Assembly (NCBI GenBank): GCA_011033025.1
Contig: WFMF01000055.1
Span: 558,001-622,000, forward strand
Reading direction: 5' to 3'
Source: Beroe forskalii
Taxonomy: Eukaryota > Ctenophora > Nuda > Beroida > Beroidae
DNA length: 64,000 nt
The notes beneath the pieces are model-generated. The model was not told the DNA's origin. It worked only from the letters and a program-made list of their open reading frames with translations, and did not search any database. Made by a program: the position numbers and the translations under genes. Each line of letters starts with the position of its first letter. The first letter of the stretch is position 1. Shown here piece after piece: positions 1 through 64,000 of this stretch.

Positions 1-1059
1 TGACCTTTGCTCAGGGAAATAAATATGGTGAGACAAATAATGCTACATTGCACAACAATTTTGAATAAAACCTAAGTTTGAGTCTCGAGAAATGCGAATA
101 AAAGCAAGAAGGGCAGGAATCTCGCCAGAGAAATTTTGCAATATCAAGTTAGAATTCTGAATTAGGCATAATTACCTTGGTATTTTGAATTCTAAAAGAA
201 GTCTCAAGTAATACTCCCGTGAAAACATCATCTACTTCCAAGATAATAATAAAGTATGATAAGAATACTTTGCGAAATAGCATTCTAACTTCCTAAATAA
301 AATCGTATTCCATCGAGTTAAGTTAGTCCAAATAAAGGGTCTAGATAAGGCGTTGATCATTCACATGTCAGGGATATATTATATGGCTATCAGTTCCCGA
401 TAATAAACATCGATTCAATGCATCTTGATAATATTACCAGTATATGAAAATGAAAATATGAGTATTATGCTGTGAAACACTTGAAATGGTACTTACTTAG
501 AATTACCTTAGAGTCTCAGGTAATCTGTAATATATTAAGCAAGAAATAAGTAGTTACACTATATACGATATTAATTACGTAACATCATTCATCAAACTCT
601 ACTGTAAGTAAAATCAATCTACAACAAAAGCACTTTTGTTTTAGAATCTACTTATTGAGATTTATTATTTTATCCTTAAAGTCTAAAAACTAACTATGAT
701 TTGACTACAAGTTGGATACCCTAACTGAAGCAAAAATCCAAGTATGCCACCCATTCCAGCCTGGTTTTGAGTTTGAAAACCAAATCCATAATAATTTATT
801 GTACATATCATCTGAAAAACAAACAAAAATAAATACCGAATTCATCTCCTAAAGCTCTCCTATATCTCTTCAAAACACTACCACATCAGCGCCAAACTAA
901 GAATAACGCTTTCGTATTCCAGCTCACTTATCTCATTTGACTTTTCCATAGAGAGGTCTATCTTTTTGCGTAGATAGATCAATTATAGTTCTTGATTCTG
1001 GGGAACTTGTTGCTTTATAACATCTTAAGCAACACTCCTAAGCAACCGGAGTTGCTTAT
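1..1059. other. TM9SF4 3' flank, no other gene seen
   Basis: This AT-rich stretch lies downstream of the TM9SF4 stop codon and should contain its 3' UTR. On the minus strand an AATAAA hexamer is present at 795-800, about 260 nt past the stop, and is a candidate polyadenylation signal. No coding or RNA gene is recognisable in the rest. Confidence 0.5.
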
Positions 1060-4000
1060 CTAGTCCGTTTTCACAGCACTGTAGACGTATCTCACAAAGT
1101 TGAAGGAAGCGAAGAACCCAACAGACCCAGTAAACAGACCGAATGTTATTGCCATGAGGGCGGTGTAGCCAAAGTAGAGGACATTGGAGGTGAACCCCAC
1201 GATGTCAAGCTGAAAGTAAGGATTTAAGGGGTTATTCGAAACAAGGAATATAACATGAGGTGTTATCAAAAAAGAGGATGAAGGGCAATTCCTTCAGAAA
1301 CAAATTCGGAACATGGAACACTAAAAAAGGTAACAAATTATCATTTAAACATGTAACATACATTGTACCCTACAGTATTCCAGCAATAGAATCCGAGTAT
1401 TTATGAACCTACCTTAGTGCAGTAGAAGAAGACGCCGTACAGAAACACGTACAGCCCAGTTCCACCACCCACAAAGAATGACTTCCACCACCATCTGAAC
1501 AGGGTTTGTGAGGGGTTGCGAAACATTGAGATCTAAAAGGTATAATAGGCCTACATTGTCAAAAGATTTAGATCACTAAATGACCCTCGAAAGTTGACAT
1601 TGAACAGGGCGGGGCTTGGTCAGAAAGTCAACATGCGTTTTCAAGTAATTCCAGGGTATTTTGAAGCGTTATGAACCAAATAAGAGGAAAAACAACAGAA
1701 ATGCCTGGAGAATAATTAAAACCCTGGTAAATTGCCCGTCATACCTGTAGTTTTCAGAGCAAAGCTGGAAGTAGACAATAACGACGGCGATCTCGGCACA
1801 GCAGATCACCAGAATCACGTACACCAGGAAGAGGAAAGAAAAGAGCGTGTAGATCTGATTCTCCCAGATTGCCTGATGGTTAGGGAGGCATCAACCGACC
1901 GAGATGCGAGATAAGGTTAAGGTTTTAGAACTTGATGCATTTGGAGATAAAATCAGCCAAAATGAGCACTCAATTCACATGTCCTATCACGTATGCAAGC
2001 GATGTTGCGATGGCAAGCTTTAATTTCAGATCATTCATTTAGTTTCGTTGATTTGATTAAGTTTGGTGTCAATTATTGACCAACTTTAAGTTAGTCTATT
2101 TTAATTTATGTTAATTTTATTTTTTTTCGTAATCCAGTAAGGACTTGCGGTAAAGTATTGGATAACAATTTTGGTGCCGCGCGCGACGTACATGTTCCTA
2201 AAATTCGCTGCATTTTGGCAAAATATTTTGTCACAAACGCTGAAACGCAGAATGATAGTTATGATTTGTGAATTGATCGGGATTTTAATACATGCTGACA
2301 AATCGCCATACTTCCCAAGTTTTCTTACCGAAAATATGAAGTACAGTTCAATGAATACTGCTCCAAAAGGCAGAACTCCGGCTAACATCATGGAAGGGAA
2401 GGTACGCATGTACCAAAGCTGAGTTGGAATAGGGCGAGGAATCTTGTTGGTCCTTACTGAGTATTCATAGGGCTGAAAGGAAATAAATTCAGTTTTAGTG
2501 GGGCTGATTCATTTGAAGGGTTGTATTGAACCTAAAAAGCTGCATCAAGCCATAAGTAGCAGAAGTGTTGAAATTGAAACCCAAATTCGTCCCTTACCTG
2601 TTTTCTGAACCCAAAGAAGAATCCTATGAACACCAAGGGAAGGGACACACAGACCCAGAAAGCCAGCAGCGCACACATGTATCCGAATGGGACCTGATGG
2701 GAAAGTGTATGAAATCAAGATGTATAGAAAGCTAAAACATTCCAATGTCTACATGCGGACTTGGCCGAGTGGTTAAGGCGATTGACTAGAAATCAATTGG
2801 GCTCTGCCCGCGTAGGTTCGAATCCTACAGTTCGCGAAACTTTTGAATTAAATTGCTTGTTGGTTAGAGGCTTTCTATTACCAAATAATTGAGTTAATTG
2901 ATTGCCTTAATCACAGTTTTTAAACTCACAGCGCCACTGCTTTTGGCATGCCACAGGAAGAAGTTGAGAATAAAACAAGCAGAAGATATGAGACCAGGGT
3001 ACATGGTAGCAGTGAGGAATGCTGCGCGCTTCCATTTCATTCCTTTGAAGGTACGGTACATTCGACCGGAGTAGTAACCCCCAATCACACCTGAACAGTG
3101 TCAAGTTATATCAACCAATTAATCAGTCAGGCAATCTAGAAGTTATTCTAATCTTGATATTAGTCAAGCAATATACAATCGATCATGTATTGGTGAGTGA
3201 GACGTGTACTGACATGTGCGTTGTGCATACTTCATAGGTCAACCCAAAGTGTGACCAGGCAAGCAGTGTATGTACCAAAGTGGTGTCAAACAAACTGGTG
3301 TCAAAGACACGTAGTGAGACAGACTGGTGTCAGAGACACGTAGTGAGACAAACTGGTGTCAGAGACACAGAGTGAGACAAACTGGTGTCAGAGACACAGA
3401 GTCAGACAAACTGGTGTCAGAGACACGTAGTGAGACAGACTGGTGTCAGAGACACGTAGTGAGACAAACTGGTGTCAGAGACACAGAGTGAGACAAACTG
3501 GTGTCAGAGACACAGAGTCAGACAAACTGGTGTCAGAGACACGTAGTGAGACAAACTAGTGTCAGAGACACAGAGTCAGACAAACTGGTGTCAGAGACAC
3601 GTAGTGAGACAAACTGGTGTCAGAGACACGTAGTCAAGACAAACTGGTGTCAGAGACACGTAGTTAAACAAACTGGTGTCAGAGGAACTGGTGTCAAAGA
3701 CACGTAGTCAGACAAACTGGTGTCAGAGACTCGTAGTGATACAAACTGGTGTCAGAGACACGTAGTGTCAGACAGGCAGTGTGTGCACCAAAGTGGTGTC
3801 AGACAAACTGGCTTCAGAGTCACGTCGTGAGACAAACTGGTGTCAGAGGAACTGGTGTCAAAGACACGTAGTCAGACAAACTGGTGTCAGAGACACAGAG
3901 TGAGACAAACAGGTGTCAGAGACACAGAGTGAGACAAACTGGTGTCAGAGACACATAGTAAGACAAACTGGTGTCAGAGACATGTAGTGTGACGTACTGG

Positions 4001-7000
4001 TGTCAGAGACAAATAGTGTCAGACAAGCAGTGTATGTACCAAAGTGGTGTCAGACAAACTGGTGTCAGGGTCCTAGTGTGACTAAATGTTTTCAACCAAT
4101 CAGTCAACCAACCAAGCACTGTGCACTCAACTTACCGAAGAAGAAGAAAAGGGACACCCCAGCTCCAATAAGACTGCCTCTGCTGGCAGGAGACAGCATG
4201 CCCAACATACTGAGGACTATACAGGCCAGAGCTGTAGCTCCCAACTGTACGCCGCTACCTGTGGTGATTAGGGGATCAGGGTTAAGAGTGAGGGGATTAC
4301 GGAAAAATTCAAGGTAACATGAAACAATGGTCGAGGGATATTTGGTTCAAAAGGGGAGTGAAGGTTTCTATTCATTAGGATAGTTTTAAAAATTCTAGAG
4401 TCTGTGAAGAGGGAACCGTTCTTTTTTTGTTTGAATGGATGTTAAGTAATGCAACAATTGAAAGGGAATTAGGGAACAAAAAATGCATGATATACGTAAG
4501 ATCGGGAGTGTAAAATATCGCACCAATCAGAGCCACGAGAGGGGTGGTGTAGTTTGGTGGTCTCATGACGTCACCGTGCAACAACTTCCACCCTGACTCC
4601 TCGTACGTTTCATCCTGCGGAGGGAGCAATGCGTTATCAAAGCAAACGCGTCATCAGAGCAAACGCGTCCGGCGTCATAGACACGCGTGATTAGACACGC
4701 GTTGTAAGAGCTGATAAGACTGATCTCAAAGACTGATCTCAAACACGAGTTCGATAAACACTGAGCTGACTACTAAAGGTCCCCAAAAGTACCATATCAT
4801 GGCAAAAAATCCAATGAAACCCAACTCAACCCCAATATATTATGACTCATACCCACCATTTCCTCGTCCAGGTTATAGGCCGCAATGTCCCTCCTAAGGG
4901 CCCTGACCATGATCATAGCGAGGAGACCGGATAAGAAGAGGACTATGATAAGAGAGTTTATGATGCTGAACCAGTGGATCTGGGAGTTGGTGGCCGAGGT
5001 CAGATAGGTGTCCCAGCGGGAAGCCCACGCTACTGTCCCTTCCTGTGAGATTGGAGGGTTAGAAAGGAGAGGGGTTAGAAAGGAGAGGGGGTAAGGGGGT
5101 TACAGAAGAGAGGGTTAAGATATGAGTACTGTTCATTGCCCATTGGTAGGTTTTAGGGGATGATTCTAACTGATATCAGAAACTTAACGACAAACAAAGG
5201 TCAATAAAATCATCGCAGTATGATCAGCAAAGCAATATTCATGCCAACTCCTCACCTCCCATGTAACACTGTATCCGTAGGAGACAGTTACTGAAGTACC
5301 CTTGTGTAACTCCAGAGCTTCAGTAGTAGGTGCGGCACATGCTGACTTGCCTGGGACACTGCTACTTTCAACCTGAGGGGAATAGGAGAGAAAATAATTT
5401 AAATGGGGATACTTGCATGTTTATCCAAATCGAAATTTATCAATTGTTACAATCAAAAGCCTTTGTGATGGCCTTCAATCAATCAATCAATCATATCACA
5501 ACTCACAGACATCATTAACAAGATTGAGACTTTTGCATTAGTTACATAAGGACTTTTCAGTTAATCGTTAATATAATCAGATCACAGAAGAGTAAAGATG
5601 GGTTTCCCTCACCTCAAAGCCCACAATCCTGTACTTCCCGGAGTTGAGCCCCGGTGGTACCTAATCTTGAACTTGAAGAAGTTGAAGAGATACGTCTTGT
5701 CGTTGTAGATCTGCCCTATCTTGTGTCCCCTGTGGTACAACTCCTGGGAAAATGGGTGTGAGTAGAAGCGAAAACTAATGGAAATTGGGGGGGGGGGCGC
5801 CATCAGTGTCATAAGCCCTTGAATTTCAAGCAAAAAACTCACAACAGGAATCTAAGAACTCAGAAAATTAAGCAACGTGACATTAGGAAACTGATCCTGT
5901 CACAATGCAATTCACAAAGCACAGAACTAAACAGTGTACAGGAGAAAAGTACTGAAAACCCCATGATGCGATTTTTGAAAACCAGCAAAATGAGGCGTTT
6001 CAGCAACTCTCTCCCTTCAAAGGACATGTCTTCTTACATATCTTATATACGTGATGCACACAGTTTACACATCATGGAACTTCTTCTTTCTGGTCAGTAG
6101 TACTCAGTATATATTATCAAATTATCTTTTTACATGAACTATTCGCATTCTAACACACATATCTCCGTGTTATACCCACGTGGATATTATACCAAGTTTG
6201 TTCAAATTATAATAGACGAAAGAAAGTTCAGTATTTTTCATGGCCCAGAATGTTGAATTGACGAGGATGAACCGCCAATAATTGTGCGTGTGAACATCCA
6301 CAAACGAATATTATGTTAACCTACTGAGCTCACAAACCACACAAGATTCAGTGTGGAATGGAGAGTGCACAGAATTTATATAGTCATTATCAAAGCGCAA
6401 TGAAGGAAGTTGATAAAGTTCAAAAGTTCATTTTTCATGGGGAGGTTAAATTACATATCATTGGTGAAAGTGTAATTGTGCACATGAGAAACTCGTCCAG
6501 TGATACTTAGCCACTTGATAAACAGTACTATGATGGCTCAGATGTGCCACTGTACAAGTATACATTACAAGTATACATTACAAGTGTACATACATCATAC
6601 ATACAAGTATACATGCAGCAATAGACACTCATTCAGTGGATCAGATACAGTAAATTGAGCCCCTTCCAAACGGCTGTCGAGACTTTTCCAAAATGTTGCT
6701 AAGTATGAGGAAGTTACTCACAATCTTCCCGTCGGGAGATGTGTATTTCCGGGCAACTGGAAGGTTGTCAAGAATAAGATGTACATCGTAATCTTTCTTT
6801 ATTAAATCCATCATCTGATCCACCTCTGAAATACAAAATTTGTCATGCAACAATCTCCAATACTATTCTAAACTAGCACATCTGAAATATCATTTTCCAA
6901 GTCAAACAAGAAATTCAAGTGAACGCCATAGTTCAATCCATTGTGTTCTAGTGAACACTTTTGATATTTTATTATAAACATCCATAAACTTAGCATCAGT

Positions 7001-7967
7001 TTTGACAATCGCCTGGAACCAAAGAAATCGAGTACAATATCAGAAGAACAGAGCCACTCACGTTTAGCCTCGAGTGTAACTTTACACACTTCCTTGCAAT
7101 CAGTGGGTTCGTTGACTGTCACAGTGTAGGCAGTGTTCACAATCCTGCTCCCATGCAGAACCTCGCCTGGGAGTGGAAAAATGTTACAAGAAGCATGATT
7201 TATTGTTATGATTAAAGATACTTCTCACTACCCCTCTCGTCCTATTTCTGATAAAGTTGACAGAAAAGTCCCTATTCTACAAACAATGAGTGGCATGAGT
7301 TCATGTCATGGTTTATTATATGTGCCTGGCAAATTCATTTGATACCCTTGCTGAATGTAATTGGAACTGAGAAGTTCCATCCGGACTGAACTATAGCAAC
7401 ATATGTAGCAAAGAAACCAATATTAAGACTTCATTACAATGGCCATTACAAGGCTCAGGCAATTTGGCAATTAATTTCGTTAGTTCAACTGTTTAACCAT
7501 ACATTGGTAAAGTAACTAATCACATTATATTACTTACCCAAATTTTCGGCATAGTTTATTTCTTTGACAGGAAGGCAATAATGTAAATGCCGATAGCTGT
7601 AGGGCAGCTCTGTGTGTACACTATCAACTTGAGTTGACTGAAAATATGTCATAGGTAATGCAGTGTAATGTACTGTAAAATTAATTTAAATTCAATTATA
7701 TTCATTTCAACTTTCTGCAGTAACAACAGCTGTCTTATTTATAATCATTATTTATAATCACTAAATCACAACTTGAGTTGACTTAAAATGTGATTGGTTA
7801 TTGTTACAAATCATCTATTGATACTAAATTTCCTACCAAGTTTGATGAAATGAACATACCTTTATTTCAATTGTCTGCCCTTTATTGTATTCAACTGGTG
7901 CAATAAGAGGAATGTAGAAGCTGTGGACTGAACTGAATATAAATGTAAATAATATCACCTTCATCAT
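1060..7967 (-). CDS. TM9SF4: TM9SF4 (nonaspanin), 15 coding exons
   Basis: Coding exons in transcript order: 7860-7967, 7538-7637, 7062-7166, 6722-6825, 5613-5743, 5256-5372, 4857-5042, 4524-4614, 4136-4258, 2930-3090, 2598-2693, 2329-2472, 1745-1872, 1413-1494, 1060-1209. All junctions are GT-AG and the phases agree, giving about 608 residues, a normal length for the family. The protein has a signal peptide ([16 protein letters not shown]), a lumenal domain with [18 protein letters not shown], the ASRWDTYL motif, then nine membrane helices starting near residue 247. The cytosolic signature [13 protein letters not shown] is at about residues 292-304, and the C terminus VKTD fits the KXD Golgi-retention motif. 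FSAIWENQ, FGFRKQPY and YRWWW match TM9SF4 better than TM9SF2. The family works in Golgi/endosome membrane sorting and cell adhesion. Exon 5 has an apparent frameshift (see separate entry). Confidence 0.95.
2755..2836 (+). tRNA. tRNA-Ser (anticodon AGA)
   Basis: This is a class II tRNA of 82 nt. The acceptor arms GCGGACT (2755-2761) and AGTTCGC (2829-2835) pair with one G-T wobble, followed by a G discriminator base. The A box TGGCCGAGTGG and B box GGTTCGAATCC are intact. The anticodon stem ATTGA/TCAAT encloses loop CTAGAAA with anticodon AGA at 2788-2790, and a long variable arm follows. There is no intron. A TTTT run at 2841-2844 fits pol III termination. The gene sits in a TM9SF4 intron, antisense to it. 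Confidence 0.96.
3240..4080 (+). repeat. Minisatellite in TM9SF4 intron
   Basis: About 30 imperfect tandem copies of a unit near 29 bp contain ACTGGTGTCAGAGACACG and AGTGAGACAA variants. Longer blocks are duplicated, for example the segment with GTGTATGTACCAAAGTGG at both ends. The array lies between the TM9SF4 exons at 2930-3090 and 4136-4258. Open frames across it are products of repetition. The core GACACCAGT (complement) also occurs in arrays at 50.35 kb and 63.4 kb. Confidence 0.95.
5613..5743 (-). other. TM9SF4: TM9SF4 exon 5 with apparent 1-base deletion
   Basis: This exon is 131 nt, but neighbouring exons are in phase 0 on both sides and need a multiple of 3. The first part reads in frame as [19 protein letters not shown]. 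After the C run at 5649-5652 the family-like residues GKYRIVGFE appear one frame over and join correctly to VESSS in the next exon. One extra base in or near that homopolymer would give 132 nt and 44 codons. A sequencing or assembly slip is the simplest cause. A real null allele is possible. All other exons look well conserved, which argues against an old pseudogene. Confidence 0.85.
6381..6441 (+). repeat. Degenerate CRE-type short element
   Basis: A decayed copy of the TGACGTCATTATCA family: TCATTATCA, CAATGAAGGAAGTTGAT and a nearby TTTTTCATG tail are present in the same order as in the better copy at 26627-26706. It lies in a TM9SF4 intron. Confidence 0.5.
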
Positions 7968-9136
7968 ACTATGCCTCAATGGGATTTCTTTATTGTGGTC
8001 AATTATTTAAATTCAATTCAATCAAGTCTTAAAATTCAAAATCATGCTAGCAGCTAAGTACCCACCTAGGCAGTATGTCATCATCAATTTACTGTCCCTA
8101 GTCCATTGGTTATAACTCTGGACTCTATTGTCTTACATATACAGCAGTAGCTCTAAGAATCTTTGCCCAAATAAAAGCAACTTAGACTGGATTCATTTTG
8201 TGACTAATAGCAATCATTGTGTGACTAATTGCTGTAAAATATGGAACCAGATGGAACTTTAGATTCCCTACACTAGATACAGACATCAATAAATTTCCTT
8301 GATGAACTTGGAGCATCTGAAACTAACACACTACATCTTGTGGTTGGGCGAGGTCTGTCAAATGCATTCAACCCCACAACATGGTCATAACACCATATCA
8401 TTTTTGGTGTCTCATGCTTTATTTGGATCAGACTAGCTCTCTGATGAAGGCATTTCTATCATGGATCCCATCAAAGACTGTGGTTGGAGTTGTAGGAGAG
8501 TTCTTTGGCTTGACTACAAAGATGACTGTACTTGTTCTACAAAGAATAAATTGCTGTTAAATATAGATTTATTGTTTTATCAAATTTATGGTTTTGTTAA
8601 TTATTTTGCATTGTCCAATGAAGCTTTATTAATCAAACCATGTTTCACTCTGAGAACTCAATTGGGATGAACTCCAAAAGAATTTGTTCCAGTTTAGGGC
8701 TGCAGTTTAAACTTGTTTGAATCTCCCTAGAGTTGGATAACACTAGGCCTTTCAGATGAAGATGTAACATAGTACATACACAGACAAGAATAGCTGTTAA
8801 GAGTATACTGCTAGATACCAGAATAATGCAACATAAAAGGAGTGGTGTGAACAATGGCACCCATGGACTACATATCTCTATTTGCATTATATGCATAGAT
8901 AATTTAATACTGCCTAAATTATGGATAACATGCATTTTATGTAAATGTTCTACCCACCACATACTATGCAAATCAAGAAAAGAAAGTTTGGCAGCAGAAA
9001 AAGTGTGAAAAAGTATTGAATACCGTTTATCAGTTGCTTCAGTGGGGTTATACTCAAGAGTCACATTGTTTCAATGATTGATTTGAATAAATTTTGATAT
9101 TCTTCTTATATTGCGAACTCGTTTAGTGAAACATAG
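7968..9136. other. TM9SF4 upstream region, no gene recognised
   Basis: The TM9SF4 start is at 7967 (minus), so 7968-8400 should hold its 5' UTR and promoter. No clear TATA box or GC-rich island is seen. An uninterrupted minus-strand frame at 8645-9064 (139 codons) has no recognisable domain and no splice context. I do not call it a gene. Confidence 0.4.
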
Positions 9137-9218
9137 CCAGACGTTGCCTGCCCCATATTTTTTCTGCGAGTCGGGGCGCGCGCGCTTCGCGCGCGCGAGG
9201 GGGCCAGGCAACGCCTGG
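9137..9218. repeat. Small GC-rich hairpin element
   Basis: Outer arms CCAGACGTTGCCTG (9137-9150) and CAGGCAACGCCTGG (9205-9218) are inverted with one mismatch. Inside, CGCGCGCG arms face each other across a CTT loop near 9180-9190. It resembles a very short MITE. Confidence 0.75.
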
Positions 9219-9644
9219 CAAGTGAAACAAGGAGTTATTAATCAAAAATATTTTCGATGATCGACATCATCTTCAGTTCTCAAATTTGATTGTATAAAGA
9301 GGTGTTGTAAAGTAAGTTTAAAATATTGATATTGTAAAGAAAGCTTTCTTTATAATTTTACATGCCCCTAAAATATATTGATTTAATGACGAATGTCTTA
9401 TTGTCTTATCAAAAGGCACAGGATATTCAGGCGGGTTAGACATCGTTTCGAAAAGCACGCTATAATTCTCGTTGAGAAATAGCGCGCGGCGCGTAATTCA
9501 CACAATCAACAGAAACTCAAACGCGCACATAGTCTGTACTTGCTAAACACTTATATCCCTGTTTGCGTTGCGCGGCGCGTACACAAACCTATGCGGGCTT
9601 AGGAAAATCTGTACTCTGGACAGATACATATTGCACATGCACTT

Positions 9645-9715
9645 GCCCTAACCAGGACCCTGGTTACGCGCACGGAGTGCGCGGCGCGGCAAGCGCTAAA
9701 CCTGGTTAGGGGAAC
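9645..9715. repeat. 65-70 bp palindromic element, copy 1
   Basis: The element begins CCCTAACCAGG and ends CCTGGTTAGGGG, with CCCTGGTTACGCGCAC and AGCGCTAAACC inside. A second copy in inverted orientation is at about 46657-46718. Confidence 0.75.
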
Positions 9716-9794
9716 ACATGCACTTTCAATTTTGAGAGATATACTTGCATTCGTTATCCAGTCAAAAGAAATAGACGGGCAATTTCTCTCATTG

Positions 9795-10525
9795 CCCTAG
9801 AGAGAGAGAGATGCGCGCGCACCTCAGAGAGAGAGAGAGAGATGCGCGCGCACCCTAGAGAGAGATGCGCGCGCACCCTAGAGAGATGCGCGCGCACTCT
9901 AGAGATGCGTGCGCACTGCACTCTAGAGATGCGTGCGCATTCTAGGGATGCACACTCTAGAGATGCACGCGCACACTAGAGATGCACGCGAACACTAGAA
10001 ATGCGCGCGCACTCTAGAGATGCACGCGCACTCTGGAAAGATGCGTGCGCACTATAGAAAGATGCGTGCGCACTATAGAAAGATGCGTGCGCACTATAGA
10101 AAGATGCGTGCGCACTATAGAAAGATGCGTGCGCACCTTAGAAAAGATGCGTGCGCACTCTAGAAAGATGCGTGCGCACTCTAGAAAGATGCGTGCGCAC
10201 TCTAGAAAGATGCGTGCGCACTCTAGAAAGATGCGTGCGCACTCTAGAAAGATGCGTGCGCACTCTAGAAAGATGCGTGCGCACTCTAGAAGGATGCGTG
10301 CGCACTCTATAAAGATGCGTGCGCACTCTAGAAAGATGCGTGCGCACTCTATAAAGATGCGTGCGCACTCTAGAAAGATGCGTGCGCACTCTAGAAAGAT
10401 GCGTGCGCACTCTAGAAAGATGCATGCGCACTCTAGAAAGATGCACATGCACTCTAGAGAGATGCAGGCGCACTATTGAGAGAAGCATGTGCACGCGCAC
10501 ACTTTTGAGATGCACGTGCACTTGC
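9795..10525 (+). repeat. 21-bp minisatellite with GTGCGCAC core
   Basis: Tandem units GATGCGTGCGCACTCTAGAAA repeat about 20 times at 10038-10440. Shorter and more variable units with GCGCGCAC and AGAGAGAG lie on the left flank. The alternating purine-pyrimidine core suits Z-DNA formation. Because 21 is a multiple of 3, long open frames appear on both strands. They are not genes. Confidence 0.97.
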
Positions 10526-10889
10526 AGGCATACTCTATTACTCTAAAGAGAAATATTGAAAAATTCGTATTACTTGATGAAGATAAAAAAAATATGCTTA
10601 TTTCGACAAATATGAATTTTATAATCTTGACAAGTTTTATAATCTTGACCTACGTCACTTGATCTTGGAGTGGGTAACCTCTTGTGCTTCCCATTACCAG
10701 AGCCGTCTTCTGAACGTGTAGCGTGCCTTCGTTCCGTCTTGCTAGATGAACTCATCGTGTGTTGAAACCTAAGGGAAGTAACTTTTAGTGCCTACCAGTA
10801 CCAACCTACAACCAAATGTTATGGCAGAGGTGTTTCGAGTTCGAAAATGATATTGAGTTTCATTCTGGAACTTTTGAGTCGCGGAGTAA

Positions 10890-11154
10890 CGTGTATTGGT
10901 GTAGGTATGTACGGCGAATGTGTAGTTTAGTGCAAGACTTAACTGGGCGCAGATCTCTAAATTTTTGCGCCAATTTGTGTTCTGAGCCCAAAATGGGCGC
11001 AAATGAGCGATGATGTGCGCAAAGGTTTGTGCTCATTTGTTTTGCGCTCAGCCTCTTTTTTTGGAGCGTGAATGGGCGTAAATATTTGCGCCCAATTACA
11101 GACACAATTAAGTCTTGCGTTAAAGTGTCCATTTGCCGAATGTACTGGTACGTC
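10890..11154. repeat. Foldback element with about 65-bp inverted ends
   Basis: The left end (ATGTACGGCGAATGTG, GCAAGACTTAACTGGGCGCA) is mirrored on the right (TGCGCCCAATTACAG, AAGTCTTGCGTTAAAG, GCCGAATGTACTGGTACG). The middle holds several GGGCGCAAAT/ATTTGCGCCC repeats. No coding capacity. It is a MITE-like non-autonomous element. Confidence 0.75.
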
Positions 11155-12204
11155 TTCAAACAGAACAATAAATTAAATGTTTACTCTCATCTCACAATCA
11201 TATTCACAAGAAATTTTGCAAAATACTATGCAGGCTGAAAATGCTTTCAGGATACATTCACATTTGCCTCTTAAGAATAGTAAAATTAGTAGTAGGTACA
11301 ATTAATAATAATACCCATTCATTCTACAGCAAATGTGTGTGTATTTTGACTTCGGTTCAACGGATGTTCTATAATTACACAACTATTATTAAGAGCCATT
11401 AAGTAATTATACGAATTACAGGCACTCCATTACCATGATATCACCATGGTAAATCACTTCCAGTGTTCGGATCTAATTATATCTTCACTAGCTACTGCGT
11501 GTTAGTACAAGCATCGTGCCGATATGTGTAGTCCTGCGAGTGTAATACATAATTAGATTTAAAGTCGCCTGTATATCACTTTACAAGTCCGAGTGTTAAT
11601 TCCATTACACTCACATTCTTACACTCTCTCTGAGAGCAGTGCCGTTTCGTACACTCTAAGTAAAATATCATGTTTCTTTTCTTTCCGTTGAACTCTGCAG
11701 GCGCAAACACGCAATCCTTTTATTTTATATCTCGAATATTCTATGGATTGATCAGATAACAGACCTTGTGTACTGTGGTTTATAGATACATTGCATCACG
11801 TAACTATTTTGGTGCGCACTTTATTAGACGTGCGCACTTAATTAGTCATAGTGTCAGTTTTTACTTGAACAAAACGATTTGAGTACGCAATTAGGACGAG
11901 TTTTCAAAAATCGCACATTTATTTTCAAGTCATAAGTGTCGCATTTCTTCAGAGTAGGTACTATATATCTTATCTCAAAGCATCAATAGTTCATCTCTGC
12001 ACTACATAACCCTATCTCAAGCCATGTGACGAAGTGCAGAGTCGCCTGGCAACGAAACCCTCGTATACCCAACGAAAATTCAGATTCAGTAAAATATAAG
12101 AATCGTAAATACCTTTTGTTTTTACGTTCATATTCGTGCTAACACATCCGTGTCACTCACTCATTCACTCTTTTTCTCTTTTCTCGCACTTATATAGAGA
12201 ATAA
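11155..12204. other. No gene seen
   Basis: AT-rich sequence. The only structure noted is TTGGTGCGCACTTTATTAG plus GTGCGCACTTAATTAG at 11808-11850, which has a relative at about 53612-53665 (TGGTGCGCACTGAAAGATG, GTGCGCACTTAAATTAG). Confidence 0.5.
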
Positions 12205-12490
12205 ATTTTTTCCCAAAACCAAAAAGGATTTGGTTGTGATGGTCCGCGGCGGTTTTAAGGCGTTCTGTACTGTAAAACCCATGATATGAGAAAGAACGCG
12301 ACGGTTAAAACTGCTGCAACGGCACTTTTTTGATGCATCAAAGTTACGTGAATGCTGTATGTTTTATAAGTGACGTTGCAGCGGTTTTAACCGTCGCGTT
12401 CTTTCTCATATCATGGGTTTTACAGTACAGAACGCCTTAAAACCGCCGCGGACCATCACAACCAAATCCTTTTTGGTTTTGGGAAAAAAT
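12205..12490. repeat. Long hairpin, unit 1
   Basis: Near-perfect inverted arms of about 120 bp (12205-12326 and 12368-12490) surround a loop of about 41 nt containing TTTTTTGATGCATCAAAG. Arm landmarks are CCCAAAACCAAAAAGGATTT, GGTCCGCGGCGGTTTTAAGG and AGAAAGAACGCGACGG. The arms differ slightly, which orients the core: AACTGCTGCAACGGCAC on the left, GTGACGTTGCAGCGG on the right. Confidence 0.95.
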
Positions 12491-13143
12491 ATCACCCTTT
12501 TTCTGTGCCGAGATATTGAAAATTGGCGTCAAATCACGCGTAAAAATTCGCGTTACCTAGCATTACTGATGACGTCACAATTACGTCATAAAATTAGATG
12601 AGCTATCTGAGACCCATTCATTTACACAGTTGGGACTATGACCGACAACATATCCAAAGATGAAGTTCTGGGGTGGTCCCGTTCTCTCTCCACAAGCTTC
12701 ACAATATTTGTCAGTTTTTGGAATTTTTTACGTGTCAAAGTGCTTCGAACAATCGCAAGTAACTCAATGATGCCGTAGAGCCCGGAACTTTGTGACCACA
12801 TCTTTTGAAAGTACATAGAATTTCCTTTCTGCGGTAACAGGAGCATTTTTTTCTATCTCGAAAGCTTCATACCGAAAAATTGCGTTGAAAAACGCCTATT
12901 TTTGGGAAAATTAACATTTGAAATTCTTAGTTTTGTGACGTCATTATGACGTCATTATCATGACGTAAAATAGTTTTTAAGGTCACTAACTGCAAGTTCT
13001 ATCTTTCTACTTTACAACGCTGGGTCGATGAGCTCTGTATCTTTTATGGTTCCCGAGATATCGCCGTTTAAATAGGGTATACTTCTCGCACTAAAGCGTC
13101 ATCTCTCGTATATGTATATACCTCTATATATCTATATGTATGT

Positions 13144-13430
13144 ATTTTTTCCCAAAACCAAAAAGGATTTGGTTGTGATGGTCCGCGGCGGTTTTAAGGC
13201 GTTCTGTACTGTAAAACCCATGATATGAGAAAGAACGCGACGGTTAAAACCGCTGCAACGTCACTTATAAAACATACAGCATTCACGTAACTTTGATGCA
13301 TCAAAAAAGTGCCGTTGCAGCAGTTTTAACCGTCGCGTTCTTTCTCATATCATGGGTTTTACAGTACAGAACGCCTTAAAACCGCCGCGGACCATCACAA
13401 CCAAATCCTTTTTGGTTTTGGGAAAAAATA
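13144..13430. repeat. Long hairpin, unit 2, core inverted
   Basis: Same arms as the hairpin in unit 1, but the centre is the reverse complement. Here AACCGCTGCAACGTCAC is on the left and GTGCCGTTGCAGCAG on the right, and the loop reads CATACAGCATTCACGTAACT. The flanks outside the hairpin keep the same orientation. Confidence 0.95.
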
Positions 13431-14106
13431 TCACCCTTTTTCTGTGCCGAGATATTGAAAATTGGCGTCAAATCACGCGTAAAAATTCGCGTTACCTAGC
13501 ATTACTGATGACGTCACAATTACGTCATAAAATTAGATGAGCTATCTGAGACCCATTCATTTACACAGTTGGGACTATGACCGACAACATATCCAAAGAT
13601 GAAGTTCTGGGGTGGTCCCGTTCTCTCTCCACAAGCTTCACAATATTTGTCAGTTTTTGGAATTTTTTACGTGTCAAAGTGCTTCGAACAATCGCAAGTA
13701 ACTCAATGATGCCGTAGAGCCCGGAACTTTGTGACCACATCTTTTGAAAGTACATAGAATTTCCTTTCTGCGGTAACAGGAGCATTTTTTTCTATCTCGA
13801 AAGCTTCATACCGAAAAATTGCGTTGAAAAACGCCTATTTTTGGGAAAATCGACATTTGAAATTCTTAGTTTTGTGACGTCATTATGACGTCATTATCAT
13901 GACGTAAAATAGTTTTTAAGGTCACTAACTGCAAGATCAATTTTTCTACTTTCCAACGCTGGGTCGATGAGCTCTGTATCTTTTATGGTTCTCGAGATAT
14001 CGCCGTTTAAATAGGGTATACTTCTCGCACTAAAGCGTCATCTCTCGTATATGTATATACCTCTATATATCTATATATATGTATGTATGTATATATATAT
14101 GTATGT

Positions 14107-15142
14107 ATATATATGGTCGTAACCCAATTTAACAAGAACACCCTCGATTTTGGCAATATTCAAGTTGTAATAACTCGGTCATTTTTCATCCGATTGACCT
14201 GAAATTTTGACAGTTGCACCTTTGACCCCTAAACATGTGATGTTCAAATTTTAGTGCGATTTCGGCAACGGGAATTTGCTCAAATTTCAACGTGAAATAT
14301 GGTGAATCCATGAAAACATATAGTTGGGGCTGGCAAGCAAAGTTAAGAAAACTCACTCCTGATGCTCGGAGGCTCGTGTACTGTTAGAATAGCCGTCTAT
14401 TGCTCGCCCTCGGACCCTTCGGGTCTCAGGCTCACGCTCGGGCCTTCGGCCCTCGCACTGTTAGGTCTGCCGTCCAATGCTCGCCCTCGGACCCTTCGGG
14501 TCCTCGGGCTCGCGGCTCGGGCCTTCGGCCCTCGCACTGTTTGGACCGCCGTTCAATGCTCGCCCTCGGGCCCTTCGGGCCCTCGGGCTCGCAAACCGCC
14601 GCGGGGGGCTTGCCAGCCCCCTGATGTATATATATGGTCGTAACCCAATTTAACAAGAACACCCTCGATTTTGGCAATATTCAAGTTGTAATAACTCGGT
14701 CATTTTTCATCCGATTGACCTGAAATTTTGACAGTTGCACCTTTGACCCCTAAACATGTGATGTTCAAATTTTAGTGCGATTTCGGCAACGGAATTTGCT
14801 CAAATTTCAACGTGAAATATGGTGAATCCATGAAAACATATAGTTGGGGGCTGGCAAGCAAAGTTAAGAAAACTCACTCCCGATGCTCGGAGGCTCGTGT
14901 ACTGTTAGAATAGTTGTCCAATGCTCGCCCTCGGACCCTTCGGGTCTCAGGCTCGCGCTCGGGCCTTCGGCCCTCGCACTGTTAGGTCGCCGTCCAATGC
15001 TCGCCCTCGGACCCTTCGGGTCCTCAGGCTCACTGGCCTTCGGCCCTCGCACTGTTTGGACCGCCGTTCAATGCTCGCCCTCGGGCCCTTCGGGCCCTCG
15101 GGCTCGCAAACCGCCGCGGGGGGCTTGCCAGCCCCCTGATAT
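14107..15142. repeat. Tandem duplication, about 521-bp unit, with nested palindromes
   Basis: Unit 1 is 14107-14627 and unit 2 is 14628-15142, both starting with GGTCGTAACCCAATTTAAC after TATATA. Each unit holds inverted ends GGGGCTGGCAAG and CTTGCCAGCCCC (about 14328-14622 and 14847-15141). Between them are three CTCGGACCCTTCGGGTCCTC-type palindromes, each preceded by CACTGTT-type spacers. Unit 2 has small indels. Open frames here are palindrome artefacts. Confidence 0.93.
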
Positions 15143-15338
15143 ATATTATCCTCGAGCACTCTCGTGACGGCCTGATAATGAACATTTCGCAAGACTTCCA
15201 TGTTTCCTCGACTTGTTGGGCGGTTCCTATGGTCGGCTTCAAAGACGGACAGCTAGTACAGCATGTCAGTGTAGCTGTAGTAGTACAGCGTATAGTGTGG
15301 ACTAGAGCGGCGTGCATGTTTTGTTTCTAAGGTCGCTG

Positions 15339-15390
15339 AAGGCGGTTAGATGACGTCATTATCAGAGAAGGTAGTAGTGACGTGATGACG
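15339..15390 (+). repeat. CRE-type short element
   Basis: AGGCGGTTAGATGACGTCAT followed by TATCAGAGAAGGTAGTAG and a second GTGATGACGT. It has the head and core of the family, but the right inverted end is not clear. Confidence 0.6.
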
Positions 15391-15584
15391 TATCATTAGA
15401 GCAGAGCGAGTAGTAGTTTTGTTTGTGCGATCTAGTAATAATCTCATCTACAAATTAGAACGTGTTCAGAGGATGTGGGATCGTGTGATATAATGTGTGT
15501 TGTCGTGCATTCTATCCAGCTTAATATCATGTTGTGGCGAAAGCTGTACCCTGGTCACGCTCACACGCACAGGAAACAATCACA

Positions 15585-15790
15585 CATACATACATACACA
15601 CACAGTTCACGTACACACATACATACAAACATACATACACACACAGTTCACGTACACACATACATACAAACATACATACACCCACAGTTCACGTACATAC
15701 ATACATACAAACATACACACATACACCCACAGTTCACGTACATACAAACATACAAACATACACAGCTCACATACACACATACATACACAA
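15585..15790 (+). repeat. ACAT/ACAC minisatellite
   Basis: About five tandem units of 35-45 bp are built from CACAGTTCACGTACACACAT followed by ACATACAAACATACATACAC. Open frames on both strands are repeat artefacts. Confidence 0.95.
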
Positions 15791-16479
15791 GCGATTAACG
15801 GCTGTACAACTATACAGACGGACAGGCTGACAAATTTGATTATGTACACACTACACACTGAAAAGCCAAAACGTTTCATATTCTTAAAATTCCATTTCCA
15901 AATTCTGCAGAACCTGGATTTAGCTGTGAACTCGTTATCATGATATCTTGCTAACCGTCACGCATTTAAAATTGTTGTCTTTTGAAACACATTTGTCCGT
16001 TGTCGCGTAACAGCGGCTGGTGGCTGCGATGACATCACAATATACGCTTAGAATGGCGAATAGATGAGTCTGAGCTACCAATTCCGAGCACAGCTCTTCT
16101 TATTTGTTGTTATCACATGTCGTTGTGTACCTATTGTTTCTGCTCAGATCGAATTTATCAAATAACCGCAAATCCATCTCTTCGCAAGCTTGAAATAGCA
16201 TTTTAGTTTTTATAGCTCCATGATGAAGCTATTTAATTGGAACATTTACTCCAACTAAAACTCTCGAATAAAATGACACTTGTTTTAGTTCTAATTCTAA
16301 CTTCAGGACTCCACTTATAGTAGTGGTCGTGTGAAATTCCACCAATGACGCGAGGGATCAGTCTAGTCAGAGCCAGCAGAGGAAATTGAATATTTATGTA
16401 GATATAACCCGGTTACTTATTTGTTGCAACTTCTTACAAAATGTTTAATGCAGAGGTTGCAGACTCACTAATTCTCTGG

Positions 16480-16885
16480 TTTCTTATTCAAGTCCTAAAC
16501 TCCTTAGTCCTTAGTCTCTAAATCAAGTCCTTTGTAACTTACATTCATAAAATGAAATCACTAACTTATTAGTCTTATTATAACTCTTGTCTCTAGTTCT
16601 GCAGTTTCCGAATCTAACTCGAACCCTTGTGAGTTGTCTCTTTCAGAGACTCAGGCTCCAGTCTCTATAAACCCCAGTGTCTAAATGAAGTTTCTAATTC
16701 AATTTAATCTACTTATCTAGTCTCTAACCATCTAACTTTAGTCTCTAACTCCTGTCTACAACTGTCTAGTTTCTAACTCCAGTCTCTAACCCCAGTCCTT
16801 GACACAAGTCTCTAACTCGCGTCTCTAACTCGCGTCTCTAACTCGAGTCTCTTACCCCAGTCTCTTACCCCAGTCTCTAACTCCA
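16480..16885 (+). repeat. Degenerate AGTCTCTAACTC repeat
   Basis: Many imperfect copies of a 12-14 bp unit (GTCTCTAACTCC, GTCTCTAACTCGC, GTCTCTTACCCCA) occur, most regular at 16735-16880. The left part is more diverged. No gene is seen here. Confidence 0.85.
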
Positions 16886-19080
16886 TTTGAAATTAGAGAG
16901 TGACGGCCCAGGTCCCTCAGCCCCCAGATGCCACTACTCAAAGCTACCTGTAGACCTCCCTTCCCACAACTATGTGCTCATTGTCATAGTGAAGACAAAT
17001 GATTCTGTTTAGAGTGCATCCATAAATAATAAACGCTCCTTGTTTTATATGTTTTGTGATGCTTGTACGTTAGAAAACCCGACGCGGAAGATGATTTTGA
17101 GTCGTTTTCTGAAGAAAAACAAAAGCATTCTATTCGCTTCCTTGATGTTTTGTTCATTGTTGATATATGAGTATTTTGAATTTCCGTCGAACTGATTATA
17201 TTCGCCAAACCTATATATTCTCCAAACAATTAATCTAATTGCGTTTTCGTATTCGAGCACAAAGAAAATTTGAATCTCAGATAGATCCTTAGCTGGCTAA
17301 AATGCATTAAATGCGCGCTAACTGGATTACGAATACGTGTAATAATCATAAATTAACTCAATCAATTCTAAAACCGTTGGAGGATAATGTACAGGAACCG
17401 TTAACTGCTTAGTTACATGGGAGTCTCTTGGGGGGTGCTATAATGATAGGACTCTTGGTAACCATCGTGGAACGTGGCTAGTAGTTGAACATATCAGTTG
17501 AATAATCTGTTGCATATTTATGTATTCGATTTAAACACTCCTTTTAGATAATACGATTTAGATTAATTATCAATTCGGATTTGAAATTAGCGATCGATTT
17601 TCTAGTGAGATTCGTTACGAAACAATTCTTGGGTGATTTTTGGTACATATGCTTCGCTGTCAATCGATCACTTTCAGTGGCAGACTTGAGTCCTTCATAG
17701 GTCCCATGGATTCGAGTCTACAGCCCATGTTATTTTTGACCTAATCGTATGTTCCTATTAGCTCTCTTTAATTTCGTTTTTAAGTCAGTTTGTTATTAAC
17801 TTATGATGCTACTACAGACCTTTTGTTTAATTTTCCTCCTTCGAATCTATTCAATTATCAATATTCATGGCAATGACATGACATTTGAACTCGTGATCGG
17901 AAAGTTGGAAGTGGATTTTAAACATAACAAGACTAGCTTGATCACTTACACCTCCATCACCATTTTATGCAGAGTGTATGACGAGTGATTTATTAACTTA
18001 TTTTAAAGAAAACAATTGATCTATCACCGCAAATCATGCATACAGTTAAATTTCACTGATGTATAATAGTTTTAAGAGTTTCACACAGTGCTCCTCAAGC
18101 AGTACACTGTTACTTGTTACTGAGATGGTGGTTATACGTGAACTGGAATCCATCAAGGGACAAATTATAGATTTGAGAGATGCAATCCAATTATTTTATT
18201 CAATGTTTTTCTTATTTCTGGTGGCAGCCAGGAAAACAGAACTTATCACAGTCTTGGCTAGAAGCTTCTATAACATTCCAATTCTTAACAGAAACACGTC
18301 TTAAAATGATCACCTAGGTGGCTTAATGATTGATACATACGGCAGTGATAAAAAGGATGCATGTTGTCGTTTTTATCATTTATAGATTATAATATCGGCG
18401 TACCTTGTGCTCGTGTGGCACTCTTTTTTGCCACTTTCTACCGCACGCGCGCGCTCCGTATTATGTTGTGATTCCGTTTCCATAGATTTCAATTGAATTT
18501 CAAATATATCAAGTGACAATATGACAGCAATGACCTGAGAATAATATTTCTTGATTCAGATAACTTTAAATATATTCATGCTATAACATATATTGGTGGA
18601 TAATCATTAATCAGCATCTGTAGCACGATTCTAGGTGTCCATGGCCAAATGGCCTTAGGTAGCCCACTGTACCACGTACCATTGTAGTCATTGGCTGTTG
18701 TGACGTCACTATTTTGATTTAAAATGGTGAATTGATGACATATACTGTTCAGCCCGTGACAACTTAAGACTCAGTGTAGTCTAATCTCCTATTGGTCTCA
18801 GACAAGCATTGAAATCATATTGACATAACACCCGGACTTTTATAAATATTCTGAAAATTATTAGCATCATAAGACATTATTATTATCATTATTATCATAA
18901 TCCAGATTATATTATTCGTATCATTACCAGGGTTATACTGTTATTATTATTATGATTCTGCTATATCCTCCTACATGCTCACTTCTCCCTACTCAGCATA
19001 TGTTTTATATACTCCCCGACCTCAGAGCATCTCTCTCTAACACTCGCTCTGGGATGCAGCAATGCTTGACAACATCATGC
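16886..19080. other. No gene seen
   Basis: AT-rich non-coding sequence with only short open frames. One CRE-type copy (TTGTGACGTCACTATTTTG, AAAATGGTGAATTGATGACA) lies at about 18699-18743. An ATTATTAT low-complexity patch is at about 18875-18960. Confidence 0.5.
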
Positions 19081-19091
19081 AACGGCTGCAT

Positions 19092-19141
19092 CACGTGACT
19101 TAGTCTGAGCAACACATGCACATGTGCTGGGGTCACGTGAC
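19092..19141. promoter_or_regulatory. Pair of CACGTG E-boxes, one in a CLEAR-type palindrome
   Basis: CACGTG occurs at 19092-19097 and 19134-19139. The second lies in the perfect 10-bp palindrome GTCACGTGAC (19132-19141), the consensus bound by bHLH-zip factors of the TFEB/MITF and USF type. No adjacent gene is recognised, so function is speculative. Confidence 0.4.
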
Positions 19142-20059
19142 CCAACGACCTCCTGCATAGTTACTTGCTCAGCTCGCTGCTTATTGGGTGACAAGCAGCT
19201 AGCCGGAGCTCAGACCGGAGCAGGCAGCTTTTAGCTTGTACCACCGCACCGAGCTTTTGTATCTAATATATCCTGCTGTCCTTTTCTAAAAACTCTAATA
19301 TTCGTTCGGACTAGAGAACTGAGCATGTTCGGCGTATATATTTTCTAAAAAACTAATATATATTCTTTTCAAAAAAACTTATATTCGTTCACTGTTTAGT
19401 ATATTATATTGTTTTTCGCTCGAGCTCTATGATTTGAGAGTTGTCGTCGTGGCCCCTTGCGCACTATTCACGGTGAACGTGCATGCCTCTAAGTCATGTG
19501 AGCTAAGCTGATTTGCGTTTTCAACGCACGTACTTGTGTTCTGTGGTTTGTTTCTGTTTTTTTGAAGGAGCTGTTTATATAGCAACCTTCAGAATATAGC
19601 TCTTTGGTACTGAGAAATGGTCGAATTTTACCATTTTCAAGAGGGCAAGTAGGTGAATAATCGCATTACTGTTTAAAAAGACCATTGATTTCCATGAAAA
19701 ATCTCATGTTTCGTAAAATTATGATTTGTTTCTTTTATTTTTATCAAGCTTATTCAAGGCGATTAAATTCGTCAAATGATCCAATATTTCTCACTTCAGT
19801 ATTTATTGAGAAATCCAAAAACCCACTGATCTGATTATTCATTATTCATAGGTTTAAATGTTTGAGATTCTATCTGTTTTTACTGCAAATAAGAAAATTT
19901 GGATCACGGGCTCCTATTCACTAACCGAGTTTTTTTTGACACAATGCAAAAATCGAATAACAACTGAGATATGGAGTACCTAATTATTCAAGGTTTATTC
20001 AAGGTTCATTTATTTTTAGCACTAAAAAATCTCGTTCCTCAAATCAAACCTCTCAGGAA

Positions 20060-20660
20060 CTTTCACGACTCTTTAAGTGAAGAGAAGAGAAAATCTATGA
20101 GGGAAGAAGCAGAGAAGAACAGCAGATCGCAGAGAAAATTAGGGAAGAGTATATTATAGAAATGAAAAGCAGATTTTACCGACGTATCTTATTATCTTTT
20201 AAGGAAGAAAAGCAGTCAGCAGATCTTGGACGGAACAAGAAGGGAAGATCTTGGAAGGAAGAAGAGATGATCTCAGAGAATTGGAGCAGATCATTCCGAG
20301 AAAAAGCAGATGTTAGCTTGAAGGAGAAGAGCAAAAGAGCACATCTTTAAAAGGAAGGAGAAACGGTCTTAGAGCGAAGAACCAGAAGAGAGCAGTCTTC
20401 AGAAGAACAGATCCTACTGCGAAGTAGGGAAAGCAGATCTAAGAGATCTAAGTAAATCACACCTTGAGAGAAGAGCAAATCTTCCAGAGAAGAGAGCAGA
20501 CCTATTAGAGAAGTAAACCGGATCTTAGAAGGAAGAAGAGCAGACCTTGTAGTGAGACACCACTCAGAAGTAGAGAGAGGAGGAGGTTTAATTCCTCCTA
20601 TGTGCTGGAGATGTACTGGAGAGAGGAGGAGGAGGAGGTATAATTCCTGCTAATTGCGCG
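20060..20660 (+). repeat. Purine-rich degenerate repeat
   Basis: A strongly AG-biased tract contains irregular copies of motifs such as GAAGAAGAGCAGA and AGATCTTGGA/AGATCTTAGA. It produces lysine/glutamate-rich open frames without domains. I treat it as low-complexity DNA. Confidence 0.7.
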
Positions 20661-20855
20661 GAGTACTCAGCCGTAGTTTCCGCTTAATTTCACGGGCAGA
20701 GAAGAAAAGATAAACGAGTGATTGTATAAGTGTCGGGTAGCTGAGTATATAGGTTGACATGTCAGAGTAGGTGGTTTAGACTGGGAAATCAATGACATCA
20801 TTAATTTCATGGAGAAGAGAAAGGGAGGGATATATGGCATATGCAACGGTCGTTG

Positions 20856-20930
20856 AATAGGCGGTCGGAAAGGCGTCATTAACATTCTGCGCTGCAAAAC
20901 AGCTGAAAATAAAACCGCCTATCTCTTGTG
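20856..20930 (+). repeat. CRE-type short element, subfamily 2
   Basis: Ends AATAGGCGGTCGGAAAGG and AAAACCGCCTATCTC are inverted. The core is GCGTCATTAACATTCTGCGC rather than the usual palindrome. The copy at 30336-30411 belongs to the same subfamily and shares the flank GAGCAGGGTT/GAACAGGGTT. Confidence 0.8.
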
Positions 20931-21330
20931 AACAGGGTTCACATATTAGATAACCCTGGATATATACATACATAATACAGCAGCTGCGTACGACCCCACC
21001 TATAACAAAGGGTTGTGGACGTTATGAATAGAAATAATGACACTTCTTTACGCGTTTTATGCTTGCTGCTGCTCATTCGCAAGACCTCTCTCAGGAACTC
21101 ACATATTATATATGCTGTGTTATATATATTATGTTGACAGGGTGAAGTAGTAATTCAGGGATATAAAGGACAGGTTGCTGCAGCTTGCAGCAAGCTGCTG
21201 CTGTATCTTCCTGAGTGTTTTGCGAGTAACTTTGACGCTCAGTGTGCGGTATGTTCCTGCAATATATACCGTACAAACATTTTATTCGTATGTTCTTAAA
21301 GGATTTGATATTTTAGTAGCTTTATGCGTA

Positions 21331-21465
21331 GAGATGTCGTAAGTTCTGAGAACGCCTTCTGTAATTTCCACACGACCGCCATTTGTTCGTACGTGACACT
21401 GGTTTAACAGTTTATATCCACGTACACGGTGCCGCGCAACTCGGAAATTTCAGAATGATTTTCAT
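21331..21465. repeat. Inverted-repeat element, copy 1
   Basis: Shares GTAAGTTCTGAGAAC, CTGTAATTTCC, TTTGTTCGTACGTGA and GGTGCCGCGCAACT with an element at 37622-37762, in the same order. Ends are partly inverted. Non-coding, MITE-like. Confidence 0.65.
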
Positions 21466-21831
21466 AAATGTTTTCGAAGTTCCTTTATTCCTGATTGAGT
21501 GTGGAGATTAGAAACATGAATGGCGATAAGGAATTCCTGCTCATTTGAAAATGCCTGCTTGCAGGCAGTTTCCAGTAGCTCAGCTCCCAACGTTAACTAA
21601 GTGTGCTGAGTTAACACACCAAGTTAACTTGGTGCTCCATGCTTCTTATCCTTATTAGAGTACCTACTACCTATATTATTAGAGTGCCTATATATTATTA
21701 GATCATGCAAAGGGTGCTTCATCCCAGGAAACATACATTCTATTAGCTGATGACTCGGGCACACACTCCCATTTCCCAATCCTAAATATATTGTGGACAA
21801 GGATTAACATAATCCAGGATTAAACTAAAAA

Positions 21832-21900
21832 ACAGGCGGTTTAACATCATCAACTCACCACATTACACTTTGATAATGACGTCATCTTATAACCGCCTTT
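21832..21900 (-). repeat. CRE-type short element
   Basis: The ends AACAGGCGGTTTAACATCAT and AACCGCCTTT are inverted. On the minus strand the core reads AAGATGACGTCATTATCA followed by AAGTGTAATGTGGTGAG. This is one of the clearest copies. Confidence 0.8.
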
Positions 21901-22077
21901 TAACCTCCTGCGGTTACTTCACTCGATGTGTATACACTCCATGGTTCATTAGACAGTGTCGACGTATGATTTATTGTAAAGCAGTGTGTGAGTCCATCTT
22001 ACTACTCTAGACTAGTAGGTAAATCCTATAAGCTGCTGCTGCCCGAATCCAAGGTTCTTAGTGTTAGGAGAAGAGCT

Positions 22078-22137
22078 GAATAGGTGGTTGAGAGTGACGT
22101 CATTATCAGGGGTTAGAATGGGGCGTTGGTGACGTGG
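22078..22137 (+). repeat. CRE-type short element
   Basis: AATAGGTGGTTGAGAGTGAC is followed by TGACGTCATTATCAGGGG and TTAGAATGGGGCGTTGGTGA. Confidence 0.7.
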
Positions 22138-22260
22138 CATGGCATGCTTCAGAGCGTGGAGGCCCTTTAACCCACTCCATTTCCTTCCCTTTGCTTTATT
22201 TCCTTTGTTCAATTTCTTTTCAGGATACAGTTCTAGTCTTCTTTCATTAATGATAATGCT

Positions 22261-22404
22261 TGTGTGCAGATCGCTCGATCGACAGATGGCTCTATAGAGA
22301 CGCGCAAATTTCCTGTTCGCGCGTCAACTTTCTATACAAATTCGTAAGAACAGCAAAATTGCGCGTCTTCATCGAGCCTTCCCACAATCGAGCGATTGCA
22401 CACA
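22261..22404. repeat. Foldback element with about 50-bp inverted ends
   Basis: The left end TGTGTGCAGATCGCTCGATC with GAGACGCGCAAATTT is mirrored by AAATTGCGCGTCTTC and CAATCGAGCGATTGCACACA. The loop is short and the element has no coding capacity. Confidence 0.8.
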
Positions 22405-24059
22405 GGAACGTATTTGATTCCGCATTCCAAAGATTTATTGGTTACTGAATTCAGTTCCCAAAAACCCGGAAAAGGTGGCTTTTGGACTTAAGGAGTGTAG
22501 GTTGGCGCAGTACGGTATCACTCATGACTGGTACACACTCAAATGTGCACAGGTGGTAGGTCGAGTAAAGGGTATACCGGGCTGAATATGGATATTGTGC
22601 TGAACCAGGTGAGCAGGTTGAGTGACAGGCAAGGGTATACATGGTAAGCAGCTGGTATGCCGGTGTCACCTCCAGTTTTCCAGTTGATCAGTCAGCAGGA
22701 GGTATATACTACCTGCAGGTCAGCAGGTGGTATAACACCTAGCAAGGGTATATAACACACGGCCTGTCATTATCGAGGCGCAGTACAATAAGTACATTGT
22801 CTGGGATATATTGAATACCCATAAGGCTATTATATCCACCGGAGAGAGCGACACTTAGACACTTTTCTAAGACTTCTCTTTTCCTTCCCTTGCTCTGCAG
22901 AAATTGGGATGAAACGCAGGAATTTCGTATGCGTCCGACAAATCGTTTCCTTCTTCACATCTTATATAAAATATATATGATGATAAAATGATGCTCGTTT
23001 TTTCTTCGCCGGAAATCCTACTCACTTACTCAGTGGAAAATATGGAGTATGATTATAACATGATATGCGCAGCGTTTGACAGACGTTGCTGTACATAGGG
23101 CTTGTCATCACGTTGCTCCTGCAGCAATGCCATTTGGACGTCTTTTATCTTCGCACACACATATTGTTTTTTTTTCTCCATCCCTCCTTCCTTCCGAATA
23201 ATGACGTATTTTGACTTTGTAAGTTTATACTCGAATGGTAAATAAGGAAGTCGCACGGGTGGCAGGAGAAGTTGGAAGAGTGGCTAAAGCTCCGGTTTTA
23301 CATGGCTGTGACGCACGTGCAATGTGCATGAAATATTACAATGCTTTTTGTCGCTTTAAATTCGTGATTATTTGACCTTCTCCTATGTTGATTTGTTGAT
23401 GGACAAGCTCGAATTTGACTTATTGCATTGTGTCTGATGAATTTGTCCACTAATAAAGCTCAGTTTATCTTATCATTTGGCGATTATTTCCCTTGACTAA
23501 AATAGATCAATCCGTTGACCTTCATCCAGTGGACATGTCAAGTTGTTAACTGGAACCAATGAGTTCAACAACCAGCATTTGCCGCTTCTATCACAGATTT
23601 ATTAAGGCAATTATTAGAAACGGTCTTGGAGACTGTATGTCGCTCGACAATGCTGCAGGAAATTTCTTAATATAATAACGATTAAATCGGATTGAAATCA
23701 ATGATTTCAAACCATCTTTCTATAACTGCGAATCTTATAACACGATTATATGTCAGGAATCACAAAGGAAGCTTATAAATATAGGGCATTGGTTATATAA
23801 AATATATAAGACAAGTCATTTATTTTAAATATATAACAACATTAATAGACTTGAGCTGGGCAGATCGTGTTTCAAAACATAATTAAGTTAATTAATGCGT
23901 CCATGTACGCTATATTGTCAGCTTTTTGTTGATGTCTCTCGTATTATTATTCGCGCTATATAGCTCTGCTCTGGGTGTTATATACCTTTCTCTCTTATAT
24001 ATATCTGAACTGTACACTGTGTTAGATGTTCGAGCGGAGTTTGTGTGGCGCGCACGGAA
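22405..24059. other. No gene seen
   Basis: AT-rich sequence with a loose GGTATA/CAGGTGG repeat near 22555-22750. Short open frames only. No splice-linked coding signal was found. Confidence 0.45.
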
Positions 24060-24073
24060 AATTGTTGATTTTT

Positions 24074-24120
24074 CGTCATTAACGCTCCATGTTATCCCCT
24101 GATAATGACGTCACTGTCAC
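24074..24120 (-). repeat. CRE-type short element fragment
   Basis: The plus strand shows GTCATTAACGCTCCATG followed by CCTGATAATGACGTCACTGT, the reverse orientation of the family core. Confidence 0.6.
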
Positions 24121-24259
24121 CTTGTTACTCCGCGCGCGCATCTCCGTAGAGTGTGCTTGCTGCACATAGCCCTATACCTGTCATCGGCTGAGCTACGTCC
24201 TACCCTACTTCATACTACCGGAGATTTATACATACCTCTCTAGACCACCCGGACTCTCC

Positions 24260-24355
24260 CACGTGCTAAGTCACGTGGTCAAGCACGTGGTTTAGGTGTG
24301 TTGCTAGGTGAACTGTAACGTGTGTGACAGGTGGTCACGTGGGGTAGCTCACGTG
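24260..24355. promoter_or_regulatory. Cluster of five CACGTG E-boxes
   Basis: CACGTG occurs at 24260, 24272, 24284, 24336 and 24350, five palindromic E-boxes in 96 bp, where chance expectation is far below one. The first three are spaced 12 bp apart. No gene start is recognised nearby, so it may be a distal regulatory element or a decayed repeat. Confidence 0.45.
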
Positions 24356-24477
24356 ATACCTGTTAAAATAATGAGCTTCTCACCTTGGATATATATATTA
24401 TACGAAGGGAATGCACTTGGAATATACATACACCGACAAACTGCGCGCTCATACCCCACACCCTCCGCCATCTGCCA

Positions 24478-24625
24478 ATAGTGTACATGACACCTATACA
24501 CGAGTACATTACACCCTGTCAATAGTATACATTACACTTATGCACGAATACATTACACCCTGTCAATAGTGTACATTACACTTATACACTAGTACATTAC
24601 ACAATCACATGTACATATAGTACAT
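24478..24625 (+). repeat. Minisatellite of about 58 bp
   Basis: About three units built from GTACATTACACCCTGTCAAT, AGTGTACATTACACTTATAC and ACGAGTACATTAC. Non-coding. Confidence 0.85.
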
Positions 24626-25005
24626 GATGAGTTAACACTGATAAGCACATGGACCTTCACACCATTCATTCCGCTGTGAGCCACTCGATCATTCATTTCG
24701 CACCCTCGCTCTGTGTACATTTTACCCCTCTACAGTCTTTACTATCTACTTTCCACTCACATTTCACTCGTTCCATCTCACCACCTCTACTTGGCACTCC
24801 CCTTAAACCCCCTCACCACCTTTGCAACCCTCAGCCCTCGCTGTTGCACTCACCTCCTAACTCCCAAACCCCTCACCACCTAACCACTCACCTCTCCGTA
24901 CACTGTAATTGCTTGTGTCGTAATAATGAATTTGGTACGTTACTCCCCATATAGTTATACCGCAAGGTGCCTCGGAGCACAACACATTAAGCCTCACACT
25001 AAAAG

Positions 25006-25070
25006 CTGGCGGTTTGCCAGCATCAACGCCACATTCTAAACCCTGATAATGACGTCACTCTCAACCATAT
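25006..25070 (-). repeat. CRE-type short element
   Basis: CTGGCGGTTTGCCAGCATCA is followed by CCTGATAATGACGTCACTCT. The core is in reverse orientation. Confidence 0.65.
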
Positions 25071-26093
25071 TCCCCACACTTCACATCCCCTCACATAGCC
25101 CTGCAAGCGGCCACTCTCTGACACTGTCACCTATAGTGTGGTAAGTGGTTTTTCTCATTACGTACTTTCAGACGTACCATGCGCATAACATAACATGAGG
25201 CCCTCGAATGGTTTCCGTGTGGTTTATATACTAAGGGCCCTACGCGAGTGAAGTGGTTTATTTAGCCGTTCTTTGTCATCAGTGGTCCACATTGAACTAT
25301 AACGATGACCTTATTATTATTTGTGTATATTTCCGTGTGAGAACCGCGTTCATATTGATTAAATACCGCAGGTTTTTCATTAAGTTTACATTATTCATAC
25401 TCACACAATATAGAGCAAAAGACTTTCATGTACTTAAGAATGGATGTGTTGCTTATTGTGTTTAGTATTATTTTCTAAAGAATTTAGATTTCATCACATT
25501 AAATATTGATCACTTATACTAGTCTGTTGAGTTGTTTTTCGCTTTAGTAAGGTTTGCTCGCATTATTCGCATTAACTTCTTTTCGTTCATCAATATTTTT
25601 CCATATTTACGAAAACCTGTTTAATGTTTTGCGTTATCGAACAGGTTACGTGGAAAACCTATTTTGCGATATCAAAACAGGTTCTGTGCATTCAATCCTA
25701 GCTGTCAATTTTCAAACATAAGGCAGAACTTGTGTGCACAACTTGCGCGCGCAGTGCGCACAACTTGCGCGCGCGAACCTTCCGCCAACCATTTCTTGTT
25801 CGAAATATCAGTATTTGTAGCCTTACAATTTGAATAATATCAGGCATATGGTTCGTGTTATATAACGCTAGTGTTGATGCAACTGCCGCACAAATAATAC
25901 GTGAATTTAAAAGACAAAACACTAATTACTCTTCAATTATAACATATTTATCATAATTATCCGATGTACTGTATCCTGTCAGCATCAATATATTCTGCAT
26001 TATCCTGAATAGGACGAATAACGTAAAAATGCGATATATCACAGTGCTGTTATACACGGGTACTTTTTATTCTGCGTAAAATGTAAACGCATT
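25071..26093. other. No gene seen
   Basis: AT-rich non-coding sequence. A direct repeat CACAACTTGCGCGCGC occurs twice at about 25737-25778. Confidence 0.45.
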
Positions 26094-26150
26094 GCGTGAC
26101 ACCATCAATTTGCCATTTAAATCGTCGTTAATGACGTCATCATTTATATT
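26094..26150 (-). repeat. CRE-type short element, degenerate
   Basis: GTGACACCATCAATTTGCCA is followed by AATGACGTCATCATT. It has the same order as other reverse copies. Confidence 0.55.
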
Positions 26151-26626
26151 CATTCGTATCTGGAATCATTAATTAATTTGATTTATATGGAGGATACCAA
26201 TCCCAAATCGCATTATTTCATGCTTTATTTAATTACCAATATTTCATTAGTTGAGAGCCGCATATCAAGAGCTGTGGCAGTGCAATATAAATATAAATAT
26301 GCTCTCTTGACTTCTAATTGCTCTTGACCAAGGACGTGGACCTACTACATGATTTCGTGGGCAGTACTGTAGTTTGCTGTAGTAGGGTTTCCTTGCTTCG
26401 GTTATATCTCGCTATTATAGACTGCTCCCTTTTGACTTTCGTTCGTTAATCAAACACAAGGAAATGTTTTATATTTCTTTGAACTATCATTTGTGTCATC
26501 AGTGTTTGAAAAACCCATAATTCTTCCTATGATTGATTATAATTCCTAAATGATAACTACCCTGTACTATATGCTTTCCGATGATTACAAAATACTGTAA
26601 TCACCCTCTTTAATACGCGCACTGAA

Positions 26627-26706
26627 GAAATAGGCGGTTAAGATGACGTCATTATCATAGCACAATGAAGTAAGTTGATGACGTATTGAACAGCCTATTT
26701 TTCGCT
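26627..26706 (+). repeat. CRE-type short element, near full length
   Basis: The best reference copy. It starts GAAATAGGCGGTTAAGATGA, carries GATGACGTCATTATCATAGC and CACAATGAAGTAAGTTGATG, and ends CAGCCTATTTTTCGC. The ends AAATAGGCGGTT and AACAGCCTATTT are inverted with one mismatch. It is about 80 bp and non-coding. Confidence 0.85.
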
Positions 26707-26835
26707 CTCTAGAACCGTTTATAAATCAGGGTCATTACGCCTAAAACCACAACCTACGTACCCTACTATATGACTCTCCCTAGAATCTACAAATTCGCAG
26801 TTCAGGACTATTTCACCAGTTTCTAGCGTGCGCGC

Positions 26836-26920
26836 AAGATGATAATGACGTCATTATCATAGCTTAAAGCAGGAAATTGATGACATCACCGTCTTGGCTC
26901 AATGCGGTAAATTGTCGACG
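26836..26920 (+). repeat. CRE-type short element with duplicated tail
   Basis: GATAATGACGTCATTATCAT forms a longer palindrome. It is followed by GGAAATTGATGACATCACCG, then a second CAATGCGGTAAATTG segment, as if the 3' half was repeated. Confidence 0.7.
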
Positions 26921-27146
26921 TTGGATCGCCTGCTGAGTTCTACAAAAATAATCCTCCTCGAAGGGGTAGTGACCGGCCAAGGATAGTCTTATGATTCATT
27001 GATTGCTATTGATAAATTTAATTTATTCATTTCACTTATCGATCATCATATTGTCTCATTTTAATCAGAAATAGTCCTATTTCTGATCAAATTGACGAAT
27101 ATATGTTCAATCTCGCCCACACACCATGATATCGCCCACATGGTAC

Positions 27147-27572
<426 letters not shown>

Positions 27573-27667
27573 CTGTATACTTACTCCCATGTCGACTTCT
27601 GGGATCATGAGTCGCAACACCTGTCATCTTCCCCACTACTTACGTAGGTTATATGCATATGGCGTGG

Positions 27668-27715
27668 GATGATGACGTCATTATCAGGGGTTAACATGGT
27701 GTGTTAATGACGTGG
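27668..27715 (+). repeat. CRE-type short element
   Basis: GATGATGACGTCATTATCAG followed by GGGTTAACATGGTGTGTTAA and TGACGTGG. Confidence 0.7.
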
Positions 27716-27819
27716 AATGGGGTGGTTCGATATACTTTGGCCGGCCACTAATATAATAATACATGTATATATATGAGCTGAGTAACTCCTGCTTTAGCTC
27801 GAGACCTATATCAGGTTGT

Positions 27820-27870
27820 ATAATGACGTCATTATCATAGCAGATGGTGGTGTGTTGATGACGTTTTGAT
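27820..27870 (+). repeat. CRE-type short element
   Basis: AATGACGTCATTATCATAGC followed by AGATGGTGGTGTGTTGATGA, about 100 bp from the copy at 27668. Confidence 0.7.
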
Positions 27871-28349
27871 GCGTATTTGATTTGCACGTGCACGGGGAAT
27901 GACTCCTAGCTTCCACCATATTCAGCCTGGAAACCTGGATTCGTAGCAGTGTGTATTCCAGTGCTACTTCTAAATTAGCAGCTTCTACTTCTAGCTAAGA
28001 TGAGAAGTACGTACCGTACGTACTTAATAGGCGTCCAGTGTTACTATCCAGTTTTAAATATATCAAAGATTTAAGATTTACTCACCGTGCCTTAACTTCT
28101 GCCTAAACTTGGTGCTAAACTTCGTGCTAAACTGCTAGTAATTTCTGCCTTTACTTCTGCATGAACTGCATGGTAACTTCTGCGAGCCGCTGATCCCAGG
28201 CTTTCTGAAAATATACACAATGTTAATACAATTACAATGTTAAGGGTATGTATATTCCAGGGCATGTATTCCAAGGACCAAGGCACTAAATCCAGTGCAG
28301 GATAAAGCACCAGAGGTCGTGTATAAAATATTTCTTCCTTATGTGCCCG

Positions 28350-28440
28350 CACGCGAATAAAAGTCAGTTAAATGATGACGTCATTATCATAGCACAATGT
28401 GGTAAATTTCTGACGCTGAATTGTCTATTTTTCGCGTGAG
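28350..28440 (+). repeat. CRE-type short element with clear ends
   Basis: Ends CACGCGAATAAAAG and CTATTTTTCGCGTG are inverted around TGATGACGTCATTATCATAG and CACAATGTGGTAAATT. This copy shows that the inverted ends extend outward to CACGCGAA. Confidence 0.8.
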
Positions 28441-29259
28441 GGGTTTGGATTCTGCATATATTATTCCGAGTATTCTTTTCATACCACCTGTTTTATCCTA
28501 CGTAGCAACGTCCAGCTGCTGCTCTGCTCTGGGTTTGCTTTTGTGAAATATTTGGGAAAATATTATATATTTAGCTTCGAGATGTGCTTGAATATTCGCT
28601 TGAAAAATAATATGCAGGCAGTAGATTTCAACTCTATCCTCTCAACTGAACTCCTACGCTTTGGTCTTGCATTTTGTATCCTCGCGCAATGCGCACCCTT
28701 TTTATTCCTTCATTTTCATTTATTCAGCCCGGTCGAAATGGCATTTTTGTTTAATTAAGAATATTACTGCGTGGAAAAATTAGAACATTACATCACAACT
28801 ATTCCAAGTAAGAGCGTGTAACGGCAATTCAGCCCTGTAACTATCCTGCTATGCTACTACGTATGCATTTCTAAGCTGGATATAATTCGTTGTCGGTATT
28901 AAGGAATGGACACATTCCAAGAGAAAGAATGTTTCCTTCCAAAAACAGTTCATTTCTCGGGCTTTCCCTCCTTTCCTAGAATTAAAGGAAATCTCAGAAA
29001 TATAATACTGATAAAATGCAACAATATAATATTGGGGCCAGTTTTCTCACATAGAATCTATGATTTAATAATTCTTGAATAATATGTTGCTGCTCCTTGA
29101 TAGTTTTGTATCATAATTAAAAACCTGCAGTTAAACTAGTCTATCTATCCTATTATTAACCTGATTGAGCAGATGGTAACGAACTTGAAGTCTATACATA
29201 TATTTCCATTCTTAGAATTCTATATGGACTCTATATTCTATTGTTATCTGTTATAACCT
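28441..29259. other. No gene seen
   Basis: AT-rich sequence with only short open frames and no recognisable protein. Confidence 0.4.
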
Positions 29260-29345
29260 CGAGCGCAAAATAGGCACTCAAATGCGTCATCAACTTACAA
29301 CGTTGTGGTATGATAATGACGTCATCTTAACCACCTATTCATCGA
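29260..29345 (-). repeat. CRE-type short element
   Basis: GAGCGCAAAATAGGCACTCA and AACCACCTATTCATCGAGTG flank GCGTCATCAACTTACAACG and GATAATGACGTCATCTT. Reverse orientation. Confidence 0.75.
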
Positions 29346-30165
29346 GTGAGCATATGCAGAGTGGGTGAGAGACCAAGCTGGAGAGCCATGTGCTGAAATT
29401 TTTGCTAATTGCAAGTTATGTTTAAAAAGTCTCTCTTAGAACAAATTTCTATACGTCTTTATATATTTCATATTTTACATGATAAAATGCAGTGATTTAT
29501 ATTGCAGCTTGCTCGGTCTATATACTGTAGGTGGAACTATATAGATTTCGTAGGAAAAGATGGCGCCGTGTTTTGCAACGACAGATGGCTGGAGACGTGT
29601 CAGCAACATATATATTCACCATTTTGTTAACCCTGATGATGACGTATAACAGCTATAACTGAGTACTATTTTTTGCGAGAGATCTATAAAGAATAAGAAT
29701 GTGTGTGGGTCTATTTGCATAGTATAAAATATTCGGTGTCAACACTGCCTCGGCTAGCTGTTGCTGTTTTACTTGTGTTGCATTGCTATTTTACAGTTAC
29801 CAAACATTCCTTTGAGATTACAACATGGGAACCGCCAGTGTAATGTATATTTACACTGTTGTGCCAAGTGTGCTGCTTTCCAATTAAAGTTTTAATTGAT
29901 AGAGTAATGGTATTATTATTACTTCCTTAGAATTTGTATCACAAATAGTATCATTACGCCTTAGAACTTTGGTAATTTAAGTAGTTTGTTCTTTGAGCTT
30001 TGTAGATTGTTGAGTTGTTAATGACGATGTCTTCATGATATCGTTTCTAATTTTACCGTTTGGAGACCTTCCTTGATTATCGTGCCTTGTGAAGAGGCCT
30101 CTCAAAATACGCACGCAGCCTATAAAAACCTAAATTTAGGACGGAGTAAGGGAGCTTAACCTCAA

Positions 30166-30233
30166 CGGCGCGCGCCGTGAAATATCCCTGTGCTTTGGTT
30201 ACTAACGCACGGAGATATTTCACGGCGCGCGCG
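30166..30233. repeat. GC-rich hairpin
   Basis: The arms CGGCGCGCGCCGTGAAATAT and ATATTTCACGGCGCGCG are inverted across a loop of about 27 nt. Just downstream, GCCCCGGATCTCAG and CTCTCGGGGC form another small inverted pair. Confidence 0.8.
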
Positions 30234-30335
30234 CACAAAGCCCCGGATCTCAGAGGTCAGAGCTCTCGGGGCTTCGATCTTACATTTTACGATTGTAGGT
30301 TAGCTCTTATGGCCCTCTTTCGTTAAGGTTCAGAT

Positions 30336-30411
30336 AAATTAGGCGGTCGCAATATGACGACATTAACATTGTGCGGGCTGCCAAATTGTTGGAAATATAA
30401 CCGCCTATTTT
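30336..30411 (+). repeat. CRE-type short element, subfamily 2
   Basis: AATTAGGCGGTCGCAATATG and ATAACCGCCTATTTTACG are inverted. The core GACGACATTAACATTGTGCG matches the copy at 20856-20930. Confidence 0.8.
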
Positions 30412-31060
30412 ACGTGAGCAGGGTTTGTACATGTAGCAGCTACATTGTAGCTATATAAATTAATTACCAATCTATATTGAGCTTTACATTGCCCATCTCA
30501 TATAGTAACACCTTATATCAGCCATATACAATCGCAAACCTTTACTTTCACAGCGCTTGGTGATGTCATTTTGGTGCTTTTTTATTGTTATCAAAAAACT
30601 TTTGAGTGTACTCTATAAGCGTTAAAATCTATCACAAAGGGCGAAAAATTATTATCTTGACTTTTGAGTGATGATGCATTTTGATAATATGAACTTTCAT
30701 TAAATCTAGCCACGCATTTTGTTGTAGATAGTGCAATCTTTCATCAAACTAATAAAATAAAAGATCTGATCAAAATTAATAAATCTATCAATATGCTTTT
30801 GGGGTGTGGTTGATGAAATGCAACATTGGGAGCCACCATATATTTGCTTATTGGTGATTATGGTTCGAGCAACGCCCAGATATCGTTTGGAGTCTTTGTG
30901 TATGCGACCTTCTCACTTTACACCCAAGCTCTGTGAGAACCGAGCTCTGTGAGTACTGAGGGCATTGCACGGATCTCAAAGTTTTAGACCAATAATGAAC
31001 AATTTCCCTGATCTAATCGTATATACTACTTAAAACATCCGATGACCTGCTAATTTTACT

Positions 31061-31145
31061 TAATTGAGAGTTCTATAAAGGACTCTCAATTTACTAAATT
31101 GAGAGTCTTTATAGGACTCTCAATTTAGTAAATTGAGAGTCCTAT
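31061..31145. repeat. Alternating palindrome array
   Basis: AATTGAGAGT and ACTCTCAATT alternate several times, linked by CTATAAAGG or TTTACTAAATT. Several overlapping hairpins could form. Confidence 0.85.
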
Positions 31146-31249
31146 GGCAATGGTTGACAACCCGCTTTCCTATATGCATGACATCTCACTATATAATTGA
31201 TTGCTCGACTCTCGGTACTTTGTAACGCTATCAGCTGTATATAACATCA

Positions 31250-31330
31250 ATTACCAGTATAACCAATTACCAGTATAACCAATTACCAGTATAGCCAATT
31301 ACCGTCATAACCAATTACCGCGTAACACGA
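31250..31330 (+). repeat. 18-bp tandem repeat
   Basis: About four and a half copies of CAATTACCAGTATAAC, the last ones diverged (CAATTACCGTCATAAC). Confidence 0.85.
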
Positions 31331-32088
31331 TGATAAGCTGAAATATGGATGTAGCCGCTAGTACACGCACTTATATACCCACGCCCACCAGTACTGCAGA
31401 TAACTGCTTATAATTACGCCTATAATTACTGATATACCATCGCCTGGAGGCACAGGGAACATATAACCGCGGTTTGGCGTGGGTAACGTACTACGTTAAG
31501 TCTTGATAGTGACGTCATTATCTCCGTGTATTTTGTTTGGTAGGGCAAATCTAGACAAGAAGATTTTCCAGACAGGAAATCAATAATCGCGTGGTTTTTA
31601 GGGCAAAGTATGCTGCTATAATCTCATGTTTTATAGGTTATGTTTTATCAATCATCAAGGTTCGGGAGGCTTTAACTTTTTGATCTGTGCAACCGCCTCG
31701 ACTTCGCTTCGGCAGTATCTGCAAGTGCACAGCTCTCTTAGGGAGAGGGTATTAGAAAATCCATTATGTTTAATCAAGGTTCGGGAAACTTTCAAGAAGC
31801 CTAAATTTGCCATTTGTCATCGCCCAATTATGTTTTGATCATTCTATCAAAGCGTTCGCTTTTATCCGTGCCAGGAATCCGTAAATTCCAATGTCTACGA
31901 TTTCTCAAGCAGAAAACGGATTCTAGGACTCATAACACCTCCGACTTTGTCTGTCTGTTGCCCGAATAATAATAATAATTCCTTAATTGTATAGCATAAA
32001 ATATACATGAGCATAATATTTTCACTTATTATTCTATTGAGGGAGAATCTCACCTCACAGGAAAGCAGGGAATTTATGTTGCGCTTAT

Positions 32089-32168
32089 CAAAAATAGGCG
32101 TTCTTTTGTCATCAACTGACCCTTAAAATCTACGATAACAATTTCACGAACAAATGCCTATTTTTCAT
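32089..32168 (-). repeat. CRE-type short element, degenerate
   Basis: AAAATAGGCGTTCTTTTGTC at the left and ACAAATGCCTATTTTTCATG at the right are inverted. GTCATCAACTGACCC and GATAACAATTTC replace the core. Confidence 0.65.
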
Positions 32169-32694
32169 GTGGAGCACTGAATTTATGGGGTACAATAACG
32201 TCACTTTGACGCGCATCAATACGTTCCCTACACACTCTAAATCGCGCTTTATAGGGCTATAGGAGTCTGCATTTGTTGGAATACATATTAAATTATATTC
32301 CGGCCGGTGAAATAATAGCATGTATAATGACATGTATACATCTGTATACATTGAGATGTATACATGACTATTGAGTACCCACCGCATCTACTATACCTAT
32401 ATTGTTTGTGTCTCACGTGAGTTATAAAGTAGGTGCATTTATTATTATCACAGTTTATTATCACACAATTGATGCTGATTCGAGTTGATTTATACCCATT
32501 GTTTGAGTCATAAAGTTGCTCGGCTGTGGTTCGCTCAATATGTCCTTAATAGCCTCAGAGCCTTCTATCGCTCACTTACATAATATGTTTCGAGCTTTGG
32601 AGTACTAAATTATAATTGTACTGCAATATTCATTTCTCATTATTATCTTATTTAATTATTGAAGGTCGCAGTGTGTTGCGCCGTGTGTTGTGCT

Positions 32695-32775
32695 TAAAAT
32701 AGGGCGCGTGTAGTCATTGTCAGGGCTTAGAGTAGTGAGTTGATGACGTCATTATCAGAGATAAGAGTGATGATT
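32695..32775 (+). repeat. CRE-type short element, doubled
   Basis: AGTCATTGTCAGGGCTTAGA is followed by GTGAGTTGATGACGTCATTA and TCAGAG, so a diverged and an intact core overlap. Confidence 0.6.
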
Positions 32776-33016
32776 TAAGCTTGTCATAACGCTTTTGTTT
32801 TTGAGTTCATGCGGCAGGGGTCCAATAATATACACCCCCTCGATATGAGTAGAGCATCTCACTCTCTTTAGAGTTAATTATAGCACCACTACTACTCTTC
32901 TTAATAATACGACCCCTATTATACCTAAAAGTAAAGTAGAACAATACCTGAAAATTGATATGGCCTTTTCTTTGTGCTGTTCAATAGTTTATGTCTCCAA
33001 CAGCTGCTGATTATAT

Positions 33017-33202
33017 GTACTTTAGAGGCGTAAGACGAACACGCAGACAATATAGAGCCCTGCGAGAGCAGGGCTCTATATAATATTTAAATGTCGACAG
33101 CGTAGCTGGAGACATTTAAATAATTTAGAGTGCGAGGCGAAGCGAAGCTGAGCCGAGTGCTCTAAATCATATTTCTGCGGTGAGGCTGAGCCTCTAAAGT
33201 AC
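33017..33202 (+). repeat. Multi-hairpin foldback, cloverleaf-like
   Basis: A perfect 13-bp outer stem (GTACTTTAGAGGC at 33017-33029, its complement at 33190-33202) encloses three hairpins. Hairpin 1 is a perfect 13-bp stem TATAGAGCCCTGC with a GAGA tetraloop (33051-33080). Hairpin 2 (about 33085-33120) is ATTTAAATGTC/GACATTTAAAT, then a GA/GA internal loop, then CAGC-GTA-GCTG. Hairpin 3 (about 33122-33167) is ATTTAGAGTGC/GTGCTCTAAAT with G-U pairs, and GGC-GA-AGC-GAA-GCT-GA-GCC inside. No coding capacity. Confidence 0.75.
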
Positions 33203-33302
33203 TATAGTAGTCGAACGGTGTACAAAAGACACACCCTGTACACAACAAGCACACATTACCTATTGTAATAATAGAAAATGCTTGTTAACACAAAACAAAA
33301 AA

Positions 33303-33599
33303 GCGCATAACTCAGCCGTTTTTTGAGCAATTTTGATCAAACTTTCAGGATATTACGGGCAAGATATGACCAATACATTCCTGGAGTAGCTAACATTTCT
33401 GACCCTCAGAAATTGAGTTATGACAGATAAACCGGTGTTTTGTTTTAAAGTTACCGCTTAACAACTGGCTTTTCGGTCATAACTCCGCTTCTGGAGCTCA
33501 AAAATGAATCTAAACTTCACTGAGATGTTGCTTTTTTATGAAGCTCTAAATATCCTGAAAGTTTCATCAAGTTTGCTCAAAAACCTCGGAGATATGCAC
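33303..33599. repeat. Foldback element with about 50-bp inverted ends
   Basis: The left arm GCGCATAACTCAGCCGTTTT with TTTCAGGATAT (33303-33353) is mirrored at 33549-33599 (ATATCCTGAAAGTTTC, TCGGAGATATGCAC). The middle contains a second, diverged pair based on CATAACTC. Non-coding DNA-element remnant. Confidence 0.75.
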
Positions 33600-33860
33600 A
33601 TTTTTGTAACGCAAAAGCAAAGGTCGCGTAGATGTGTATTTAAATTGGTGTGTCATAACAAACACATGATATAAAGCGCGTGTAGCACACGACTCTACGC
33701 ATATAGTACTACCCTTTAAATCGGTCAAAACTTGTCGTGAGACTACTATATTGCAATTGTTATCTGTAAAATATCTTTTCTGTATAAAAATCCGGTCTTC
33801 TTCATGGAGCTATAAAGTTTACACTTGCTTTACACAACTTTATCTTCTTAAGTTTCATAG

Positions 33861-33930
33861 AGAAATAAACGCCGTCATTATGAAAGCGTAACGTAGTAAT
33901 TTTACGGCATTTTAACCGCCTATTTGTTTC
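33861..33930 (+). repeat. CRE-type short element, degenerate
   Basis: GAAATAAACGCCGTCATTAT and TTTTAACCGCCTATTTGTTT keep the inverted ends. The core is diverged. Confidence 0.6.
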
Positions 33931-34071
33931 GTGCAGGCCTGTTAGACACTCACTTAACTGGCTTCCCCGCGATTACATGCTCACCCCAAGTAGTACTTGA
34001 ATCACATAATGCAGCGAAATAATTGGTACATATAATGTAGAGAAAGCACTGCGCGCGCGAACACTCCACAT

Positions 34072-34142
34072 GATTGAGTCTATGACGTCATTATCATGGC
34101 TTACAATGGTGAATTGATGACGCCACAATGTCTATTTCGCAA
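34072..34142 (+). repeat. CRE-type short element
   Basis: CTATGACGTCATTATCATGG, then CTTACAATGGTGAATTGATG, then ACAATGTCTATTTCGC. Confidence 0.75.
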
Positions 34143-34305
34143 AAGCGACCAGTATATAATTGATGGTGAGATATATTTTCATCTTCATTACTTTGTATGA
34201 TAACTGTCTAAGAGCCGTCGCTAACACACTCTGTTGTTACTCCAAGGTGGGAGCCAGGGAGCTATTAACATATGCTGGATCGCTTAATGTACCCGTAGGA
34301 GGTTT

Positions 34306-34362
34306 ATATAGGCGGTTGGGATGACATCATTATCATAGCTCAATGTAGTACGTTGATGAGGT
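34306..34362 (+). repeat. CRE-type short element
   Basis: TATAGGCGGTTGGGATGACA, TCATTATCATAGCTCAATGT and AGTACGTTGATGAGGT. Confidence 0.7.
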
Positions 34363-34507
34363 ATATTAAATCTCGAAGTGAATATATTTAGAGTGGATGC
34401 TCCTATATCTCTGTTACGCGTTTATTGCTCCTTAGTTTCACATTTTCGTGCCAGTTATATTCCACGCGCAGGGGAATATAAAGTCTGACGAAATCAAATC
34501 TCTTTTC

Positions 34508-34572
34508 TAAGCCTCATTGCATCAATGACATCACTTAAATCATTTAAGTGATGTCATTGATGAGGCTTAGAA
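34508..34572. repeat. Perfect hairpin
   Basis: TAAGCCTCAT and ATGAGGCTTA frame the inner inverted pair TCAATGACATCACTTAAAT and its near-perfect complement, with almost no loop. Confidence 0.9.
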
Positions 34573-34885
34573 TGGAGATTTCATTATGCAATCAAATTTG
34601 TAATTTCTGATGTTTTTAGTATGAAACATGTCAATTCTTTCTAAGTGGTCTCTTACTGAGTGGAACATCGCCAGTCTTCTCTGGGTTTTAAAAAGTTTTC
34701 TAGGTTCAGCCATAGTTCTAGTCTGAGTGTGACAGTTAAAAACATGAGTTGGTCGAATCATGCTGCAACTTTTTACTGTGTTTTGCGGATTAGAATAGTA
34801 CAAAATCACCCAACCTATCGCTATATAACGCAGTCATCATTGCACTTTGAACTATGAAGCCGTCGAAAAATGTTATACTTTTCTA

Positions 34886-34972
34886 TGAAAAATAGGTCGA
34901 TCAGCGCCATCACCTCGCTACATTTCACTTTGATAATAACGTCATCGATCATAAAGGACTGTTTCTCGTGAG
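34886..34972 (-). repeat. CRE-type short element, degenerate
   Basis: TGAAAAATAGGTCGATCAGC, then CATTTCACTTTGATAATAAC and GTCATCGATC, ending TTTCTCGTGAGG. Confidence 0.6.
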
Positions 34973-35409
34973 GGCATGTGAATATATCTCGCAAGGCGTG
35001 TATCGTATAATGTGTTCAATCGATGAGGCTATCAATATATATCATGCTTTTCATGGGCTTTATTTCTCAGAATGCGCATCATATCGCCGTCTGCTTTACT
35101 GTATGTGTTTATAGGTTGCCATATTGTGTTGTTGAGTTGTGAATTGCGATTGCTATAATATGGCTTTGTATCATGGCAATATGTTCGGATAGCTTCCATT
35201 TTAAAGTGTGCTGGACACACGAGTACCGTTCAGACAGCAGTCTGTGTGACACTTTCTCGCAAAGTGATGATGTGAAAATAACTTTCTATCAAATAACATT
35301 CTCACATACTACTGCTTATACCTACACTTTCTGAAAGTGTCACAGACTTTCTGAGCTTTCACAGTACGGCACTCAATCTCAATGCAAAATCCACATAAAA
35401 TTACCGACC

Positions 35410-35532
35410 TGGTGTCTTGACTTTTTGAGGCTGCGCCTGAGTATTTTTGCTACGCATGACAGCGCAAGAAGTACTTTCAATGCGCCTCAACTAAGTACGT
35501 AATACGCCGCGCCTCAAAAGGTCGAGACACCA
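35410..35532. repeat. Foldback element with about 28-bp inverted ends
   Basis: TGGTGTCTTGACTTTTTGAG at the left is mirrored by CTCAAAAGGTCGAGACACCA at the right, followed inward by GGCTGCGCC/GCCGCGCC. Short non-coding middle. Confidence 0.8.
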
Positions 35533-36801
35533 CAGTTGTTGTGTAAAATAATGCTGCTAGAATCTGTGTTGATGATCCTATGATCACACCAACCTATGAA
35601 TCTATATTCAACAATATTATTAAAGTAGATGACAGTAGCTGCCTATATGTCATCCCCCTATTGTTCTGATACATTGACATCTGAACTCAAAGGTAAAATA
35701 GTAGCTGCCACTGGGACAGGGGGGTAAAATATAGAGGATTATGTCACAGTCGGCTCATCTGACAAATAATCTCCCCTTTGCTTTAATAATATAGTGTCAT
35801 GATATTGCCAACAATTATAATTCACATGGCTGGTTGAGGGTTATATCACAAAGGGACAGTGTTATTATAATATATTTCTGTTACAAGGTGATGTCAATCA
35901 CAGGAAAATCAAGAGTCAAGATATCAGGTTGCTATGGAAGCCGTTACTATGGTAGCACAATGTTGCTTCATCACTATGGTCGTACAAGGTTGTACGGTAA
36001 CTTATGTTGTGCACAGCACAAGGTTGCAAGGTTTCCACGATTGCACACGGTTGTTAGGTCATTATTATTGTACTCAATTCCTTGTTGATTATGCTGAACA
36101 AGGTTGCTGCCGCTATATGGCCTTGGTTGATCGATAATTTGAATCAAAATTAAGGAATTAGCTTCCCTGAACCCTTGTACTTCTGTATCTACAGTACGTT
36201 AAATCGAAGACCACCACATAGCATGATGAGTCTTTTATTTTACTTTCGCATCGTTTCATTTCTGATTTATTTTGCTGTACAGTATATTACTGCTGATCGG
36301 CCTAATTGGGCGGACTCTGGAAGATGAATTAGATGCTAAAAACAGTTAAAAACTAACTCCAAAGTACAAGTATTCCTTGTTCATGTTAGTAAATTGATCT
36401 TTTTGAAGTGCACACAGCATAAATCAGAGTAATGATAATGTATTGAGCATTAGCTCATAATATGACTGTACTCAATGAGTCTAGATGCAACACATTCTCT
36501 GAAATTGGCCTTTTCAATCGTTAGTTTTCTGTTTTACTAAAATTTTTCTTTTGTAACTTGCCTGAATTAAATAGTTGAACAATGCTTTTAAGTACCTATT
36601 ACATTGGCATAGAGCCAATGAATGCCTCATGATAGGTGAAGTGATATTGTTTTGCATATACCTATTTTCCACTGAAAGTTTACATCCATTTCATTTGTTT
36701 CATTGGATATGATTCATTGGATATATGTGTTATTGGATTTGTTATTAACCTATCATTGGATTTGTCAAATTAACCTGTTTACATTTGATCAGTAGGGAAT
36801 A
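35533..36801. other. 5' flank of the calmodulin-like locus
   Basis: No coding sequence is recognised. A CAAGGTTG(T/C) motif repeats at about 35980-36110. The sequence ATTTGATCAG at 36783-36792, just before the start codon, looks like a splice acceptor, so a non-coding first exon and the promoter probably lie upstream in this stretch. Confidence 0.4.
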
Positions 36802-37581
36802 ATGGCTGACAAACTGAGAGACGAACAGATCCAAGAGTTCAAGGAAGCCTTCAGTCTCTTTGACAAGGACGGAGATGGTATGTCGTCACATGATATCGCC
36901 AGACTCTGTCTCCATAAAGATTTCACAAAACATTCAATTAGAAGTAATTTGAAAGGCACTCAATTTAATGAAGCCTTACTCCCTAGTGGTGAATGTTCCG
37001 CAGTCCCACGCAGTTGCAATGAATTAAACCTCTAACTAACCAACCCACTTCAGCAGCTGTCCATGAACCGGAAATGAATCTCAGTCACTGAATCTTCCCA
37101 AAGTGAATCGAGCTTAATCTTCCTCAATAAATCACTGAAACTTCGTTTATCTCAGGTACTATCACGACGCAGGAGCTGGGAACAGTCATGAAGTCATTGG
37201 GACAGAACCCATGCGAATCAGACCTCCAGGACATGATCAATGAAGTGAGTAGAAATACATAAATCTTGGCTTAATTCCAAAAACTCCAGATGGGGAATAC
37301 GAGTACAGTACAGTCTTTTTAATATGCAAGGCGGAAAATTTCTTTCATCTTTGACAAATGCTTTCAAAAATTCTTCGAAATTCTGTCCCAGTACCATGCG
37401 ATCATTTCAAATCCTTTTTTATCCTTTAAAATGTTTTCCTTTCCTCCATTAATCAGCGCCTTAACCTCCCCAGGTAGATGTTGACGGCAACGGCACGATA
37501 GACTTCACGGAATTCTTAGACATGATGACGAAGCATATGAAGGAGAGTGATAATGAGCAGGAGTTGCGGGAGGCCTTCAAG
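36802..37581 (+). CDS. Calmodulin-like gene, constant N-lobe exons 1-3
   Basis: Exons 36802-36877, 37156-37244 and 37474-37581 join in phase to encode 91 residues starting [22 protein letters not shown]-hand 1 loop is DKDGDGTITTQE and EF-hand 2 loop is [12 protein letters not shown], both with every calcium ligand. The linker [18 protein letters not shown] follows. The length equals the N-lobe plus linker of calmodulin exactly, with roughly three quarters identity to vertebrate calmodulin by eye. The last exon ends AAG|GTAACA, a phase-0 donor with no stop, so a downstream C-lobe exon is required. Calmodulin is invariant in most animals, so this is a calmodulin-like paralogue, not the canonical gene. 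Product: a cytosolic calcium sensor. Confidence 0.93.
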
Positions 37582-37621
37582 GTAACATTGCACCCCGATA
37601 AACATAGTCAATTCATATCAC

Positions 37622-37762
37622 ACCGGTGTCGCGAGTTCTGGGAAACCTGTAATTTCCAAATGGCAGCAATTTGTACGTACGTGATAGCCACGTTCGTAGA
37701 TGGTGCCGCGCGACTTAGAAATTTCAGGATTAATCTCAACTCTCAGAACTTGCGACACCTGT
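37622..37762. repeat. Inverted-repeat element, copy 2
   Basis: CACCGGTGTCGCGAGTTCTG and CAGAACTTGCGACACCTG are inverted ends. Internal landmarks CTGTAATTTCC, TTTGTACGTACGTGA and GGTGCCGCGCGACT match 21331-21465. It lies 40 bp into the intron after the N-lobe donor. Confidence 0.75.
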
Positions 37763-38807
37763 ATTGCACATTGACCCATTATCATGCTGTTCACGAAATG
37801 AGGGCGGTTGAGGGAGTGAAGTCATCATTTGGGTCAAAAATGCGAACTGATGATCAACAATCGCCCTTTTTCGTGTGCAAGCTAATTGCCCATATCATAA
37901 TTATGGCTACAATATTTACATGAAAAAAGGGGGCTTAGTTTTTATTTTGAAAAGCTGCTAAATAGGGGCTGATAGTGGGTTTGCTTTTTTGCTTTGAGTA
38001 GATAATGCAGCTATTATTGCGGGGCTGGCTGGAAGCAAATTAATCACAAATTCCCAAAAACATCACGAAAAAGCAAAGAGGACTCTAACAAGGTCCGATT
38101 CAAATTATTTTGAGTGTGAATACATGTAATTGATGTTCATTTCGTACCTCTTTCATATGCAAAACTGTGTGAATCTAAGAAGTCGTTTTGAGTGTCGTTC
38201 GACACTGAAATGATGCATTATAAGACAAAGCATTATAAAATCTTGACGTTCGTTCCGTGTTCTGTATTTTATTGAAAGAAGCCTCCTATTTATTTATGAT
38301 GCAAAGCACTCGTACAAAGTTCTATGAAAAGTACAACCAGCTGGAGCTTTTTTTGTAGCACAGTTTTTGTGCTGATTTCGTGTCCAAAGTGAAAATCTCT
38401 TCAACATTATCCACCACAAAATATATATAAATTGAACCTATATCATTACTGAAACGAGTTGATCCTTTGCAGTATCTATTTGTTTTCGTTTTCCTTCTCG
38501 AACTTTTTTATTTGTTAAGATGTGTTTGTGCCGTTTGAACCAGATTAAGACTATAAACAGTACCAAGTTGAGGACTATGATATAAGGTTGATTTGACTTT
38601 TAAACCATTCATTACACTATTCCTTATTTCTAGTGCACGACTTATTAGGTATATCTAGAAACAACAGCTAGTTTTGTTAGGATATGACCAAGCTCAAGGT
38701 TCGGTAAAAGAATTTAATTTGAAGGAATCGTGAATCATATTCCAGATCTATCCAGATTCCAAGTATATTCAACGTTAAATTTAAAACGCCATATTTTGCA
38801 ACATATC

Positions 38808-38929
38808 AGCAGTGGTTCGAACTGCAGTTTTGTGTGCGCGGCGTAAGATTGCGCAGCGTACAGACATCTTATTCAAATGTCGCGCAAACTTACGCCGCGC
38901 ACACAAAATTGCAGTTCAAACTGTCACCG
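38808..38929. repeat. Hairpin MITE, family H, copy 1
   Basis: GTTCGAACTGCAGTTTTGTG with GCGCGGCGTAA is mirrored by TTACGCCGCGCACACAAAAT and TGCAGTTCAAACTGTCACCG. About 120 bp, non-coding. Confidence 0.88.
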
Positions 38930-39112
38930 TATTTCTCATTCTACCTCGAGAGTTTGACAGCACTATTTCACATGAGTTTCAGCTGAATAGATGCAAAGTT
39001 TCGCTGCCTATTCGCTATACCGCCGCTTTGACCATATTATCAGGCAGCTGTGATTGTGACACCGAGAATAATATTATGAGGTTTCCAAGTCGCACGCATC
39101 GTCTACGTACAT

Positions 39113-39949
39113 TAGACCGCCTCATAAATGGTCGATATTTCAAAATCAAGGTGGGGGTATCTTAATATCCCCCATTTGGCATAAAATGAGGCTTGGTAAC
39201 TTTATTTATGACCAAAATCGAAATATCACGTTTGCAGCAGCCACGCCCTTTTAAGCTGGAAAAAGCATTAGAATATAGGCTATGAGCCAAACACTGAAAT
39301 TTGGAAGCCTAACAAATGATTTGAAGTTCTGATATGTTCTGCGTTGTCTTCCCTATCCTTGATAGTGGTGTCAAAGAAGAAACTAGATAAAAATTTTGTT
39401 AGCAACCCAAGTTATGATGATTTTAAATTGAATTAATTTGATAGTGTGTTAAATATAGTACCTAATAACTTTGCAGCGGAAGTAACTAAAAATTGATTTT
39501 ATTCACTATATTCTCGCAATTTTTCATATTTTCAATGTTATTTGGGCTATGAGGATGGTAACAACGAAAATTGGCATGTGTATACGGATTTTAAACCATT
39601 TCAAGATTTTTTCGCTGCAAAGTTATTATCATGCATAACATGGGAGGAGTTTTGTGCAGCTTTGAACCATTATAACTTGGCTTCGTAACACAATTTTATC
39701 TCATTTTTCTTCCACCATTTTTCTCCATGGGGAAGACGATGCCTGTGTATCAGCACTTCAAATCATGTTTAGGCTTCCAAATTTTGTGTTTAGTTCATAG
39801 CCTATATTCTAATGCTTTTTTAACTTAAAGGGGCGTGGCCACGTGTTTCGATTATGATCAAAAATTAAGTTACTACACCTCATTTTATATGATAAATCAA
39901 GTTGATTTACTCAAAAAAGTTGATTTTCGGTCATTTATGAGGCGGTCTA
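39113..39949. mobile_element. Non-autonomous DNA transposon, hAT-like, with 8-bp target duplication
   Basis: Terminal inverted repeats begin TAGACCGCCTCATAAATG and end CATTTATGAGGCGGTCTA. The flanks carry an identical 8-bp duplication ACGTACAT at 39105-39112 and 39950-39957. Long subterminal inverted homology continues inward (GGAAGCCTAA, ATAGGCTATGA, GCCACGCCC on both sides), so most of the 837 bp can fold back. There is no transposase frame. An 8-bp duplication is typical of hAT elements, so the element was probably moved by a transposase supplied elsewhere. It lies in the intron between the N-lobe and the first C-lobe module. Confidence 0.88.
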
Positions 39950-39964
39950 ACGTACATGATACAG

Positions 39965-40145
39965 TGGCCAGGTAGCGCAGTGGTTTAGGGCGTCGTTCTT
40001 CCAATCGAGAGGTTGGTGGTTCGATTCCCGGCCGTGCCTATCGTGCAGTAAAATCGCAGTATCACGTACGTGCAAATGGTGAGCCCATTTGGAAATTCTC
40101 CGGTGTTGCGACACATAACTTTTGCAATTTTTAAACTTTCGCACA
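39965..40145 (+). mobile_element. tRNA-derived SINE
   Basis: The head resembles a tRNA with pol III boxes GTAGCGCAGTGG (A) and GGTTCGATTCC (B), and contains GGGCGTCG and CGGCCGTGCC. The tRNA fold is imperfect and the part from about 40040 to 40145 is unrelated tail. It sits only 8 bp beyond the target duplication of the DNA transposon. The right end is uncertain. Confidence 0.75.
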
Positions 40146-40421
40146 GATGATAAATTCTATAACCACGCCCTTAAACAATATTATTTTTCTAAAACGCTCT
40201 AAAAACTATTTTATTATTTCGTAGTGCATGCCTGTGTAGATTTTACTGTGTTCGTGATACCTTGCTTTTACAATTTGATCGTGTTGTGCTGTGATCGTGA
40301 TCCCTCTTATATGATCTCATCGGACTACCCTCTTACATGCTGCTGTTAGCAGACGAGGTGTCACCAAGAAGAAGGTGTCACTGTAAACTCGGTGTGGTGT
40401 TCGAGAAGTTCCGGTGATCAG

Positions 40422-40559
40422 ACGAAGAAGGTGATGCACAACCTGGGCGAGAAGTTGACAGACGAAGAGATCGCCGAGATGATCCGCGAGGCCGATGCCG
40501 ACGGCGATGGCGAAGTTGACTACGATGAGTTCGTTAAGATGATGTCATCAAGTAAATGA
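40422..40559 (+). CDS. C-lobe module A', damaged (EF-hand 3 missing)
   Basis: Codes for [20 protein letters not shown] followed by [17 protein letters not shown] and ends SSSK-stop. EF-hand 4 ([12 protein letters not shown]) is intact. Upstream, GTGTTCGAGAAGTTCCGGTG at about 40398-40417 is the remnant of the normal exon start, but compared with module B it has lost several pieces and reads into a stop. The AG at 40420-40421 would act as an in-frame phase-0 acceptor and give a 136-residue protein without EF-hand 3. Its pyrimidine tract is weak. It is either a pseudo-exon or a truncated C-lobe. Confidence 0.6.
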
Positions 40560-40781
40560 TCAGTTAATCTCTCTTGGTAGTAGACATGGGGGTGCGATGG
40601 TTGAGGAGGGTTAATAATTAATTGTTTGAGAGGAGAGAGAGAGGAGAAAGAGGGGAGGAAGGATTTTATCTCAGACTTTATTATATTATATACCTACATA
40701 TATTATTTGCACGTGCGTGATGATAATATAGTACAATCAGTGTATTATGTTATAATACTGAGAGAAGAGAGAGAGAGTGGG

Positions 40782-40932
40782 CTGCGCGCGAAATCTAGGT
40801 GGTGAGTTGTCATCATCAGGGTTTTAAACTGGATTAAACAGGATTATAATCCGGTTTAAACAGGATCAGTCCTGTTTAATCCTGTTTTAAACGGCCCAAT
40901 GATGACACCACCCCGCTTCCTTTTCGCGTGCA
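40782..40932. repeat. Hairpin element related to the CRE-type family
   Basis: TGCGCGCGAAATCTAGGTGG and ACCCCGCTTCCTTTTCGCGT are the inverted ends, flanking TTGTCATCATCAGGG and CAATGATGACACC. The middle is AAACAGGATTA repeats in both orientations, a palindrome with several arms. Confidence 0.75.
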
Positions 40933-41994
40933 CCCTCTAGTTTATAATTTCCACCGGATTTTGTCCCTGCGGCACTGATTTAGATCTTATGTAAATATAT
41001 AATTTAAAGATGGAAAGTGCAAGGTTTGATCAGCTACCAGTCTTATCTCTTATCTAATACTCCATCCTAACAGAGAGGCATGATAACAGCTGCGCTACGT
41101 TTTCCAGCGCAGTTTGGTAATAATTATAACACATAAGGCTTATTTTTAAACATTTTAGATATTCATATATGAAACTCACGTATACATGTATATATCTAAT
41201 GAAATAATACATTATACATTTAGTTGAAAAGATTTTAAGTGTCTTTATTATGTGAACTACGTGTTTTCTTATCATAAAGTCATGAAAATCAATATAGCTG
41301 ATCAGCTGTCATCGAATAATTTATGTATCTTTATATCTATATGATGTCTTGCTTCAAATCAATATATACAATACATTCCAATCACAGTTGTGGAGTCGGC
41401 CATCTTGTTTTTTCTAAGCCACACAATCGTCAAAGATTTGCATTATAAGTATCATATCACGGACCACACCTAGCGTTATAAAGTCTTTGTAAATAGTAAA
41501 TATAAATTGTATTTTTGGTACCAATTGACTAGAGTCTAGACGATGTGGTGGTTTTATATTATATTAACCTTATCAAGTTATAAGTGCCAAGGGGTTTTTC
41601 TTTGTCTAAAATAACTACCCGAAATTTTAAAATGTTAATGACTAAGTCTGTAAATCATAAGTTAGAGGTCTATTGCAAGAGATGCATTAAATACTTTATG
41701 CCACGTAACACAAATCATAACTTCACTATAAAAGCGGATCTTAACACGATATAGACTCAGAATATAGACTCATAAAATGAGCAGAATATGTCTTCATTAA
41801 CGGTAACTGTAATTAGCATGTCAGGAAGATATGCAGAGTGTCACCAGTGTGACATGAATGTAGTGATAATTAGGCGAATATATAGTATTTATCATGTCTT
41901 GTTGCCATATGTCCAAAACTATATTATGTCAATGTCAAATTGTTGCTATATACGCAAACATATCTGTGCAAATAGATTTATTGAAATAAGGGGA

Positions 41995-42119
41995 GGGACA
42001 AAGACGCGCAGTTAAAATGTTTTCACTGCGCGCGCGCATTCACTCTCCAGTGAATTCCTGTAGTGAATGCGCGCGTGCCATAGAATAAAAGTTTTATTTA
42101 TCTCGCGCGTCTTTGTCGC
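41995..42119. repeat. Hairpin element
   Basis: GACAAAGACGCGC and GCGCGTCTTTGTC are perfect inverted ends. An inner pair GCGCGCGCATTCACT/AGTGAATGCGCGC forms a second stem. Confidence 0.88.
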
Positions 42120-42699
42120 TGGCCCAATTCAATCGATGTGCATACATTTGTGTTCTATATTAAAGTTAATAATTACCACCAACAACTTCAGCCAAAGCTG
42201 TTCATATATTGCTAACATGTGTGTTCTCAATTTACTCATTCAATCTCCCCGGAGCATGATAGCAGAGACAGAAAGACAATCGGAAGACAGCTTTTGTTCA
42301 ACGTACATACATGTTATATGCTGAGTAAAGCAGCCATACCGAGTAAAGCAGATGTTGTGTGCTGAATAAAGCAGAGATCTCGAGTTGGATCTGCCCTTCG
42401 TGGATTATAAGTTCCCGATATCAGCTGATATATGTCTCATATCTGCCAAGATTTCCAGCTGTAACTGTCAAAAGTGCCCTGGCATCAAAAGCTCGAATCT
42501 GCGTGTTGCATCTGTCAAAAAGCCAAAAGACTCAAAAAGTCAAAAGTGAACTGCTGATACTTGTTGCATCTGTCTCAACGTCAAGCGCCCACTATGTTGC
42601 ATCTGCCACATCTCAATAGCCCCTGGAGAGTCCCTGAACCATATTTGCCCCAATATCCTAAACCCTGGAGATTCCCTGAAAACCCTGCATGTATCGTAG

Positions 42700-42879
42700 G
42701 TGTTCGATACCGATGGTTCCGGTAAGATCAGCTCGGGGGAGCTGAAGAAGGTTATGCACAACCTGGGCGAGAAGTTGACAGACGAGGAGATCGCCGAGAT
42801 GATCCGCGAGGCCGATGCCGACGGCGATGGCGAAGTGGATTACGAGGAGTTCGTCAAGATGATGCAGAACTCGAAATGA
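42700..42879 (+). CDS. C-lobe module B (alternative terminal exon)
   Basis: One exon of 59 codons plus stop begins [20 protein letters not shown] and ends KMMQNSK. EF-hand 3 loop is [12 protein letters not shown] and EF-hand 4 loop is [12 protein letters not shown], both with full ligand sets. The acceptor is GTATCGTAG, whose TAG is in frame, so the module cannot be translated from upstream without splicing. Joined to the N-lobe it makes 150 residues. From AAGAAGGT onward it is about 95% identical to module A', which points to a recent duplication or gene conversion. A candidate polyadenylation signal AATAAA lies near 43745. Confidence 0.88.
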
Positions 42880-43739
42880 TAAGAGAAAGTCTGATCCAGG
42901 AGTGCGGGCGAGGAGTAGGCGATATAATATGGTGGGGCTCCTTTTCTGAGAACTTAAGTCAAAGAACCGACTTTGATAAAAAGTTACAATTGCAATTTGG
43001 CACTAAAATATTTTGAATTAAGTCCGTTTTTTGGCTTAAGTCTGTTTCGATAAAGGACCCCCAGTGATCTGTCGCTAAAGAACTTGGCACTCTGCCAAAA
43101 GATAGCCACGGAACCTTCTGGAGGTTGTCTTTTGGCAGATCTCTGAAACCACCTCGATCGAGTACACCAAGTAACGATTCTGTTTTTAAAGGTGCAGATC
43201 GCTGGTGACAGTAAACTATACATTCCTATTCCTCGTTCACGGCTTTGTATTAAGGTATCATTATATTGTATGCTGTGCAGATGTATGGTTGTTTTGGTGT
43301 CAAATGTCGAGGGCTATTGTTATATTATGATTTTTATGAATACAAATTACAATACATAGATAATAGATATGAATGTGATAAGTAGTGTATGAATGTATGT
43401 ACCTTGCCCAATTTGAGGGTATTATCTAAGTATTTGTGTATATACAATGTTGTGTACATCTTAACATTCACAAACGTACCTTTATCATAACTTTCTGATG
43501 ACTGAAGTAAATTTGTTATCAAGAATTGCTGTCTGATGGTCCTAGAAACGGTGTTTTGTAAGTACCACACAGCTCATAGGCACTTTTTACAGGAACTAAG
43601 GATTTACAGGAAATGTGGATCTTAACCTTTACACCCGCTGATCATTGCTAAGCTTGGCGTTTTCAGGATGTTAAAACCAATATTTTATTCATAGTTTTAC
43701 AATCAAATCTATGAGGAAGGTCTTTTGACCTTTGTTTGA

Positions 43740-44638
43740 ACATAAATAAATTTTTCTGTGATGAATATAGTGAGGCTAATTAGGCTATAAGTATGCAACG
43801 AACTTTTACCGATTCTAAAGTTAGATAATTTAACTTAAGGCACGCCCTTCAAAGCTTCTATAGAACTTTGTATCTGTGAATATTTCGTGAAAAGGAAATT
43901 CTTCTATACTTTCATCATGCTGATGCTATGTTAAAGTAGGAGCGAAATAAGATATGAAATGCGCGCGCGTTCAATAAACGTGTGCGCGCGTTCTGTCACA
44001 CATAAAGAAAATCGCACGCGCGCGCCACATATGGGAGGTGTGTTTGTGGCACTGTGCGTGTGAAACTGAGACATGGAATTAGAATGCGAAGAAGTGGAAC
44101 AGATATTGAACAGTCAAATAGCGGAGAAAATGCTTTTAATTGCACGTGGAAGACAAAGTATCTTCTGTGGTAGTTCAGGGCAGCTTCAGACACTTGGGAA
44201 ACTGCTAAGCATAGTGAGATGAAGTTCGATCCAGTCAACATTAATTATTAGCGAGGCTATGTGGGCCCAAACAAGGAGTGAATTGTGAGCGAAGAAGTCT
44301 TGATTTAGCTCAGACATCTTGAAGTGTGGGTGAGTCAGTTAGCTTTGAAGTGTGCAAGGTGTGTAGTGGAATAGTGGATGAACAAAACAGCAAAAACAAT
44401 GTCTTGGGGTGCTAATTGCTTCGTAGTGAAACATAAACTTGATAAACGATCAGTCCAAATATTGTGAGTGAAGAAATGAATTGTGAGCGAAAATTGTAGA
44501 TAAAGCATGTTAGACATGGACTCTTGAAGTGCGTTTGTTGTGCGGAAGTGCGTGGAATATGTGAATGAGTGACAGCCAGGCATCTGCTGCAGCAAACATC
44601 CCTCAGCAGCGAGCCCTAATCCACCAACCGAGCTACAG
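43740..44638. other. Interval between modules B and C
   Basis: No coding exon is seen. It contains the candidate module B polyadenylation signal, a CG-alternating patch (GCGCGCGTTCAATAAACG and similar) near 43960-44030, and a GTGAGYGAAGAA repeat tract just before module C. Confidence 0.4.
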
Positions 44639-44815
44639 GTATTTGACAAGGACGGCGACGGACACATCAGCAAAGCCGAGCTGAAGATCGTGATGAAGAA
44701 CCTGGGCGAGAACCTGACGGACGCAGAGATCGAGGAAATGATCAATGAGGCGGACGCTGACGGAGATGGTGAAGTGGATTACGATGAATTCGTGAAGATG
44801 ATGAATGCGAAGTAG
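44639..44815 (+). CDS. C-lobe module C (alternative terminal exon)
   Basis: One exon of 58 codons plus stop follows acceptor CGAGCTACAG. It begins [20 protein letters not shown] and ends VKMMNAK. EF loops are [12 protein letters not shown] and [12 protein letters not shown], both complete. Joined to the N-lobe it gives 149 residues, the exact length of calmodulin with its Met. The upstream frame closes without an ATG, so it needs splicing. The 600 bp before it carry an imperfect duplication of GTGAGCGAAGAAG-type and GACTCTTGAAGTG-type sequence whose role is unknown. Confidence 0.9.
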
Positions 44816-45490
44816 ATATGCACTCCATGATATAAAATTAATTCATGCGTCTCCCTTCTGCGGGTCGCACAGCTGGTGCTATGTGATATTTCAGTCCTGT
44901 ATAGTCTTACGAAGATGCGCATGGGATTATTAGGGTCCCCGAATGGCAAATATCATGTGAATTCATGATAAATTTGCCGCATTGCCAGCTCTTGACTCAT
45001 TCGAGTCATATGCGTCTCAGCGCTGTCAAAAAATCGCTCCAAGGATATAAAAAGCGGGTTTATTGAATATTCCTGCTGAATTATATAATCGCGTCTGTAA
45101 AATGATATTTTTTGAAGCATGGATCTCGATTTGCAGCACCTTTCAACGTTTCTTTTTCTCACTTTTGTAGAATATGTATATATACATGGTTCCTTCAGCT
45201 CGTTACCCAATTGTAGTGTAGTGTGTATATAGAGAAAATAATATAAATGTTCCCTACTGTACATATATAATAGTGGTTTTAATTGTGTTGTGTGCTCATC
45301 AGTACTCACGTAATTATAATTATTAGAAGTGTGTGAGATGTATAATGGAGGAGAAGCACTTATATCGTTGAAGTTGTGTATTTTAAAGAAGTATATTTTT
45401 AATGGATATAAGTCGTTTTAATTGATTTAATTAGAAGAGCAATTATTCAGCACGGTAGGGTTTCATGCAAAGTTCATCTCGAATAAAACG

Positions 45491-45583
45491 CCGCGCGCGA
45501 AAAGATAGGCGGTGTGACGTCATCAATTCACCATTTCGAAGTTTGATAGTGACGTGAATGTCGGACACCTATTTTGCGCGCGT
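45491..45583 (+). repeat. CRE-type short element with clear ends
   Basis: CCGCGCGCGAAAAGATAGGC and GACACCTATTTTGCGCGCGT are inverted ends around GTGTGACGTCATCAATTCAC and TTTGATAGTGACGTG. Confidence 0.82.
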
Positions 45584-45929
45584 GGCTTCTGAACTCTTTC
45601 CGCGTCCTATCTTGCACCAGGTACCTTTTGATCAAGTCTACTGCTCAATCCCCTACATACTACCCCAATCATTAGCTACGTTTCATGGAAATTTGGAGCA
45701 GTCTTTAAAACGAAGTAAAATCCTGCTTTGAACACGTCATTTGCAACTAAATCTAATTCTAAACCTTTCAGACCTCGGTGGTGCGCGTTGTCATTCGTTG
45801 AAACGGGTCATGAAAATAGTCATCTAACTGGGCGTGTATAGCAGTAGTTCAGCAGACTTAAGCCCAATATTGCGATGTAAGAGAGTTGGTAGACCACTAG
45901 AACAACTAAAACGAATCAATTAAAAAGTT

Positions 45930-46310
45930 GTGATGCAAATTGTCCCGATTTTCCACATAACATCATATTTTATACTGTGGTAGGTAACTACACGGTCTTA
46001 AGATCAAGCCTTGATTCAAGCGGTTTAATGCCAAACAGTTTATTGCCAAAATTAAAAACCATTTCCATTTTCTTCCAATCAAACATAAGAACATTAAATT
46101 TGTGCCTCTGACACTTTGGTCCTCAACCAATTACTACCCTTACTTTGCTGGACCTGCGCGGAGGAGAAACTGTGATGCAAATTTATTTGCGGCAGTGCAC
46201 CAAATTGTCCCGATTTTCCACATAACATCATAATTCATATTTTATACAGTGGTGGGTAACTACACCTTAAGATCAAGCCTTGATTCAAGCGGTTTAATGC
46301 CAAACAGTCG
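45930..46310 (+). repeat. Direct duplication of about 110 bp
   Basis: CAAATTGTCCCGATTTTCCA followed by AGATCAAGCCTTGATTCAAG occurs at about 45938-46040 and again at 46201-46308, in the same orientation with a few indels. Confidence 0.85.
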
Positions 46311-46326
46311 ATTTACCAACTTACTA

Positions 46327-46431
46327 CGGTGAGGGTTCGCAGTGTGCGCGTCTTTTGTGTGCGCGGGGTACGACGCGTTATATTACGCCGCGCGCACAAA
46401 ATACGCGAAAACTGCAGGTTGAACTGCCCCT
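46327..46431. repeat. Hairpin MITE, family H, copy 2
   Basis: GTGTGCGCGTCTTTTGTGTG with GCGCGGGGTAC is mirrored by ATTACGCCGCGCGCACAAAA and TGCAGGTTGAACTGCCCC. More diverged than the other copies. Confidence 0.75.
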
Positions 46432-46656
46432 GTTAAAAGATGATGTTCAAATTTCTCAATCCTACGCAATTGTTCGTACTTGAAAAGTTGCGGCTTTTAA
46501 TGGCCACCGCTATGACATGTAACCGCTAATTCCAATATTCCATCCCTATTCCCTGATAAATTCCCCTGGGAATCTGCCGCAATGTAAGTACTGAATTAAA
46601 TTTAAATGGCGCAGGTGATGTATTCAAAAAGTCACCTCAACTATTTGACGCAGAGT

Positions 46657-46718
46657 TCCCCTAACCAGGGTGGTTTAGCGCTCGGCACTCTGTGCGCGAA
46701 ACCAGGGCCCTGGTCAGG
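46657..46718. repeat. 65-70 bp palindromic element, copy 2
   Basis: CCCCTAACCAGGGTGGTTTA, GCGCTCGG and GGGCCCTGGTCAGGGC correspond in reverse complement to the element at 9645-9715. Confidence 0.75.
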
Positions 46719-47445
46719 GCAAGACTCAGAGTGGTTTTACTGGCCGAGTAATGGCGAGACAAACGGCTCCCTATTCCATACTTCATTCCCAGGAGAGTCT
46801 GTTAGTAGTATAACCAGACACGGTGCTATTTGGTAGGGCTGGAAAGCTGGAAGATTGATCCCAACTTATATGCAGTTCTATACTATATTCTCATCCGAAT
46901 GGGCACAAAATAATGGGCACTGTTGCTGTAAGTCTGATGGTTAATCTTGAACAAAACTCCTTGTTTTTAACAGTCACAAGTTTGAGATCTTTTGAATCCT
47001 TCTGAAAAGTGGGTACATCTGGAATGTGTTGATGTATGACTTAAATCGAGCTGCAGCCTAAAGTACACTCAGTACAATTCTCCAGGCTGTTGAAAAGTGT
47101 ACGCTAGAAAAATGTGCAAATTTTGCAGGTTTGTGTGTACTCATTGAGGTTTTATAGGGATTCCCTAAGGATCGACGTGTGTAGGAATGATAAAATGTAT
47201 TCAGTAGTACACACTGTAGATGTACACATGTTATCAGTTGTAAGAAATAATACTATTGTGTAGGCTTCCATGGTTATAATGACGAAATCTATGCAGTACC
47301 TATACATTATCATTGAATTCCCTCACTTTATCATGAAGTCGTTACATTGCAATGTGAGTATGATTATAAAGACACCTTTCCTACCTCATTCTCGTGGTAA
47401 AAAGGAACCATTGGTAAAACCGTATCGGGTTGAAATACGGATACA

Positions 47446-47536
47446 CCGCGCGCGTTAAATAGGTAATTATTTTCCACAATTTAGCAGCGCACACAATGTT
47501 TATGAAGTCATCTCGACCGCCTATTTATTTTGAGCG
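47446..47536 (+). repeat. CRE-type short element, degenerate
   Basis: CGCGCGCGTTAAATAGGTAA and CGACCGCCTATTTATTTTGA are the inverted ends. The inner part keeps only AAGTCATCTC. Confidence 0.6.
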
Positions 47537-47904
47537 TATACTAGTGATTATGGGGATTTCGTGAGTAATTCAATTAATTCGATACATAATTAGGGGGCCG
47601 ATGACCTGAATTACTGTGTAATATGGATGAAACTGTGAATGGCATATGGTTACGTTTGACGTCATTGTAAACAGGGGTACAAAATTAAAATATCATGTTC
47701 ACAAAAAGTCTTGTAATAAAGAAGTTAGATGTTATAAAGTTTTTGAAGCCCTTATTGTTGCCCTTCGGGGATTTCAATCAATCTAGTAGGATCTATGCCA
47801 CCATGAGGAGCATTATACGTCACATAGTTTTCGTACTTCGAGAAGTCACAAATTCAATTTCTCTTATGAAAGTCATAACTTGGGGAGGGGCAAGGTGGCT
47901 CTAG

Positions 47905-48034
47905 GTCATCTGGCCTAACTGGACATTTGGCCTAACGCCTTAAACTCAAGAAATAATCAAGAAATTTTGAATTTATCTCTCTCCCCTGACCCTAACCAGT
48001 GTTAGGCCAGATGTCGAGTTAGGCCAAATGACCG
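47905..48034. repeat. Inverted-repeat element (GGCCTAAC ends)
   Basis: AGGTCATCTGGCCTAACTGG with ACATTTGGCCTAAC is mirrored by GTTAGGCCAGATGTCGAG and TTAGGCCAAATGACC. Arms are about 35 bp around a middle of about 60 bp. Confidence 0.85.
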
Positions 48035-48243
48035 AATACCGGGCAAGGTTGATGTCATAACAACCTTTAGTATAGGGGGAGAATGGCTTCGAGGACAATG
48101 GAGCATTCTTAAATGTCAACAATTTTTTCGAGGGGGAAGGGTTGAAAGAAATGCGATTTCAGTAACAGATGGAGGGCCGGGTATATGAGGGGATGGCGTA
48201 TTATCTTTAATAGAACTTTTTTTTCAATCTAAATTTTCATTTT

Positions 48244-48362
48244 ACGGTGGCAGTTCGAACGGCAGTTTTGTGTGCGCGGCGTACAGACTTGTTATTTACA
48301 TGTCTTTATGCCGCGCAAACTTACGCCGCGCACACAAAACTGTAGTTCGAACTGTCACCGTT
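48244..48362. repeat. Hairpin MITE, family H, copy 3
   Basis: CGGTGGCAGTTCGAACGGCA is mirrored by GTAGTTCGAACTGTCACCG, with GTGTGCGCGGCGTACAGAC and ACTTACGCCGCGCACACAAA inside. Both flanks show TTA, consistent with a 3-bp TWA target duplication as in PIF/Harbinger-type MITEs. Confidence 0.9.
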
Positions 48363-49068
48363 ATTTTTATGAAATATAAATTTTATGTGTGATGCCAGAT
48401 GTGAAGTCAGAAAAATGTCAATGCTGAGAAGCTGTGATCTAACAAACGCATATTTTCAATCTTTCTCAAAGTGACTAAGTGAGTGCGAACTTGAAAAGAA
48501 TTTTTGATGTTTTCAGAATTCAGAACAAACCTGAAACCCTACAGTAGATCTATAGAGGTTATTGTGAAGAATGTCGAATGAAATACGTGTGGAAAGAATA
48601 GATCAATTTAGCAAACATTCTGTCAGAATCTGAGTCAAGAGACAAGAGTGCGCGTGTGAGCGCGAGTGTGAAAGTCATAATTGTGTGTGAAAAAAAATGA
48701 AAGCTGGAAAGTGGAACTGTCCGATCAAATCAGAAAAATGAGTGTGAAGAAGTAGAAATATTTGGGAGAAACATCAAACCTTGAACCTTTGAAAATGTGA
48801 ATGAGAGTCTTGAATGCGAGCGAGATTGAAAAGAATATCATGGAATATATTTCACCATTCTCAACTTGAGTCAATTGTGCGTTGTGAAAGAATTCACACC
48901 ATGGTACATGAAAGAAGTCGAAACTGTTGAAGGACATGTGTGAGATTCAATCTTTGAAAGTGACAGAAATCGAATCCTGTAATGAAAGTGAGTGAGATCG
49001 AGCGAACGAATGATGAAAACCACCATGGATATAAAAAACAGAATTCACGAGCTCCATTCAATCTACAG

Positions 49069-49245
49069 GTGTTTGATAAGGACGGAAACGGAAAGATCAG
49101 CAAGCAGGAACTGAAGATCGTCATGACCAACCTCGGGGAAAACCTGACGGATGCAGAAATCGAGGAGATGATCAAGGAAGCAGATCACAATGGTGATGGG
49201 GAAGTAGACTATGATGAATTCGTGATGATGATGCAATCGAAATAA
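49069..49245 (+). CDS. C-lobe module D (alternative terminal exon)
   Basis: One exon of 58 codons plus stop follows acceptor CAATCTACAG. It begins [20 protein letters not shown] and ends VMMMQSK. EF loops are [12 protein letters not shown] and [12 protein letters not shown], both usable. It is closest to module C (shared [14 protein letters not shown]). The frame stays open upstream through the acceptor to an ATG at 48982, so an 87-residue protein with two EF-hands could in principle be made without the N-lobe. Splicing to the N-lobe gives 149 residues and is the simpler reading, because the residues before VFD do not resemble calmodulin. Confidence 0.9.
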
Positions 49246-49418
49246 TGGAGGAGGAGAGGAAATATTAACTTGCGTTTATACATATATCAATTATATCTGT
49301 AGTGGCTAGAATTATGAAAGCATGAAGATCTATTGACCAAGTTGCGCGCGCGCTCACCGCGGCATGAATTTGATGAAGTCAAATATTTTATTCTGGGAAA
49401 GTGTGTCTGCGACTCTGC

Positions 49419-49625
49419 GATCAGGAAATCATTAAATATGGAAGACGTATCAAGCCAGCACTTGGGGTTTTTGATATATTTAGAGCAGCAAAATGCTCGT
49501 TTCGTTATGAAAGTCTGATCAGGAAATCATTATAATATGGAAGACGCATCAAATTTAAACCAGATCCAGGGTTTTATTGATGTATTTAGAGCAGCAAAAT
49601 ACTCGTTTTATTTTGAAAGCCTGAA
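49419..49625 (+). repeat. Direct duplication of about 100 bp
   Basis: GATCAGGAAATCATTA, ATATGGAAGACG and TATTTAGAGCAGCAAAATRC occur in the same order in two adjacent units (about 49419-49517 and 49518-49623). Open frames across it have no recognisable domain. Confidence 0.8.
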
Positions 49626-50352
49626 TACATGGGATTCTTGCATCGAAGTGAGAATGGTATATTTTACTCGCGGCCATCACACTTTCGCAGAATTGGGAAG
49701 ACTAACAAGTGAGTGTCGAGAGACATTTCTCATGTTGAAATCACGCTTCATTCTTAGCCGGACAGATTGGAAATTAAAAATTATTTATACATACTATTGA
49801 GTATTGGTTTATATACATGAAGAATTGATGGATGGTAGTATAGTATTTTTATCTGTGTGGAAAAATTATTTCCTTGAGTTTGATCAGATAAGTGGCTCCA
49901 TATAGGTACGGTAACTAGAATAATGAAGTTATGATTGAGATGAAGTGTCTTAGAACTTTAGACTTTAGATTTGGAAAATATTATACTGGAAAGATATGAC
50001 GAATAGTAGCTATGACTAATCTATATATTAATTGAGGTCTGTATTGAGCAAATAGCCTACTTTATGTTAATTGAATCCGTTTGTCACTTAACGAAGTCGA
50101 GTCTTAGCCTGTTTTTTTAAACAAATTTTCTGATATTTGAAAGTTTATTCGTTCAGAAGATGAGAGAACGACTTTTGATGTAAATTTACGATGGAGTTTT
50201 TTAAATGAAATCAAGCATTGGTTACTGTTTTGATTAATAGATAAAGTTTAGAATATGCCAAATGAATGATGATAAAATGACCGATGGACAACCTATTACA
50301 CCATGCACTTAACCTTGACACTAATCCTCTCCCTCTTTGGCAAAATTCCGTC

Positions 50353-50445
50353 TGTGACACCAATCTACTGTGACACCAATCTATTCTGACACCAAACTAC
50401 GCTGACACCAATCTTCTCTGACACCAATCTCCTCTGACACTATTC
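50353..50445 (+). repeat. Short minisatellite with TGACACCAATCT unit
   Basis: About six copies of (C/G)TGACACCAATCT(A/C)(C/T)T. The core matches the arrays at 3240-4080 (complement) and 63425-64000. Confidence 0.88.
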
Positions 50446-50577
50446 CATTCTGCCATACGCTTGCCAGAAAGTGGCGATGACATGGCGCATCAGTCTACGG
50501 CAAAAGTGCACTTTGTAAAATGAAAATATCGCTGACTTAAACGCTGATCAGAGCCGATAAGCGGTAATCTCCAGCGA

Positions 50578-50728
50578 TCGGCGCACTTTAGTGAGTCAGA
50601 AGTGCGCATGCTTTCCATGCGCAGCGAAATCGTGCGCGGCTCACTGCCTCTTATTAACAGCCAGTGAGGCGCGCACGATTACGCCGCACATGTTAAAGCT
50701 GCGCACGTTGAATTTCGAAACGCCACCG
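50578..50728. repeat. Hairpin MITE, family H-related, copy 4
   Basis: AATCGTGCGCGGCTCACTGC and CAGTGAGGCGCGCACGATTA are inverted around CTCTTATTAA. The outer part has GAAGTGCGCATG and CATGTTAAAGCTGCGC, and the right end is CGCCACCG. Confidence 0.75.
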
Positions 50729-50977
50729 AAAATAGTATGGTTGAACCTCCATCAGCAATCGCCGATCGTTGCCGAGCGGCCTAATTAAAGACGCAGATGA
50801 ACCGATAAATGAATTCCGATCAGCACCTAGTTAAAGAGACCAAGAGATTAGCGAATATTGACAAAGTACACTTTTGCCACAGGCGTATCTCATTGCATAT
50901 CTCTTCTTATTCATATTCTCAGCATCGAACTGATGTCCCTTCTGTGGATGTTTGAATGAACTGCATTACATTTTCAG

Positions 50978-51612
50978 GTGTTTGATCAAAACGGTGACGG
51001 GAAAATCTCAGCGGAGGAGCTTAAGCAAGTTATGAGCAACTTGGGAGAGGTTCTAACCGAAGATGAAATAGATCAGGTAATTCCTCAATCCTATACAGAA
51101 TCAAAACTATCAAATTAAACTTTTCAAATTCAATTATTTCATTTCGCAAATCTCGCTCGTTGAACTGGAAATGAAGTATGAATGTTTGTTTTCCCACATT
51201 TATAAAAGGGGTAGATCGATCACCTCCATTCGAAAAACCAAAGTCTTATACAGGCCCCTCAGACAGAGTCCTAATTCACCGTAAAGTGGTGCACAGTTGT
51301 GCTACAATTCTCGATAGTCATACCATCCCAACGGGGGCGTGTCAAAATCCTTCATGCGCGACTTTTTCATGCGCGGCGTAATTGCGAGCGGCTCAATTAT
51401 TAATTAACAGCCAGTGTGTCGCTCAGTCGCGCAAGATAACGCCGCGCATGAAAAATCCGCGCTCGTGCCACGTAACAGTTCGATACGCCACCGCAATTCT
51501 CCTAACACGATCTTAACAACAAATCCTCTCCCATCAGATGATACGGGAGGCAGACACAAACAGGGACGGTTTTGTGGATTACGAGGAATTCGTGCGAATG
51601 ATGTCCAAATAA
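50978..51612 (+). CDS. C-lobe module E (two-exon alternative terminus)
   Basis: Exons 50978-51076 and 51538-51612 join in phase 0 to 57 codons plus stop. The first reads [20 protein letters not shown] and on to EDEIDQ. The second reads [18 protein letters not shown] and ends MMSK. EF loops are [12 protein letters not shown] and [12 protein letters not shown], both with key ligands, though position 4 of the last loop is Arg. Unlike B, C and D it keeps an intron inside EF-hand 4, and that intron contains a hairpin MITE (51333-51492). Joined to the N-lobe it gives 148 residues. An AATAAA at 51608-51613 overlaps the stop codon. Confidence 0.88.
51333..51492. repeat. Hairpin MITE, family H-related, copy 5
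   Basis: TTTTTCATGCGCGGCGTAAT and GATAACGCCGCGCATGAAAA are inverted arms around GCTCAATTATTAATTAACAG. Outer ends are GGGGGCGTGTC and GATACGCCACCGC. Located within the module E intron. Confidence 0.85.
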
Positions 51613-51970
51613 AGCTCTAAAATTATCTTTACTTCTCAATTTTATCATCTGTAGGACGCGCACACACGCATACTCTAGTCGGACAACACTGTCATTATCA
51701 TGCTTTAGAATGGTGAATATATCCGTAATTCCCCCCAGTCATGGTCGACACTGTCATTGTCATGAGAATCTTAGAATTGTGAATAATATGTTCATTGAAC
51801 TGCAAGTGCAAATCAACGTTGTTCCAGTTCCACCGCCCATATTTTTGCCGCTCATCATATATAGACTTCTGGTTCGCGTACTGTTATAATGTTGTATAGA
51901 TGACTGAAAGGCTTATCTGATCGGCGCCGAGTAGAGCTAGCTTCGGCCAATCCGCGTGCAGTAGCATTCT

Positions 51971-52110
51971 CACGGCGGCGGTTCTAACTGCAGTTTGTGC
52001 GTCTTTTGTGTGCGCGGCGTTCAGACATGATATTATAACATGTCTGTACGCCGCGCAAACTTATACCGCGCACAGAAAAGACGCGCAAACTGCAGTTCGA
52101 ACAGCCCGTT
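51971..52110. repeat. Hairpin MITE, family H, copy 6
   Basis: CGGCGGTTCTAACTGCAGTT, GCGTCTTTTGTGTGCGCGGC and ACAGACATG are mirrored by CATGTCTGTACGCCGCGC and AAGACGCGCAAACTGCAGTT with CGAACAGCCCG. Confidence 0.88.
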
Positions 52111-53714
52111 GATTGGTTTAGTGTAAGCTATTGAGCTGTCTCGGAGTACCAAACACCCTCTAGGATACAAGAACGTCACGTGCAGCATCGAAGTGACATT
52201 TCAATATTCGATTTATTGAGTTTATATTGGCTACAAATCATTAACCGGATTATGTCCAATTATGTCCAAAAAGACGGATGGCGCAATCATATTTGATGTG
52301 ATACTTTTATATTATGTAGTAAAGATAGTAAACTACATTGATACATCATCAAGTTTAGAATAATACTTATCAAGTACATATCTTAAAATCTTAGATCAAT
52401 ATATCTGCTGCCGAAAAAATATCTGCCTAATGCTTATAGTGCTTATAGTGCTGGGAGCCAAAAAGGGAAAGTTTGACGAATTCAGCCGTCAATCAGGTAG
52501 AACACCTTTAACAAGACGCTTTCAAGGACATATCACCACTATGATATGCTATCTTGGCTCGCTTGTGACCCAGCAGCTATAGCATGAGCACTATCCTGAC
52601 TTTTCTTATCTTGGGGTGCAGTGGGGTCGAATATTTTGGGGCAACAGTTCATATTTTCAACAGTATTCAATGGTCAAACGATTTGATTTATCACAAGATT
52701 TACTCACCGTTTCTAGACTTTTTATCTGCGAGGGCTCCTGTCCGGCTAGACTTTTATCTGAAATGTTAATCATTAAGTCCCTGGCTTAATAAGTATCTGA
52801 TTTATGAATTCGCAATTTGTCACTGATCAAATGTCTGCGTACGTTGTTTAAAACCATAGGCTAAAATAAATTAAATTTGGGTTTAATTTGGCGCCGTACT
52901 TAATTATGATTAAGTGGAAGATTTTTGAAAGTGCTGCTATTTTACTAGTATCAGAACTTTTACTTTTTCACCATGCCAATTGAAGCAAATTATTAATAGT
53001 TTGAATTTTGTATTTGTATTATGGAATATTTTGTATATATAAATGGTTTTAAATGTTTAGCTTAACGCCATCTACATTTCGTAATCGCACGTGATGTTTT
53101 CCCTCACCAAATCATCTTTTTGTGTTACAAAAATCAGCAGAGGGTCAGTAGGGGATCAGTAGGGGGTCATAAGGGGTCAGTTGGGGGTCATTGGTATACT
53201 TTCATACGACCCCGAAATCCCTTCTCGATCTAATGATCAATCATCAAGATGATAAATACTGATATGATTACGTAACAATTTATAGCATACAACCGTACAA
53301 AACCTAATTAATGAAATCCAAAACCAGAATATCACCCGCAGTGGCCACCAGTTTCTCGTTTTCCGTTGCTATTTTTCTCCTTCAAACAGTAAAGGAAGTG
53401 TCCGAATGTTTACAATTTAACTTCTAATGCGTGATGCGTCCAAACTTGAATTGAGATTCTCGATATATGCACCTACCTCCCGGATGCTAAAATTTCTTGC
53501 CAACAGAAGGCTCACGGCAGTATTGAATTTCACTAGATTACGGTTTAAATCTGACCGCAGGTCCTCCCACTTTGCTAACCTTAGCACACTTAAGAACTGC
53601 ATCACTTAATATTGGTGCGCACTGAAAGATGTGCGCACTTAAATTAGATGTGCAAAATTAATTAATAATTAGTGTGAGTTTATCAAAACCCAGTAATTAA
53701 GGGACGCAGTTCTT
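52111..53714. other. Interval between the two calmodulin-like genes
   Basis: No coding sequence is recognised. A GGGGTCAGTAGGGGATCAGT type repeat lies at 53146-53200. At 53612-53665 TGGTGCGCACTGAAAGATG and GTGCGCACTTAAATTAG resemble 11808-11850. Confidence 0.45.
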
Positions 53715-53835
53715 TCAGTGGCAGTTCGAACTGCAGTTTTATGTGTGCGCGCGGCGTACAGACATGTTGTTTACGTGTATTTACGCCGCGCAAACTAACG
53801 CCGCGCACACAAAACTGTTATTTGAACTGTCACCG
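53715..53835. repeat. Hairpin MITE, family H, copy 7
   Basis: AGTGGCAGTTCGAACTGCAG and ATTTGAACTGTCACCG are the ends, with GCGCGCGGCGTACAGACATG and ACTAACGCCGCGCACACAAA inside. It ends about 60 bp before a possible first exon of the downstream gene. Confidence 0.88.
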
Positions 53836-53892
53836 TTAAGTGTACAATGATCATCAGCACGAAATAGTTATTTGATTTGACGTCTTGACGCC

Positions 53893-53967
53893 ATGGACAG
53901 AATCTCCACCAAACTTTTGATGTTTAATCGAATGAAATCATCGGGTCCAGGCAAAGAGAGAAAGAAG
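53893..53967 (+). CDS. Possible first coding exon of the second calmodulin-like gene
   Basis: An ATG in good context (GCCATGG) opens 25 codons (MDRISTKLLMFNRMKSSGPG, then KERKK) and ends in AAG|GTAAGAG, a strong phase-0 donor. It could join the AG at about 54738 and add a lysine-rich leader before SKYYMGQDSRN. The acceptor tract there is purine-rich and weak, so the ATG at 54754 may be the true start instead. If both are used the protein is about 331 residues. Confidence 0.35.
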
Positions 53968-54753
53968 GTAAGAGATTTGTTTACACTGTATGTCAGGTCA
54001 TTTGTAAAGGTTAATACCTATGTAATGTTTATGTTTAAATGAATCAATCGTTTTATTTTCATTTTAAAAGTTCGAATTTAAGTTTGTTCATTGTCCATGA
54101 CACTACTTTGATTTATGATCCCGCAGCTTAATAAGATTTTTATATTTTTCCCAGAAGAGGGCTCTATACAAATTCAATGATCTAATTACTATGTATAAAA
54201 TGCAGATCTTGTTATCAAATGACAACCCCTTTTGCCAAGTTCTTTTCCTTTCAGCAATACAAATACTTTCTGTTCCTACTTTGAACATGTATTTTAAACT
54301 TTGAATTTGCTAAATTATAGAATTTTCCACCTGTCGTAACCTCTTCAACAGGATTCATGGTTGATCCTCAACCATGAAGCAATTGATGGTAACTTCGTGA
54401 ACGCTTTTTTACATAGATGCCACGTGCATTGATGATTAAGTCGTTACCTAGTTTGTCTGCATATATAAAGTAAATACTTAAATACAGTAAAATCAGTGCG
54501 GTGAAACATTACCTAAATTCGTCAAATGTACATCAGTTAAGTAGAATTAGAAGACATTCTGACATAGCACATTCTGAATGACCAGTTTTACGAGGGCATT
54601 TTAGTATAGTTAATGCTGCTTGAGCTGTTTTATTTATTCACTTAAATATATACGTTTTTAACATAATTCCAATAATGAATTAATTGCTCAAACTAAATTG
54701 TCACTGAAACTTCACTGAAACTTCACGAAGAAAGAAACTAGTCCAAGTATTAC

Positions 54754-56881
<2,128 letters not shown>

Positions 56882-57233
56882 TCTAGATTCTTAGGGTTAT
56901 TCTATATTTAAATTATACGTAGACATGCGCCTAGCGGGACCATTTTGGGATAATTCCCGAGGGATGTATCCGGTTTAGGCCCTGAGCACGTACAGCGAGG
57001 GTCTGGACTAGAGACTTGAATGAAACTTCAGAGGGTTCTATATGATTCGTGGACTGAGAGGGATTCTTTCTGTCCCGGATGATTTTTTCCATGTCAAAAT
57101 AACCTAGAATGGGATATCAATGAGGATGTTTTTTCATTGTTTTCATCAAGGGCTACTGAGTAAAATATTGATGATCGTTGATCGATCATATTATTATAGT
57201 ATTATGTGGCACGCTTTGCATGCAATAAAATGA

Positions 57234-57239
57234 ACATGA
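57234..57239 (+). terminator. Candidate polyadenylation signal of the second calmodulin-like gene
   Basis: AATAAA lies about 350 nt past the stop codon at 56879-56881. It is the first clear hexamer after that gene. Confidence 0.5.
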
Positions 57240-58530
57240 TATTATGAGATTATGAGAGGATTTGAATTCACTCCTTCGAACACCATTCCTCGCAATTTCC
57301 ATGTGATAAAGCTACGATGAAATTGAAATATTCAATATTCATGTGAACTACTATAAGTGATACTTATAGCATATTTTAACATCTTTACTTCTTTATAAAT
57401 ATGGCAACAAACCAATAACGTCACTTATATTGATGAATTTCGTTTTGTTTGTGCTGCCATGGTATCAATTGACATTCTTTTTATCAAACTGAGAAATTTT
57501 TCAACCAAAAAGTGCCTTTTATTTTTCCATCCCTTAGATTTATGACCACATAATATCAGAAAACCGTCCTTCATCCGATGGAAGTTCAGAGATTTCAGAT
57601 ATCGTAGCAGTATTTAATGCTGATCACAAAACTGCAGAATGCATTATGCATGTACATTCCAGAGTCATAAGACTATAGAGCGGAAGCAAAACCGGCATGT
57701 ATCTTAAGTCACTACTCAATCGTCATTTTCGTTTCTATATCTGAACTGTGTGACGGATTTCATAGAACAGTTTGAAGTGATCGTTCTTTTGGTTTTTGGA
57801 TTTGCATTGTATGTTATTCCACAGCCGTTTTGGGTCGATAAGTTCATAAACTCCTGAAATCTGCTTCTATGTTTATGGAAGAATAGAGTGCTGGATAATT
57901 TTTGAATTCCAATGACACATATCTAAAATCTATGGATGATATCACATTAGTGAAATTTATAAATTAAAGGGGGTGACAGGTCTACGATTTCCTACTTTGT
58001 ACCTTTCAGCCGGATGAGAACTAAAAAATCCTCCAGATCTACCAGTGAGGTTCCAGTCTCTTAAAGCTTTCAGCCGTTGTGTACTTTCTCTCTTAAAATG
58101 CAAACTGATCCATAAACCCCTAGAGATCAGGAACTGTCTCGAACGTTAACCGTGTATAGAGACAGTTCACCCGGCCCTTCTTCCCGAAAGGGAAAAAAGG
58201 ACCGGTTAACCCAATACCGGGATAATCCTTTTCAACCAAATCATACAAAGTAACTAACAACAAAAGACGACGATAATCAAGTTTAATCAAGACAATAATG
58301 GAAGGAGAGCAGGAGGGTCCTGACATTTTGATAATCTACCACTTAACATGAAACCCGTACCACTGTTTTTAATTACCTGATACCGAAGGCAACCCAGCTC
58401 ATGCCATCAAAACTACACTTACCTTTATGACTTTTTGACTGACCCATGGCAATGTGGACAGAGAGTAAATCTATTTTTCTGTGCTTTGGACAGAGATATA
58501 GTTGACTCAAACTGTAGTGTGCAGCAGTAA
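57240..58530. other. No gene seen
   Basis: No coding exon is recognised. A hairpin with perfect 10-bp arms GAACTGTCTC/GAGACAGTTC spans 58131-58168, followed by GGCCCTTCTTCCCGAAAGGG, a partial palindrome. A minus-strand open frame at 58120-58326 overlaps these palindromes and has no family signature. Confidence 0.45.
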
Positions 58531-58765
58531 AGGCGGCTTGTCTGGCCTAACACCCGGACCCCCATTGCTCAGTGAAGTTCACCAAGCCAATGTCACTGAA
58601 ATGCTGTTCCCAATAAAGCCAGAGCACCCAGTGGGTACCAGTGGCAACTTGCCGTCGCTATAAGTGGTGTCCCGTGGCCCCAGTGCTGGCAGTGCCCTTA
58701 AGGGTACTGTCCCCCTTACTTCCGAGTTTGGGGAACCTACAATACAATACAATACAATACAATAC
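58530..58765 (+). mobile_element. SINE-like element with (AATAC)n tail
   Basis: A GC-richer block of about 210 bp (TCTGGCCTAACACCCGGACC, CCCGTGGCCCCAGTGCTGGC, TACTTCCGAGTTTGGGG) ends in a pure run of AATAC repeats at about 58739-58765. The non-coding body and simple-repeat 3' tail are typical of SINEs or truncated LINE ends. I do not recognise the family, and no pol III boxes are clear. Confidence 0.55.
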
Positions 58766-61700
58766 CTTTGAGAAATTCAGTAGGAAGTGACCGTAAAACT
58801 ATTATATAATGGTATAGGTATGAACTGTTATATGACCTGTATGAATGAAATCATGGGAGGTAAATGGTTGTCGACCGGTCCATTTGAAATTGGCCAATCA
58901 AAGCGCGAGTTGACAGTAAACTCGCACACTGATTGGCCAGTATGTCATGAGGATTCTGATTCTCCATGTAAGCAGCAACTCCCAACTCTGTTAAAATTCG
59001 TACCAGTTACAGCTTTGCTCGGAATTTGATGATCTTAGGGACACCAATATGTGGCATCTGAAATATAGCCACTTGAAATTCATGCAATCATTGAGACACG
59101 CCAGTTAGACCGAGCTAGAAGAATATGCTAATAATGTGACCAGAGGACTTGCTTTAGTCCTGTGGATTGTGATCCAAAAAGACAATTTCATTGAGTAATT
59201 GTATGTTATATTAGTAAACGATTTATAGAAATGAAGTCACCCAGAATTACAATAAAAACCTTCGTAAGAGAGCCAAATATATTAGTCACTGTCACTTATA
59301 ATCCGACTCAAAGATTTTAAAGAATCTCAGTGACATAGCTAGCTAATACCCCTATTATAATTATGCGAAGTTGGATTAGCATTTAGCATCACCACAGTTA
59401 CAAGGAAAGCCGAAAGGTCAGGAATCGCATATATTATCACTACTCATATTCAGATCAGCAATTTATTTGAGACATCTAGCTGAGCTTAGAGCTGAGTAGC
59501 TGTTGGTTTGGTGCTGCCTAAGCAGTGAGAATTTATTATAACCTCTTAGATTCATCAGCACCATATTTTGGCCGATGAGTATCTAAAGATATGATCCATT
59601 CCCATCGTCTGCCTAAAAAATCGTCAGCAATGAATTCGTAAAATGTCACATCCCCAGGAGCGTCCATATAGTTCTAAAAGTGTTCAGGGATACCATTTAG
59701 ATTTAAAGTAGGGTAGAACTGAGAAGACCTTAGCAGGTGCTTAGCTTTATTTCCTTTATCCCACACTGCATTACATCATGCTGTGTAAGGTGGCAGATTA
59801 ATCAGGAAAGGTTTTGAGAAGGCTTTTGTTTAAAAGTCACACTATAGTTGGGTTTGGCCTGATTACTTTTTGTAGAACTTATTTCATCGACATTACAACA
59901 GGGCGGAACTACTCTGTAAGATTCAGTGTTTGCAGGTTGCATTTAGTGAGGTAATGAGCTGAATTTTGAACAGATTTATGTGAATGTATTTTCCATCGTT
60001 CGTTTTTTTTTCTGAAATTGAAATGATAACGCGCGTCTTAGTTCTTGTTTTAATGTTGTATCCATACAAGTAACTCCATGGCAATTTCAAATCACTCTTG
60101 AAATAAGCATTTTTATCTCTTGGGATAAATCAGCCTTACTTTATGCCCTGGATAATGCTGAATAAAAATGAAGCATACAATATGCTGTCACAGCTCACAG
60201 AAATCTGCATCTTTAAAATTACCACACGCATTGAAAGCAGCCGACTTACTGCTTCACTTGTGGCAGCTCTCGTTATAAATGTTTGGAATTATAGAATCAC
60301 ATATTCATCGCTCAGCCAGGCTGCCCTTCGATACTTGAATTTTATTATTATGAAAAGGTTTTCTGCAATTCCTCACTTCATATATTTTTGCAGGTCAGTC
60401 CAGGTCGTTGATATGGACGTAGGTATATATTCGTTAGTATGACGATTCAGAGCTATATCTTTTGTAAATGTAATTACCGTTACTCAACCTCATAGCCACT
60501 ATAGGTGGCTGTATAATGTAACTCTGGATCAAGAAGACAATAGCACGTGGTGACCTCACTGTATCCTAGCAACGCATACTCGTTACCATGACAATACCTC
60601 AGTACAGATCCACTTCAGAGTTCCTATATGGAGGTGTGTGAGGGGTTGACGCAAAACATGGCCGTCCTCTTGGCGCTCCTAGACACTGGGAAATTCTCAC
60701 AGAATTATATTAAATTTTATCTGAGCTGTCTTCTCCGGATCGACCTCTCTCTGAGCTATCTTCTCTATAGACCACTCTCAAGACAGCGAGCTCCAGCAAT
60801 TACCAAGGAGAGAGCTGATATAATCCTAATAAAGGGCCAAGTCCCGTGTATATCCTTGACACATCCTCCCGGTTTCCTATAATCCAGATCTGTCTTTTGT
60901 ACTACTAGATCTAGTATGTGACGCTGCAACTAATGTTACACCCACCCCCCGTACAAAATAATGCTCAGTAACCTTGTCACCACTCATGTGGTTTTTATAT
61001 AAAATCTTCTGCGATCTGTGTTATTGATTTCAGTTGCAGTTTAGGGTTTAATATCATGCTCAAGTTTACTCCTAATCTTACAGGTTTCAGCGTAATATGA
61101 TTCGTGATTTAAAGATTCTAGTCGGTAAAGCAAAGGCCTCACTAAAAGCGGATGCATGTAATCGTGCTTAGCACAATTAAGAGCTGCATCACTCAATTTT
61201 GACAAACTATGATATTTCTGACACTCGGCTTCCTCTCGTAAATATCTATGTCCGTGATGATCATGTTCGATAAGGTTTTTCAAGTCATACGGAGAAGTAA
61301 AAATTCGTTAGAACCGGATTATTGGGTATTATTGACCTTGCTTTGTGGCCACAGGTTAAAATTCATAGTATATTGTTTATTAAAGTCTTATGTGGGAGGC
61401 GTCAGATGAGGTTTATATGAATAAGTGTCATAAAATTCAACGGGATATGCACAAAAAAGATGTATGATCAGCCAAATAAATCACAAAAGATCTGATCTCG
61501 CCTACAAACAACTGATCATGAGTTTAAAAGCTAACGTAAGGACTTAGGACATCGACACTAACATAATCGTTGTACTTTCATAGAAGAAGATTTAATTATG
61601 AGGAGTTCTTTATATTAAACTGGTATTAAATCCTGCTTTGGTGTATGGCGTGAAGCGTAGAGGAGAGCAAGGTTCACACTTCACAAGGTCAACAGTTTAT

Positions 61701-63424
61701 AGTGTGATTTCTTGTGGTAAAAGTTTAGCTGTTTATTGTCAATAAACTTTACTTTATAGCGTCTTAGCCGATTGCAGATACTACTACAGCGGGACTCAGG
61801 AGGTTTATCATTCCCTGATGTTTCCCCCAACCTCCATTTTCATTTTTCAATATGCGTTTTATCCGGCAGAATATTAGCTTACCCGCAAGATCGTGAAACG
61901 TTCAGTACGTTGACTAATCGGCGTGTGAGCCTAAAGCTAACTCGTGCTCTGATTGGTCAATGTAAAATGGACTTGTGGGTAAGCTGCCAATCACTGAAGG
62001 GAGTAGTGTGCTTCCTATTCAATGCTTTGAGGTTTGAAGCATCTTCAGTCCTCACATGCGCATTAGGAACGGTCTAACGATCACTAATGGCACGAAATAC
62101 CAACCAAACCACTTAGAAGTAGTAAACCACTTAAAGCACGACATTTGAAGTACGTACGTGGGCTGCAGGCTTACACAATATAACTCCAATAAATATAACT
62201 CCAATAAATATTCCGAACTCTTCAGAAATATATTCAGATATATAACGAAATAATACAGTTATTAGCATTTCCGTTCTTACTTCCCTGGATTACAATTAGA
62301 TGGCTGAAAAGGTTTGGCAGCATGGCATTCACGATGAAAATTGAATTGTCATAATTCCAATCTCCAATTGCGCCTGCAATCCGAGTAAACGGATGCAATA
62401 ATCTCCCATGATATCATGCTTTTGATGAGGCCTAAAAACTAAAAAGGCATTCAGTTTGTCTTCTTCCTGCTCATACTGCAGTTTGCTTTCTAAAGTTCTA
62501 ACATATCACATTTAAACGCAACTCAGCTTCAATACCATTGCTGCAATACAATTCTCGAAATTATGGTCAGATAATGATATAACCGTTAGGCGATTAGAAA
62601 TTAGATGATTGAACCTTCATAATATATTAGACAAGAAGTAGGAGCTGAAGTTAAGAAGTTAAGAGATCTTTATAACTAAAGTAGAATAGTGGTCTGATTA
62701 TTCATCCAGTTTCAGAAATAAGCGATATATATGGCCTACCCTGCTATATTCTTACATTGCCCTTTTGTAATTATACTGCATCACAAATGAAACACATCTG
62801 AGATTACAGATTTAGGCTTCCAAAATCAATCGCCAAAATTTGGAAAACCATCAATTGCTTCATAAATCTTTCTTTTCATTGGCAGCTTGCCGTCCAACAC
62901 TAACACTAAGGCCACATGCCCGGGATTCCCGCATTTTGAAGTTCGGGAATCCCTCATTTTGGTGCCAAACTGCGATTTTTCGGGATTCCCGAGCAAAAAA
63001 CCGGTCAAATTCCGAATTCCGAATCTCGTGTTTTGGAACACGAGATTCGAGATTCTGAACGGAATTCCGCGGAATTTACTAGGAAGTTCAATGGTTTCCG
63101 CTGATTATACCATTACACGAACAGCCCATTATCACATTACATTATAATTAGTTGCCTACACAAACACTGGAATACACTTTCATGCTAGCTTCTCTTGCTC
63201 ACAATACAATGGTTCACGTTTGGGCACTGAGAATCCGTGACTTTGAATGGGGCATTTTGTAATGAGAATTTTGAGAATGGAAGGATAAATTTGGATGCAT
63301 ACGTACTGATGTTACTGTTAGCATTACTGGTTCCGACTGGTTAGCCATTAACGTAAATGTAGATAGGTACCTATACTATAGAAACCTTCATAATTCAGGC
63401 AGTTCATGGGTCCATAGGCAGGTT
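58766..63424. other. No gene seen
   Basis: AT-rich sequence without recognisable exons on either strand. Overlapping short palindromes (TTCGGGAATCCC, CGGGATTCCCG, AACACGAGATTC/GAATCTCGTG) occur at about 62915-63075 and create spurious open frames. Confidence 0.45.
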
Positions 63425-64000
63425 ATGACGTATCACTGACACCAACCTGATATACCACTGACACCAGTGTCCAGTCTGACACCAGTCTGAATTATCACTG
63501 AGGCTGACACCAGTCTGTAGTATCACTGACACCAGTCTGACGTGTCACTGACACCATTCTGTAGTATCACTGACAACAGTGATACGTATCACTGGTACCA
63601 GTCTGACTTATCACTGACACCAGTCTGACTCATCACTGACACCAGTCTGAATTATCACTGACACCAGTCTGAATTATCACTGACACCAGTCTGTAGTATC
63701 ACTGACACCATACTGTAGTATCACTGATAATAGTGTTACGTATCACTGACAGCAGTCTGACGTACCACTGACACCAGTCTTGAGTCTGGCGTATCACTGA
63801 AACCAGTCTGTAGTATCACTGACACCAGTCTGCCGTTTCATTGACACCAGTCTGACGTTTCATTGACATCAGCCTGACGTATCGCCAATTCCATTCTGAC
63901 GTATCACTGACACCAGTCTGACGTATCACTGACACTAGTTTGATGTATCGCTGACACCAACCTGACGTACACTGACACCAACCTGACGTACCACTGTCAG
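63425..64000 (+). repeat. Minisatellite with ACTGACACCAGTCTGACGT unit
   Basis: About 25 tandem copies of a 21-23 bp unit (TATCACTGACACCAGTCTGA and variants) run off the right edge of the window. The TGACACCAGT core is shared with the arrays at 3240-4080 and 50353-50445. Confidence 0.96.

Follow-up and report, generated by a model that had tools for sequence, protein, structure and literature searches.

Calmodulin is the textbook calcium sensor in which one sequence serves many targets. Another EF-hand gene, that of ascidian troponin C (Yuasa et al. 1997), is reported to give two isoforms by a splicing-dependent swap of an internal exon. The swap resembles the arrangement reported here in being an exchange of exons by splicing, but is reportedly internal and not a series of terminal exons that each encode a whole lobe. 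The available part of PMC9440207 describes at least 20 isoforms of Drosophila lola that share one N-terminal BTB domain, 17 of them having unique C-terminal zinc fingers. As presented there, lola and the present locus both combine a common N-terminal part with varied C-terminal ends, whereas the lola products are transcription factors rather than Ca2+ sensors and are far more numerous (PMC9440207). Also among the closest systems are three database models from Bolinopsis microptera, calmodulin-A-like X2 and X3 and calmodulin-like X5, in which, like the design described below, an identical N-lobe switches at a VFD to three C-lobes. These isoforms are known as database annotation, their names carry no remark on the design and no paper describing them was found in the literature searched.

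In that literature no description of a calmodulin-like gene with a shared N-lobe and alternative C-lobes was found among the matches listed, judged by titles and the beginnings of abstracts. Three papers dealing with calmodulin genes or with signalling by calcium (PMC4987107, PMC6171432 and PMC2873350) make no mention of such a gene in their available parts, and neither "splic" nor "ctenophor" occurs in the main text of PMC4987107. The initial annotation of the locus knew of no described case. This stands for the literature searched, among the matches listed, and must be amended in that NCBI already carries the Bolinopsis isoform models.

Results

Shared N-lobe exons and four intact C-lobe modules

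The window, meaning the whole 64,000-nucleotide stretch of Beroe forskalii DNA that was analysed, spans bases 558001-622000 of contig C636 in an assembly of 216 Mb and 1134 contigs. The three N-lobe exons (Table 1) total 273 nt, or 91 codons, and encode a calmodulin-like N-lobe plus linker that ends in the residues REAFK, in phase 0 at the GT donor after 37581. Coordinates, translation and donors thus agree with the initial proposal of a stopless 91-residue N-lobe and linker in three exons with a phase-0 donor. On the same strand lie modules B, C, D and E, each of which opens with VFD after an AG, begins mid-domain in phase with the N-lobe donor and has its own stop. Upon recomputation the single joins of the N-lobe to B, C, D and E again gave 150, 149, 149 and 148 residues, as first claimed together with the common VFD start and separate stops. 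The joined products have four EF hands in two lobes, the length expected of a calmodulin-like protein being about 149 residues, and N-lobe+C aligns with PDB calmodulin chains over its full length. By reading, the EF3 and EF4 loops of all four modules are intact and of the ordinary calcium-binding form; the frames and splice sites of B, D and E are likewise intact. The locus has the anatomy of alternative last exons, with common 5' exons and several terminal exons carrying their own stops.

Table 1 Positions of the N-lobe exons and C-lobe modules in the window.
Feature	Position	Strand	Remarks
N-lobe exon 1	36802-36877	+	76 nt; donor GTATGT; from translation and splice donor
N-lobe exon 2	37156-37244	+	89 nt; donor GTGAGT
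N-lobe exon 3 and linker	37474-37581	+	108 nt; donor GTAACA; no stop
A'	about 40422-40559	+	Broken copy of B with intact EF4; lacks a usable acceptor ahead of VFD
C-lobe module B	42700-42879	+	59 aa and stop; near-exact joined proteins P0015 and P0017
C-lobe module C	44639-44815	+	58 aa and stop; exact joined protein P0006
C-lobe module D	49069-49245	+	58 aa and stop
Module E exon 1 (EF3)	50978-51076	+	Opens with VFD after AG
Module E exon 2 (EF4 and stop)	51538-51612	+	Class-E relatives are Bolinopsis P0026 and Mnemiopsis P0077

The module list first drawn up also held A'; B to E stand as intact modules and A' does not. A' aligns to B in register, with the first half of EF3 and the VFD region (about 40380-40424) scrambled, and no AG before a VFD was found there. 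A' was rejected as a functional fifth module on account of the scrambled half of EF3. Over the 40 codons common to A' and B there are five synonymous changes and one non-synonymous change, which suggests that the break of A' is recent.

When the sequences upstream of the modules were compared no common flanking stretch was found; what the spacers have in common is palindromic repeats. These have GCGCGGCGTA/TACGCCGCGC-like cores, lie in introns at 38815-38921, 48244-48361, 50602-50706, 51356-51462 and 51977-52106, and resemble small non-autonomous transposable elements. Elsewhere in the window a (CA)n/(TG)n array of roughly 450-500 bases occupies 27065-27647.

Canonical calmodulin of the same assembly is encoded by a separate gene (contig C814, locus L049). 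It is like the present locus in its two-lobe EF-hand layout and length of about 149 residues, and unlike it in having no intron at the lobe boundary and a single C-lobe seen. N-lobe+C falls short of near-identity to animal calmodulins, being about 74% identical to, for example, that of mouse. Neither the canonical gene nor two of six other calmodulin-like genes checked have the lobe-boundary intron; the remaining four have it, in phase 0 in two genes and one base off in the other two. An intron lying exactly at the lobe boundary makes the C-lobe exon duplicable on its own.

Database proteins that join the two halves

A protein search with N-lobe+C found P0006, which is identical to it at 149 of 149 residues, comes from a JGI contig of 1056 bases and is the only sequence in its cluster. 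Since the distance from the ATG to the stop of C in the locus (36802-44815) is 8,014 bases and includes three introns, the P0006 contig cannot be this genomic stretch, and spliced RNA is its simplest source. P0015 and P0017, both of 150 residues, are near-exact N-lobe+B joins of the same or a close species, their longest contigs being of 1183 and 1107 bases. Their N-lobes differ from that of the window at 3/87 and 4/87 positions, and each C-lobe differs from B at 1/55 with a different tail. The contigs bearing such joins are presumably RNA.

Exact N-lobe+B, N-lobe+D or N-lobe+E proteins were absent from the best 120 matches of two protein searches, and no N-lobe+D or N-lobe+E join for this species was among the best 120 matches. 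As the protein database is clustered at 90% identity, N-lobe+D could hide behind P0006, yet P0006 has one member.

For comparison of the lobes, 16 proteins were chosen from the best-120 lists of three largely overlapping protein searches; the four with species names (three from Bolinopsis and one from Mnemiopsis) are all ctenophore proteins. Nine further proteins looked like canonical or fused calmodulins, and the remaining listed matches were judged by their table rows alone. All 16 relatives carry both an N-lobe and a C-lobe and have 148-170 residues, except one of 205. Comparisons used 87 N-lobe and 55 C-lobe columns, leaving aside variable ends such as the differing C-terminal tails of P0015 and B.

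Lobe histories among the sequences compared

The N-lobes of the Bolinopsis isoforms X2, X3 and X5 (P0023, P0019 and P0026), which are NCBI database models, are identical (0/87 differences). Comparison of their C-lobes gives 10, 17 and 19 differences over 55 positions, with the switch at the same VFD. Each is placed on a contig of 20,825,282 bases, and the isoform names, the identical N-lobe and the equal-sized contigs suggest a single gene. Two further pairs behave similarly: P0022 and P0031 differ at 1/87 N-lobe and 17/55 C-lobe positions, and P0024 and Mnemiopsis leidyi P0077 at 1/87 and 18/55. Together with P0006 and P0015/P0017, the Bolinopsis isoforms support the original inference of one N-lobe used with alternative terminal C-lobes. 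The phrase "mutually exclusive terminal exons" was right as to terminal exons sharing an N-lobe; because each module carries its own stop, the better wording is alternative last exons.

The C-lobe tree, built on 55 columns, requires two changes, the minimum, for three class labels that were given after the difference matrix had been seen, against a mean of 9.4 for shuffled labels (0 of 200 as low). In the N-lobe tree (87 columns) the same labels require seven changes, the shuffled mean being 7.2 and 121 of 200 shufflings as low. A clade of the window's own C-lobes was rejected (p-AU 9.5e-5), as was a clade of the three Bolinopsis C-lobes (p-AU 0.020). Few inner branches are well supported (1 of 16 in the C-lobe tree and 0 of 12 in the N-lobe tree). 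The seven class-E rows form one side of a branch with support of 90/85 and class C/D has 74/78; in the best tree class B does not come out as a single clade, and it does so in 21% of bootstraps. At positions 96, 103, 124 and 131 six class-E rows share no residue with ten rows of the other classes, a count that leaves out P0129, P0006 and P0017. P0028, P0129 and P0130 are distant and their placement is unsure, P0028 belonging to no class group. Judged from these trees, C-lobe classes group across species and N-lobes do not group by class. Such differing histories are expected if each species reuses a single N-lobe with C-lobes that are old and were maintained separately, and whole-gene duplication alone would not give this pattern without conversion of the N-lobes.

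Searches for further N-lobe exons

An alternative is that the modules belong to a tandem array of ordinary calmodulin-like genes whose own N-lobes were missed or were lost in assembly, gene conversion accounting for the near-identical N-lobes. A complete separate calmodulin-like gene does lie just downstream (54754-56881, about 54.8-56.9 kb, the ends being approximate because the model has a frame error at the first junction). This divergent gene has N-lobe exons of its own, an EF4 that is degenerate and a basic extension at the N-terminus; one of its introns contains a (CAAT)n array some 300 bases long. Other calmodulin-like genes of the assembly are also paired (contigs C338 and C164). On C338 two copies about 12 kb apart (L058 and L060) share N-lobe exons, and a C-lobe was detected behind the second copy alone; this may be a similar case of a shared half, or else a duplicate that broke.

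Each copy of a tandem array would have its own N-lobe. A tblastn search with each N-lobe exon over 37582-50977 gave no N-lobe exon, although it recovered all three from the downstream gene (55388, E 0.007; 55733, E 2e-7; 56177, E 2e-4). In unfiltered searches of all six frames of 37582-50977 with exon-profile HMMs the top hits were the C-lobe modules, including A', and again no N-lobe exon was found. The best other hits had E values of 0.19-0.22 among the five best listed per profile. In the downstream gene the profiles found exons 2 and 3 (E 5e-8 and 0.008), with exon 1 at E 0.26. Immediately ahead of module E, at 50745-50831, the exon-1 profile gave a stray hit that was stronger than that control (E 0.19), and the profiles found no exon 2 or 3 beside it. 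As control exon 1 scored less well than the stray hit, a lone exon 1 that had diverged strongly could go unnoticed. Among the 73 assembly-wide matches listed, the highest N-lobe identities outside C636 were 75% (exon 1) and 74% (exon 2), both to canonical calmodulin on C814. The claim that no further N-lobe exon lies between the modules therefore survives both methods, less firmly for exon 1. Moreover, the window contains no N bases, and in Bolinopsis the isoform N-lobes agree at 87/87 positions while the C-lobes differ at 10-19 of 55. We consider a tandem array very unlikely.

Selection on the C-lobe modules

A second alternative holds that a single module (C, perhaps B) is in use and that the others are relics of exon duplication. 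N-lobe+C is the sole exact join among the matches listed, and A' exemplifies a module that broke. The initial annotation had called for substitution rates to be compared among modules. In the six pairs of B to E (56 codons) pN was 0.10-0.25 and pS 0.69-0.90, pS being beyond correction in five of the six. Chance is excluded, since joined relatives exist and since in every one of the six pairs pS is saturated or almost so and pN lies far below it. By their substitution pattern, B to E are under strong purifying selection and each of the four has been maintained as protein for a long time. Against the relic explanation stand this pattern, the intact frames, splice sites and EF loops of B, D and E, and the finding in P0022, P0024, P0026, P0031 and P0077 of class-B and class-E C-lobes that are linked to the same kind of N-lobe. 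Disuse of all modules but one is highly improbable.

Sequences upstream of the modules

Module D is preceded by an in-frame ATG 29 codons upstream of its VFD with no intervening stop (open frame 48982-49068). The frame ahead of module C is open over 22 codons and contains no in-frame ATG, and ahead of modules B and E a stop interrupts the frame within the last seven codons before VFD. The open frame into D is either a chance occurrence or an alternative start for a protein consisting of the C-lobe only; a separate start of D is thinkable in principle. That some modules give short proteins of their own, or follow first exons that are not EF-hand exons, would fit the frames ahead of D and C and the length limits of our protein searches, which miss proteins much below about 80 residues, but is scarcely credible given the stops ahead of B and E, the fact that every module starts in mid-domain, follows an AG and fits the phase of the N-lobe donor, and the presence of both lobes in 16/16 close relatives compared.

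Discussion

The locus is very probably one ctenophore-type calmodulin-like gene with alternative terminal C-lobe exons. In such a gene the constant 5' part, comprising N-lobe and linker, would be joined through the donor at 37581 to one of several alternative last exons, module E being used as an exon pair and the other modules as single last exons. One promoter would thereby give at least four Ca2+ sensors of 148-150 residues with EF1 and EF2 in common and differing EF3 and EF4. D and E are presumably also joined to the N-lobe in this species. Transcription may run through the array, a choice of splice acceptor coupled to an alternative 3' end then picking the C-lobe. Within 1600 bases after the stops we found two AATAAA signals for B, one for C, none for D and one for E. 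As 1.1 are expected per 1600 bases, these counts are at background level; they are uninformative on 3' ends and give no support to the alternative 3' end step. The C-lobes may adjust affinity for Ca2+, or the choice of targets, to the cell type.

If one lobe is indeed fixed and the other swapped by splicing, the gene would be a natural lobe-exchange experiment on the C-lobe residues that set Ca2+ affinity and target choice. If the design is true, it would offer early-branching animals a way of diversifying their Ca2+ sensors by splicing.
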